A DNA stretch of 58,054 nucleotides from Gammaproteobacteria bacterium (lineage in GTDB: Bacteria; Pseudomonadota; Gammaproteobacteria; Ga0077536): the NCBI GenBank assembly GCA_020845935.1, contig JADLEV010000053.1, positions 1 to 58,054 on the forward strand. The letters are read 5' to 3'. The notes below the pieces were generated by a model. The model did no database searches, was not told the origin of the DNA, and was given only the letters and a program-made list of their open reading frames with translations. Positions within the stretch are counted from its first letter, which is position 1, and the number at the start of each line of letters is the position of its first letter. The translations under genes and the position numbers were made by a program. Shown one piece after another: positions 1-58,054 of this stretch.

Positions 1-80
1 AGCGCGGCCAGGAGGCGTCGCAGTATCGTCATCACTCAATCCACTCTGAACGAGTTCACGTGGGACGTGTTCCGAGATTG

Positions 81-1187
81 CTAGGGCAGCGCGCGCGAGC
101 CGATCTGCCAGTTGCTGTCCTTGCAGATGGCGCACTCATTGCCGACGAAATAGCCGCGGCCGGAGGCACCGGTATCGCCCTGCAGTTGCCACTGCAGCCA
201 TGCGACCGCCACGGCACCATAGGGACCGCCGTTGTCCTGATTGTAGGTGCCGCCATGTCCGACCGACGGATAGGCGCCGTAGAACACCGGGATGTGCGCC
301 GGCAAATCCTGGAAGTCGCGCTTGCCATTGGCGTAGGCGATGTCCGACTCGCCCCCGGTGATAATGATCACCGAGCCCTTGATCTTGCCGTACAGCTCCG
401 GGTCGGCGGCGAACAGACCACTGTTCCAGATGCCGACGGTGGCCACCCTGGGGTCGTGCGATGCGCCGTATGACATCAGGCCGCCACAGGACATGCCCAT
501 CGCCGCGACCCGGCTGACCTCGACCTTGCTGTGAAAGCGACTGGCGGTGTCCTTGGCTTGCGCTTCCAGCCAGTTGATCGCGGCGACGAGGTCGGTGCCA
601 TTCACCATGTTGCCGCCACCGGGACCGCCCGCTCGCGGCCCCCCCGGCGCACCACCCGGTCCACCGGCTCCGGGTCCTGCGGCACGCGCTCCGGGGCCAC
701 CGGGACCGGCGCCGCCGGCCGGCGCCATGCCCGGACCGGGCCCGCCGGCACGCGGCGCGGCCCCTGGCGCACCCCCAGGTGGCGGACCACCGGTACGTCC
801 GCCCGGGCCGTTCGGACCGCCGGCACCGGCACCGGGCGGTCCCGGCGGACCGTCGGCAACGATGACGAATCCGTGCGAGGCGATCTCCGTGAGGTACTCC
901 GGAAACATCGTCCCGTTGTTGGCGCAGCCGCCCTCGCCCCAGACCAGCACCGGATGCTTCTTCTGCGTCAGTTCGCTCGGCCGGTAGATGGTGTGCGTCT
1001 CCAGGCTCGCATCATGTTCGACGACGACCCGGTAGGGTCCGGTCGGTGGATTGCCGGTCTGCGGCAGATCGACCACCGTGATCTTGCTCTGCGCCACGGC
1101 GACCCCGGCGGCGCTGGTGAGGCAACCCGCGACCAGTGCCCAGGTTCGCGAACGACTCCAGCCGCTCCTGCTCGCTGCATTACCCAT
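81..1187 (-). CDS. secreted alpha/beta-hydrolase-like protein with a long Gly/Pro-rich insert
   Basis: 368 aa ORF; signal-peptide-like N-terminus ending VAVAQ; GMSCGG nucleophile-elbow-like motif; GPPGPPGAGAGG... low-complexity insert. Confidence 0.8.
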   Translation of the reverse strand: MGNAASRSGWSRSRTWALVAGCLTSAAGVAVAQSKITVVDLPQTGNPPTGPYRVVVEHDASLETHTIYRPSELTQKKHPVLVWGEGGCANNGTMFPEYLTEIASHGFVIVADGPPGPPGAGAGGPNGPGGRTGGPPPGGAPGAAPRAGGPGPGMAPAGGAGPGGPGARAAGPGAGGPGGAPGGPRAGGPGGGNMVNGTDLVAAINWLEAQAKDTASRFHSKVEVSRVAAMGMSCGGLMSYGASHDPRVATVGIWNSGLFAADPELYGKIKGSVIIITGGESDIAYANGKRDFQDLPAHIPVFYGAYPSVGHGGTYNQDNGGPYGAVAVAWLQWQLQGDTGASGRGYFVGNECAICKDSNWQIGSRALP

Positions 1188-2124
1188 CCTTCGCTCCTCC
1201 TGTCAGCTGGCGCATGACCAGCCATTCATGGAAACGGTCGATCCAGCCATCCACGGGCAGGCCGCGCGGGTTCAGACCAAAGCCCGCGCTGACGCCGTCG
1301 TAGACATGCAGTTCGACCGGCTTGCCGGCAGCCTTCCACTCGCCGAACAATGCGAGGCAGCCGCTGGTGACGTTGAAATGGGTCGCGCCGACCGCGATGA
1401 ACAGCGGCGGCGCATGCGCCGGCACGATGACGTCCTGCAGCGCCGGCCCATACAGCGAAACGATGAAATCGGGCGAAGCCGCGGACTGCGGCGCGAGCGC
1501 CGTGCCGATGGCGACGCCGCCGCCCGCGGAAAAACCCATGATGCCGACCCGCTCCGGATTGATATGCCAGGCGGCTGCGTTGCGCCGCACGAGCGCCAGC
1601 GCCGCCTGAGCGTCGGCGACCGCGAACTGGAGCACCTCGGTCAGCGCGGCATCGTCCGGCGCCGGATTGGCATTGCCCCGGACGATGGTGATTTCCTGGC
1701 GCGGCCCGGCGGCACCGCGTCCGGGCCCGGGACCCGGGAATGCGCCCCCCGGTGCGCCCGGCACGTGTTGCCGTGTCCGGTACTTGAGCACCAGGCCGGC
1801 GATGCCGCGCTCGATCAGCCAGCGCGCGACGGCGATGCCCTCGTGGTCGAAGCCGAGCGCGCGCAGCGCGCCACCCGGGGCGATGACGACGGCGGTGCCG
1901 GTGGCCCTGGCCGGATCCGGCAGGAACACGGTCAGCGTCGGATCGCTGACGTTGGTGATGATGCGACCGCCCCCCGGTGAAGTCGTCACCGCCTCGGGCA
2001 CGGTCCAATGACCGGACCCGGGCGCACCGTCAGGCCACAGGCGGATCTCCGTCGGCTCCTGCGCGACGGCCCCGGCGCCGAGCGCCAGCAGCAGGACCAA
2101 GGCAGCCGATCGCATGGCGGTCAC
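1180..2124 (-). CDS. alpha/beta hydrolase (BD-FAE / acetyl-xylan-esterase-like)
   Basis: 314 aa; signal peptide; PGGALRALGF oxyanion region and GFSAGGG nucleophile elbow; start overlaps the upstream gene's stop. Confidence 0.88.
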   Translation of the reverse strand: MTAMRSAALVLLLALGAGAVAQEPTEIRLWPDGAPGSGHWTVPEAVTTSPGGGRIITNVSDPTLTVFLPDPARATGTAVVIAPGGALRALGFDHEGIAVARWLIERGIAGLVLKYRTRQHVPGAPGGAFPGPGPGRGAAGPRQEITIVRGNANPAPDDAALTEVLQFAVADAQAALALVRRNAAAWHINPERVGIMGFSAGGGVAIGTALAPQSAASPDFIVSLYGPALQDVIVPAHAPPLFIAVGATHFNVTSGCLALFGEWKAAGKPVELHVYDGVSAGFGLNPRGLPVDGWIDRFHEWLVMRQLTGGAKDG

Positions 2125-3008
2125 TCCCCTGCCGCCGCCGGCCTGGCCGGAACGGTGTCGAAGAACTCGAAGATCGCCGGCCAGGCCAGCGGCACCATCG
2201 AGCCGTGATTGCCATCGACCTCGAGATATTTGAAGTCGAAGTCGCCGGCGCGCATGAATTCGACCAGCGCGCGGCTGCCGGCGAGCGAGGGTGCGGCGCC
2301 GGTGCCTTCGGTAATGAAGATCGGCAGGCCGCGGAGGCGATCGAACGGATAATTGTCACGATCGATGAACGGTCCCGACATCGGCGCCACCGCGGCCCAG
2401 CGCTCCGGATAGCGGGCGGCGAGATGCCACACGCCGCCACTGCCCATCGAATGACCGGCGAGGAAGGTGCGCGCCCGATCGGCGCCGTATTCCTCGGTGA
2501 CGATCTCGAGCGCCGTGATCACTTCGAGCTCGCTGAGATTGAGTTCGCGCTGCCGTGCCGGCGTGATCGCGGCGCGCTGGGTCGCTGCCGCGGCCGACTC
2601 GCCGAACACCGCGGGCAGACGCAGCGGATTGCCATAGGCGCCCATCGGCGTGAAGCCGAGCGGTGATACCACGATATAGCCGTGCTGCTCGGCCAGCCGG
2701 CGCAACAGGCCGTCGGCCAGGTCGAGGTAGCTGCGTTCGTTGGCGCCGGCGCCATGCAGGAACAACAGCACCGGCAGCGCCCTGGTGCCGTTCCAGGTGG
2801 TCGGCACGAAAATCCGGTAGGGCATCCGCGCGCCGGTCGGCGCGAAGACATACTCCCGCTGCTGGTCGCCGGTCGGCGGTGCGGCCGCCGCCGGTCGCAG
2901 CGCCAGGGCTGCCGCCGTCATGCCCAGCACGATGCAGGCGCACGCCAGCACCTGCCGGATCATCGATCGTGTCCGCGGTGGCGGTAAACGTCGCGCAATG
3001 ATTGGCAC
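2121..3008 (-). CDS. PHB-depolymerase/feruloyl-esterase-like alpha/beta hydrolase
   Basis: 295 aa; LPVLLFLHGAGANERSY and AGHSMGSGG motifs; signal peptide. Confidence 0.87.
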   Translation of the reverse strand: MPIIARRLPPPRTRSMIRQVLACACIVLGMTAAALALRPAAAAPPTGDQQREYVFAPTGARMPYRIFVPTTWNGTRALPVLLFLHGAGANERSYLDLADGLLRRLAEQHGYIVVSPLGFTPMGAYGNPLRLPAVFGESAAAATQRAAITPARQRELNLSELEVITALEIVTEEYGADRARTFLAGHSMGSGGVWHLAARYPERWAAVAPMSGPFIDRDNYPFDRLRGLPIFITEGTGAAPSLAGSRALVEFMRAGDFDFKYLEVDGNHGSMVPLAWPAIFEFFDTVPARPAAAGE

Positions 3009-3166
3009 GGGGTCTCCCGGGGAAAAGCATCAACCAGTCACTTGCTCGATACGCGAGCACACTCTCACTGGCCGGCCGCTGGGGTTGTTTGCTTTGCGCC
3101 CAGTCTAGCGTCCGGCTCGGGAACGGGCCAAGACTTCGCGGTCTGAAGCGTCAGACGTGCCGCGTC

Positions 3167-4057
3167 TCAGGGCGTCGTGCCGCACAGGCGCGCGAGGTTG
3201 ACGAACTCGCGCACCAGCCGCGAGCCGTTGCCCGCCTTCCAGGCGACGACGATCGAGACCATCGGCGCGGGATCGCAGGCCAGCGGCCGAAAGGTCACTC
3301 CGGCCGGCAGCAGCGCCACCAGCGACTCCGGCAACCGCGCAAAACCAAGCCCCTCTTGCACCAGTTGGATGTGACCGAGCACGTTGTCCGCGTTCGACAC
3401 CGCGTGCATGCGGATGCGGGCCTCGCGGTACAGCGCCGCGGTGGCGTCGTGCAGTGCCGGCGCCAGCGACCGCTCCATCGTGATGCAGGGCAGGTCGTCG
3501 AGGCTCTTGACCGGAATCTTCTTGCGCCGCGCGAGCGCATGATGCGACGGCAGCACGAGCACGATAGGCTCGCGCAGCAGTTCCAGCAGTTCGAGATCGC
3601 CGGCCGCGGTCGGACCGCGCATGAAGGCGACATCGAGCGTGCCGGAGCGGAGGCCGGCCAGCGGCTCGACGGTGTACTTGCTGTGCAGGATCAGCCGCAG
3701 ATCGGGCAGGTGCTTCGCCACCAGCGGACGCAGTGCCGGCAGGATCCTCACATCGGCGGACGGAAAAGTACCGACCGACAGATCACCGGCGCGGCCGTCC
3801 GCCGCCTGCCGCGCCAGGCGCCGGGCATGCTCGACCCGGCCGAGAATGTCCCTGGCCTGATGCAGGAAGATCCGGCCGGCATTGGTCAGCGCGACATGCT
3901 GCCGGCTGCGATCGAGCAACCGGACGCCGACCGATTTTTCGAGCTGGCGGATCTGTTGGCTCAGCGACGGTTGCGCGGTATGCAGTTGGGCAGCGGCGCG
4001 GGTGAAATTCAGCTCTTCCGCGACCGCCACGAAGTATCGAAGATGGCGGAGTTCCAC
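3167..4057 (-). CDS. LysR-family transcriptional regulator
   Basis: C-terminal part of the 808 aa ORF; GTG start giving VELRHLRYFVAVAEELNFTRAAAQLHTAQPSLSQQIRQLE (LysR HTH) plus effector domain. Confidence 0.93.
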   Translation of the reverse strand: MELRHLRYFVAVAEELNFTRAAAQLHTAQPSLSQQIRQLEKSVGVRLLDRSRQHVALTNAGRIFLHQARDILGRVEHARRLARQAADGRAGDLSVGTFPSADVRILPALRPLVAKHLPDLRLILHSKYTVEPLAGLRSGTLDVAFMRGPTAAGDLELLELLREPIVLVLPSHHALARRKKIPVKSLDDLPCITMERSLAPALHDATAALYREARIRMHAVSNADNVLGHIQLVQEGLGFARLPESLVALLPAGVTFRPLACDPAPMVSIVVAWKAGNGSRLVREFVNLARLCGTTP

Positions 4058-4366
4058 GCCGGCAAGGCTAGCAGTCCGGCGGGCGGCGCACCACCTCGGA
4101 CTCGTGCCGGACGCGACGGTACGCAGCAACCATGCTGGCCGGGCTCTGGAACTTCGTCGGCGGCACGTTGAAGACCGACACGGCGCGACCTCCTCGTGTG
4201 CAATGAACTGCGTTTGCCGGCAACAGGAAATGTTTGGCCCTGTCGATGAGTTGCACCAGTCCACGCAGTCGCCGCAGCTGACAAGCTCCGCGAATCGCCG
4301 GACAATCGGCTGGCGCTGATCGCACCGGAAGGAGGTTGCGGTGCGAACGGCGATCACCGCGATCGG

Positions 4367-5005
4367 TTGGAATTCCTTGTGAGGTGGCTCATGTCCCATG
4401 AAACGAACAGGCCCATGCCCGGGCAGATCCGCGGCTCCATGTTGACCTCGGCACGTGCCCTGGTGGCGGGCGCAGCGTTCGCGTTGTCGGCCCTGCTGGC
4501 GCAACCGGTCACCGCGCAGCAGGGCGATGCCGCGCCGCCGCCGCAGCTCGAGTTCGTGTTCGCGCTGCGGGCCGAGGTCGATGCGCCGATCAAGATCGGC
4601 ACCGTCGCCGGCCGCGAGCGGCGCATCGTGCCGATTCTCGGCGGCACCTTCGAAGGGCCGGGCTATGGCGGCGCTGCGCTGCGCGGCCGCGTCGTCCCCG
4701 GCGGTGCGGACTACCAGGAAATCCAGCCGGACGGCTTTTCCCAACTGGAAGCGCGCTACGTGCTGGAGACGGAACAGGGCGAGCTGATCTACGTCGTCAA
4801 TCGGGGCATACGGCATGCACCGCCGGAGGTCATGGCGAAGCTCAATGCGGGGCAGGCGGTCGATCAAGCACAGCTCTACATGCGCGTGGTGCCGACCTTC
4901 GAGACCACCGCGCCACGGCTGCAATGGCTGACGCGGGCGATCTTCATCACCACCGGCGAGCGGCATCCGAACGGTGTGGTGATCCGCTTCTATCGGATCA
5001 ACTGA
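4367..5005 (+). CDS. DUF3237-like exported protein
   Basis: ORF of 212 aa; signal region, then LEFVFALRAEVDAPIKIGTVAGRERRIVPILGGTFEGPGYGG...RGRVVPGGADYQ, typical of DUF3237; the true start may be an internal Met. Confidence 0.8.
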   Translation: MEFLVRWLMSHETNRPMPGQIRGSMLTSARALVAGAAFALSALLAQPVTAQQGDAAPPPQLEFVFALRAEVDAPIKIGTVAGRERRIVPILGGTFEGPGYGGAALRGRVVPGGADYQEIQPDGFSQLEARYVLETEQGELIYVVNRGIRHAPPEVMAKLNAGQAVDQAQLYMRVVPTFETTAPRLQWLTRAIFITTGERHPNGVVIRFYRIN

Positions 5006-5640
5006 AGCACCAGCTCCCGCCAGGCCTGCGGCTTGCCGTAGTACGACTGATGATCGAGCACCCTCGTCGCGGCCGGTGTCGCCAGCACGAAGGTCGGGAA
5101 GCTGTGCGTGCCGTATTGCGCCATCAACCGGCGGGTCGCCGCGATGTGCTCCTCGACCGCGGCGGCGGCGGTCGCGCGCCACGCTTCGAGGAATGGCTCC
5201 CTGGGCAGACCCAGGTCCGTTGCCAGTGATTGCAGCGTCGCGGCGTCGCAGACCCGGCGGCCGTCGAGGTAATGGGCATGCTGAATCGCAAGCAGCATCG
5301 CCAGCCCCTGGCCAGCGAGCTGTTCGGCGATCAGCATCGCCTTGATCGGCACCGAGGAATCGAGCAGTACGTCGCCGCTCGGCAGCAATTCCTGCTGATA
5401 GGCGCGACCGAGCGGCTGGCCGGTCAGCGCCTGCAGGTGCGCATCGGCCGACATGATGAAGTCGTACATCTCGCGGCCGATGACGCGGACATTCGAGCCG
5501 CTGAACAGCCCGCCGCAGTGCCACTGAAGCGCGAGGTTCTCCACATCCAGAATCGCGGTCACCAACGGTGCCGCCCCATAACACCAGCCGCAAAGCGGGT
5601 CGCAGATGTAATGCAGTGTCGCGGTCTTCATCGGGGTCAC
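4990..5640 (-). CDS. DsbA-family (FrnE-like) thioredoxin-fold protein
   Basis: 216 aa; CDPLCGWCYGAAP CxxC motif; 3' end overlaps the convergent DUF3237 gene. Confidence 0.88.
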   Translation of the reverse strand: MTPMKTATLHYICDPLCGWCYGAAPLVTAILDVENLALQWHCGGLFSGSNVRVIGREMYDFIMSADAHLQALTGQPLGRAYQQELLPSGDVLLDSSVPIKAMLIAEQLAGQGLAMLLAIQHAHYLDGRRVCDAATLQSLATDLGLPREPFLEAWRATAAAAVEEHIAATRRLMAQYGTHSFPTFVLATPAATRVLDHQSYYGKPQAWRELVLQLIR

Positions 5641-5730
5641 CCTGTCAGGTCGTTACGCGCGACCTCGGCGGCGAGGATCGCGGCCGTGGCGACGGCACCG
5701 GGTCGATTGAAGCACACCGCAACCGCGATG

Positions 5731-8166
5731 TCAGGTCGATGTCCCGCGGCGTGGGAGATTGGCCTGCCTGTGCCGCACGTATTTCACCAGTTCGATGATG
5801 ACCAGCGGCAGGCAGCCGATACCGAGCAGCGCGGCGCCGTCGGCGAGGGTGAGTGGACCGAGCTGAAAGATGGTCTGCGTCACCGGGAAGTAATGGATCG
5901 CGATCTGCAGCAGCAGGCTCAGCGCGACCACCGCGACCAGATGCCGATTGCCGAACAGGCCCACTTCCCAGCACGGGCGATGCGGGTTACGCGCGGCGAA
6001 GGCGCGCAGCAATTCACCAAACACCAGCGTGGTGAAGGCAAAGTTGCGCGCCTCGACGACGGTATGCGTCCGCAACGCCCAGACGAACACCGCCAGTGCG
6101 ATCGCCGCTTGCAGCGCGCCGGTCGCGATGATGGTCTGCCATTGCGCGCGCCCGAGGATCGCTTCGTGCGGATCGCGCGGCGGCCGGCGCAGCGCGTTCG
6201 TGCTGACCGGATCGGTCACCAGCGCCAGTGCCGGCAGGCCGTCGGTCGCGAGATTGATCCACAACAGCTGCAACGGCAGCAGCGGCAGCGGCAGTCCGGC
6301 CAGCGCGGCGAGCAGCATCACCAGCAGTTCGGCGGCGTTGCCGGAGAGCAGGTACACCAGCGTCTTGCGGATGTTGTCGAAGATGCCGCGCCCCTCCTCG
6401 ACCGCGGCGACGATGGTGGCGTAGTTGTCGTCGGTCAGGACCATGTCGGCGACCTCGCGGGTCACCTCGGTGCCGCCACGGCCCATCGCGATGCCGATGT
6501 GCGCCTCGCGCAAGGCCGGCGCGTCATTGACGCCATCGCCGGTCATCGCGACGACCTCGCCGCGCTGCTTGAGCTCGCGAACGATCGTCAGTTTCTGTTC
6601 CGGCGTCGCGCGGGCGTAAACACGTCCTTCGAACTTTTCGCCCGCAGCGACGATGCCGAGCTCCTGTGCAATGGCCTGCGCGGTCGCCGGTTGATCGCCG
6701 GTGATCATCACCGTCGTGATGCCGGCCGCGCGCGCGCGGGCAACCGCCTCGATCACCTCGGGTCGCGGTGGATCGGCGATGCCGACCAGGCCCAGCAACT
6801 CCAGCTCGCGCTCGTCGTGGCCGTGGCCAAGCGCAATCGCCAGCACGCGCAGGCCACGCGCGGCGAGCGCCTGATTCGCCGCGGCGGCGCCCGCCGGCGC
6901 GGTGCGGCACAGCGGCAGCAGCATTTCCGGTGCGCCCTTGACGTAGAGCCGGCCGTCGCCGCGCAGCACCGACATGCGCTTGCGCGCGGTGGTGAACGGT
7001 TGCACGGCGAGCCGTGGCCGCTCGCGTTCGATATCGGCGCGATGGCTGCCAGGCGCCGCGGCCGCCACCAGCAGCGCAAGTTCGGTCGGATCGCCGATAC
7101 CGGAGCCATCCGCGGCCAATTCGGCATCACAACAGGCGGCCGCGGCATCGAGCAGTCGCGGCGGCGCGGCGCCCCAGGTTTCGCGCACCGCCATCACGCC
7201 GGTCGTCAGCGTGCCGGTCTTGTCGGTGCAGATCACGGTCGCGCAGCCGAGTGTTTCGACCGCCGGCAGTTGCCGCACCAGCGCGTGCCGCGCCGCCATC
7301 CGCTGCACGCCGAGCGCGAGCGCTACGGTGACGATCGCCGGCAGGCCCTCGGGCACGGCCGCGACCGCGAGCGATACCGCGGACAGGAAGACGTCGTAGG
7401 GCGTGACGCCGCGAACGATGCCGAGGCCACCGACCACGGCGACGATGACGAGGCACAGATACAGCAGCGTGCGACCGACCTGCGCCAGCCGCCGCTGCAA
7501 CGGTGTGGTCGTCTCCGGCGTGGTCGCCAGCAGATGCGCGATGCGGCCGAGTTCGGTGGCCATGCCGGTGGCGCTGACTTCGGCGACCCCGGTGCCGGTC
7601 GCGACCGCGGTGCCGAGAAACACCTGGTCGGTGCGCGCCACGAGCGGCGCATCGGCCGGCACCGGCGCGAGCGACTTGTCGACCGGCAGGCTTTCCCCGG
7701 TCAGCGTCGCCTCGTTGACCGCCAGCGCGTGCGCCTCCCGCAGCCGGCCATCGGCGGCAACGATGTCGCCCGCTTCGAGCAACAACACATCACCGGGCAC
7801 GACCTCGCCGGCCGGCACGATCAGCACCTGCCCATCGCGGCGAACCCGCGCCCGCGGCGCGGTCAGCGAGCGCAGGGCCCGCACGGCGTTCTCGGCGCGA
7901 TACTCCTGGTAGAACCCGACGCAGGCATTCAGCACGACGATGGCGCCGATCGCGATCGCATTGACGCGTTCGCCGAGCACGGCGGCGACACCGCCCGCGA
8001 CGATCAGCAGCAACACCACCGGACTCGCGAACTGTCGCAACAGCAGCACCCGCGGTGACGTGCCGCGCTCGCGGCGGATCTCGTTCGGGCCAAAGGCGGC
8101 GAGCCGCCGCGCCGCTTCGTCGCGGCCGAGACCGGCCAAGGCAGTGCGCTCGGCCACGGTCGTCAT
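5731..8166 (-). CDS. cation-transporting P-type ATPase (Ca2+-ATPase-like, P2-type)
   Basis: 811 aa; [51 protein letters not shown]. Confidence 0.95.
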
Positions 8167-11100
8167 GGCGCGGCGGCAGGGCGCGCGAGCTGGCGGCGCC
8201 GCCAGATCAGGTATTGCGGCGGCAGCAGCAGCAGCGTCGCCAGCGCCGCCAGCGCGATGCCGCCGACCAGCGGCGCCGCGAAGTGCGCGAACAGGTCAGC
8301 CCCGGTCGCGGGATTGCGCAACAGCGGCCAGAGGCCGAGGACGATGATGAGTGCGCTCGCCAGCACCGGCCGCAACGAGGCCGTGCAACCACTCGCCACC
8401 GCTGCGGAGATCTCGGCCAGCGTGCGGGCGCCGGCGCAGGCGCGATCGAGCTGCACGATCGCCTTCATGCCGAGCAGCAGCGCGCAGCCGGTCGCGGCGA
8501 CGCCACCGAACAACACCGGGACCGAGACATGCTGGCCGAGCAGCGCGAGCAACCAGAGGCCGCCGCACCACGAGCCCAGCAGCGGCGGCGCGAGCAGCAA
8601 CAGCCGCGCCGGCGAACCGAGCGCCAGCAACACCAGCCCCAGCATCAGCGCCGCGGCCGGCAACGTGGCGAACCCGAGCCGGGCGGCCTGGGCCGCCAGC
8701 AGTTCCTGCTGTCCGGTCCATTCCAGCCGATACTCCGGCGGCAGCGTCAGTTGCGCTGCGACCAGCTTCCGGGCGGCGGCGACCCAGCGCAGCGGATCGC
8801 GCCGCGGGCTATCGAGATCGACCCACACATATCCGACCGGCACGCCGTTCTCGCTGCGCAGCAGCGGCGGGCCGCTGGCGATGCGCACCTGTGCCAGCGT
8901 CGCCAGTGGCACGGTCGGCGCAACCGGCCGGAACGCATCGGCGGGATCGAATTGTCGCGGGCGTTCCCCGGCCGGCACCGAGACCAACAGCCGGCGCAGC
9001 GTTTCCGGATCAGCGCGGTAGTCCGCGGCGAAACCGAGGTTGACCGCGTAGCGGGCGCGGCCGTCGAACACGGTTGCGACCGGCATGCCGCCGACCGCGG
9101 TCTCGGCCACGTCGAGTACGTCCCGCACGGTCAGGCCGTAGCGGCCGAGGGCGTCGCGATCCGGCGTGATGTCGATGTACTCGCGGCCGCTGTGCCGTTC
9201 CGCGAAGGTGCCGCGGGTGCCCGGCACCGCGCGCAGCACTTCCTCCAGCACGAGCGACAGGCGCTCGATGGTGGCGATGTCCGGACCGAACACCTTGACC
9301 CCGATCGGCGTGCGCATATCGCCGAGCGAACGATCCTGGCCGGCGCGCAGCGGGGTCGTGATGGCGAAGCGATAACCGGGCAGCCGCAACGCCGCCGCCA
9401 GATCGCGCATCAGTTCGGCGGGCAGGCGCGGCCGGCGTTCGGGCCAGAACTCGCGCAGCAGCGGCCTGAACGCTTCCGGCAGCCAGCCGCTGTACCAGCG
9501 CGGCAGGTCCTGCAGCGGCCATTCGCGGCGCGGCCGCAGCGTCACGATGGTTTCGCCGCGATCGAACTGCGCCGAATCGATCATGCCGTCGATGCCGGCC
9601 CGGGCATGGACTGCGGCGACTTCCGGGAAACCCTTGATCACCCGGTTCTGCGCGGCGAGCGCGCGCCGCGTCTCGTCAACCGAAATGCCGGGCAGCGTCG
9701 TCGGCAGAATCAGCAGCGCGCCCTCGGCGAAGGTCGGCAGCAGTTCGGTGCCGAGCCGCCGCGCCACCGGCACCGTCAGCAGCGGCAGCGCCAGCAGCAG
9801 CGCCACGGCCAGGCGCGGCCGCGGCAGCAGGCCCCGCACCAGCGGCAGATAGCCACGGCCGAACCAGCGCAGGATCGGATTCTCGGCATCGACGAGCACG
9901 CGACCGCTCAGCGTCCAATGCAGCAGCGCCGGCGCGACGACCACCAGCCCGAGCGCGGCGAGCAGCAACGGCACGAAGCCCTGCCAGGCGAGCGGCGCGA
10001 ACAACCGGCCGGCGGCGCCGCCCAGCGCGAGCAGCGGCAGGAACCCGACCGCGACCAGCAACAGCGCCAGGGTCAGCGACGATGCCAGCTCGCGGCATGC
10101 GGCGAGCAGCATCTTCTGCCGATGCGGATTGAGACTTTCCCGGGCAAGCCGCGCGTAGGCGCCTTCGACCTGGATCAACGCGGCGACGGTGAGCGTCGCG
10201 AAGGCAATCGTGCATCCGCCGAACGTCACCAGATTCAGCGGCATGCCGAGCGCGTGACAGAGCGACAACGCGAGCGCCAGCGGCACCGCGGTCAACAGCA
10301 GCACCGCCACGGCCGCGCCGACATGCAGGAACAGCACCACGCTGGCGAGGGCGACGATCGCGATCTGCCGAACAAGCACCGCGCGCAGCGTGGCGCGGGA
10401 TTCGCGCAGCGGCGCGGCGCGATCGTAGGTCGGCACCAGCCGCACCGTGCCCGGCAACGCCAGCGTCGCGATGCGGCGCTGCAAGGCCTGACTGACATCG
10501 GGCGCCAGCGCCCCGGCACGCATCGTGACGATGCCGCCGACCGCGTCCCCCTCGCCGTCCAGATCGGCCGCGGTGCGGCGGCGGTTCGGCGCGAGCCGCA
10601 CGCTGGCGACATCGCCGAGCCGAATCGGGGTCCCGTCGGCATTGACCGTGACCACGCCGTCCTCGAGGTCGGCGGGCGTCCGCGCCTGACCGCGACCGCG
10701 CAACACGAACTCGCGGCCGGCGAGTTCCAGCAGGCGCGTACCGGCTTCGGCATTGGCGTCGCGCACCGCGCGCGCGACATCCCCGAGCGACAGGCCGAGC
10801 GCCGCCAGCCGGTTCGGATCAAGCTGCACCAGATACTGCTGCTCGACGCCGCCGATCGATGCGACCTCGGCGACGCCCGGCACCGCCAGCAGCGCCGGCC
10901 GTATCGTCGTCTCCTGCAGGCCGCGCAATTGGGCCGCGTCATAGCGGCCGCCCCGATCCTCCAGCACGTATTGCAGGATCGGGCCCGCACCGTGCGTCTC
11001 GGGCGCCATCGCCGGCACGACCCCTTCGGGCAGACGATGCGTCGCTTCGCGCAACAACTGCTCGATGCCGGCGCGCGCTTCCGGTGCATCGGCATCGTCG

Positions 11101-11408
11101 TCGAGCAGGACATGGATCAGACTCAAGCCGAACAGCGAATGGCCGCGCACGCTGTGCGCGCCCGGAGCACCTTGCAGCGCGCCCGCCAGCGGCGCAGTGA
11201 CCTGCTCTTCGACCAGGTCGGGTGCCCGACCCGGCCACTCGCCATAGACGACGACGCGCGGCCCGGCCAGATCCGGCAGCACGTCGAGCGGCGCCTGACG
11301 CAGGCGATCCAGCGCGACCAGCGCCAGTGCCGCCAGCACCACGGCAACGAACAGCCGGTGTCGGAATGACCAGCCGCTGACGGTGTCGAGCAGCGCCGTG
11401 ATGGTCAT
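8163..11408 (-). CDS. efflux RND transporter permease (CusA/CzcA-like, divergent)
   Basis: 1081 aa; RND repeats, LPTTLPGISVDETRRAL, RTPIGVKVFG; overlaps both neighbours by 4 bp. Confidence 0.93.
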   Translation of the reverse strand: MTITALLDTVSGWSFRHRLFVAVVLAALALVALDRLRQAPLDVLPDLAGPRVVVYGEWPGRAPDLVEEQVTAPLAGALQGAPGAHSVRGHSLFGLSLIHVLLDDDADAPEARAGIEQLLREATHRLPEGVVPAMAPETHGAGPILQYVLEDRGGRYDAAQLRGLQETTIRPALLAVPGVAEVASIGGVEQQYLVQLDPNRLAALGLSLGDVARAVRDANAEAGTRLLELAGREFVLRGRGQARTPADLEDGVVTVNADGTPIRLGDVASVRLAPNRRRTAADLDGEGDAVGGIVTMRAGALAPDVSQALQRRIATLALPGTVRLVPTYDRAAPLRESRATLRAVLVRQIAIVALASVVLFLHVGAAVAVLLLTAVPLALALSLCHALGMPLNLVTFGGCTIAFATLTVAALIQVEGAYARLARESLNPHRQKMLLAACRELASSLTLALLLVAVGFLPLLALGGAAGRLFAPLAWQGFVPLLLAALGLVVVAPALLHWTLSGRVLVDAENPILRWFGRGYLPLVRGLLPRPRLAVALLLALPLLTVPVARRLGTELLPTFAEGALLILPTTLPGISVDETRRALAAQNRVIKGFPEVAAVHARAGIDGMIDSAQFDRGETIVTLRPRREWPLQDLPRWYSGWLPEAFRPLLREFWPERRPRLPAELMRDLAAALRLPGYRFAITTPLRAGQDRSLGDMRTPIGVKVFGPDIATIERLSLVLEEVLRAVPGTRGTFAERHSGREYIDITPDRDALGRYGLTVRDVLDVAETAVGGMPVATVFDGRARYAVNLGFAADYRADPETLRRLLVSVPAGERPRQFDPADAFRPVAPTVPLATLAQVRIASGPPLLRSENGVPVGYVWVDLDSPRRDPLRWVAAARKLVAAQLTLPPEYRLEWTGQQELLAAQAARLGFATLPAAALMLGLVLLALGSPARLLLLAPPLLGSWCGGLWLLALLGQHVSVPVLFGGVAATGCALLLGMKAIVQLDRACAGARTLAEISAAVASGCTASLRPVLASALIIVLGLWPLLRNPATGADLFAHFAAPLVGGIALAALATLLLLPPQYLIWRRRQLARPAAAP

Positions 11409-12532
11409 GGGTTCAGACGCGGCGCCGGCGTCTGCAACTGGCTCTCCGCATCGAGCAGGAACACGCCGGCGGCGACGACCCGATCACCGCCGGCGAGGCC
11501 GGCGCGGATCTCGACCCGATCGCCAATACGCGCGCCGGGCACGACACTGCGCGGCTCGAAGTGATCCGGTGCGACCTCGACCCAGGTGTATTGACCGGCG
11601 CCGATCTCGACCAGGGCGTCGCGCGGCACCGTCACCGCGTCATGACTCGGGCCGTGGAAATCGACATTGCCATACTGCCCCGGCCGCAGCTTGCCGTCGC
11701 CGTTGGCGACGACGAACCGCACCCGCCGCGTCCGCGTCCGTTGCTCCGGGGTCGGATAGACGTAATCGATGCGGGCGACGAAGGCCTTGCGCCCGGAACT
11801 GCTGAAGTCGATGGTGGCATTGGTGCCGATCCGCGCCAGACCGCGGCCGCTTTCCGGCACCTCGGCGATGATCCAGACCGACGACAGATCGGCGATGGTC
11901 ATGAGTTCGGTCGTGGCATCGACCATCGCGCCGATGCCGACCGGCCGGCGCAGCACGACACCGGAACCCGGAGCCGCCACGTCGATCCGGCTGAGCGGTT
12001 CACCACTCGCTTCGATCACCGCAATCGCGGCATCGCCGACGCCGAGATCCTTCAAGCGGCCGCGGGCATTCTCCAGCGTGGCACCGCGCGGGCCGAATCG
12101 TGCATCGCGCAAGGCGGCGAGATATTCGTTCTGCGCCGTCACCAGTTCCGGCGACGAAACGCTGGCGATGGCCTCGCCCTGCTGCACCGCCTGACCGACC
12201 GCCGCGCCCGGCAACGCCTCGATCCAGCCGGCCACCGGCGACGGCACATGCAGCACCTTCGCCTCGTCCAGCACGACGACCGCGACCGCGCGCAGCGACT
12301 CGGCGACGCGCTCGTTGCGCGCCGCTTCGATCCTGAGGCCGATCGCCGTGGCCTCGGCCGGCGCGATCGTCACCGGCGCGCGCGGTGGTGGTGGCAAGGC
12401 GGTTGCGGGGTCTTCGACCGCATCGGTTGCCGGCGCCATCTGCGCGCTGGCCGCGGCCGACGCCAGCACCAGCACGGCGCCGGGCAGCCAGCGCCGGATT
12501 GCGCCACGAACAGTGCTGCGCCGTTTCATCAC
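11405..12532 (-). CDS. efflux RND periplasmic adaptor subunit (CusB/CzcB-like)
   Basis: 375 aa; signal peptide; VPSPVAGWIEALPGAAVGQAVQQGEAIASVSSPELVTAQ adaptor motif. Confidence 0.92.
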   Translation of the reverse strand: MMKRRSTVRGAIRRWLPGAVLVLASAAASAQMAPATDAVEDPATALPPPPRAPVTIAPAEATAIGLRIEAARNERVAESLRAVAVVVLDEAKVLHVPSPVAGWIEALPGAAVGQAVQQGEAIASVSSPELVTAQNEYLAALRDARFGPRGATLENARGRLKDLGVGDAAIAVIEASGEPLSRIDVAAPGSGVVLRRPVGIGAMVDATTELMTIADLSSVWIIAEVPESGRGLARIGTNATIDFSSSGRKAFVARIDYVYPTPEQRTRTRRVRFVVANGDGKLRPGQYGNVDFHGPSHDAVTVPRDALVEIGAGQYTWVEVAPDHFEPRSVVPGARIGDRVEIRAGLAGGDRVVAAGVFLLDAESQLQTPAPRLNP

Positions 12533-12558
12533 GCGTCGCGCTCGGGCGTTGCGCCCGC

Positions 12559-14025
12559 TCAGCCGAAGTAGATCGTCTTCAGTTCGAAGTACGGATCGAG
12601 TCCTTCGATGCCGCCTTCGCGCCCCATGCCGGACTGCTTGAAGCCGCCGAACGGCATGGTCGGGTCGACGATCATGCCGTTGACCGTGACACTGCCGGAG
12701 CGGACACGGCGCGCGATCTGATAGCCGTGTTCCGGATCCTTCGTATAGACAGCACCATGCAGGCCGTAAATCGTGTCGTTGGCCTTGGCCACGGCATCGT
12801 CGATGCCGTCATAGCTGATGAAGGAAACGACCGGGCCGAAGATTTCCTCCTGCGCGATCGTCATCTTGCTCTGCACCTCGCTGAACACGGTCGGTTCGAT
12901 GTAGTAGCCGCACTTGAAGCCCGCCGGGCGGCTGCCGCCAAGCGCGAGTTTCGCGCCCTCGCTCTTGCCCTTGGCGATATACCCCTCGACGCGCCGGAGC
13001 TGCCGTTCCATCGTCAGCGGTCCCATCTGCGTCTCCGGCGCGGCCGGATCGCCGACCTTCACCTGACGCACGGCGCCGACATAGGCATCGAGCACCTCCT
13101 GCTTGCGGCGCTGCGGCACCAGCACGCGGGTCAGCGAGAAGCACACCTGGCCGGTGATCGGCATCGAGAACGGCACCAGACTTTGCAGCATCGCGCCGAT
13201 GTCGGCGTCCTCCAGCACGATCGCCGCGGACTTGCCGCCAAGCTCGAAGCTGGTGCGCGCCAGCCGCTCCGCGGCCGCGGCGGCGATCTTGCTGCCGGCG
13301 GCGCTGCTGCCGGTGAAGCTGATCTTGTCGATGCCGCGATGGCGCACCAGGTAATCACCCAGGTCGCGCCCGCCCGGCACGACGTTGAAGACGCCCGGGG
13401 GCAGGCCGGCGGCCTCGATGCATTCCGCCAGCAGGTAGGCATCCATCGGCGTTTCCGGCGACGGCTTCGAGACGATCGCGCAACCCGCCGCGAGCCCGGC
13501 CGCGACCTTGTAGCAGAGCAGCACCAGCGGCGCGTTCCACGGCGTGATCGCCGCGCAGACCCCGACCGGTTCCTTGACCACGCGCACCAGCCCGCCATCG
13601 GCGCGCCGCCGTTCGTCGACGAAGCGGTAGGTCTCGATCAGATCGGCGTAGTAATCGAACAGGATCGCCGGCTGCGCCGAGGCATAGCGGGTGAACGAGA
13701 TCGGCGCGCCGACCTGGGTGGTCCAGATGGTCGCGAGTTCCTCATGCCGGCTGCGCAATTGCGCCGCCACTTGGCGCAGTGCCACCGCCCGCTCCTGCGG
13801 CGTGAGCCGCGGCCAGGGGCCATGGTCGAATGCCGCGCGCGCCGCCGCGACCGCGCGATCGACATCCTGCGGATTCGCCTCGGCATAGATCGCGATCGTC
13901 TTCTCGGTGACCGGCGAAATGACCTCGAGCGTGTTGCTGCTCGACGGCTGGAGCCACTTGCCGTCGATAAACAGCGATCGCGGATGTTGGACGGAGATAC
14001 CAGACAGGGACGGGGCTGCGCTCAT
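12559..14025 (-). CDS. aldehyde dehydrogenase family protein
   Basis: 488 aa; ITPWNAPL, FELGGKSA, GQVCFS catalytic Cys region. Confidence 0.95.
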   Translation of the reverse strand: MSAAPSLSGISVQHPRSLFIDGKWLQPSSSNTLEVISPVTEKTIAIYAEANPQDVDRAVAAARAAFDHGPWPRLTPQERAVALRQVAAQLRSRHEELATIWTTQVGAPISFTRYASAQPAILFDYYADLIETYRFVDERRRADGGLVRVVKEPVGVCAAITPWNAPLVLLCYKVAAGLAAGCAIVSKPSPETPMDAYLLAECIEAAGLPPGVFNVVPGGRDLGDYLVRHRGIDKISFTGSSAAGSKIAAAAAERLARTSFELGGKSAAIVLEDADIGAMLQSLVPFSMPITGQVCFSLTRVLVPQRRKQEVLDAYVGAVRQVKVGDPAAPETQMGPLTMERQLRRVEGYIAKGKSEGAKLALGGSRPAGFKCGYYIEPTVFSEVQSKMTIAQEEIFGPVVSFISYDGIDDAVAKANDTIYGLHGAVYTKDPEHGYQIARRVRSGSVTVNGMIVDPTMPFGGFKQSGMGREGGIEGLDPYFELKTIYFG

Positions 14026-14084
14026 CGATTTCCTCCAGCGTCAAAGCCGATCAGATTCGGTGATGCAGTATAAGGGCAGCGTCC

Positions 14085-15611
<1,527 letters not shown>

Positions 15612-15680
15612 TCTCCTCGATAGGATGCGCGCAGTTTAACGTGTGCCGTGCGTTCGCTGCCGATCCTCAGCGCGCCGCCG

Positions 15681-16619
15681 TCAAGCCGAGGCGCTCGGTT
15701 GCAGACCCCCGAACCGCGTGTAGTAACTGGCCGGCGCCTCGGGCGCCGGCCCTTCCGGTGTTTCCAGATTCGCCATCGTGTGCCGCTCGGCCGCGGCCTG
15801 CACCAGCCGATAGAGATTGCGGCACAGCGTGCGCGCCGCCGTGCCGGGCCAGTTCGCCGGCAGCAACTCGCCCGGCAGCATCGGATCGCGCAACAAGGCG
15901 CGGCGATAGCCGTGCATCAGCAGCATGCGGATCGCGAAACCCGCTTCGGGTTCGATGGCGGTGGCATCCTTCAGCAGCAGCCAGACCGGGCGGAACACCT
16001 CGAGAAAGCGGTTGTAGTCGGCGATCACGCGATCGAGATCCCAGCTCTGGCGAATCACGCTCTGGATTGCTTCGGGAGCGACCCATGATGCCGCGGGCCC
16101 GCGCAATACCAGAACATCGCGACTGGTGCCGGTATCGGCCAGCACATCGCGCGTCGCCGCCTCATCCGGATCCGGATGCAGCATCACGCCGCGGGCCAGT
16201 TGGCCGTAACCCAGCCACGCCAGATTGCGGCGCAGCGCATCGCAGCCGCTGGTATCGAGCTGCGCGCAACGGCTGATCACGATCGTCCAGTCGCCATCCC
16301 ATGGTTTGGTTGCATCACGGTAGATGCGGCCATGGGCGGCATCGAAACGGCGACGTCCTGCCTCGGTCAGCCGATAAAAACTGCGGCGACCGATGCGCTG
16401 GGTTTCGAGCCAGTTGTCGTTGGCCAGCCGAAATACCGACGTGCGCACGACGCGTTCGTTGAGTCCGAAGGGACGAACCAGCGCAATGATGTTGCCGAGC
16501 CAGGCGCAGCCGCCGTGATGCCACAGCGCATCGCCATAGACCGTGATGAGCAGCGATTTTGCTTTTGGCTTCAGCGCACGCAGCAGCGGCGCGACGAGCT
16601 CAGCGTGGCTTGCGCTCAT
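15681..16619 (-). CDS. PaaX-family transcriptional regulator
   Basis: SLLITVYGDALWHHGGCAWLGNIIALVRPFGLNERVVRTSVFRL HTH and PaaX C-terminal regions; start at 16619 preceded by GGAGG; longer in-frame ORF to 16652. Confidence 0.9.
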   Translation of the reverse strand: MSASHAELVAPLLRALKPKAKSLLITVYGDALWHHGGCAWLGNIIALVRPFGLNERVVRTSVFRLANDNWLETQRIGRRSFYRLTEAGRRRFDAAHGRIYRDATKPWDGDWTIVISRCAQLDTSGCDALRRNLAWLGYGQLARGVMLHPDPDEAATRDVLADTGTSRDVLVLRGPAASWVAPEAIQSVIRQSWDLDRVIADYNRFLEVFRPVWLLLKDATAIEPEAGFAIRMLLMHGYRRALLRDPMLPGELLPANWPGTAARTLCRNLYRLVQAAAERHTMANLETPEGPAPEAPASYYTRFGGLQPSASA

Positions 16620-16763
16620 GAATCCTCCGGACTGCGATAGCATCTGAATCATCGTGATACATAGTCGCTATTTAAGAGTTTTATTTTGTAATACGATAAT
16701 CCATTCGCTGCGGCCATGTCGCGAAAGCAATCCAGTCCACTAATGCGTGTCGGCATCAATTAT

Positions 16764-16795
16764 ATGATACATAAATATTGTAATACTCGTATCAT
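16764..16795. promoter_or_regulatory. inverted repeat ATGATAC-N18-GTATCAT in the PaaX/PadBCD divergent promoter region
   Basis: Perfect 7-bp arms in the AT-rich intergenic region; TGATACATA and TTGTAATAC each occur twice (16655 and 16765; 16687 and 16778). Confidence 0.6.
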
Positions 16796-16828
16796 GTGTA
16801 GCATGATTACCGCAGATCGGAGGACGGC

Positions 16829-19588
16829 ATGAGCAGCGCGGCTGCTGGCGAAACCCGCTCCGTCCCGACCTATTGTTACAACTGCGTCGCCGGTCCCGAC
16901 CTGATGACGGTCGAGGTGACCGACGGGGTCGCGACTCAGGTCCGGCCGGACCACAAGGCGACCGATATCCATCCCGCGCATGGGCGGCCGTGCATCAAGG
17001 CCTATGGGCTGGTGCAGAAGACCTACAACCCGCACCGTGTCCTGACGCCGATGAAGCGCACCAATCCGCGCAAGGGTCGCGATGAGGATCCGGGCTTCGT
17101 GCCGATCTCGTGGGACGAGGCGCTCGACATCGTCGCCGCCAAGCTCAACGACATCCGCGCCCGCGGCCTGCTCGACGAACAGGGTTTGCCGCGCGTCGCG
17201 GCGACCTTCGGCCATGGCGGCACGCCGGCGTTCTACATGGGCACGTTGCCGGCGTTTCTGTCGTCGTGGGGACCGATCGATTACAGCTTCGGCTCGGGCC
17301 AGGGTGTGAAGTGCACCCATTCCGAACATCTCTACGGCGAATTCTGGCATCGGGCGTTCACGGTCTGCGCCGACACGGTATCGACCCGCTATATCGTCTC
17401 GTTCGGCGCCAACGTCGAAGTGACTGGTGGCGTCTGCGCCGTGCGCCGCCACGCCGACGCGCGGCTGCGCGGCATCAAGCGCGTACAGGTCGAGCCGTAT
17501 CTGTCACCGACCGCCGCCTGCTCGGCGGAATGGGTGCCGATCAAACCGAAGACCGACGCCGCGTTCATGCTGGCGATGGTCCATGTGCTGCTGCACGAGG
17601 TCGCACGCGAGCGGCTCGATCTCGCCTTCCTGCGCGATCGCACGGCATCGCCGTACCTGGTCGGACCGGACGGCTGGTATCTGCGTGATCCGGACTCCGG
17701 CAAACCGCTGCTGTGGGACACCCGCTCGCACAAAGCGGTGCCGCACGACACACCCGACGCCGTGCCTGCGATCGAAGGCCGTTTCGAGATCGCGACAGCC
17801 ATCGCGCACGGACCGGATGGCGAGGTCTATCAACACAGCAACGTCACCGCCCGCACCGCCTTCGACGTGATGGTCGAGGCGATGCGTCCGAACACGCCGG
17901 ACTGGGCCGCGGCGATCTGCGATGTGCCGGCGGCGACCATACGCCGGGTGGCACTCGAATATCTCGACAATGCCTGCGTCGGCGAAACCATTGAGATCGA
18001 CGGCATGACGCTGCCGCTGCGCCCGGTCGCCGTGACGCTCGGCAAGACGGTCAACAACGGTTGGGGCGCGTTCGAATGCTGCTGGTCGCGCACGGTGCTG
18101 GCGACCCTGGTCGGCGCGCTCGAAGTGCCGGGCGGTACGCTCGGCACCGCGATCCGGATCCACAAGCCGCACGACAACCGCCTGCTGTCGGTGAAGCCCG
18201 GCCAGGACGGGTTCATGGCCAGCACCTTCAACCCGACCGATCGCGAGCACTGGTTCGCCAAGCCGACCGGCCGCAACGCGCATCGCACGCTGATCCCGAT
18301 CGTCGGCAATTCCCCATGGAGTCAGGCGCTCGGGCCGACCCATCTCGCCTGGCTGTTCCTGCGCGAGACGCCGCCCGATTGGCCGAAGCCGACCGCGCCC
18401 GAGGTCTGGTTCGCGTTTCGTACCAATCCAGCGATTTCGTTCTGGGAGACGGCGCAACTGTCGGCGACGATGGCGACCATGCCGTTCATCGTCTGCTTCG
18501 CCTATACCTTCGACGAAACCAACCACATGGCGGACATCCTGCTGCCGGACGCGACCGATCTCGAAAGCACGCAACTGACCCGCATCGGCGGCACCAAGAT
18601 GGTCGAGCAGCACTGGCATCATCGCGGCGTCGCGCTGCGTCAGCCGGCGGTCGCGCCGCAAGGCGAGGCACGCGACTTCAGCTGGATCTCCGCCGAGCTG
18701 GCACGCCGCATCGGTCGACTCGACGCCTACACCGCGGCCTTGAATCGCGGCACGACCACGTTCCCGCTGCAGGGCGAGCATTACGATTTCTCGCTGCGGC
18801 CGGATCAGGTGCACGACGTCGACACCGTCTGGGATGCGGTCTGCAAGGCCGCCACCGCGGAATTGACCGGCGGCAAGGAGATCAAGGACCTCGCCTGGTT
18901 CAAGGAGCATGGCTGGTTCGTCGTGCCGTTCGAACAGCTCGATTGGTATCTGACGCCAACGATGCAACGGCTCGGCCTGCGCTATGAACTGCCGTATCAG
19001 GAGCGCCTGGTGCGCACCGGCATCGAACTCGGCCGGCGCCTGCACGAACAGGGCATCCGCTGGTGGGACGAGCAACTGACCGAGTACCAGGGCGTGCCGC
19101 ACTGGAAGGACGTACCGGGCCATTGGGTCCAGTCGGTGGTCGCGCTCGGGGCGAAGCCGGAAGACTTTCCGCTGTGGGCGATCACGACCAAGTCGATGCC
19201 CTACACCACCGGCAACAACATCGGCATTCCGCTGATGAACGAAGCGGCGAGCAACCTGCGCGGCCACGGCGCGGTGACGATCAACGCCAGCACCGCGACG
19301 CAGCTCGGCATCCGCGATGGCGATTGGGTGGAAGTGAGTTCCCCGATCGGCACGACCACCGGCCGCGCCGCCGTGATCCAGGGTTGCCGCCCGGACACCA
19401 TCGTGATCCAGGGGCAGTACGCGCACTGGAAGACGCCGATCGCCAAGGATTTCGCTTACCCGTCGCTGAATGCGATCGCGCCGCTGTCCCTGGTGTCGCT
19501 CGCCCTGACCGATGCCACCGGCTCCGGCGCGGATGTGGTCCGCGTGCGGGTGCGCAAGGTCGACGGACCGGCGAGGAAACGCGCGTGA
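16829..19588 (+). CDS. molybdopterin oxidoreductase, PadB-like catalytic subunit (DMSO reductase superfamily)
   Basis: 919 aa; CYNC...GRPCIKAYG N-terminal FeS region, GVKCTHSEH putative Mo-ligand region, C-terminal MopB domain; no Tat signal; followed by FeS and NrfD/DmsC-type subunits. Confidence 0.88.
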   Translation: MSSAAAGETRSVPTYCYNCVAGPDLMTVEVTDGVATQVRPDHKATDIHPAHGRPCIKAYGLVQKTYNPHRVLTPMKRTNPRKGRDEDPGFVPISWDEALDIVAAKLNDIRARGLLDEQGLPRVAATFGHGGTPAFYMGTLPAFLSSWGPIDYSFGSGQGVKCTHSEHLYGEFWHRAFTVCADTVSTRYIVSFGANVEVTGGVCAVRRHADARLRGIKRVQVEPYLSPTAACSAEWVPIKPKTDAAFMLAMVHVLLHEVARERLDLAFLRDRTASPYLVGPDGWYLRDPDSGKPLLWDTRSHKAVPHDTPDAVPAIEGRFEIATAIAHGPDGEVYQHSNVTARTAFDVMVEAMRPNTPDWAAAICDVPAATIRRVALEYLDNACVGETIEIDGMTLPLRPVAVTLGKTVNNGWGAFECCWSRTVLATLVGALEVPGGTLGTAIRIHKPHDNRLLSVKPGQDGFMASTFNPTDREHWFAKPTGRNAHRTLIPIVGNSPWSQALGPTHLAWLFLRETPPDWPKPTAPEVWFAFRTNPAISFWETAQLSATMATMPFIVCFAYTFDETNHMADILLPDATDLESTQLTRIGGTKMVEQHWHHRGVALRQPAVAPQGEARDFSWISAELARRIGRLDAYTAALNRGTTTFPLQGEHYDFSLRPDQVHDVDTVWDAVCKAATAELTGGKEIKDLAWFKEHGWFVVPFEQLDWYLTPTMQRLGLRYELPYQERLVRTGIELGRRLHEQGIRWWDEQLTEYQGVPHWKDVPGHWVQSVVALGAKPEDFPLWAITTKSMPYTTGNNIGIPLMNEAASNLRGHGAVTINASTATQLGIRDGDWVEVSSPIGTTTGRAAVIQGCRPDTIVIQGQYAHWKTPIAKDFAYPSLNAIAPLSLVSLALTDATGSGADVVRVRVRKVDGPARKRA

Positions 19589-20241
19589 GCCGGTATGTGA
19601 TGGTCGCCGATCTGCGGCGCTGCGTCGGCTGCCAGACCTGCACGGTCGCCTGCAAGGAAAGCAACGCCACGCCGCCCGGGGTGCAATGGCGGCGGGTGTT
19701 CGACATCGAGGCCGGCGAGTATCCCGACGTGCGCCGCGTGTTCGTGCCGACCGGTTGCCAGCATTGCGACGACCCGCCCTGCCTCGAAGTCTGCCCCTCG
19801 ACCGCGACCGGCAAACGCGCCGATGGCATCGTCACCATCGATTACGAACTCTGCATCGGCTGCGCCTACTGCATCATGGCCTGCCCGTACGAGGCGCGCT
19901 ACAAGGTCGATGACGAGCGCTTCGCCTTCGGCGACGACGCGACACCGAACGAACGCAAACGTGCCGACCCGCGCATGCTCGGCGTCGTCACCAAGTGCAC
20001 CTTCTGCGTCGACATCGTCGATGCCGGCCTTGCCCAGGGCCTCGTGCCCGGACGCGACATGGCGGCGACGCCGGCCTGCGTGCAGAGCTGCATCTCCGGC
20101 GCCCTGCGCTTCGGCGATCTCGAGGATCCGCGCAGCGGCATCGCGCAACTGCTGGCGGAAAACCAATGGTTCCGCATGCATGAAGCCGAGGGCACCGGCC
20201 CCGGTTTTTACTATCTCTGGGATAAGGCACCGCCGCTATGA
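19585..20241 (+). CDS. 4x[4Fe-4S] ferredoxin-type subunit (PadC/NrfC/DmsB-like)
   Basis: GTG start overlapping the upstream TGA; CVGCQTCTVAC, CQHCDDPPCLEVCP, CIGCAYCIMACP, CTFC...CVQSC. Confidence 0.92.
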   Translation: MSRYVMVADLRRCVGCQTCTVACKESNATPPGVQWRRVFDIEAGEYPDVRRVFVPTGCQHCDDPPCLEVCPSTATGKRADGIVTIDYELCIGCAYCIMACPYEARYKVDDERFAFGDDATPNERKRADPRMLGVVTKCTFCVDIVDAGLAQGLVPGRDMAATPACVQSCISGALRFGDLEDPRSGIAQLLAENQWFRMHEAEGTGPGFYYLWDKAPPL

Positions 20242-21077
20242 AGCAAACCAATACCGCCTATCGCCAACGCTACTGGGACCTGCGGGCCGCCGGGAATTTC
20301 ATCGCCGGCGGCACCGGCACCGGATTGGTGTTCGTGTCGGCGCTGGCCTTTGCGACGGGGCAGAACGTGCTCGTGCCGCTGCTGCTTGGCCTCGCGCTGG
20401 TCGGCCTCGGCCTGTCGCTGGTCTGGCTCGAGATCGGCAAACCGTGGCGGGCATTCAACGTGTTCTTTCATCCGCAAACATCGTGGATGACGCGCGAAGG
20501 CATGCTGGCGACACCGTTGTTCGCGGCTGGCCTCGCCGCCGCGCTCGGCTTCGCTCCGGGCTTCGCGATCGCGGCGGTGCTGGCCGCGGGCTTTCTCTAT
20601 TGCCAGGCACGGATGCTGCGCGCATCGCGCGCCATTCCGGCCTGGTCGCATCCGCGCATCGTGCCGCTGATCCTGCTGACCGGCCTGGCCGAGGGTGCCG
20701 GCGCCTATCTCGTGCTCGGCGAACCGACGCGCCCGTTCATCGTGCTCGCGCTCGTCGCCGCCAGCGCGCGCGAGATCGTGCGCGAGCTGTATCGCCGCGG
20801 CCTCAGCGCCGCCGCCGCGCCCGAGGGCACGCTCGCCTGGTTCCGACGGCCGGAGGAACGCGCGCTGCAAACGCTGCGGATCGCCGCCATGGTGCTGCTC
20901 GCGCTCGGCCTTGTCGGCAACACGCTCAGCGCGACGATCGGCGGCGTGCTCGCGGCCCTCACCGGCTGGGGCTTCAAGGCGATCCTGGTCACACGCGCCG
21001 CCTATACGCGCGGGCTGCGCATCCCGCGCACGCCGACCCGCGGCCGCGACACCGCCCGCGCCGTCGAACCCTCGTGA
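20238..21077 (+). CDS. DmsC/PadD-like membrane anchor subunit
   Basis: 279 aa, multi-TM; overlaps the FeS subunit by 4 bp; third gene of the molybdoenzyme operon. Confidence 0.85.
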   Translation: MKQTNTAYRQRYWDLRAAGNFIAGGTGTGLVFVSALAFATGQNVLVPLLLGLALVGLGLSLVWLEIGKPWRAFNVFFHPQTSWMTREGMLATPLFAAGLAAALGFAPGFAIAAVLAAGFLYCQARMLRASRAIPAWSHPRIVPLILLTGLAEGAGAYLVLGEPTRPFIVLALVAASAREIVRELYRRGLSAAAAPEGTLAWFRRPEERALQTLRIAAMVLLALGLVGNTLSATIGGVLAALTGWGFKAILVTRAAYTRGLRIPRTPTRGRDTARAVEPS

Positions 21078-21078
21078 G

Positions 21079-22146
21079 CTACGGAACGATGCCGGCGACC
21101 TCGGTGACGGTGCCCGGGTCATCGAGTTCGTAGCCGGGAACCGGCCCGACCAACGCGCGCAATCCCTCCCCTCGCAGCAACTCGATCAACTCCACGATCG
21201 GCGCGAGACTCAGACTTTCTTCGCGACAGGCGAGCATGTAGCGCTCCTTCGCGATCGGAAGGAACTCCAGCTTGAACTGACGCGCGGCCGGCTCGACGCC
21301 GAACGCGGCGTCGACGATGCCGCTCGACACGTAGGCCGCGACCGCCGCGTGCGTGAATTCGCCGGTGCCGTAGCCGTCGATGGTCGACGGATCGATGCCG
21401 GCCTCCTGCAGCAAGCCATCGAGCAGAATGCGCGTACCCGAACCCGGTTGCCGATTGACGAAACGCACGTCCGCGCGCGCGAGGTCGGCGATGGTCCGGA
21501 TATTCTTTGGATTGCCGGGCGCGACCATGATCCCCTGCGTCCGGATCACCAGCCGGATGATCCGGTTCCGCCGCGGCCGAAGCCACTGCGCGTAGTGCTC
21601 CCAGAGGCCACGCCCGATCGCTCCGAGCGGCACGTGAAAGCCGGCGAGATCGCAATTGCCGCGGCTGAGCGAGGCCAGGGCATCGACGCTGCCCATGTAT
21701 TGCATATCGATCGTCGCGGTGCCGTGGCGCGAGATCAGTTGCGGCAGTTTCTCGACCGCATAGCCGTGGCTCGCATGCAGACGCAACACCGCGCGCATCT
21801 CGTCGCGTGCCCGGCCGATCTCGAGATTCAGTTCGGACGCGACGTTGTCGAGTTGCGGAAACAGACTGGCATCGCTGCGCTGCTCGGCCCAGAGCAGCTT
21901 TTCCCCCAGGCGCGTCAGGCGTGCCCCTTTGCCGCGCTCCATGCGCACCAGTGGGCTGCCGAAGAACTCACCTGAGTGCCTGAGCAGATCCCAGGCGTGC
22001 CGGTACGAAATCGGCACCGACGCGATCGCGCGTTTCAGCGTGCCGGTCTCGTCGATCGCCCGCAGCAGGCGGAACAGGCGCGGATCGATCGTGTCGCCGC
22101 TCTCGCCCTCAAAACGCCACGAGGGACGAATCACTATCTTGTTCAT
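21079..22146 (-). CDS. ModE-type HTH regulator with periplasmic-binding-protein-like effector domain
   Basis: 355 aa; [36 protein letters not shown], then [26 protein letters not shown]-like domain; divergent from fdsG. Confidence 0.85.
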
Positions 22147-22159
22147 TGGCGAAAACTCG

Positions 22160-22232
22160 CATATGGAGCGTTCAAGGAACGGCTGATATTCTGACGCTAC
22201 GATTCATTCTCATATGCAGGATATCACATATG
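22160..22232. promoter_or_regulatory. three CATATG hexamers in the regulator/fdsG divergent promoter region
   Basis: CATATG at 22160, 22211 and 22227; the last one includes the fdsG ATG. Confidence 0.4.
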
Positions 22233-22724
22233 ACTTCATCGAGCGCCGCCGTACTTCAAGATCCACCCCGCGACGTTGCCGCAGCGGCCATCGCGCGTGA
22301 AGGGCATCGGCGCGACGCCCTGCTGCCGGTGCTGCACGCGCTGCAGGATCGCTTCGGCCATGTCCCCGCGGAGACGATCCCGTTCATCGCCAAGGCGCTG
22401 AACCTGTCGCGCGCCGATGTCCATGGCGTCGTCAGTTTCTATCACGAGTTCAGAACCGCACCGCCCGGCCGGCACATCGTTCGCCTGTGCCTTGCCGAAG
22501 CGTGCCAGGCGATGGGCGCGCCGGCGCTTCGCGCTCATGTCGAGCAAACCCTCGGGGTCGGGATGCATGAAACCACCAGCGACGGCACGGTGACGCTCGA
22601 ACCGGTGTACTGCCTCGGCAACTGCGCGTGCGCGCCGAGCGTGATGATCGACGGTGAAACTCATGGGCGCGTCACGGCCGAACGCTTCGATGCTTTGCTG
22701 GCGGAACCACGAGGCCGGTCATGA
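22230..22724 (+). CDS. fdsG: NAD-dependent formate dehydrogenase gamma subunit (NuoE-like)
   Basis: Thioredoxin-like [2Fe-2S] protein, [11 protein letters not shown]...[10 protein letters not shown]; first gene of the fdsGBACD order. Confidence 0.92.
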
Positions 22725-24274
22725 ACCACACGATCTACATCCCGCTCGATACCAGCGCGCGATCCCTGGGCGCCGATGCCGTGGCGGCCGCGATCAGCGC
22801 GCAGGCGGCCAGTCGCGGTGTGACGATCCGCATCGTGCGCACCGGTTCCCGTGGCGCCTTCTGGCTGGAACCCCTGGTCGAGGTCGCGACGCCATCCGGC
22901 CGGATTGCCTATGGTCCGGTTCAGCCCGGCGATGTCGCCGCGTTGTTCGACTGCAACTTTCTCACCGGCGGCCCCCATCCGCTGCGGCTCGGGATCGCCG
23001 CCGAACTCGATTTCTTCAGGCGGCAGGAGCGGCTCACGTTCCAGCGCGTCGGCGTCATCGATCCCCTGTCGCTCGAGGACTATCTCGCCGCCGGCGGCTT
23101 TCGCGGGCTGGATCAGGCTCTGGCGATTGGCCGGGCCCGCACCCTCACCGAAGTGATCGAATCCGGAGGGCGCGGTCGCGGTGGCGCCGCGTTTCCGACC
23201 GGTCTGAAATGGCGCACCGCGCACGACGCCCCCGGTGCGGACAAGTACCTCGTCTGCAACGCCGATGAAGGCGATTCCGGCACGTTCTCCGATCGCATGT
23301 TGCTGGAAGGCGATCCGTTCACCCTGATCGAAGGGATGCTGATCGCCGGCTACGCGATCGGTGCCGCCAAAGGCTACATCTACCTGCGCTCCGAATACCC
23401 GAACGCCGAGCGTGTGCTCGCCGCGGCGATCGCCGCCGCCGAACGGCACGGCTACCTCGGCCGCAGGGTTTCAACGACCGACTTCGCGTTCGAGATCGAG
23501 ATCCGGCGCGGCGCCGGTGCCTACGTCTGTGGCGAGGAGACCGCACTGCTGGAAAGCATCGAAGGCCGGCGCGGCCAGGTGCGCGCCAAGCCGCCGCTGC
23601 CGGCCTTGCAGGGCCTGTTCGGCCAACCCACCGTCGTCAATAACGTCATCTCGCTGGCGAGCGTGCCGGCGATTCTCGCCCACGGCGCCGAGTACTACCG
23701 CGATTACGGCGTCGGCCGCTCGCGCGGCACGTTGCCGTTCCAGCTCGGCGGCAACATCAGGTACGGCGGTCTCGTCGAAAAGGCCTTCGGTCTCACGCTG
23801 CGCGAACTGCTGTACGACTTCGGCGGCGGCTCGGCGAGTGGCCGGCCGATCCGCGCGGTGCAGGTTGGCGGGCCGCTCGGCGCCTATCTGCCGGAAACGC
23901 TGTTCGACACGCCGCTCGATTACGAATCCTTCGCCGGTGTCTCCGCAATGCTGGGTCATGGTGGCATCGTCGTCTTCGATGACACCGTCGACATGGCACG
24001 GCTGGCGCGCTTCGCGATGTCGTTCTGTGCGCACGAATCCTGCGGCAAGTGCACGCCATGCCGGATCGGCGCGGTGCGCGGCGTCGAGGTGATCGACCGC
24101 ATTCTGGGCGATCGCGATCGGCCGGCCGCGATCGCGCTGTTGCGCGATCTGTGCGACACGATGACTCAGGGCTCGCTATGCGCGCTGGGCGGGCTGACAC
24201 CGCTGCCGGTGTTGAGCGCGCTCGAACATTTCCCGGAAGACTTTGCCATTCGCCCGCGGACGCACGCCGCCTGA
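22721..24274 (+). CDS. fdsB: NAD-dependent formate dehydrogenase beta subunit (NuoF-like)
   Basis: 517 aa; [48 protein letters not shown]. Confidence 0.95.
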
Positions 24275-24306
24275 GGCGCCGCCGCACGACGACGGAGATA
24301 ACACCC

Positions 24307-27198
24307 ATGCTCTCGAAGTTTGATATCGATTACGGCACACCGGAGCGCCCGGCGACCGCGACCGTGGCCCTGGAAATCAATGATGTCGCGGTCAGCGTGC
24401 CGGCCGGCACCTCGGTGTTGCGCGCCGCGCAGCAGGCGGGGCATCCGATCCCCAAGCTGTGCGCGACCGAATGCCTCGAACCGTTCGGCTCGTGTCGCCT
24501 GTGCGTCGTCGAGATCGCGGGCCGCAAGGGTTATCCGGCCTCGTGTACCACACCGGTCGAACCCGGCATGAAGGTGCGCACGCAATCCCCCGAATTGGCG
24601 AAGCTGCGGCGCGGCGTGATGGAGCTGTACATTTCCGATCACCCGCTGGAATGCCTCACCTGCGCCGCCAACGGCAACTGCCAGTTGCAGGACATGGCCG
24701 GCACGGTCGGTTTGCGTGAGGTCCGCTACGACGCCGCCGGCGCGAATCACGTCCGCGACAGCCGCAAGGATGAATCCAACCCGTACTTCAGTTATGACCC
24801 GTCGAAGTGCATCGTCTGCAGCCGTTGTGTCCGCGCCTGCGCCGACGTGCAGGGAACGTTCGCGCTGACGATCGACGGGCGTGGCTTCGCGTCGCGCATC
24901 GTGGCCGGCCAGAACGAGAGTTTCCTCGCCTCCGAGTGCGTCTCGTGCGGCGCCTGCGTCCAGGCCTGCCCGACCGCGACGCTGATCGAGAAATCGATCA
25001 GTGACGCAGGACAACCCGATCGCAGCATCATCACGACCTGCGCCTATTGCGGCGTCGGCTGTTCCCTGCGCGCGGAACTCAAGGGCAATCAACTGGTGCG
25101 GATGCTCCCCAACCAGGACGGTCACGCCAACCACGGTCACGCCTGCGTCAAGGGCCGCTTTGCCTGGGGTTATGCCACGCACGCGGATCGCATCACCAAA
25201 CCGATGATCCGCTCGAGCATCACCGAGCCCTGGCGCGAAGTCAGCTGGGACGAGGCGATCGCCTACGCGGCCCGGGAGATGCGGCGGATCCAGCGGGACT
25301 ATGGCCGCGACGCGGTCGGCGTCACGACCTCCTCGCGCTGCACCAATGAAGAGACCTATCTGGTGCAGAAACTGGCGCGCGCGGCGTTCGGCAACAACAA
25401 CACCGATACCTGCGCGCGGGTCTGCCATGCACCGACTGGCTACGGCTTGAAGGTGACGCTTGGCGAATCGGCGGGCACGCAGGATTTCGATTCGGTGGAT
25501 CAGACCGAGGTCATCGTCGTGCTCGGCGCCAACCCGACCGATGCCCATCCGGTGTTCGGCTCGCAGCTCAAGCGCCGCTTGCGGCAAGGCGCCCGGCTGA
25601 TCGTGATCGATCCGCGCTCCATTGATCTGGTCGATGCACCGCATGTGCGCGCGGCGTATCACCTGCAACTGCGACCGGGCACCAACGTCGCCGTCCTTAA
25701 TGCGCTGGCTCACGTCATCGTCACGGAAGGATTGGCGAACGAGCGCTTCGTCGCCGAGCGCTGCGAAGCCGATGCCTATGCCAAGTGGAAGACCTTCATC
25801 GCCCGCCCCGAGAATTCACCCGAGGCGATGGCCGACATCACCAAGGTCCCGGCGCCGCTGGTGCGTGAGGCGGCCCGGCTGTATGCCACCGGCGGCAATG
25901 CCGCCATCTACTACGGGCTTGGCGTCACGGAGCACTCGCAGGGTTCGACCGCGGTCATGGCCATCGCCAATCTCGCGATGCTGACCGGCAACATCGGCCG
26001 CCCCGGCGTCGGCGTCAATCCAATGCGCGGGCAGAACAATGTCCAGGGCTCGTGTGACATGGGTTCGTTCCCAGAATCCTTTCCCGGCTACCGCCATGTC
26101 TCCGACGCGGCAACGCGCCAGCTGTTCGAGGCCGAATGGGGCGTCACGCTGCAACACGAACCCGGGCTGCGGCTCGGCAACATGCTGGATGCCGCACTCG
26201 ATGGCAGCTTCAAGGGGCTGTACGTCCAGGGCGAGGACATCGTGCAGTCCGATCCGAACACGACCCATGTGACGGCAGCCCTCGCGGCGCTGGAATGCCT
26301 CGTCGTGCAGGATTTGTTTCTCAGCGAGACGGCGAAATACGCGCACGTCTTTCTGCCCGGTTCGACGTTCCTGGAAAAGGATGGAACCTTCACCAACGCG
26401 GAACGACGCATCTCACCGGTGCGCAAGGTCATGCCATCGCCAAGCGGCATGGAGGATTGGCAGATCACGCTCGCCTTCGCCGCCGCGCTCGGCTATCCGA
26501 TGAATTATTCGCATCCGTCCGAAATCATGGCCGAGATCGCGCGAACGACACCGACATTCCAGCGCGTGACCTACGACCAGATCGACGCCCAGGGCAGTAT
26601 CCAATGGCCGTGCAATGACGCCAATCCGACGGGGACGCCGGTCATGCACGTCGGCAGCTTCGTGCGCGGCAAAGGGTACTTCGCGATCACCGAATACGTT
26701 CCCACCGACGAGAAGACTTCAAGCAGCTTCCCGTTGCTGCTGACCACCGGCCGCATCCTCAGCCAGTACAACGTCGGCGCCCAGACCAGACGCACGGAGA
26801 ATGTCGCCTGGCACGGCGAGGATCTCCTCGAGATCCATCCGCACGACGCGGAGAACCGCGGCATCCGCGACCACGACTGGGTCGGCATCGCGAGCCGCGC
26901 CGGCGACACGGTGATGCGCGCCCGCATCACCGAGCGCGTCGCGCCGGGCGTCGTCTATACGACGTTCCATTTCCCTGAGTCCGGCGCGAACGTCGTCACC
27001 ACCGACAACTCGGACTGGGCGACCAATTGCCCCGAGTACAAGGTGACCGCGGTGCAGGTGACGCGCGTGTCGCAACCATCGTCCTGGCAGCGCAACCACA
27101 CGCGGTTCAGCGACGAGCAGCAACGCCTGCTGCGCAAGCGTGAGCACGCGCAACGTGCCGCGGCCGCCACCGAAGTCCCGGAGCGGCAACGGTCATGA
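24307..27198 (+). CDS. fdsA: NAD-dependent formate dehydrogenase alpha subunit (molybdopterin)
   Basis: About 963 aa; N-terminal [2Fe-2S], CSRCVRAC, CAYCGVGCSL, NNNTDTCARVCH catalytic Cys region. Confidence 0.96.
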   Translation: MLSKFDIDYGTPERPATATVALEINDVAVSVPAGTSVLRAAQQAGHPIPKLCATECLEPFGSCRLCVVEIAGRKGYPASCTTPVEPGMKVRTQSPELAKLRRGVMELYISDHPLECLTCAANGNCQLQDMAGTVGLREVRYDAAGANHVRDSRKDESNPYFSYDPSKCIVCSRCVRACADVQGTFALTIDGRGFASRIVAGQNESFLASECVSCGACVQACPTATLIEKSISDAGQPDRSIITTCAYCGVGCSLRAELKGNQLVRMLPNQDGHANHGHACVKGRFAWGYATHADRITKPMIRSSITEPWREVSWDEAIAYAAREMRRIQRDYGRDAVGVTTSSRCTNEETYLVQKLARAAFGNNNTDTCARVCHAPTGYGLKVTLGESAGTQDFDSVDQTEVIVVLGANPTDAHPVFGSQLKRRLRQGARLIVIDPRSIDLVDAPHVRAAYHLQLRPGTNVAVLNALAHVIVTEGLANERFVAERCEADAYAKWKTFIARPENSPEAMADITKVPAPLVREAARLYATGGNAAIYYGLGVTEHSQGSTAVMAIANLAMLTGNIGRPGVGVNPMRGQNNVQGSCDMGSFPESFPGYRHVSDAATRQLFEAEWGVTLQHEPGLRLGNMLDAALDGSFKGLYVQGEDIVQSDPNTTHVTAALAALECLVVQDLFLSETAKYAHVFLPGSTFLEKDGTFTNAERRISPVRKVMPSPSGMEDWQITLAFAAALGYPMNYSHPSEIMAEIARTTPTFQRVTYDQIDAQGSIQWPCNDANPTGTPVMHVGSFVRGKGYFAITEYVPTDEKTSSSFPLLLTTGRILSQYNVGAQTRRTENVAWHGEDLLEIHPHDAENRGIRDHDWVGIASRAGDTVMRARITERVAPGVVYTTFHFPESGANVVTTDNSDWATNCPEYKVTAVQVTRVSQPSSWQRNHTRFSDEQQRLLRKREHAQRAAAATEVPERQRS

Positions 27199-28019
27199 CC
27201 GGCGGAGCGATCATCGAAGTGCCCGCCGTGCGCTGGGCCGACGGGCGCCTGCAGCAGACCTGCGACGCCGTTGCGAACGAGACTGGACTCGCCCTCGTCT
27301 ACAACGGGCAGCCGTTCGCGGTGATGATGGTGACGCCGGTAGACATCGAGGACTTCGTGCTCGGCTTCAGCCTGAGCGAAGGGGTCATCGCCCGACCCGA
27401 CGAATTGCTGCGAACGCGCATCGGCATCGTGCCTGATGGAATCGAGGCGAACGTCGAGATCGCCGCCAGGCGTTATCGCACGCTCGACCTCAAAGAACGG
27501 ATGCTCAGCGGCCGCGTCGGCTGCGGCTTGTGCGGTGCCCAGACGCTGGCGCAGGCGATGCGCCATCCGGCGCCGGTCGCCCGCTCGCTGGCCATCAGTT
27601 CATCGGCGTTGCATGACGGCATGGCGTGGCTGTCGCGGCTGCAACCGCTCAACGCCAGGACCGGTGCGCTGCACGCCGCCGGCTGGCTGGATCCGCATGG
27701 CCGCCTGCTGTTGGCGCGTGAGGATGTCGGCCGGCATAACGCGCTCGACAAGCTGATCGGCGCGCTGGCCCGGACGCGGCCCCTGCCGCTCGGCGGATCG
27801 CTGCTCATCACCAGCCGGGCCAGCCACGAGATCGTGCAGAAAGCGGCGGTGGTCGGGATCGAGATCGTCTGCGCCATCTCGGCACCGACGGCGCTGGCCG
27901 TCCGGGTCGCCGAGGAAACCCGCATCACACTGGTCGGCTTCGCGCGGGAGGGTCGCTATACCGCGTACGCGCACGGCGATCGCATTCACCCGCAACTGAT
28001 GGAGCGTGCCAGCGCATGA
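27195..28019 (+). CDS. fdhD: formate dehydrogenase accessory sulfurtransferase FdhD (FdsC)
   Basis: 274 aa; GRVGCGLCGAQTL CxxC and REDVGRHNALDKLIG motifs. Confidence 0.95.
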   Translation: MTGGAIIEVPAVRWADGRLQQTCDAVANETGLALVYNGQPFAVMMVTPVDIEDFVLGFSLSEGVIARPDELLRTRIGIVPDGIEANVEIAARRYRTLDLKERMLSGRVGCGLCGAQTLAQAMRHPAPVARSLAISSSALHDGMAWLSRLQPLNARTGALHAAGWLDPHGRLLLAREDVGRHNALDKLIGALARTRPLPLGGSLLITSRASHEIVQKAAVVGIEIVCAISAPTALAVRVAEETRITLVGFAREGRYTAYAHGDRIHPQLMERASA

Positions 28020-28228
28020 AAACCGAACACCTGGTCAAGATGGTCAATCAGATCGAGCTGTTTTTCCGCAGCGAGCCGAATCGCGAGACGGCAATCGCCG
28101 GCATCGCCGGGCACTTGCGGCGCTACTGGGAACCGCGCATGCGACGCGAGATCGTCGCCCATCTCGCGCAGGGCGGCAGTGGCCTCGGCGAACTCGCCAG
28201 GGAAGCCGTGCGCCGGATGTCGGCCTGA
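28016..28228 (+). CDS. fdsD: formate dehydrogenase delta subunit
   Basis: 70 aa; MVNQIELFFRSEPNRETAIAGIAGHLRRYWEPRMRREI; 4-bp overlap with fdhD. Confidence 0.93.
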   Translation: MKTEHLVKMVNQIELFFRSEPNRETAIAGIAGHLRRYWEPRMRREIVAHLAQGGSGLGELAREAVRRMSA

Positions 28229-28262
28229 GCCGTCATCCCGGCGCAAGCCGGCAAGGCCTCGT
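28229..28262. repeat. short copy of dispersed intergenic repeat (GTCATCCCGGCGCAAGCCGG)
   Basis: Matches the CGTC[A/G]TCCCGGCG...CCGG core seen at 30275 and 31376; reverse translation gives the ...PACAGMT signature. Confidence 0.55.
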
Positions 28263-28279
28263 GGCGCGCCGTGGACGCG

Positions 28280-29641
28280 CTACAGGTGTGCCAGCCAGTC
28301 GAGCAGTTCGCGGCGTGCGTCGGCCGGCAGCGCCTCGAAGCCACGTCGCGCGGCCTGCGCTTCACCGTCGTGCCAGAGGATGGCTTCCTCGACGGTGCGC
28401 GCCCGACCATCGTGCAGCAGCGTCGGCGGACTGACGGCCCGAGCGGTGTAGGCGACCGCCCACAGCGGCGCCGTACGCCAGCGCGTCGGCACGCTGCGGC
28501 CGGCGAGATCGACGTCCGCGAGTCCCGGGCCGAGATCGTGCAGCAGCAGATCGGTATAGGGCGCGATGGTGCCGCGGACCTCGTGTCCGGCGGGATCGGT
28601 GTACGCCACGGGCAAGATCGGACGATGGCAGCCGGCGCAACCCAGATCCGCGAACAGCCGCCGTCCGCGCGGCGCGACCGCATCCGCGTCGCCCAGCGAC
28701 GGCACCGCGAGCCATCGCTGGAATTCGAGCAAAGCCGCCAGCCGCTCATCCGCTACTTCCGGCTCACCGCCATTCGGCTGCGCCCGGCAGTCGCGCTGGG
28801 CCGTCGTGCAGTCGTCGGCCGGGATGTCGCTCGAGCCCATCCCCATCTCGCGCGCGAAGGCCTTGCTGGTCTGGTCGCGCACCGACACCGAGCCACCCTG
28901 CCAGCCGAAGCGGCCGAGCGTGCGCCGGCCGCGATGGTCCTGCCACGCGGCGCCGGCCGGCGGCGCCGTCGCCAGGATGGCATCGTCGGGGACCGCTTCG
29001 AGCAGGCCCGCGCCGAACAAGGGTGGCGCCAGCCGCGGCTTGAGCACCGTGCTCGCATCGAGCGCGCCGTAGCGCAGATCGGAGACCGTGTACTGCGGCG
29101 CGCGCAGCTGCCACGCCGTACCGTCGGCATAGCGGCCGCTGCGCACCTGGTAGCGCACCGTGACCGTGGCTTCCGGCGCCAGGCCGTCGATCGCGGCGGT
29201 ATTGAGAACGTGGCCGTAGCCGGAATTCAAATCGGGCGCTGCGCTCGACGCCCCCGGCGTTTCGAGTTGGACGACGAGCGAGCCGCCAACACCGCCGTCG
29301 GCCAGCGGCCCACGACCGCGCGCGCCCTCGGTATGGCAGGAGTCGCAGGCGCCGGCGTTGTACAGCGGTCCGACACCATCGATGCGCGCCGCGTCCCGCG
29401 TGCCGGCCGGCAGCCAGTGCGTGTTGAATACCGCGTGGCCGAAGTCATAGCGCGCCCGCGCGGCAGCGTCCAGCGCCTGCCAGGACGGCGGGTCATGGGC
29501 GTCCTTGAATACCGCACGGCCCAGCGATCCGTCAGCCGCCGCAGCCGCGTCCGCCAGCACCTGCTGCGACAGCGTCGCAAGCCACACGGCCGCCATCACG
29601 ACCCGGATTCCCTGACCGCGCATCGTCGTGCCGTCAGTCAT
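28280..29641 (-). CDS. di-haem c-type oxidoreductase (DUF1111/di-haem thiol oxidoreductase family)
   Basis: 453 aa; signal peptide; CDSCHTEGARGRGPL and CAGCHRP haem motifs. Confidence 0.9.
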   Translation of the reverse strand: MTDGTTMRGQGIRVVMAAVWLATLSQQVLADAAAAADGSLGRAVFKDAHDPPSWQALDAAARARYDFGHAVFNTHWLPAGTRDAARIDGVGPLYNAGACDSCHTEGARGRGPLADGGVGGSLVVQLETPGASSAAPDLNSGYGHVLNTAAIDGLAPEATVTVRYQVRSGRYADGTAWQLRAPQYTVSDLRYGALDASTVLKPRLAPPLFGAGLLEAVPDDAILATAPPAGAAWQDHRGRRTLGRFGWQGGSVSVRDQTSKAFAREMGMGSSDIPADDCTTAQRDCRAQPNGGEPEVADERLAALLEFQRWLAVPSLGDADAVAPRGRRLFADLGCAGCHRPILPVAYTDPAGHEVRGTIAPYTDLLLHDLGPGLADVDLAGRSVPTRWRTAPLWAVAYTARAVSPPTLLHDGRARTVEEAILWHDGEAQAARRGFEALPADARRELLDWLAHL

Positions 29642-30182
29642 TCGCGGCCGGTGCCTGTGTCAGCGCGACGCTCACGCTCTGCGGGGCACTGGCGCTGAGT
29701 TGCAGCAGATACGAGCCGGCCTGCGGCAGATCGTATTCGACGATTTTGTGCGGCGCCTGACAGCCCTGCACGCCGCGAAAGTCGCGCGAGGACAGCAGCT
29801 GGTTGTCGCTGACGAGGTCGATCCAGACGGCACTGCCAGCCGCCACGCGGTACCGGCCCGGCTGCGGTACCGTGAAGCGCACCAACCCGGCGTGGGCGCC
29901 GTCGTTGAGACGCTGCTTGCCTGGTTCAGCGGCAAACTGCACGGCCGGCTGCTCCGCAAGCTGCACCGTATAGAGGCGCGCCACCGCGAGCGCCGGCGCC
30001 GCGCCGGCATCGAGACCGGCGGTCACGGCAACGCCGTTGCCGGCGAATATTTCGCGCTCTTGCGCCACGGGCCAGGTGAAGTCGTCGCAAGGATCGGCGG
30101 CCCACGCCGCCGGCGCGGCGGCGGTCAACAGCGCCAGCACCAGGGGCGCAGCACATCGTGCATGTATATAGATCAATGACAT
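29634..30182 (-). CDS. secreted protein of unknown function
   Basis: Start chosen at 30182 because AGGAG precedes it; signal peptide LVLALLTAAAPAAWAADPCDDFTWPV; overlaps the di-haem gene by 8 bp; the longer ORF upstream reads through a repeat. Confidence 0.7.
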   Translation of the reverse strand: MSLIYIHARCAAPLVLALLTAAAPAAWAADPCDDFTWPVAQEREIFAGNGVAVTAGLDAGAAPALAVARLYTVQLAEQPAVQFAAEPGKQRLNDGAHAGLVRFTVPQPGRYRVAAGSAVWIDLVSDNQLLSSRDFRGVQGCQAPHKIVEYDLPQAGSYLLQLSASAPQSVSVALTQAPAAND

Positions 30183-30274
30183 AGAAAGACTCCTGGGTAT
30201 CATTCGCTTCGCAATATACGACTGGTTATAACGCATTGCCTTCGGAATGCTCTGATTACCCCCCCTCTCAACGG

Positions 30275-30335
30275 CCGTCGTCCCGGCGCAGGCCGGGACC
30301 CAGTGCAGCCCGGGTCCTTGCGACGCAAGGACTGA
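30275..30335. repeat. dispersed intergenic repeat copy
   Basis: GTCGTCCCGGCGCAGGCCGGGACCCAGTGCAGCCCGGGTCCTTGCGACGCAAGGAC; reverse-strand translation WVPACAGTT. Confidence 0.65.
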
Positions 30336-30394
30336 ATGTTCCGAGTCGTCGCCGCAGCGGTGGTGACCCACGTGGATCACCACGGCTGCGGGCG

Positions 30395-31207
30395 TCACAC
30401 GGGCACGCCGAGGATGACGCTCGATGCCTTGAAGATGGCGGAAACCGTCTTGCCTACCTCCAAGCCAAGCGCTGCGCTGCTTTCGTTGGTCACGATCGCC
30501 GCCACGGAACCGCCGCGCGCCAATTCGAGCACGACTTCCGTGTTCACCGCGCCTGGTTGCACGTGCGCGATGGTTCCGGTCAGCCGATTGCGCGCCGAAA
30601 ACCTGGCGCCTTCGGCGTCGGTGACCAGAATGATCGACGACGCCTTGATCAGGGCGAATGCCTCGGATCCGACCCGCAGACCAAGATTCTCGACGCTGCC
30701 ATGCGTCACGATGGCGATCAGTTTCTGACCACCGGGGACTTCCAGCTCGATTTCATCGTTGACCGCGCCCGGCTTCACCGCCGCGACCGTGCCAAAGAAT
30801 TCATTGCGGGCACTGGTTTTCATGCTCATCCTCCGGATCAACAGGTAGTCGTTGGCAAGGTCGTCCGCCTGCCGTGCCAGTTGCTCGATGAAACGGCGGT
30901 GCTCGCGTTGAATCAGGCGGAAGTTCACCACGAGTTGTTCCCCGCGATGCGTCAGCCGCGTCCCGCCGCCGCCCTTGCCGCCGGCCAGCCGCTCGACCAG
31001 CGGCTCGCCGGCAAGATTGCTCATGGAGTCGATGGCGTCCCACGCCGTCTTGTAGCTCATCTTGGATGCCTTGGCAGCCTGCGTGATCGAGCCGCATTCG
31101 GCGATCTTGGCCAGCAGTTCGATGCGGCCGGGACCACCGAAATTCTCGCCGCCCACGGTCATCCAGACCGAGCCCTGCAACTTGATGTTGGTCTTGGCCG
31201 ATTCCAT
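30395..31207 (-). CDS. modE: molybdate-responsive transcriptional regulator ModE
   Basis: 270 aa; RIELLAKIAECGSITQAAKASKMSYKTAWDAIDSM HTH plus two Mop/TOBE domains (SARNEFFGTV..., SARNRLTGTI...). Confidence 0.93.
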   Translation of the reverse strand: MESAKTNIKLQGSVWMTVGGENFGGPGRIELLAKIAECGSITQAAKASKMSYKTAWDAIDSMSNLAGEPLVERLAGGKGGGGTRLTHRGEQLVVNFRLIQREHRRFIEQLARQADDLANDYLLIRRMSMKTSARNEFFGTVAAVKPGAVNDEIELEVPGGQKLIAIVTHGSVENLGLRVGSEAFALIKASSIILVTDAEGARFSARNRLTGTIAHVQPGAVNTEVVLELARGGSVAAIVTNESSAALGLEVGKTVSAIFKASSVILGVPV

Positions 31208-31375
31208 TGCTTTGCGTTCACTCCTCGCCGCCGTTGCTGCGCCCTGCTCGCCTCATGCGGACAGGATAACGCGACGCTGCGCGAGCGGAGCCATTTCCGC
31301 CCCGCGGCGCTCGTTGGCTCATCGTCTCATCGCCGCCCGTGGCAGGCACGAACCGAGGGACCTCTGCTTGGCCCT

Positions 31376-31475
31376 CGTCGTCCCGGCGTACCCCGGGACC
31401 CGGTGAAAGCCGTGTCCTTGCGGCGCACGGACTTCATATTTGGCTGGATCCCAGCCTGTGCCGGAATGATGGGTC
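31376..31475. repeat. two inverted copies of the dispersed intergenic repeat
   Basis: CGTCGTCCCGGCGTACCCCGGGACC...GTCCTTGCGGCGCACGGAC followed by CTGGATCCCAGCCTGTGCCGGAATGATG (inverted copy, translation WIPACAGMM). Confidence 0.6.
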
Positions 31476-31550
31476 GTTCCGAGCGACCCTGGATGAAATC
31501 CATGACGCCAAGCGACTATCATTCGCTGAACTTCAACGTGGGAGAACTCC

Positions 31551-32963
31551 ATGAAAACCTATCCATTGATTGTCGACGGGCAACTCATCACCACCGGCAA
31601 GATGCTCGAGGTACACAACCCCGCCGATGAATCGCTGGTCGGCGTCTGCCCGACCGCCGACGCCGCGCTGCTCGATCGGGCCGTGGCGGCGGCGCGGCGC
31701 GCTCTGCCCGCATGGTCGGCGCTGCCGGACGCGGAACGGGTCGCGAAGCTGAACGCCATCGCGGATCTGATCGAACAGCACCATGCCGAGTTGGCGACGC
31801 TGATCACGCAGGAGCAGGGCAAACCGCAGAACGGCATCGGTGCCAACGTCGAGGCTGGAGGCGCGGCCGCCTGGACGCGCGTCACCGCCGGGCTGTCGCT
31901 GCCGGTCGAGACCATCCAGGACGATGCCACCGGCAAGGTCACCATCGAGCGCCGTCCGGTCGGCGTGGTCGGCTCGATCACGCCGTGGAACTGGCCGATG
32001 CTGATCGCCACCTGGCACGTCATGCCGGCCTTGCGCGCCGGCTGCACGGTGGTCGCGAAGCCGGCGTCCTGTACGCCGCTGTCGACGCTGCGGATGTATG
32101 AACTCATGAACACCGTGCTGCCGCCGGGCGTCGTCAACATCGTCGCCGGCAGCGGCGAGATCGGCGATCGCATGGCCAGGCATCCGGGCATCAACAAGAT
32201 CGTGTTCACCGGCTCGACCAACACCGGCCGGCAGGTCGCGACCGGCGCGATCAGCTCGTTCAAACGGCTGACGCTCGAACTCGGCGGCAACGATGCCGGC
32301 ATCATCCTGCCGGGGACGACGATCGATCCGATCCTCGAAAAGCTGTTCTGGGGCTGCTTCATCAACGCCGGCCAGACCTGCGCCGCGCTGAAGCGTCTTT
32401 ATGTGCACGAGAGTCAATATGAAGAAGTCGTGCGCAAACTCGCCGACTATGCCGCCAAAGTGCCGGTCGGCAACGGCCTCGATCCAAACACGCTGATCGG
32501 CCCGCTGACCAACAAGGCGCAGCGTGACATCGTGCATTCCTTCGTCGAGGATGCGCGCGCCAAGGGTGCGCGCGTCGTCAGCGGCGGCGTGCTGCCCGAA
32601 GGCGCCGGCTTCTTCTATCCGCTGACGGTCGTCGCCGGCTGCACCGATGACATGCTGTTGGTCAGGGAAGAACAGTTCGGCCCGGCGATTCCCGTCATCT
32701 CGTACCAGACCGTGGACGAAGCGATCGCACGCGCCAACGCGGTCGATGTCGGCCTCGGCGGTTCGGTGTGGGGTGACGATCTCGATGAAGCGACACGACA
32801 GGCGGTGCGGCTCGAATGCGGCACGACCTGGGTCAACCAGCACGGTGGCCTGAATCCGCTGGCCTGCTTCGGCGGCGTGAAGGCATCGGGCATCGGCACC
32901 GAGTTCAACGTCGATGGCCTCAAGGAATACACGACGATTCAGGTCGTCAACATCGCGCGGTAA
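31551..32963 (+). CDS. aldehyde dehydrogenase family protein
   Basis: 470 aa; ITPWNWPM, LELGGNDAGI, NAGQTCAALKR. Confidence 0.95.
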   Translation: MKTYPLIVDGQLITTGKMLEVHNPADESLVGVCPTADAALLDRAVAAARRALPAWSALPDAERVAKLNAIADLIEQHHAELATLITQEQGKPQNGIGANVEAGGAAAWTRVTAGLSLPVETIQDDATGKVTIERRPVGVVGSITPWNWPMLIATWHVMPALRAGCTVVAKPASCTPLSTLRMYELMNTVLPPGVVNIVAGSGEIGDRMARHPGINKIVFTGSTNTGRQVATGAISSFKRLTLELGGNDAGIILPGTTIDPILEKLFWGCFINAGQTCAALKRLYVHESQYEEVVRKLADYAAKVPVGNGLDPNTLIGPLTNKAQRDIVHSFVEDARAKGARVVSGGVLPEGAGFFYPLTVVAGCTDDMLLVREEQFGPAIPVISYQTVDEAIARANAVDVGLGGSVWGDDLDEATRQAVRLECGTTWVNQHGGLNPLACFGGVKASGIGTEFNVDGLKEYTTIQVVNIAR

Positions 32964-33131
32964 GGAGAGGAGCCGCGACACGCCCGGGAGGGCGTATCCG
33001 GATCGGTGTCGTTTGGTTTCGCCCTGGGAGCATTGAGGAAAGACTGTGAAAGCTGCGCCATCGCCATGGTGTTTCCACAATTCACTCCTATCTTGCGATC
33101 ACGGGCCAACCAACGATGAGGAGATACCCCG

Positions 33132-33422
33132 ATGAAGACGCTGCTTCCCGTTTCGATTCTCTGCGCCGGTCTGGCGCTTTCCGCGAACGCTTTCGCCACC
33201 GGTCTTGCGACCTGTGACTCCGGCCCCGAGTCCGGCTGGAAATCGCAGGACACGTTGAAGGAGCAACTCACCGCCAAGGGCTGGCAGGTGCGCCGCATCA
33301 AGGTCGATGGCGGCTGCTACGAGGTCTATGCGGTCGACGACAAGGGCACTCGGGTCGAGGCGTACTTCGATCCGCGCGATCTGGCGCCGGTGCCGACCAA
33401 GGCTGGCGAGCGCAAGAAGTGA
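33132..33422 (+). CDS. PepSY domain-containing exported protein
   Basis: 96 aa; signal peptide; LKEQLTAKGWQVRRIKVDGGCYEVYAVDDKGTRVEAYFDP. Confidence 0.88.
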   Translation: MKTLLPVSILCAGLALSANAFATGLATCDSGPESGWKSQDTLKEQLTAKGWQVRRIKVDGGCYEVYAVDDKGTRVEAYFDPRDLAPVPTKAGERKK

Positions 33423-33976
33423 GCACAACGGCTCAGCGGGTCCCGACCGTCAAGGTCTGGGACCTGCTGGTCCGGTGTCTGCACTGGACCTTGGTCGCGA
33501 GCGTCGCACTCGCTTGGCTCACTCGTCACAGCGAAGGCGGCTGGCACGAGAAGATCGGCTACGTTGCACTCTCGGTCGTCGTGATCCGGCTGTGCTGGGG
33601 TTTCATCGGGAGCCGCTACGCACGCTTCGGTCATTTCGTGCGGACGCCCACCGCGACGATCGCCTACGCGCGCTCCCTCACGACCGGCACCGCGCCACGC
33701 TATCTCGGTCACAACCCGCTCGCCGGCTACATGACGATCGCGTTGTTGACGCTGGTCGCGCTGGTCTGCGCCTCCGGCTGGATGTACACGACCGAAACCT
33801 TCTGGGGCGTCGAGTGGGTCGAGCAACTGCACGAGGGTCTGACCAACCTTCTGCTTGGCCTCGTGGCGCTGCACATCCTCGGCGTGATCGGCACGTCGCG
33901 GCACACCGGGGAAAACCTGGCCGCGGCGATGGTGCATGGCAACAAGCGCGCGCCGGGGCCCGGGGATGTCGATTGA
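33419..33976 (+). CDS. cytochrome b561 family protein
   Basis: 185 aa; VWDLLVRCLHWTLVASVALAWLTRH, four predicted TM helices with His ligands; overlaps the PepSY gene by 4 bp. Confidence 0.92.
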   Translation: MSTTAQRVPTVKVWDLLVRCLHWTLVASVALAWLTRHSEGGWHEKIGYVALSVVVIRLCWGFIGSRYARFGHFVRTPTATIAYARSLTTGTAPRYLGHNPLAGYMTIALLTLVALVCASGWMYTTETFWGVEWVEQLHEGLTNLLLGLVALHILGVIGTSRHTGENLAAAMVHGNKRAPGPGDVD

Positions 33977-34054
33977 GACGCCGGTGAGCGCACGGTTACC
34001 GCGGCAAAGCGGCAGACGCAAAGCGCGGCCAGGCGCGGGCCGTTCTCGGACGGC

Positions 34055-34318
34055 TCAGTAGAACCGGGGGTCGAGCTGGCGCAACGCCCGCGCCGGATCC
34101 ATTTCGCCGGTACCCTGCAAATCCTCGCGGGTGTAGACGGTGATGACCGACGCGGTACCGAGCATGCGGTTGCGTTCCGGGACCGCTGGGGTCCGCACGT
34201 TCTTGCCGGCCTCGGCGGCCGCCACCTCGGGCTGCGCTGAGACCGTCGTGCGCATGCCGGCGCAGCCGGAAAGAACGGTTGCGATGAGCGATAAAGCGAT
34301 GACCTGGTTCCGGTTCAT
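34055..34318 (-). CDS. small putative lipoprotein
   Basis: 87 aa; LIATVLSGCAG lipobox. Confidence 0.65.
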   Translation of the reverse strand: MNRNQVIALSLIATVLSGCAGMRTTVSAQPEVAAAEAGKNVRTPAVPERNRMLGTASVITVYTREDLQGTGEMDPARALRQLDPRFY

Positions 34319-34392
34319 GTGTGCTCTCCCGGTGTCGTCGAAAACATCGTACGCCTGTTTCGACCCGTCAGAGGCGGAGAAGATTCCCGGTC

Positions 34393-35640
34393 TTACCTCT
34401 CACGCCACAGCAATTCCAGCCAATGCACGACTGGCCGCGCCGCCGCACCGCGCAGCTGCAGCAGACAGCCGATGTTCGCGGTGGCGATGAGTTCCGGCGC
34501 GCCGGCCTCGAGCCGGGCGACCTTGTCGCGCAGGAGGCGTCGCGACAGCTCCGATTGCAGCAGCGAATAGGTGCCCGCCGAGCCGCAGCACAGGCCGGCA
34601 TCGGCGACCTTCGTCAGCGTGTAGCCAAGCCGGCCGAGCAAGGCCTCGACCGTGCCATGCAGCCGTTGGCCGTGTTGCAGGCTGCACGGCGCATGGAAGG
34701 CGATGGTTCGCGGCACGGCGAGACGAAAGGCATCCAGGTCCTCACCGGCCAGCAGTTCGATCGGATCGCGTGCGAGTGCCGCGACCCGGGCCGCGCGCGC
34801 CGCATAGCGCGGGTCGTGCCGCAGCAGGTCGCCGTAGTCCTTGACCATCACGCCGCAGCCGCTGGCGTTGACGACGATCGCTTCCGCGCCGGCTTCGAGC
34901 AGCGGCCACCAGGCATCGATGTTGCGCCGGGCGCGCTCGAGCGCGGCCTGGGTCGCGTCGAGATGCAGTTCGATCGCGCCGCAGCAACCGGCCTCGGCGG
35001 CGATCACGGTTTCGATGCCGAGCGCGCGCAGGACGTCGGTCGTCGCACGATCGATCGCTGGCGCCAGCGCCGGCTGCACGCATCCGCGCAGCAGCAGGAC
35101 GCGGCGGGTAGCCGAGGTGCGTTGGGCATTAGCTGCGGGCGTCGCGTTTTGCGTTGGTGGTGCGGGCGTGCGTGGATCGTCGACGGGGATGTGGCGACGC
35201 AGCGCGGCGGGAAGGATCGGTCGCAGCAGCCGGCCGATGGCGAGCGCCGCGCTGAACAGTCGGCGTCGCGGCAACACCAGCAGCAACACGCGGCGAAGCC
35301 AGCGTTCGCGAATCGGGCGCTCGACCTGACGCGCGATTTCGCGACGGCCGAGATCGACCAGGCGGCGATAGCGCACGCCGGACGGACAGGCCGGTTCGCA
35401 GGCGAGACAGGTGAGGCAGCGATCGAGATGCGTCTGCGTGCGCCGCGTCGGCGGCTGGCCTTCGAGTACCTGCTTGATCAGATAGATCCGCCCGCGCGGT
35501 CCATCGAGTTCGTCGCCGAGCAGGCGATAGGTCGGGCAGACCGCGGTGCAGAAACCGCAGTGCACGCATTGCCGCAGGATCGCGTCGGCCTCGCGGCCCT
35601 CCTCGGTCACAAGCAGCGCTGCCAACAGTCGCGTCTGCAT
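34393..35640 (-). CDS. glcF: glycolate oxidase iron-sulfur subunit
   Basis: 415 aa; CVHCGFCTAVCPTYRLLGDELDGPRGRI, CLTCLACEPACPSGV, CCG-type C-terminal motifs. Confidence 0.94.
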   Translation of the reverse strand: MQTRLLAALLVTEEGREADAILRQCVHCGFCTAVCPTYRLLGDELDGPRGRIYLIKQVLEGQPPTRRTQTHLDRCLTCLACEPACPSGVRYRRLVDLGRREIARQVERPIRERWLRRVLLLVLPRRRLFSAALAIGRLLRPILPAALRRHIPVDDPRTPAPPTQNATPAANAQRTSATRRVLLLRGCVQPALAPAIDRATTDVLRALGIETVIAAEAGCCGAIELHLDATQAALERARRNIDAWWPLLEAGAEAIVVNASGCGVMVKDYGDLLRHDPRYAARAARVAALARDPIELLAGEDLDAFRLAVPRTIAFHAPCSLQHGQRLHGTVEALLGRLGYTLTKVADAGLCCGSAGTYSLLQSELSRRLLRDKVARLEAGAPELIATANIGCLLQLRGAAARPVVHWLELLWRER

Positions 35641-35655
35641 CGATCGATGACCCCG

Positions 35656-36720
35656 CTACAGCTCGGCGTACATCCGCCCGGGATTCAGAATCCCTGCCGG
35701 ATCGAACGCCTGCTTCAAGCGCTGGTGCAAGGTCAGCACGGCCGGCGCCAGCGGATGAAAGACCTCACCGCCGCGATCGCCGCCGCGAAACAGCGTGGCA
35801 TGACCACCAGCCGCGGCCGCCGCGGCACGGATCGTCGCGCCCTCGGCGGCGCTGTCGAGCCAGCGCAGCGCGCCGCCCCATTCGATGAGCCATTGCCCAG
35901 GCAGATCGAGCGCTGCCGCGCGAGGCGGCAACGACAGACGCCAGAGTGTTCCGGCCTGGAGGAAGAACGGCAGCGCGTGATCGCGGAGCGCGTTCCAGAA
36001 CGACGCCCCATCCGCGACTGGCGTGCCGCCCAGTGCGCGCCTGGTCGCGGCGACCGCCGCCGGACCGCCCGACAGCCGCAACGTCAATACAGCACCATCG
36101 TGGCAGCTTGCCGAAATCGGTGACGGCTGGCGGCCGAGTTCTGCGAGGATCGTGTTCGCTTCGGCCACGGTGCAATCGCGGCGCAGCGTCACTTCGGTCT
36201 GCGGTCGCGGCACGACCCGCAACGAGACGTCGAGCAGCACGCCGAGCGTGCCGAGCGCACCGGCCATCAACCGCGAGACATCGAAGCCGGCGACGTTCTT
36301 GATCACTTCGCCGCCGAAGCGCAGCACCTCGCCGCGGCCATTGACGATCCGCACACCGAGCACGAAGTCGCGCGGTGCGCCGGCATACGGGCGGCGCGGT
36401 CCGGCGAGCCCGCTGGCGATCGCGCCGCCGAGCGTCGCCGGGCCGCCGAAACAGGGTGGCTCGAAGCCGAGCATCTGCCCGTGCGCGGCGAGCGCTGCTT
36501 CGATCTCCCTGAGCGGCGTGCCGGCGCGCGCGGTCAGCACCAGCTCCGCCGGTTCGTAATGCAGGATGCCGCGATGGTCGCTCATATCGAGCGGTGTGCC
36601 CGCGATGTCGCGGCCATGAAACATCTTGCTGCCGCCACCGCGGAGCAGCAGTGGAGCGCGCGCGGCACAGGCGGCGGCGACGCGCGCGGCGAGGTCGCGG
36701 GTGCGATCGGCGTCACTCAT
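35656..36720 (-). CDS. glcE: glycolate oxidase FAD-binding subunit
   Basis: Start MSDADRTRDL at 36720; GGGSKMFHGRDIAGTPLDM; overlaps the glcD stop. Confidence 0.93.
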   Translation of the reverse strand: MSDADRTRDLAARVAAACAARAPLLLRGGGSKMFHGRDIAGTPLDMSDHRGILHYEPAELVLTARAGTPLREIEAALAAHGQMLGFEPPCFGGPATLGGAIASGLAGPRRPYAGAPRDFVLGVRIVNGRGEVLRFGGEVIKNVAGFDVSRLMAGALGTLGVLLDVSLRVVPRPQTEVTLRRDCTVAEANTILAELGRQPSPISASCHDGAVLTLRLSGGPAAVAATRRALGGTPVADGASFWNALRDHALPFFLQAGTLWRLSLPPRAAALDLPGQWLIEWGGALRWLDSAAEGATIRAAAAAAGGHATLFRGGDRGGEVFHPLAPAVLTLHQRLKQAFDPAGILNPGRMYAEL

Positions 36721-38225
36721 CAGAATCGCTCGATGCCGGGATGCGCGCTCGCGCCGTGCGGGACCTGACCACGATGGACATGCACCGCACCGAACTCCGC
36801 GCAGCGTGGCAAGGTCGGCACCGCCTTGCCGGGGTTGAGCAAGCCACGAGGGTCGAACGCGGCCTTGACGGCGTGGAACTGCGCGAGCTCCTCGGGCGTG
36901 AACTGCGCGCACATCTGATCGATCTTCTCGACGCCGACGCCATGCTCGCCGGTGATGGTGCCGCCGACCTCGACGCTGTATTCGAGGATGCGCGCGCCGA
37001 ACTCCTCGGTGCGCGCGAGTTCGCCGGGCTTGTTCGCGTCGTACAGAATCAACGGATGCAGATTGCCGTCGCCGGCGTGGAACACGTTCGCCACCGGCAG
37101 CCCGTATTCGTCCGACAGCGCCGCGATGCGATCGAGCACATGGCCGAGACGATGGCGCGGGATGGTGCCATCCATGCAGTAGTAATCCGGTGCCAGCCGA
37201 CCGACTGCCGGGAACGCCGATTTGCGGCCTTGCCAGAAGCGCAGCCGCTCGGCATCGTCGCGAGCGATGCGCAGTTCGGTCGCGCGCTCGGCACGGAAGA
37301 TTTCGGTCAGCCGCGCGAACTGCTCATCGACGTCGGCACGCGCACCGTCCAGCTCGCACAACAGGATCGCGGCGCAATCGAGCGGGTAGCCGGCATGGAC
37401 GAAGTCCTCGGCGGCACGGATCGCGAGTCGGTCCATCATCTCGAGACCCGCCGGAATGATGCCGGCCGCGATCACCGCGCCGACCGCGGCCGCGGCATCG
37501 GTGATGCTGGCGAATGATGCCAGCAACAGCCGCGCGGTCTCGGGTAGCGGCAGCAGCCGCACGGTCACTTCGATGACGACGCCAAGCAGTCCTTCCGAGC
37601 CGGTCGTCAGCGCCAGCAGATCGTAGCCAGGCGCATCGAAGCCATCGCCGCCGATCTCGATCACCGTGCCGTCGATCGTCAGCACCGTGAGCTTCAGCAC
37701 GTTGTGCACGGTCAGGCCGTATTTGAGGCAATGCACGCCGCCCGCGTTCTCGGCGACGTTGCCGCCGATCGAGCAGGCGATCTGCGAGGATGGATCGGGC
37801 GCGTAATACAGGCCATGCGCGGCGGCGGCTTCGGAGATCGCGAGGTTGCGGACGCCGGGTTCGACGCGCGCCGTGCGCGCCAGCGGATCGATCGCAAGGA
37901 TCCGGTTCAAGCGTGCCAATGACAGCAGCACGCCGTTCTCCAGCGGCAAGGCGCCACCGGACAGCCCGGTGCCGGCGCCACGCGGCACCAACGGCACCCC
38001 ATGCGCAGCGCAGATACGCATCACCTCGCACACCTGCGCGACACTGTCCGGCAGCACCACCAGCCACGGCAACCGCCGATAGGCCGACAGGCCGTCGCAT
38101 TCGTAGGGACGCGTGTCCTCGGGTTCGAAAAGAATCGCGTGCGCCGGCAGCACCGCGCCGAGTTCGCGGATCAACCGATCGCGATCGATGTCGTGGACGA
38201 CGCACTCGCTCGGATGCGTGCGCAT
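36720..38225 (-). CDS. glcD: glycolate oxidase FAD-linked subunit
   Basis: 501 aa; PLVPRGAGTGLSGGALP, GTITGEHGVGVEKIDQM. Confidence 0.95.
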   Translation of the reverse strand: MRTHPSECVVHDIDRDRLIRELGAVLPAHAILFEPEDTRPYECDGLSAYRRLPWLVVLPDSVAQVCEVMRICAAHGVPLVPRGAGTGLSGGALPLENGVLLSLARLNRILAIDPLARTARVEPGVRNLAISEAAAAHGLYYAPDPSSQIACSIGGNVAENAGGVHCLKYGLTVHNVLKLTVLTIDGTVIEIGGDGFDAPGYDLLALTTGSEGLLGVVIEVTVRLLPLPETARLLLASFASITDAAAAVGAVIAAGIIPAGLEMMDRLAIRAAEDFVHAGYPLDCAAILLCELDGARADVDEQFARLTEIFRAERATELRIARDDAERLRFWQGRKSAFPAVGRLAPDYYCMDGTIPRHRLGHVLDRIAALSDEYGLPVANVFHAGDGNLHPLILYDANKPGELARTEEFGARILEYSVEVGGTITGEHGVGVEKIDQMCAQFTPEELAQFHAVKAAFDPRGLLNPGKAVPTLPRCAEFGAVHVHRGQVPHGASAHPGIERF

Positions 38226-38383
38226 CAGGACAGCAACCTCGCGCCCTGTCGCGCTGCTCGACCCCTGGATGACTGTGACTGAATGACTGCCGGCATGACG
38301 GCTTCGAGCTTAGCACGCAGGCTCGGCCCGGTCGCACGACGCCGCTCGCGGCAAGGACGCAAGCGTCCGCAGCGAAAGGCGGC

Positions 38384-38758
38384 TCAGCGCGGCACGACGA
38401 TCACGGTGCCGTGCATTTCCTCATGTGGGCCGCAGCGATACTCGTAACGGCCGGGGGCGGTGAAGGTGCGCTCGAATGACTCGCCGGGCATCAGCCGCGG
38501 TGATTCGTCGATCCCATCCTGTTGGAACCAGACGCTGTGGCTGGTGCGCTTCTCATCGTTGCGCCAGCGCACCTTCGTCCCGACCGGCACGGTGAGTTCG
38601 GCCGGGACGAAGGAGTACTTCTCGATGCTGACGATTGCTGCTTCAGCCCCGACCTCGGTCGCGGCTTCGGGCGGATCAGCGGGCGCGTCGGCAGCGCCGG
38701 CGGCGGACACGAGGGTCATGGCCGCCAACACCACCGCAACGAACCGGAACCGCGGCAT
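38384..38758 (-). CDS. exported cupredoxin (plastocyanin-like)
   Basis: 124 aa; signal peptide; HSVWFQ...YEYRCGPHEEMHG type-1 Cu ligand pattern. Confidence 0.88.
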   Translation of the reverse strand: MPRFRFVAVVLAAMTLVSAAGAADAPADPPEAATEVGAEAAIVSIEKYSFVPAELTVPVGTKVRWRNDEKRTSHSVWFQQDGIDESPRLMPGESFERTFTAPGRYEYRCGPHEEMHGTVIVVPR

Positions 38759-38764
38759 GGTTCG

Positions 38765-39772
38765 CTACTGTTTGATTGCGTTGATGTCCGCGCTGGCGTC
38801 GTCGAGCGCCAGTGAGTAACCCAACGACACATAGTGGAAGCGGCGATCGGTGTAGTCGTCATGCAGCGCGACGCCGAGGTTGTACCTGGTCCCGGCCGCC
38901 AGCGCATGCGAGCCGGCGCCGGCCGCGAGCTTGCGGGTGAAGACCACGGTCCACTTGCCGCCCTCGATGCCGCCGGTCGCGAGCCCCGGGGCCGCCGTGG
39001 TCTTGCGGCCATCGAGCACGTAGCCGTGTTGCGGCTCCTCGCTGCTGCGGTATTGCAGCAGTTCGAGGAACTTGCCGCCGGCCAATGCCGCCGCGATGTC
39101 GGTATCGGGCGCGAGCTTGTCCCAGCCGCCACGCGGCGAATTGCGCAATTCGATTGCGGTCCTGCTTTCGCGTAGGTACTTGGTTGGGCCATCGGCCTGG
39201 ATGTTGAGCGCCTTGGCGCTGGCGTGCTTGGCCGCGTCGGCACTGACATCGGGCATGCTGCGCAGGTCATGATGACAGCTTGCCCAGCAACCGCCCTCGG
39301 CACCGAACAGCACATCCTTGCCAACGCTCAGCATCAGTGCCGCCTTGACCTGATTCTTCGCATCCATCTTGGTACCGCTGACGAACTTGGTGTCCGCCCA
39401 TTGCAGCCGGACGTAGAGATTGGTGCCGTCGTGCGCCGCCTGTACCGTGACCGGCACCTGGCCGGGCTTGCCGTCGGCCGCGCCGGAGGCGATGCCGTCG
39501 CGCTTGCCGGAGACGATCTTGTCACCGATATCCGCGGTCTCCTTGTCGTGACAACTGGCGCAGGACTCGCCGTTGCGCAGCGCGCGCGAGCCGCTGTGAT
39601 CCGGGCCGTTCAATACCCATTCGAGGCTCGCGGTGCCGGGAAAGAACAGACCGATCTCCTTTGCCGGGACCTTGCTCCAGTCCGGTGCTGCCGCCGCTGT
39701 CGCGCCGGTGATGGTCAACAGGGCGCCGCCGATCGCGACGGCGAGTGTTCGTTGCTGGATTGCTCTATTCAT
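38765..39772 (-). CDS. c-type cytochrome with ethylbenzene-dehydrogenase-type haem-binding domain
   Basis: 335 aa from MNRAIQQRT at 39772; CASCHDKE and CWASCHHD; EB_dh-like C-terminus; the upstream extension to 40513 is frame-shadow. Confidence 0.83.
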   Translation of the reverse strand: MNRAIQQRTLAVAIGGALLTITGATAAAAPDWSKVPAKEIGLFFPGTASLEWVLNGPDHSGSRALRNGESCASCHDKETADIGDKIVSGKRDGIASGAADGKPGQVPVTVQAAHDGTNLYVRLQWADTKFVSGTKMDAKNQVKAALMLSVGKDVLFGAEGGCWASCHHDLRSMPDVSADAAKHASAKALNIQADGPTKYLRESRTAIELRNSPRGGWDKLAPDTDIAAALAGGKFLELLQYRSSEEPQHGYVLDGRKTTAAPGLATGGIEGGKWTVVFTRKLAAGAGSHALAAGTRYNLGVALHDDYTDRRFHYVSLGYSLALDDASADINAIKQ

Positions 39773-39786
39773 GGACCTTCCCCCTT

Positions 39787-40422
39787 TTACAGAGTGGTGT
39801 CTTCGTCTGCGGCCGCTTCGGCTTCGAGCTGCTTGTGGATCGGCTTGTGCGCGATCCCCTTGTGGCAGTCGATGCAGGTCTCGCCGTTCTTCTCGGCGAG
39901 TTCGTGTTGATGTTGCGCCCGTTGCTTCTGCATGCTCTTGTCCATGCCCTTGAAGCCGTGGCAATTGCGGCATTCGAGCGAGTCGTTCTTCTTCAGGCGC
40001 GCCCATTCCTTCTGCGCCAGCGAGAGCCGCTTGGCCTCGAACTTCTCCATCGTGTCGATGCTGCCAATGACCTTGTGCCAGAGCTCGTTGGTCGCCTGGA
40101 TCTTGCGCATCAATTTCGGTGTCCAGGCCTTCGGCACATGGCAGTCGGAGCAGATCGCGCGCACTCCGGAGCGGTTCGAGTAATGGATCGTCTGCTGATA
40201 TTCCTGGTAGACCGTATTGCGCATCTCGTGGCAGGAAATGCAGAAGGTCAGTGTATTGGTCGCTTCCATCGCGGTGGTGAAGCCGCCCCAGAAGATGACG
40301 CCACCGATGCCGCCGCTGAGCAGCAGCGCCAGCATGGAATACTTCGCCGATGGGCGACGCAGGATGCGCCAGGTGCGCCGCAGCATTCCTGCCTCGGGCG
40401 CGTCGTCGTTCGTGGTTGTCAT
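39787..40422 (-). CDS. NapC/NirT-family tetrahaem cytochrome c
   Basis: 211 aa; N-terminal TM; four CxxCH (CISCH, CSDCH, CRNCH, CIDCH). Confidence 0.92.
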   Translation of the reverse strand: MTTTNDDAPEAGMLRRTWRILRRPSAKYSMLALLLSGGIGGVIFWGGFTTAMEATNTLTFCISCHEMRNTVYQEYQQTIHYSNRSGVRAICSDCHVPKAWTPKLMRKIQATNELWHKVIGSIDTMEKFEAKRLSLAQKEWARLKKNDSLECRNCHGFKGMDKSMQKQRAQHQHELAEKNGETCIDCHKGIAHKPIHKQLEAEAAADEDTTL

Positions 40423-40516
40423 GTGTTTCCTCGGCGCGAACGCGCCTGCAATCCGGTATGGACCCGTCGGGTCGGAGACGGACCGGCCGGGGGCCGGCCG
40501 GTCCGTAAGTCATCGG

Positions 40517-42190
<1,674 letters not shown>

Positions 42191-42218
42191 TTATTCAGCT
42201 GCGAACTGAAGCGTCTCT

Positions 42219-42232
42219 GACACATGTCAAAA
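42219..42232. promoter_or_regulatory. FNR/NnrR/DNR-like box (minus strand TTGACATGTGTCAG)
   Basis: Near-palindrome TTGAC-N4-GTCAG upstream of nirS, with AATAAT on the minus strand about 30 bp downstream as a plausible -10. Confidence 0.65.
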
Positions 42233-42395
42233 CGCGCCGCAGCATGCGGCGCGGCGCAATCTCATCGACGAAACCAATCCTTCGCCACACAGCCATCGGA
42301 AAAATACGTTTGTCACTGCCGCAGGCCGGACCTTAGTTTGTCGCCCGCTGGTTGCGTCAGCGATTAATCCAAGAACCATCGATCGGAGGGAAGCA

Positions 42396-43634
42396 ATGCG
42401 ACGAATGAAGCAGGTGGCGGTTATCCTCGCGGCGGCGCTGGGCGCCGAGCGGGCGATTGCCGGCCCCTATGGCTACGACATTCACAACACGTTGATGCCG
42501 GCGAGCGGTGCAATGGCCGGAACGAGCCTCGCATCGCCGCAGGACGCGCCCTCTGCCGTATTCGGCAATCCGGCCACGCTGACGCAGTTTCCCGGCACGC
42601 AATTTTCATTCGGCGCGACTTTCTATCAGCCGGTGGTCGAGGTCACCCATGACGGCAGCGTCACCGGGGCGGCATTCTCGGCACGTTCCGGGACCGATGT
42701 GTTTCCGGTACCGAATGTCGCGGTCACGCAGGATCTCAATGGTTTGGGACTGCCCGCCACGCTCGGCCTTGGGCTCACCGTGGTTTCCGGTATCGGCGCG
42801 GAATTCAAGGATGAGCCCCGCAGCCTCGGCGCCAGCGCGGAGCTCGTCGTGCTCGGCGTCAATATGGGCGCTGGATTTCGCGTGGCCGATGGTACGTCGC
42901 TTGGCGCCACCATGACGATCAGCTATGCCTCGCTGGATGCCGGACTGACTTCGGCCGCAGCGTTGGTGCACGACATCGGCGTCCGCGGCACGATCGGAGC
43001 AAGCCAGGACCTCGGCGAGTCGTCACGCTTGGGGGTCTTTTATCAGACCGAACTGACGCACAACTTCGATAACCTGTTTCAGGTCAGGGTCGATACGTCC
43101 GGCTTGCCGGTGTTCACCGATCAGACCGTGAGTCAGCCCGCGAATCTCGGCATCGGCCTGGCCAACAGTTCCCTGCTGGATGGCCGGCTGCTGCTCAGCG
43201 CGGACCTGCTGTACAAGCTCTGGAGTGACAGCGCGTTCTGGCAGGATGTCTATCACAATCAGCTGGCGTTCTCGCTCGGCGCGCAGTTGACCCGCGGACC
43301 TTGGCGTTGGCGCCTCGGCTACGGCTGGGCCGAGGACCCGAACCGCGACGTTCCGGTGTCGTTGGGCACGCTGATCAGCATCCGTGCCGGCCTTCCCGGG
43401 ATCACGATCCCGGTGACGACGCCGGTGATCCAGTATCTGCAAGCGACACAGACCGAGGTGATCTATCAACACCGCCTCACCGGCGGCGTCGGCTACCGGG
43501 ACCTGCTGCCGGGGCTGGATCTGGATCTGCATTTCGGCTGGCAGTTCAAGGAAAGCCGCATCTTTGGCGGCCACACGCGCGCCGACGTCCATTCGTTCCA
43601 CGGCGGCTTCGCGCTGACCTGGAGGTTCGATTAG
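42396..43634 (+). CDS. FadL/OmpP1/TodX-family outer membrane transporter
   Basis: 412 aa; signal peptide; SLASPQDAPSAVFGNPATLTQFPGTQFSFGATF NPA motif; beta-barrel pattern ending WRFD. Confidence 0.88.
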   Translation: MRRMKQVAVILAAALGAERAIAGPYGYDIHNTLMPASGAMAGTSLASPQDAPSAVFGNPATLTQFPGTQFSFGATFYQPVVEVTHDGSVTGAAFSARSGTDVFPVPNVAVTQDLNGLGLPATLGLGLTVVSGIGAEFKDEPRSLGASAELVVLGVNMGAGFRVADGTSLGATMTISYASLDAGLTSAAALVHDIGVRGTIGASQDLGESSRLGVFYQTELTHNFDNLFQVRVDTSGLPVFTDQTVSQPANLGIGLANSSLLDGRLLLSADLLYKLWSDSAFWQDVYHNQLAFSLGAQLTRGPWRWRLGYGWAEDPNRDVPVSLGTLISIRAGLPGITIPVTTPVIQYLQATQTEVIYQHRLTGGVGYRDLLPGLDLDLHFGWQFKESRIFGGHTRADVHSFHGGFALTWRFD

Positions 43635-43643
43635 ACGAAGGTT

Positions 43644-43672
43644 CTGAACGAGTCCACGAAGGACTCGTTCAG
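43644..43672. terminator. perfect 12-bp-stem hairpin between convergent genes
   Basis: CTGAACGAGTCC-ACGAA-GGACTCGTTCAG; no clear poly-T tract. Confidence 0.55.
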
Positions 43673-43694
43673 CCTCGCCCGCGTCGTTGGTCGG

Positions 43695-44858
43695 TTACGC
43701 GCCGCCGCGCAGCTCGTGCGCGGCGGTCACCATCGCCCGCATCTTCTGGATGGCGATCTCGAGGCTGTTGACCGGCCGGTTGGAGAAGGTGGCGAAACCG
43801 CAGTCCGGATTCAAGAATAGGCGCTCCGGCGGATAGTGTTGCAGGGCGCGCTCGATGCGGGCGCGGATCTCGGCGACCGTTTCAATCCGCGGCGTCCGCG
43901 GATTGATCACCCCGAGGCCGAGTTCCTTGCCGGCCAGCGGCACGAGTTCTCCTGCACGTTCGGTCGCGTATTCGAGCACGACCTGATCGACCTTCATCCG
44001 TTCGAGATACGGCGCGAGCGGATGATAGCCGCCGCGCAGCAAGGTCGCTTCGTTGGTGCTCCAGTTGCCGCGGCAGATGTGCAGGCCGATGCGTGCGCCG
44101 CGCGACGTCGCAGCGAACCCGGCGGTGACCTGATTGAGCAGTGCCACCGCGAACTCCAGTTCCTCTGCCGGATCGGCGGCGGCCGCGAGCGCGGCGCACA
44201 TGAAGGTCCGGGTCTGGCCCTGGGTGAACACGACTTCGGTCAGCACCGGTTCATCGAACTGGATGAACGCGGCGCCGGCGTCGAGCAACTCGCCAAGCTC
44301 CTCGCGCAGCAGCGCGACGACATCGACGCCGAGCGCTTCCTTGCTGTCGTAGGCATGACCACAGGCTTCGCGGACGAACATGCCGCGCGTCAGCAGATAC
44401 GGCCCGGGCAACGTGACCTTGATCGGCTTGCCGGTATGTTGCTGTGCGAAGCGCAGATCGTCGGCAACCAGCGGCCGCGCGCGGCGGACCCTGCCGACGC
44501 AGGTTGCGTTGCTGATCGAGTAGGCCGGCACGTCGAGCGATTGCAGGATGCGCTCGAACGCGACCTTGTCCTCGATGATCTCGAGCATGTCGGCCAGCGT
44601 CATCATCGCGACGCCGTCGAGCTTTTCCGCGACGAACGAGAAATACGAATCGCGCCGCTGCTCGCCGTCGGTGACCAGATCGATGCCGCAGTCCTCCTGC
44701 ACCCGCAGCAGCTCGCGCACCGCCGCGTCGGCGAGCCGATCGAACTCCGCGGGGTCGAGCCGGCCGGCGCGCTTCGCCTTCTGCGCCCGCAACAGTTCCG
44801 GCGAGCGCGGCCAGCTGCCGACGGTGGTCACCGCGAGCGGTGGCAGTGACGCGGTCAT
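43695..44858 (-). CDS. cobalamin-independent methionine synthase-like protein, core/C-terminal domain only
   Basis: 387 aa; TTVGSWPRSPEL, QFDEPVLTE, HICRGN and NPDCGF (Zn-site His/Cys pattern). Confidence 0.9.
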   Translation of the reverse strand: MTASLPPLAVTTVGSWPRSPELLRAQKAKRAGRLDPAEFDRLADAAVRELLRVQEDCGIDLVTDGEQRRDSYFSFVAEKLDGVAMMTLADMLEIIEDKVAFERILQSLDVPAYSISNATCVGRVRRARPLVADDLRFAQQHTGKPIKVTLPGPYLLTRGMFVREACGHAYDSKEALGVDVVALLREELGELLDAGAAFIQFDEPVLTEVVFTQGQTRTFMCAALAAAADPAEELEFAVALLNQVTAGFAATSRGARIGLHICRGNWSTNEATLLRGGYHPLAPYLERMKVDQVVLEYATERAGELVPLAGKELGLGVINPRTPRIETVAEIRARIERALQHYPPERLFLNPDCGFATFSNRPVNSLEIAIQKMRAMVTAAHELRGGA

Positions 44859-45671
44859 CTATCGGCCAGCGAAGAACTGCTGGTTGGCGCAGGCGGCGGT
44901 CAGCAGTTCGAAGCCGTTGACCCGGCCCGGCTCCCAGCGCTTGAGCCCTTCGAGATCCATCATCTCGCGGTGTTTCGGATTGGCGTAATCCATCGCCATC
45001 AGCGCGTGCAGGAACGGTGCCTCGCGCTCGCGCGGGAACTCGTGGCGCACGGTGAACACGCAATGATCGTAGCGCCCGGTCGTCGTCAGGATCCGATAGC
45101 GGGCCGGGTCGATGGTGCCGTCCGCGGTCCAGCTGTTCCAGTTGAGGTCTATGAGACAGCTCGCCGCCGCTTCCTGCCGTTGCAGACAGCGGAACGCTTC
45201 CAGTTCGCCGCCGATGTGATCGCCATTTTTGCCGACCGCCAGATCGAAGCGCCGCGTGACGTAATCGGTTTCGCCGAGGCCGTGCCGCAGCAGATGCTCC
45301 TTCGGGATCAGCGTTGCCTGCGGCGAATCTTGCGCGCCGAAGGCGACCGTCTTGCCGCGCAGATCGGCCAGCGTGGCGATCGGGCCATCGCTCGCGACGA
45401 TGAGGTGACTGCATCGATCGCGATCGGTGTCGCGCATCGCGATCGCGCGGCAGCCATTTTCGGAGCGGCGCTGCGCGTCGAGCCAGGCGAGCGGCGAGTT
45501 CCAGGCGACCTCGATGCCGCCCGCGAGCAATGCACTCACCTGCAATTCGTAATTGGTGTAGAAAACCGTGTCCATCGGGACTTCGTTGGCTTCGAAGAAG
45601 TCGCGGATGATGTCCCAGATGACCGAGACCTTGGGGTCGTACAACACGGCACCGACGATGATGGGTTGCAT
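44859..45671 (-). CDS. PhnD/SsuA-like substrate-binding-fold protein without signal peptide
   Basis: 270 aa from MQPIIVGAVLYDPKV; LADLRGKTVAFGAQDSPQATLIPKEHL; no export signal. Confidence 0.82.
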   Translation of the reverse strand: MQPIIVGAVLYDPKVSVIWDIIRDFFEANEVPMDTVFYTNYELQVSALLAGGIEVAWNSPLAWLDAQRRSENGCRAIAMRDTDRDRCSHLIVASDGPIATLADLRGKTVAFGAQDSPQATLIPKEHLLRHGLGETDYVTRRFDLAVGKNGDHIGGELEAFRCLQRQEAAASCLIDLNWNSWTADGTIDPARYRILTTTGRYDHCVFTVRHEFPREREAPFLHALMAMDYANPKHREMMDLEGLKRWEPGRVNGFELLTAACANQQFFAGR

Positions 45672-45688
45672 GGAATTCTCCTGCTTGG

Positions 45689-46132
45689 TCAAGTCAATTC
45701 CAGACGCGGCTCGAACGCGACGCACGCGCGCAAGGTCTGGTAGATCGGTGATCGGCACAGCACATCGTGCCACAGTGCGTGAATGCCGGCGGGGTCTTCC
45801 AGGGTATCGACGTACAGCGTGATCCGGATCGCGACGAAGCGCGGCACGCCTTGTTCGCCGACGGTACCGAGCGCCGCGAGTGGCTGCGCCAGTTCGGCGT
45901 GCAGCACGGCCTCGATCCGATCGAGCGTGAGCCGGCGGCGCCGTGCCAGCCGGTCGAGACCGGTGACCAGCTCGCCTGCCGCGGCGCCGAGCAGATAGTC
46001 GCAGGCAGTGAGGTTGGGATCATTCTCGTCGAAGGTCAGTGGCGCACCGATCCGGAACTCGCACTTGCGCACATAGGCCCGGGCCGCACCATTGCCCGCG
46101 GTCAGCCGCAGGCTGTGCCGATGCGTTTCCAC
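45689..46132 (-). CDS. OsmC-like family protein
   Basis: GTG start VETHRHSLRLTAGNG; OsmC-like pattern with LCRSPIYQTL; longer ORF to 46207 in frame. Confidence 0.65.
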   Translation of the reverse strand: METHRHSLRLTAGNGAARAYVRKCEFRIGAPLTFDENDPNLTACDYLLGAAAGELVTGLDRLARRRRLTLDRIEAVLHAELAQPLAALGTVGEQGVPRFVAIRITLYVDTLEDPAGIHALWHDVLCRSPIYQTLRACVAFEPRLELT

Positions 46133-46151
46133 GCTCCTGCTCGATGCGGGA

Positions 46152-47303
46152 TCAGGCGAACAACGGCATCCCGCACTCGGCCTTGCCGATGAAATCCCAC
46201 AGCGCATCGGAAACCGGCGCCATCACCGAGGCCGCACGGCTGTCGCGGAAGAAACGCTCGACCGCGATGTCCTTGCGATAGGCCGCACCGCCGCACACGC
46301 GCATCGCCAGGTCGTGGACTTCGAGCGAGGTCTCGGCGCCGGTCACCTTGCTTTGCAGTACGCGCAACTGTGCGTCGTCGCGGCCACGCTCGATGGCGTC
46401 GATCGCATCAATCAGCAGCGCGCGCGACATATCGATCTTGGTCCGCATCCGCGCGACATTGCCGCGCACTTGCGGGAACTCCGCGATCTTCGCGCCGGAG
46501 TAATCGTAGCCCTGACCGGTGACATGGGCGACGGTACGCCGCAGCACCCCTTCCATCATTCCGGTCGACACCGCGTGGTTCTGCACGCTGAACCAGGGCA
46601 GAACCACACCCATCATCAGATCGAAACCCTTGCCGTCCGCGCCGAGGCGATTCGCCGCGGGGATCTCGACATCGACCGCTCCGATCGGCGCCGAGGCGTT
46701 GGCGCGCAGGCCGAGCCCTTGGTAGCGATCGCCCAGCGTCAATCCCGGGGCACGGCTCGGTACCCACCAGAGGCTCGACAGGCCTTCGGCTGCGGCGGGT
46801 TTCGACGACCAGATATACAGATCGCATTCACCGGCGGAGGTGATCAGCTGTTTGTTCGCGTTGAGCAGAATGGTGTCGTTCGGGGCTGGCGTCGCGGTGC
46901 TGACCGGCACCCAGAAATGACTGCGCGAACCGAACTCGGAGAACGCCAGCGTCGTCAGGTGCTTGCCGGCGGCGATGGCGCGGCGCAGGTCCGGATCGCC
47001 GTGCGCTTCAATGACCGCGCTGCCGCAGTAATGCATCTTCATCACCATCGCGGTTGAGGGGCACTCCCGCGCGATCCGCTCGCACACGGCCGCCGCGGCG
47101 CGCAGCCCCTGGCCGTGGCCACCGACCTCGCGTGCGCTGATCAGACCGAGCAGTCCGGCCGCGCGCAGGGCTTCGATGTTCTCGCGCGGAAACCGCGCCT
47201 CGACATCGTTATCGCGCGCGTGCTTCTGAATGGTGTCGGCGGCGATGCGATCGACCGCCGTGAGCAATGCGCTGCCGCTCTGATCGAGGTTGAAACTTTG
47301 CAT
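46152..47303 (-). CDS. acyl-CoA dehydrogenase-fold flavoprotein (possibly DszC/SfnB-like monooxygenase)
   Basis: 383 aa; LITSAGECDLY, CGGAAYRKDIAVERFFRDSRAASVMAPVSDALWDFIG. Confidence 0.88.
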   Translation of the reverse strand: MQSFNLDQSGSALLTAVDRIAADTIQKHARDNDVEARFPRENIEALRAAGLLGLISAREVGGHGQGLRAAAAVCERIARECPSTAMVMKMHYCGSAVIEAHGDPDLRRAIAAGKHLTTLAFSEFGSRSHFWVPVSTATPAPNDTILLNANKQLITSAGECDLYIWSSKPAAAEGLSSLWWVPSRAPGLTLGDRYQGLGLRANASAPIGAVDVEIPAANRLGADGKGFDLMMGVVLPWFSVQNHAVSTGMMEGVLRRTVAHVTGQGYDYSGAKIAEFPQVRGNVARMRTKIDMSRALLIDAIDAIERGRDDAQLRVLQSKVTGAETSLEVHDLAMRVCGGAAYRKDIAVERFFRDSRAASVMAPVSDALWDFIGKAECGMPLFA

Positions 47304-47485
47304 GCGGGAAATCCTTCTGCGATTGATTTGGAACGGATTTCGATGTTAGCCCGCGGCACACTGGTCGCCTTACGGCTCGCCAATAAAAGTTTCTGATGCC
47401 TCCCGGCGCATGCCATCGGCATTTCCGTTGGCGATCGTGGCGCAACGGGGCGCCGCGCGACGACCGGGGGAATCGTACGCGTGCG

Positions 47486-48220
47486 CTAACCGCGCCCGAG
47501 CAGCGGCATCGCCAGCGGCAGCATCACCGTCTCGAAGATCAGCACGTCGGCCGGCATGGTCGCGATCGTGACGATGACGCGGGCGATCTGCTCGGGTTCC
47601 ATCACCCCTTCGCGGTCGGCGAAGTCCGGTCGGGCTTCCCAGAAGCCGGAGCGTGTGTTGCCCGGATGCACGATACACACGGTGACGCCGTATTCGCGCG
47701 CTTCGATCGCGAGCGCATGGGTCAAGCCGGCGAGGCCGGCTTTCGCCGCCGCGTACGGCGCGGTGTTCGGCCGCGGGACGCGCGCGGCGACACTGCCGAT
47801 GTTGATGATGCGGCCGGCGCGCTGTGTACGCATCATGCGCAGCGCTTCGCGACTACAGAGGAACGCGCCGGAGAGATTGACGTCGAGCACGCGGCGCCAT
47901 TCGGCGAACGTCAGTTCGTGCGCTGGTGCGTTGATGGTGATGCCGGCGTTGTTGATGAGCAGATCGAGTCGGCCGTAACGTTCGGCGATCGTCGCGAACA
48001 AGCGAACCACATCGGCTTCATCGGTGACATCGGCGGGGATGGCAATGGCACTGCCGCCGTTGCTTTCTATTTCCGCGACGACGGCATCGAGCCGGCGCCG
48101 GTCGCGGGCCGCGAGCACCACGGCAGCGCCTGCAGCGGCGAGCGCTCGGGCAATGCCACGGCCGATGCCGGAACTCGCGCCGGTGACAAGTGCGATGCGA
48201 TTGTGCAATGGCGCGCTCAT
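47486..48220 (-). CDS. SDR family oxidoreductase
   Basis: 244 aa; TGASSGIGRGIA, NNAGI, YAAAKAGL. Confidence 0.95.
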   Translation of the reverse strand: MSAPLHNRIALVTGASSGIGRGIARALAAAGAAVVLAARDRRRLDAVVAEIESNGGSAIAIPADVTDEADVVRLFATIAERYGRLDLLINNAGITINAPAHELTFAEWRRVLDVNLSGAFLCSREALRMMRTQRAGRIINIGSVAARVPRPNTAPYAAAKAGLAGLTHALAIEAREYGVTVCIVHPGNTRSGFWEARPDFADREGVMEPEQIARVIVTIATMPADVLIFETVMLPLAMPLLGRG

Positions 48221-48221
48221 C

Positions 48222-49022
48222 TCAGAACGGCAGCACTTCGCCGGTCGGGATACTGATGATCTTGCCAGTACGATCGAGCGTCATCGCATCGATGTCCTTG
48301 AGCAGATTCGCGACCTCGATCGCGACCGGCACGGTGTTCGGCATGTCCTTCATGTCGGGCTTGGTCGCGACCAGATAACTCGGTTCGAGCAGATTGACGA
48401 TCACGCCTTTCTCTTTCACCGAGACCGCCAGCACCTCCATGAACTTGTTGACCGCTGCCTTGCTCGACGCGTAGTTGAATGCACCGCCGCCCATCGCGCG
48501 TGCGAACGAGCCCGCCATCGACGTGATGGTGACCAGCTTCTTGTGCTTCGAGCGTTCGAGATGCGGCAGGAACGCCTGCGCGACCCGCATCGCACCAAAG
48601 GCATTGACCTGATAGGTCCACAGCGTGTCGTCGAAGTCGAGTTCGGCGATGCCGACCCCGACCTTCGCCATGTCGGCGGCCATCGTCGGCTGATTCGAGG
48701 ATGCGTTGTTGATCACTACATCGACCGGGGTATCGCGGTACTTGTCGGCAATGCGACGGATCTGGTTCAGGTCGGTGACATCCATCTGCTCGATCCGCAG
48801 ATTCGGATGCTGCGCGGCGATCGCGCGCAGCTCGGCCGCCTCCGGGTCATCCGCGGCGCGGCGAATGGTGGCAATGGTCAGCCAGCCGCGCGCCGCGTAC
48901 TGGCGAGCGATTTCGAGCCCGATGCCGCGGTTGGACCCGGTGACAAGCACCGTCTCCGCGGCGGCAAGGCCACACGCGCCGAGCAGCAATGTCAGAACAG
49001 CGATTCGATGGACGATGGGCAT
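48222..49022 (-). CDS. SDR family oxidoreductase with N-terminal export/lipoprotein signal
   Basis: Start MPIVHRIAVLTLLLGACGLAAAETVLVTGSNRGIGLEIA; YASSKAAV catalytic motif. Confidence 0.87.
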   Translation of the reverse strand: MPIVHRIAVLTLLLGACGLAAAETVLVTGSNRGIGLEIARQYAARGWLTIATIRRAADDPEAAELRAIAAQHPNLRIEQMDVTDLNQIRRIADKYRDTPVDVVINNASSNQPTMAADMAKVGVGIAELDFDDTLWTYQVNAFGAMRVAQAFLPHLERSKHKKLVTITSMAGSFARAMGGGAFNYASSKAAVNKFMEVLAVSVKEKGVIVNLLEPSYLVATKPDMKDMPNTVPVAIEVANLLKDIDAMTLDRTGKIISIPTGEVLPF

Positions 49023-49059
49023 GATGTGATCTCCAGGAAGAATGAGGGCCGCGCCGTGG

Positions 49060-49512
49060 TCACCAGGAAAAAACGATACTGTCGAGTCGCAAGGTCTCGC
49101 TGGAAAACACGACCTCACTGGGGGCGATGCCGTTGGCCTGCAGCAGATACGCCAGCACGTCGGCATGGTCCTGCTCCGACAACAGCTTCGGTTGCGCCGG
49201 TGGCATCTGGGTCACCGCGAATGCGAGCAATTCCGCGCTGGTCTTGCCGCGCCAGCGGGAGCGAAAGAACGATCCCTTGAGCGGGGTGCCGAACTGCCCA
49301 TCGTTGAGCCGGTTGCCATGACATGAGGCGCAATGCTGCCGGTACAGCGCCCGGCCGTGTTCGGCCTGTGCGGCGGTATAGGACAGCACGCCGTCCTCGG
49401 CAAGCGACGCCGTGGACCAAGCCGCGAAGGTCAGCACCGCGACGAAAATGCGACGAGCGAATCGATGACAGGGATGGCACGAATGGCGCGGCGATTCTGT
49501 GGCGGCTGGCAT
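49060..49512 (-). CDS. mono-haem c-type cytochrome
   Basis: 150 aa; signal peptide; ALYRQHCASCHGNRLNDGQFG; divergent from PQQ dehydrogenase. Confidence 0.88.
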   Translation of the reverse strand: MPAATESPRHSCHPCHRFARRIFVAVLTFAAWSTASLAEDGVLSYTAAQAEHGRALYRQHCASCHGNRLNDGQFGTPLKGSFFRSRWRGKTSAELLAFAVTQMPPAQPKLLSEQDHADVLAYLLQANGIAPSEVVFSSETLRLDSIVFSW

Positions 49513-49629
49513 GACGGGAATGGTAGCACCGGGGACACGACGTCCGCGTTAGGTTCGAGTTTCCCGGTGCGTACGGACTGATGTAGATTCGCCTCGCTCA
49601 TGTCGTCTCACCGGGGGGAGGTTGATGTG

Positions 49630-51414
49630 ATGTGGCACCGTATCGCATTCATCGCAATCGTCGGCTGGTCGCTGCCGCTGCCGGCACAGGATTTTCCGGT
49701 CACGCCCGGCGTCGCCGACCCCGCTGCCGCGGCGATCCTGCGCGATCGCGCCGCGCTGCTCGCGCGGCTATCTCCCGTGACCGACGATCAGTTGCGCCGG
49801 CCGCCGCCGGAATCTTGGCTCACCTGGCGCCGGACCTACGATGGCTGGGGCTACAGTCCGCTCGATCAGATCAAGCAACGCAATGTTGGTGCGCTGACCC
49901 TGGCCTGGAGCTGGGCGCTCAGCACCGGCCCGAGCCCGACCACGCCGCTGGTCCATGAGGGCGTGCTGTTCGTCTACAACTACGGCGACCGCATCCAGGC
50001 GCTCGTTGCTGCGACCGGTGATCTGCTGTGGGAATACGCGCGGCAATTGCCGGACGGGGTGCGCCTGCAATACAAGCGATCGATCGCGATCGCGGGTGAC
50101 CGGCTGTTCTTCGCCAGTTCCGATATCCACCTCGTCGCGCTCGACATTCGTACCGGCAAGGTCGTCTGGGATCACGAGGTCGCCGATTGGCATGACGACT
50201 GGTGGTATACGGCCGGTCCGATGGTCGTGCGCGACAAGGTCATCATGGGCATGAGCGGCTGCGGCAACGGCCAGCGCGGTGGCTGTTTCATCAGCGCACA
50301 CGACATCGCGTCCGGCGCTGAAATATGGCGCTTCAACACGATCGCGCGGCTCGGTCTCCCCGGTGGCGACAGCTGGAACGGGCTCGCTCATGACGAGCGC
50401 TATGGTGGCTCGGTGTGGGCGGCGGGTAGCTACGACCCGGAGCTGAATCTGCTGTATTACGGCATCGGTCAACCCTACCCCTGGAACGCGACCCTGCGTG
50501 GCACGAGCCCGCGCAGCATGGGCGGCGGCGGCGGCAACGAAGCGCTTTACACCAATTCCACCGTCGCACTGAATCCGGATAGCGGCGCGCTGGTCTGGCA
50601 TTACCAGCATTTACCGAACGACTCCTGGGACATGGACTACGCGTTCGATCGGGTCCTGGTCGAACTGCAGGTCGAGGGTGCGCGGCGCAAGCTCGTCATC
50701 ACTGCCGGCAAGCTCGGCATCGTCGAGGCGCTGGACGCGCGAACCGGTGCGTTTGTCTTCGCGATTGATCCTGGCGTGCAGAATCTGGTGACCTCGATCG
50801 ACCCCGGGACCGGCGCCAAGATCCTCGATCTGGCGCGTGACCCGGTTCCCGGCGAGACAGCATCGCTGTGCCCGCACCCCGGCGGTGCCCGCAGTTTTCC
50901 GGCGGCCGGCTACAACCCGCGCCGGCAGACCTTGCATCTGCCGATGCAGTGGCATTGCGCCGAATACGAGCCGATCCCGCTCGATCCCGGGGAAAGCTAT
51001 CAGGGTGGTGGCGGGGCGCGCTGGCGCATCACGCCGCATCCGGATGCGGCGGGAACGATCGGCCGTTTGCAGACGTTTGATCTGGCAACTCAGTCGCTTG
51101 GCTGGCAGCACCGGGATCGCGCCCCGCAATCGACTGCGAGTCTGCCGACCGGCGGCGGCCTGATATTCCAGGGAACCCAGGATCGCTACTTCCGCGCGCA
51201 TGACGACACGACCGGAGCGGTGCTGTGGCAGACGCGGCTCGGCGACGTGCCGAACTCATTTCCGATCAGCTATGCGGTGGCTGGCCGGCAGTACGTCGCG
51301 GTCACTACCGGCGCCGGCACGCCCTACACACGCACCTGGGCCAGTCTGACGCCCGACATTCGGTTGCCGTCGCAGGCGGGTGCCATGTTGTGGGTGTTCG
51401 CTCTGCCGGAATGA
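49630..51414 (+). CDS. PQQ-dependent alcohol dehydrogenase-type quinoprotein
   Basis: Signal peptide MWHRIAFIAIVGWSLPLPAQ; LTWRRTYDGWGYSPLDQI, YYGIGQPYPWN, HYQHLPNDSWDMDYAFD; PQQ beta-propeller. Confidence 0.92.
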   Translation: MWHRIAFIAIVGWSLPLPAQDFPVTPGVADPAAAAILRDRAALLARLSPVTDDQLRRPPPESWLTWRRTYDGWGYSPLDQIKQRNVGALTLAWSWALSTGPSPTTPLVHEGVLFVYNYGDRIQALVAATGDLLWEYARQLPDGVRLQYKRSIAIAGDRLFFASSDIHLVALDIRTGKVVWDHEVADWHDDWWYTAGPMVVRDKVIMGMSGCGNGQRGGCFISAHDIASGAEIWRFNTIARLGLPGGDSWNGLAHDERYGGSVWAAGSYDPELNLLYYGIGQPYPWNATLRGTSPRSMGGGGGNEALYTNSTVALNPDSGALVWHYQHLPNDSWDMDYAFDRVLVELQVEGARRKLVITAGKLGIVEALDARTGAFVFAIDPGVQNLVTSIDPGTGAKILDLARDPVPGETASLCPHPGGARSFPAAGYNPRRQTLHLPMQWHCAEYEPIPLDPGESYQGGGGARWRITPHPDAAGTIGRLQTFDLATQSLGWQHRDRAPQSTASLPTGGGLIFQGTQDRYFRAHDDTTGAVLWQTRLGDVPNSFPISYAVAGRQYVAVTTGAGTPYTRTWASLTPDIRLPSQAGAMLWVFALPE

Positions 51415-51575
51415 AACGGTAGCTGTTCCCGCGCTCCGGCCAATCCATGCCACGAGGTGCCACTTGCACAGAAGCGCGCAAGCTGGCTATTCTGCGCATG
51501 CAAAGAAGGTCCGGCCACTCGCTGGTCGGTGGCACGCGACATCGCGAACGAGGGTCCCCTCCAAGGATATTCGCC

Positions 51576-52319
51576 ATGCTCCATTGCATACGCGCCATCA
51601 GCACCGTCCTGTGCGCCGCCGGTCTGACCGTGGCGAGCTTTGCGGCCAGCGCCGCTCGTCCCGACTTCACCGGAGTGTGGGGCACCTATCGCGCCCCAGG
51701 CCAGCCGCCGCCGGTGTTCGGGCCACAGAACCGGGGCAATCTCCCGCTCCGGCCCGAAGCCAAGGCAAAAGTTGATGCTTACCGCGCGCTCATCACACCG
51801 ACTGGCGACACGCCTGGCGGCTGGTGCCTTGGCGGCGGCATGCCGTCGTCGATGCTTGGATCCGGACCCTATCCGATGGAAATCATCCAGCGCGATGACG
51901 TGATTCTGATTATCTACGAGGCGCATACCGAAACCCGGCATGTCTACCTGCAACAACGCGCCAAGGAAGAAGATCTGTTTCCCGATCGCAATGGCTATTC
52001 GGTCGGGCGCTGGGAAGGAGACACACTGATCATTGAAACGACCAATCTGAAAGAGGCAGTCGATCAGAGCCAGTTCCCGCACAGTGCGGCGGCCAAAATC
52101 GTCGAGGAGTACACGATGCAGACCAACGCGGACGGCAGCAAAGTGCTTACTGCGCAGATGACTCTGACCGATCCGGATTTCTACACGGAAACCGTTCGCG
52201 CCGAGAAGAAGTGGTCGTACCTTCCGGGTGTCCGTCTGTTGCCATATGAATGCAATGAAGCCACCTGGGAAGAACGTTTGCAGCAGCTACGCCAGCAGTC
52301 ACAGGCGAAACCCCATTGA
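51576..52319 (+). CDS. secreted protein of unknown function
   Basis: Signal peptide MLHCIRAISTVLCAAGLTVASFAASAA; RPDFTGVWGTYRAPGQPPPVFG...YSVGRWEGDTLIIETTNL. Confidence 0.8.
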   Translation: MLHCIRAISTVLCAAGLTVASFAASAARPDFTGVWGTYRAPGQPPPVFGPQNRGNLPLRPEAKAKVDAYRALITPTGDTPGGWCLGGGMPSSMLGSGPYPMEIIQRDDVILIIYEAHTETRHVYLQQRAKEEDLFPDRNGYSVGRWEGDTLIIETTNLKEAVDQSQFPHSAAAKIVEEYTMQTNADGSKVLTAQMTLTDPDFYTETVRAEKKWSYLPGVRLLPYECNEATWEERLQQLRQQSQAKPH

Positions 52320-52341
52320 TCTCCAAGAGGAGCCCCAATCC

Positions 52342-52704
52342 ATGAAAAAGCTTAGTTACGCCCTCGCCGCTATCGTCGTCTTGCTGGCGCCGCTCGCGGC
52401 CCGTGCCCATCATTCCGCAGCACTTTTTGATCTCACGGTCCGCGATAACAAGGTGACCGGGATCGTCAAGAAGTTCGAGCCGCGCAATCCGCACACCGAC
52501 ATCATCCTTGAAGTCACCGACGCCAAAGGCACGCGGGACATCACTTTCGAAGGCCACAGTCGCAACAATTTCTATCGTTCCGGCTGGCGTGAAGGCAAGG
52601 TAAAGGTCGGTGACAAGATCACTTTGATCGCGGCACCGCGCAAGGATGGCGGTGACGGCGGCTATGTCGTCGGCGTGGTTTGCGCCGACGGTTCACAGTT
52701 CTAA
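52342..52704 (+). CDS. DUF6152-like exported protein
   Basis: 120 aa; signal peptide ending ARAHHSAALFD, then VTGIVKKFEPRNPHTDIILEVTDAKG. Confidence 0.82.
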   Translation: MKKLSYALAAIVVLLAPLAARAHHSAALFDLTVRDNKVTGIVKKFEPRNPHTDIILEVTDAKGTRDITFEGHSRNNFYRSGWREGKVKVGDKITLIAAPRKDGGDGGYVVGVVCADGSQF

Positions 52705-52731
52705 CCTCGGTCGCTTTTTTTCACTGGCCAG

Positions 52732-52766
52732 CCAAGGAAGCTCTGATTAAGTCAGAGCTTCCTTGG
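52732..52766. repeat. perfect 15-bp inverted repeat (hairpin), terminator or insertion-element end
   Basis: CCAAGGAAGCTCTGA-TTAAG-TCAGAGCTTCCTTGG in a roughly 350-bp non-coding gap. Confidence 0.8.
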
Positions 52767-53056
52767 GCTTGCATCGGGCCGGCCTCAAACGGCCATAAGA
52801 AAACGCCATTTTTCTTCTGGCCCGGATCAGGGCTCCCTAGCCCCGTCGAAGTTCCAGTTCACCACACACCACCGGATCGCATGGGTCAATTGCTGCTCGT
52901 GGATCGGGTCCAGGCTTCGCTGTCACTGGTTCACGCCCGGCAGCGGCGGTTGGGGTTGTGTGGGTCCGTTGTAGGCGAGGCCCCGCCCGTTCAGTAGACT
53001 TGGCCGCGAGTCGCCGCCGACTCGCCACCATGATCCCTGTAGTCGCGGAGTTCAGC

Positions 53057-54910
53057 ATGCCTCAATACCGTTCCCGAACCTCCACCCATGGCCGCAACAT
53101 GGCCGGCGCACGCGCGCTGTGGCGCGCCACTGGCATCCAGGAGGAAGATTTCGGCAAGCCCATCATTGCCGTAGTCAATTCGTTCACCCAGTTCGGGCCC
53201 GGCCATGTCCATCTGCGTGACGTCGGTCAGTTGGTCGCGCGCGAGATCGAGGCCGCCGGCGGCCTCGCCAAGGAGTTCAACACGATCGCCATCGATGATG
53301 GCATCGCGATGGGCCACGGCGGCATGCTGTACTCGCTGCCGTCACGCGAACTGATCGCCGATTCGGTCGAATACATGGTCAATGCCCATACCGCCGATGC
53401 GATGGTCTGCATCTCTAACTGCGACAAGATCACACCGGGCATGCTGATGGCGGCGATGCGGCTGAATATCCCGGCGGTGTTCGTCTCCGGCGGGCCGATG
53501 GAAGCCGGCAAGGTGCGCTGGCACGGAGAGGAACGTGCGGTCGATCTAATCGACGCGATGATCGAGGCCGGCGACGATCGCAATACCGACGCCGAGGTCG
53601 CGGCGATGGAACGCTCGGCCTGTCCGACCTGCGGCTCCTGCTCTGGCATGTTCACGGCCAACTCGATGAACTGCCTGGCCGAGGCCCTTGGTCTGGCGTT
53701 ACCCGGCAATGGTTCGTTGCTGGCAACGCACGTCGATCGCAAGGAACTGTTCCTGCGTGCCGGCCGACTCATCGTCGATCTCTGCCGGCGCTACTACGAG
53801 CAGGACGACGCCAACGTATCGCCGCGCGCGATCGCGTCGTTTGCCGCATTCGAAAATGCGATGAGTCTCGATGTCGCGATGGGCGGATCGACCAATACCG
53901 TGCTGCATCTGCTGGCGATCGCGCGTGAGGGCGGTGTCGCCTTCACGATGCAGGACATCGATCGCCTGTCGCGCCGCGTGCCGTGTCTCGCCAAGGTCGC
54001 GCCAGCAACACAGGACTACCACATGGAGGACGTGCATCGCGCCGGAGGCGTGCTGGCAATCCTGGGCGAACTCGATCGCGCGGATCTCATCGCACGTGAT
54101 GTGCCGACCGTGCACAGTGCAACACTGGGTGAGGCGCTGGAACTTTGGGACGTAGTGCGCACGCAGAGCACCGCAGTGCACGAGTTCTTCCGCGCGGCGC
54201 CGGGTGGCGTGCCGACACAGACCGCGTTCTCGCAGAACCGACGCTATCCGATACTCGACACCGATCGCGCGCACGGCTGTATTCGCGACCTGGCGCACGC
54301 CTACAGCCGTGATGGTGGACTCGCGGTGCTTTACGGCAACATCGCGCGGGACGGCTGCATCGTGAAGACCGCGGGTGTTGACGAATCGATTCTGAAGTTC
54401 ACCGGCCGCGCCCGGGTTTGTGAGAGCCAGGAAGAGGCGGTAGCACTGATCCTGGGCAACCGGATCGTCGCCGGCGATGTGGTCGTCGTGCGTTATGAAG
54501 GACCGAAAGGCGGGCCCGGCATGCAGGAAATGCTGTATCCGACCTCGTTCCTGAAATCCAAAGGTCTTGGCAAAGTTTGCGCGCTACTGACCGACGGTCG
54601 GTTCTCCGGCGGCACCTCTGGCCTCTCGATCGGTCATTGCTCGCCGGAAGCGGCAGAAGGGGGCGAAATCGCGCTGGTCGATGAGGGAGACACGATCGAG
54701 ATCGACATTCCGAACAGGCGGATACATCTTGCTGTCAGCGACACGGAACTCGCGCAGCGCCGCAAGGCCATGGAAGCCAAAGGTATTGCCGCGTGGCGGC
54801 CGGCGCAGAGACAACGGAGCGTATCGGCGGCACTGCAAGCCTATGCCGCTATGACGACCTCCGCTGCGCATGGCGCGGTGCGCGACGTGACGCGTCTGGC
54901 GCCGCGGTAG
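53057..54910 (+). CDS. ilvD: dihydroxy-acid dehydratase
   Basis: [72 protein letters not shown]. Confidence 0.96.
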
Positions 54911-54929
54911 CGTACGCCTGCCGGAGTTC

Positions 54930-55874
54930 TTAACCTGTCAATTGCGCAGCCGGAATGGCTACGCGCGGCAGGATGATGTCGTCGGCGACCGGGCCAAACG
55001 CGGCATCTGGCGGCAGCGCCGCGCGCACCTCGGCCGATGCGGATTGAAGTTCAGCCGCGGAGACCTGCTGCAGGGAGCGGGCTTTCGCCCGAGCAATCCC
55101 CAACACCGTGAGCAATGCACCCGTGGCGCGATCTGCGGCTTCCGGAGTCGCGATCCGCGGCAACGCGGTCGTTGCTGCGCTGCGGAACAATCCCCGTGCG
55201 GCAGGGAGCACCGCGACGCAACCAACGCTATCACCACCGGTCAGCGTCACGTCGCCGGGATTGCCGCCAAAGGCAGCGATGTTGTCGCGTACCCAGCCGA
55301 GCGCATGGACGATGTCGAGCAAGCCTGCGTTACCGGAACCAAGAAATTCGCGCTCGAGCAGTCCTCCGAGATAGGTAAATCCGAATGCGCCGCGGCGATG
55401 TCCGATTCGAACGAGAACCGTGGTCGAGTCTGGTCCTGGCGGCTGCCGTGTTGGCGGGCTCGGGTAATCCCAGTCTTTCGCCGTGACAAGCACCGGCAAC
55501 AGCGATCCTACGGACACGGGAGCAAAAACATCGACACGCAGCGGCCCATCGAAGCGAACGGCATCGCTCCCCTGGTCATTCTCTGTTCGGGCACTTGCCG
55601 GATCGAGGTCCAGCACTTCAGTCCATGATGCAACGGGTCGCGGCGCGACGAAACGATGGATCCCGACATTCGGCGCACCGCAGGGGATACCCGGAAATTC
55701 ACGAATTCCCCCGCGCGTCCACCCGCGAACCGGACCGAGCTTGGTGGCGACGACCAGATCGCCTTCCGCACTGAAGGCTGATTGCGCTCCGAACGCCAAC
55801 GTCATCGCACCAGCGGCGCTGCGGCGAAGCAGTTCCCGTCGAGTCAAACCATCGTTTGCATTGGTCGTCAGCAC
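54930..55874 (-). CDS. truncated/divergent type-B carboxylesterase-like protein with Tat-like signal
   Basis: 314 aa; TRRELLRRSAAGAMTLAFG signal; GPVRGW, DNIAAFGGNPGDVTLTGGDSVG; about 60% of usual family length. Confidence 0.75.
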   Translation of the reverse strand: MLTTNANDGLTRRELLRRSAAGAMTLAFGAQSAFSAEGDLVVATKLGPVRGWTRGGIREFPGIPCGAPNVGIHRFVAPRPVASWTEVLDLDPASARTENDQGSDAVRFDGPLRVDVFAPVSVGSLLPVLVTAKDWDYPSPPTRQPPGPDSTTVLVRIGHRRGAFGFTYLGGLLEREFLGSGNAGLLDIVHALGWVRDNIAAFGGNPGDVTLTGGDSVGCVAVLPAARGLFRSAATTALPRIATPEAADRATGALLTVLGIARAKARSLQQVSAAELQSASAEVRAALPPDAAFGPVADDIILPRVAIPAAQLTG

Positions 55875-55989
55875 TGATCCCCCCGATATCCTGTAACTGC
55901 GTCTGGCATCCTACGAGTTCCGACGGAGCACGCCAATCCGGAGACGACAGCGACGAAGAAAGTGGTGACCGCTCCGGATTCGGGATGCG

Positions 55990-56379
55990 CTACGGCCACA
56001 GCGACAGCCAGCTTGCCACGGATTTCGTCCGCGCGGCGCCAACCACATAGGCGAAGCAGGCAAGGCTGGCTATCCAGGTTGTGGCGCGAATCGTTTTGGT
56101 CCGACCGCGTCGCAACGCGACCAAGCCGAGCAGGATGTAGGCAAGGATACCGAGTAGCTTTGCCGCGAACCAAGGCTGCTGATGTGGCAAGTAGCGCAGC
56201 AAAATTGCGAGCCAGATGCCACTGCCGAGAAAGATCGCATCTACCGTATGTGGCAGGATTCGGGTCAGGCGATGGTTGAGTAGTGGCGATTCCCGCAGCA
56301 TCCACCATCCGCGCAGCAGATATCCGCAAATGCTGAGCACCGCGCAGGTGAGGTGAATGGACTTGAGTGCCGTATACAT
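55990..56379 (-). CDS. SirB2-family integral membrane protein
   Basis: 129 aa; YTALKSIHLTCAVLSICGYLLRGWWML...RILPHTVDAIFLGSGIWLAI. Confidence 0.9.
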   Translation of the reverse strand: MYTALKSIHLTCAVLSICGYLLRGWWMLRESPLLNHRLTRILPHTVDAIFLGSGIWLAILLRYLPHQQPWFAAKLLGILAYILLGLVALRRGRTKTIRATTWIASLACFAYVVGAARTKSVASWLSLWP

Positions 56380-56472
56380 GAGGAAAAGGCCGGCGGGAAT
56401 GGACGCCGCCGGCCGGATATGTCGCTATGAGCTAGCAGTTGGTCCGATGTAACCGTGCGCCGCGTCTCTTGT

Positions 56473-57504
56473 TCACTGGCGCGACACGTCGCGAGGCTTG
56501 TCCGACATGCCTTCCTCCCAGGTACTCCAACCAGAGTTCATCCCATACGGCGATCGCTCCAGAATCGCTTCGATCCGTTTTATTTGGCCTTTCTCGATCT
56601 TGAAGAGTTCGGCGATCTGCCAGGTCCAAGGCTGCACCGGGCCAGCGGTCGCGGTCCTGCCGTCAGGTGTCTTGAAAGTACGGTTGGCGCCACCCGAGTG
56701 GTCAAAGAACGCAAAGCTGAACACGATACCGCGTTCACGGTCGATCGCGACAAAACGGCGATCGCGGATACGGTTCACGAAATGGATAAGCCCAGACTGG
56801 AACTGCTCCTTGCAACTCCATTGCGACGAGTAGACCGACGCAGTCTTGGGATCCGGTCGCTGCTCACCAGCCGGGGTAGGCACGTTGGTCGCGCGGCTAC
56901 CGTTCTCATAGCGTTCACAGTCTTCGGTAAACGGGTAATAGCCCTTGCCATCGTTCTTCTGCATCCCGGCAAAATAGTAATTGGCGGTCTTGACCAGATC
57001 GGCACGCGACATGCGCTCGGCTTCCGGGATTGCTTCGAGGTAGACCGGATGCGGCCGTTCCATCGCTAACACGCGCTTCGCGGCATCCTCATTGCGAACG
57101 ATGAACTGTTCTATCTCGGCGATCTCGCCACCCGTGATCTTAAGCCGCAGTGCAATCAGAGCTGTCGTGGCCTTGTCCGGCTCACGATGGTCCTCTTCTA
57201 TCGTGCCAAGGAACGCAACTTGTCCGGCCTCGACATCGGTAGTGAACAGGCGGTAGCCGCCATGCCCTTTCATCGTGTTCCACAAGCCGTCGCCGATCGT
57301 CAGGCGTTGTGCGTTCTCGGTAAAGCGCACATTTCGCGCCAACGGAACTCGAGTAGGCTCGTTCGCCACCACCGCGTCGAAATAGCGATCGACAAAGCCT
57401 TCGAGGCAGGCTCGGTCGCAGCTACTGGTTTGCGAACGGACGGTACTCGCGAGCAACAGCAGCACAAGCCCGAGAAACGCGGGTTGGTATGGCGGTGTCT
57501 TCAT
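56473..57504 (-). CDS. secreted protein of unknown function (possible SnoaL/NTF2-like repeats)
   Basis: 343 aa; signal peptide; CLEGFVDRYFDAVVANEPTRVPLARNVRFTENAQRLTIGDGLW. Confidence 0.75.
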   Translation of the reverse strand: MKTPPYQPAFLGLVLLLLASTVRSQTSSCDRACLEGFVDRYFDAVVANEPTRVPLARNVRFTENAQRLTIGDGLWNTMKGHGGYRLFTTDVEAGQVAFLGTIEEDHREPDKATTALIALRLKITGGEIAEIEQFIVRNEDAAKRVLAMERPHPVYLEAIPEAERMSRADLVKTANYYFAGMQKNDGKGYYPFTEDCERYENGSRATNVPTPAGEQRPDPKTASVYSSQWSCKEQFQSGLIHFVNRIRDRRFVAIDRERGIVFSFAFFDHSGGANRTFKTPDGRTATAGPVQPWTWQIAELFKIEKGQIKRIEAILERSPYGMNSGWSTWEEGMSDKPRDVSRQ

Positions 57505-57587
57505 CGAAGCCTTCTCCTCAGGGCAATTTGTTCGTGGCTAGACACGACTGGAGGTTAAACCGTATCACGAAGCCATCCCGTTGCGAC

Positions 57588-57622
57588 AAAAAAAAACCCG
57601 GAACGCGTGAGCGTTCCGGGTT
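57588..57622 (-). terminator. rho-independent terminator of rRNA operon
   Basis: CCCGGAACGC-GTGA-GCGTTCCGGG stem-loop followed (minus strand) by T9. Confidence 0.9.
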
Positions 57623-57633
57623 CTCTGTTTGAA

Positions 57634-57752
57634 TGCCTGGCAATGACCTACTCTCGCATGCCTAATGACACACTACCATCGGCGCTAAGCAGTTTCACTT
57701 CTGAGTTCGGGATGGGATCAGGTGGTTCCCGCTTGCTATGGTCGCCAGGCAA
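57634..57752 (-). rRNA. rrf: 5S ribosomal RNA
   Basis: Minus-strand TGCCTGGCGACCATAGCAAGCGGGAACCACCTGATCCC...GTAGGTCATTGCCAGGCA. Confidence 0.95.
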
Positions 57753-57866
57753 ATCGTTGGCGGAGGGCATCACAAGTTGAGCCGCTCCGCTGCAATCGGC
57801 GATTCGTAAAGGCGTGTGGATACCTGCATTCGCAGTTCACTTCATTCGGAATGTTTTGGTGTTATA

Positions 57867-58054
<188 letters not shown>

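Follow-up and report, generated by a model that had tools for sequence, protein, structure and literature searches.

The question raised by this locus is what four closely packed genes, which a preliminary description had read as a compact co-directional module for organosulfur chemistry, do together. The window, which is the whole stretch of DNA analyzed (58,054 nt of a gammaproteobacterial contig), carries these genes and one codon of special concern at the following positions:

46152..47303, minus strand: ACAD-fold flavoprotein, Rv1679/FadE16-like, 383 aa (Pfam ACAD domains; NF049984, 370 bits)
45689..46132, minus strand: OsmC-like protein, about 147 aa, without conserved catalytic cysteines (PF02566)
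44859..45671, minus strand: PhnD/PtxB-fold protein (SBP), Rv1680-like, 270 aa, without signal peptide (PF12974; NF049985)
43695..44858, minus strand: core-MetE-like Zn enzyme, 387 aa (PF01717)
44196..44198, minus strand: Cys221 codon of the MetE-like gene (a column that is Cys or TGA in 61 members)

The gaps between the four genes, in the order ACAD, OsmC-like, SBP, and MetE-like, are about 19, 17, and 0 bp, and all four lie on the minus strand. The OsmC-like protein was started at a GTG chosen by homolog length (the start of the 172-aa ORF would overlap ACAD), and the SBP at an ATG, the GTG at 45773 in the ORF list being judged too early. In NCBIfam, all four proteins stay below the curated cut-offs: ACAD scores 370 bits against NF049984 (Rv1679/FadE16; cut-off 600), and the SBP scores 223 bits against NF049985 (Rv1680; cut-off 400). 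The OsmC-like protein falls just below the Pfam cut-off for PF02566 (26.7 vs. 27.5 bits).

We searched GTDB representative genomes with an SBP profile, which matched 461 relatives, and examined the best 80 of these 461. All four genes occur together in 27 of the 32 closest loci among these 80 (SBP identity 54–68%), and the remaining five are mostly cut by contig ends; many of the loci are on MAG contigs. The 32 loci span Planctomycetota, Verrucomicrobiota, Chloroflexota, Acidobacteriota, Armatimonadota, Nitrospirota, and Actinomycetota, together with one Nitrososphaerota archaeon. A neighborhood search of this kind had been proposed in the preliminary description, and the co-occurrence of the four families that it returned, over seven or more phyla, is very strong evidence of association beyond chance. 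Gene order differs between loci (OsmC-ACAD-SBP-MetE in 11, OsmC-SBP-MetE-ACAD in 8), so the association has outlasted rearrangement. With near-touching genes on one strand and recurrence across phyla, the four genes are a genuine conserved module, as had been claimed. The next 48 loci hold ACAD and SBP as a pair, in most cases with a gene for an AurF-like diiron protein after it. We found no description of the module, or of a MetE-like selenoprotein, in the open-access literature.

A close SBP was present only in G000 in the sample of the window's class, and the Verrucomicrobiota sample had a single MetE-family carrier among 195. In the tree, the window's MetE-like protein falls within a mixed-phylum clade of four-gene members (support 99/96), nearest to Chloroflexota. 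Its placement and the restriction of the close SBP to G000 suggest that the module was acquired by horizontal transfer in the window's genome. A search of plasmids with the OsmC protein returned no matches.

The MetE homolog had been described as a 387-aa protein that keeps the Zn site and lacks the N-terminal half, and this was borne out. It has one Meth_synt_2 domain in Pfam, with the folate-binding half missing, and the zinc ligands H260, C262, E296, and C353 are invariant in 27 aligned sequences, as are the homocysteine residues S15, E66, and D202 (positions by alignment to T. maritima MetE). The AlphaFold model (pLDDT 88) has MetE and MesD as its nearest Foldseek matches. The protein thus shares with MesA–MesD and the MetE catalytic domain the fold, the H/C/E/C zinc ligands, the homocysteine S/E/D residues, and the lack of a folate-binding half, but differs from them in an insertion that carries Cys/Sec221, in its partner genes, in its linkage to selenium genes, and in scoring far below the cut-offs of the curated methionine synthase models in NCBIfam (187 vs. 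406 and 107 vs. 392).

The insertion, which is not present in MesD, lies between a strand and a helix and carries an invariant F-M-C ending in Cys221; the loop has pLDDT <50 in the AlphaFold model. Among 61 family members, position 221 is Cys in 56, including the window's protein, and an in-frame TGA in five. The TGA falls exactly at Cys221 in L043, L044, L048, and L113, with no other interruption in the homologous region, and the fifth case is L134/L158; in the TGA-type members both reading frame and homology carry on past the TGA. The tree implies at least two independent switches between Cys and Sec. A SECIS-like (bSECIS) hairpin downstream of the TGA was significant in only one of four genes (z = -4.2), and an ACCCGC-GCGGGT hairpin is common to three. 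From this pattern, the relatives with TGA at 221 are a candidate MetE-fold selenoprotein family with the motif RTFM[C/U]. Sec can stand in for Cys in enzymes unrelated to selenium metabolism. Methionine synthase, MetE, and uroporphyrinogen do not come up in a 2026 review of selenoproteomes, and deep-Sep nowhere mentions methionine synthase or methyltransferase.

The MetE-like family also occurs in a second architecture, TusA-DsrE-[TusA-OsmC-MetE] operons, which are frequent in Planctomycetota and in some cases fused. The window's genome has a second MetE-like gene of this type on another contig (C49), which is TusA-fused and 44% identical, and a UGSC-family gene with an in-frame TGA adjoins this fusion. 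TusA (SirA-like) and DsrE domains are likewise linked with SelD in the YedF/YedE selenium-trafficking genes (PMC5322559), but here they occur together with, or as fusions to, OsmC and the MetE-like enzyme; the YedF/YedE paper mentions none of methionine synthase, acyl-CoA dehydrogenase, phosphonate, or OsmC.

Genes of selenium metabolism adjoin the four-gene module, or just its ACAD-SBP half, in several unrelated lineages. selD is near one or the other in Verrucomicrobiales (L046 and L050), directly upstream and on the same strand as OsmC-ACAD-SBP-MetE in Chloroflexota (L059 and L061), near the pair in five Variovorax loci (arranged selA-ACAD-SBP-AurF-like-selD, with mnmH), and near ACAD-SBP in Novimethylophilus (L102) and Miltoncostaea (L034). 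The gene order in L050 is selA-[OsmC-ACAD-SBP-MetE]-NOS-selD-desulfurase-mnmH, with mnmH being mnmH/selU and the desulfurase of the class-V aminotransferase type. selA is near the module or the pair in L050, Variovorax, and Novimethylophilus, and adjoins TusA-MetE in Paracoccus. Of the 80 loci scanned (the best 80 of 461), only about 10 have a selenium gene at a distance of 10 kb or less. Given one selD per ~5 Mb genome, roughly 0.3 coincidences with selD would be expected by chance over about 80 loci. selD linkage in five separate lineages has a P of about 1.6e-5, a rough value with lineages grouped by eye.

SelD scored over its cut-off in 29–30 of 34 module genomes (these genomes and three plasmid records made up the search set of 37, and a Miltoncostaea plasmid is one of the 30 matches) and in 43 of 47 ACAD-SBP genomes. 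It was not clearly found in four to five module genomes, the archaeon included, part of which are incomplete MAGs. In Planctomycetota, SelD is present in 20 of 21 MetE-family genomes vs. 86 of 128 others (Fisher's P = 0.005, uncorrected for kinship). SelD is common in these groups anyway (baseline 71% in Planctomycetota and 75% in Burkholderiales), so its presence alone is weak evidence, and co-occurrence in Burkholderiales is uninformative, with only four SBP carriers at that baseline. The window's own genome, which is 62.5% complete, has SelD; a search of it for SelA and SelB gave no match. The preliminary description mentions neither the loop with Cys/Sec221 nor the TusA and DsrE partners nor the linkage to selD, selA, and mnmH.

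The usual catalytic Glu had been reported missing from ACAD, and the MCAD Glu position is indeed MAP in nearly all of 22 aligned members and Glu in none; the IVD-type catalytic position also lacks Glu in this alignment. The kinship with DszC/HpaH-type monooxygenases that had been suggested did not survive comparison: DszC scores 52 bits vs. 850 and SfnB 84 vs. 431, the nearest PDB chains are SCAD-type, and the nearest kin in PDB and NCBIfam are short-chain acyl-CoA dehydrogenases, acryloyl-CoA reductase, and the Rv1679 family. An IVD-like Glu with clustering among ordinary acyl-CoA dehydrogenases had been named as what would count against the earlier reading; the Glu is absent, and the nearest relatives are short-chain dehydrogenases. 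The OsmC-like protein had been described as apparently lacking its first, peroxidatic Cys while keeping the second. The loss is general (29 of 30 homologs have D or E there), but the second Cys, C151, is private to the window (Cys in none of 29 other homologs) and is not to be taken as functional; a peroxidase reading built on this second Cys was therefore rejected.

The SBP begins MQPIIVGAVLYDP, already within the fold, with no signal peptide apparent by eye, and ABC genes neither adjoin it in the window nor consistently accompany the module in relatives, in agreement with the earlier account of a PhnD/SsuA-like protein without signal peptide or neighboring transporter. Its AlphaFold model (pLDDT 95) matches PhnD/PtxB in Foldseek, and its second-best NCBIfam match, after Rv1680, is the "putative selenate" SBP TIGR04553. 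The phosphite/phosphonate binders PtxB, PhnD, and HtxB share the fold; the module SBP differs in having no apparent signal peptide or transporter and in eight residues (R80, D83, D115, S116, D151, E156, H203, and C204) that are invariant in 84 of 84 sequences. These residues, which include a D/H/C motif with His203-Cys204, make an enzyme on an SBP fold as likely as a chaperone. The SBP may therefore be such an enzyme rather than the soluble substrate-binding chaperone proposed earlier.

Taken together, the linkage to selD, selA, and mnmH, the loop with Cys/Sec221, and the TusA and DsrE partners favor selenium over organosulfur, and selenium handling is probably the role of the module. In the earlier proposal of an organosulfur route by oxidative C–S cleavage or methyl transfer, methyl or chalcogen transfer stays plausible, whereas the organosulfur part is disfavored by the linkage to sel genes. 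The best explanation as a whole, to which we give about even credence, is that of one functional module, most likely serving selenium metabolism. As its chemistry we tentatively suggest a homocysteine-dependent demethylation in which Cys/Sec221 holds the methyl-Se or methyl-S species. The thiol(ate) or selenol(ate) at 221 would capture a methylated selenium (or sulfur) species, the methyl group would pass to Zn-bound homocysteine to give methionine, and carriers of the TusA/DsrE/OsmC type would deliver to SelD the per-selenide or persulfide that is left. Substrate supply or oxidation, or the binding of an anion (for example, selenophosphate or selenite), might be the task of the ACAD-like flavoprotein and the PhnD-fold protein; their roles are the weakest part of the mechanism.

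The same chemistry could run on sulfur, in a salvage of methanethiol or methyl-thioethers where Sec merely betters the Cys nucleophile and the sel neighbors reflect shared regulation or TusA/desulfurase traffic. The sulfur-carrier folds of the TusA, DsrE, and OsmC partners, the Cys of most MetE-like members, and the want of a clear SelD in some module genomes would fit such a pathway; we nevertheless consider it unlikely, the linkage of selD, selA, and mnmH in unrelated lineages being unexpected for a pure sulfur pathway. A selenium-containing small molecule or cofactor made from SelD selenophosphate, which the PhnD-fold protein would bind, agrees with the selD linkage, with the phosphite and phosphonate ligands of the PhnD/PtxB fold (chemically near selenophosphate), and with the ACAD-type flavoenzyme and the AurF-like diiron protein of the shorter version. 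No transporter, synthetase, or product-tailoring genes are conserved with the module, however, and some carriers are without SelD, so that this product-forming route is decidedly unlikely.

MesD/MesX carry out an oxygen-dependent methionine synthesis, in which MesD requires an oxygen-dependent partner (PMC7857596). The module could by analogy be a folate-independent methionine synthase, the MetE-like protein making methionine and the ACAD-like flavoprotein with oxygen yielding the methyl donor, which would suit both the retention of every Zn and homocysteine residue and a fold nearest to MetE and MesD. We regard this as improbable: it leaves the Cys/Sec loop and the sel genes unexplained, the scores are far under the curated cut-offs, and DUF1852 (MesX) had no match among the immediate neighbor genes scanned.

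Returning to selenium handling, the closest precedent is the type 1 mlp clusters of anaerobes, for which methyl-selenide metabolism was proposed by Kountz and Balskus with some biochemical support (PMC10418091). In these clusters, which are associated with selenium use, the methyltransferases likewise belong to the UroD/MetE superfamily (PMC10418091), but the clusters are confined to anaerobes and require a corrinoid protein and its activase, none of which was seen here, whereas the module has ACAD and a PhnD-fold protein. A possible, if doubtful, reading of the module is a corrinoid-free, probably aerobic selenium salvage that occurs across many bacterial phyla and in at least one archaeon. 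Its MetE-fold Zn enzyme would use the Cys/Sec nucleophile to move the methyl group of organoselenium to homocysteine, and the selenium would go via TusA/DsrE/OsmC to SelD.

ACAD and SBP match the families of the adjacent mycobacterial genes Rv1679 (FadE16) and Rv1680 better than any other, although the window's proteins are under both NCBIfam cut-offs, and MetE and OsmC were absent beside the mycobacterial and rhodococcal ACAD-SBP pairs examined. The pair occurs in M. tuberculosis, which to our knowledge makes no selenocysteine, and this speaks against a selenium role. The module gives a wider context for the uncharacterized fadE16 and Rv1680 of M. tuberculosis. For the supply of selenide to SelD from organic or methylated selenium in aerobic bacteria, the module offers specific candidate genes, with a testable active-site residue. 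If the salvage reading is true, both the route of selenium assimilation and the selenoprotein family would be new.

An AurF-like diiron protein, so assigned from a weak Pfam match only, is encoded directly 3′ of SBP in 44 loci from several phyla (L074-L119), and ACAD-SBP-AurF-like represents a second conserved trio, linked to selA/selD in Variovorax.

L101:10812-12023, AurF-like example directly after SBP

An Rv1681-type radical SAM protein is encoded close to ACAD-SBP in Miltoncostaea and M. vanbaalenii, the same proximity as in M. tuberculosis; a deiodinase-like gene is also close by in M. vanbaalenii (L035).

L034:2747-3580, radical SAM protein, Miltoncostaea
L035:9038-9721, radical SAM protein, M. 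vanbaalenii

In Verrucomicrobiales, the module and selD are separated by a gene encoding a nitric oxide synthase oxygenase domain. In the window, two haem protein genes are located just downstream of the module.

L046:3087-4097 (-), oxygenase domain gene
L050:8482-9648 (-), oxygenase domain gene
Window 40517-42190 (-), cytochrome d1 (NirS-like)
Window 38765-40513 (-), ethylbenzene-dehydrogenase-like haem protein

The window's genome carries a second MetE-like family member, a TusA-MetE fusion, on another contig (C49, L156), adjoined by a gene of the UGSC family (PF24696) that contains an in-frame TGA codon (motif GHUSSC).

L156:4809-6272 (-), TusA-MetE fusion
L156:about 3180-4707 (+), UGSC-family gene

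In Paracoccus pBEN, a UGSC-type gene with an in-frame TGA is accompanied by a partner gene related to the UGSC fusion of the window's genome, and both neighbor SufS, TusA, DsrE, TusA-MetE, selA, and trxB.

L038:116-1899 (-), UGSC-type gene and its partner

The in-frame TGA in the UGSC-family gene of the window's genome suggests that the host decodes selenocysteine, even though neither selA nor selB was detected in that genome (62.5% complete).
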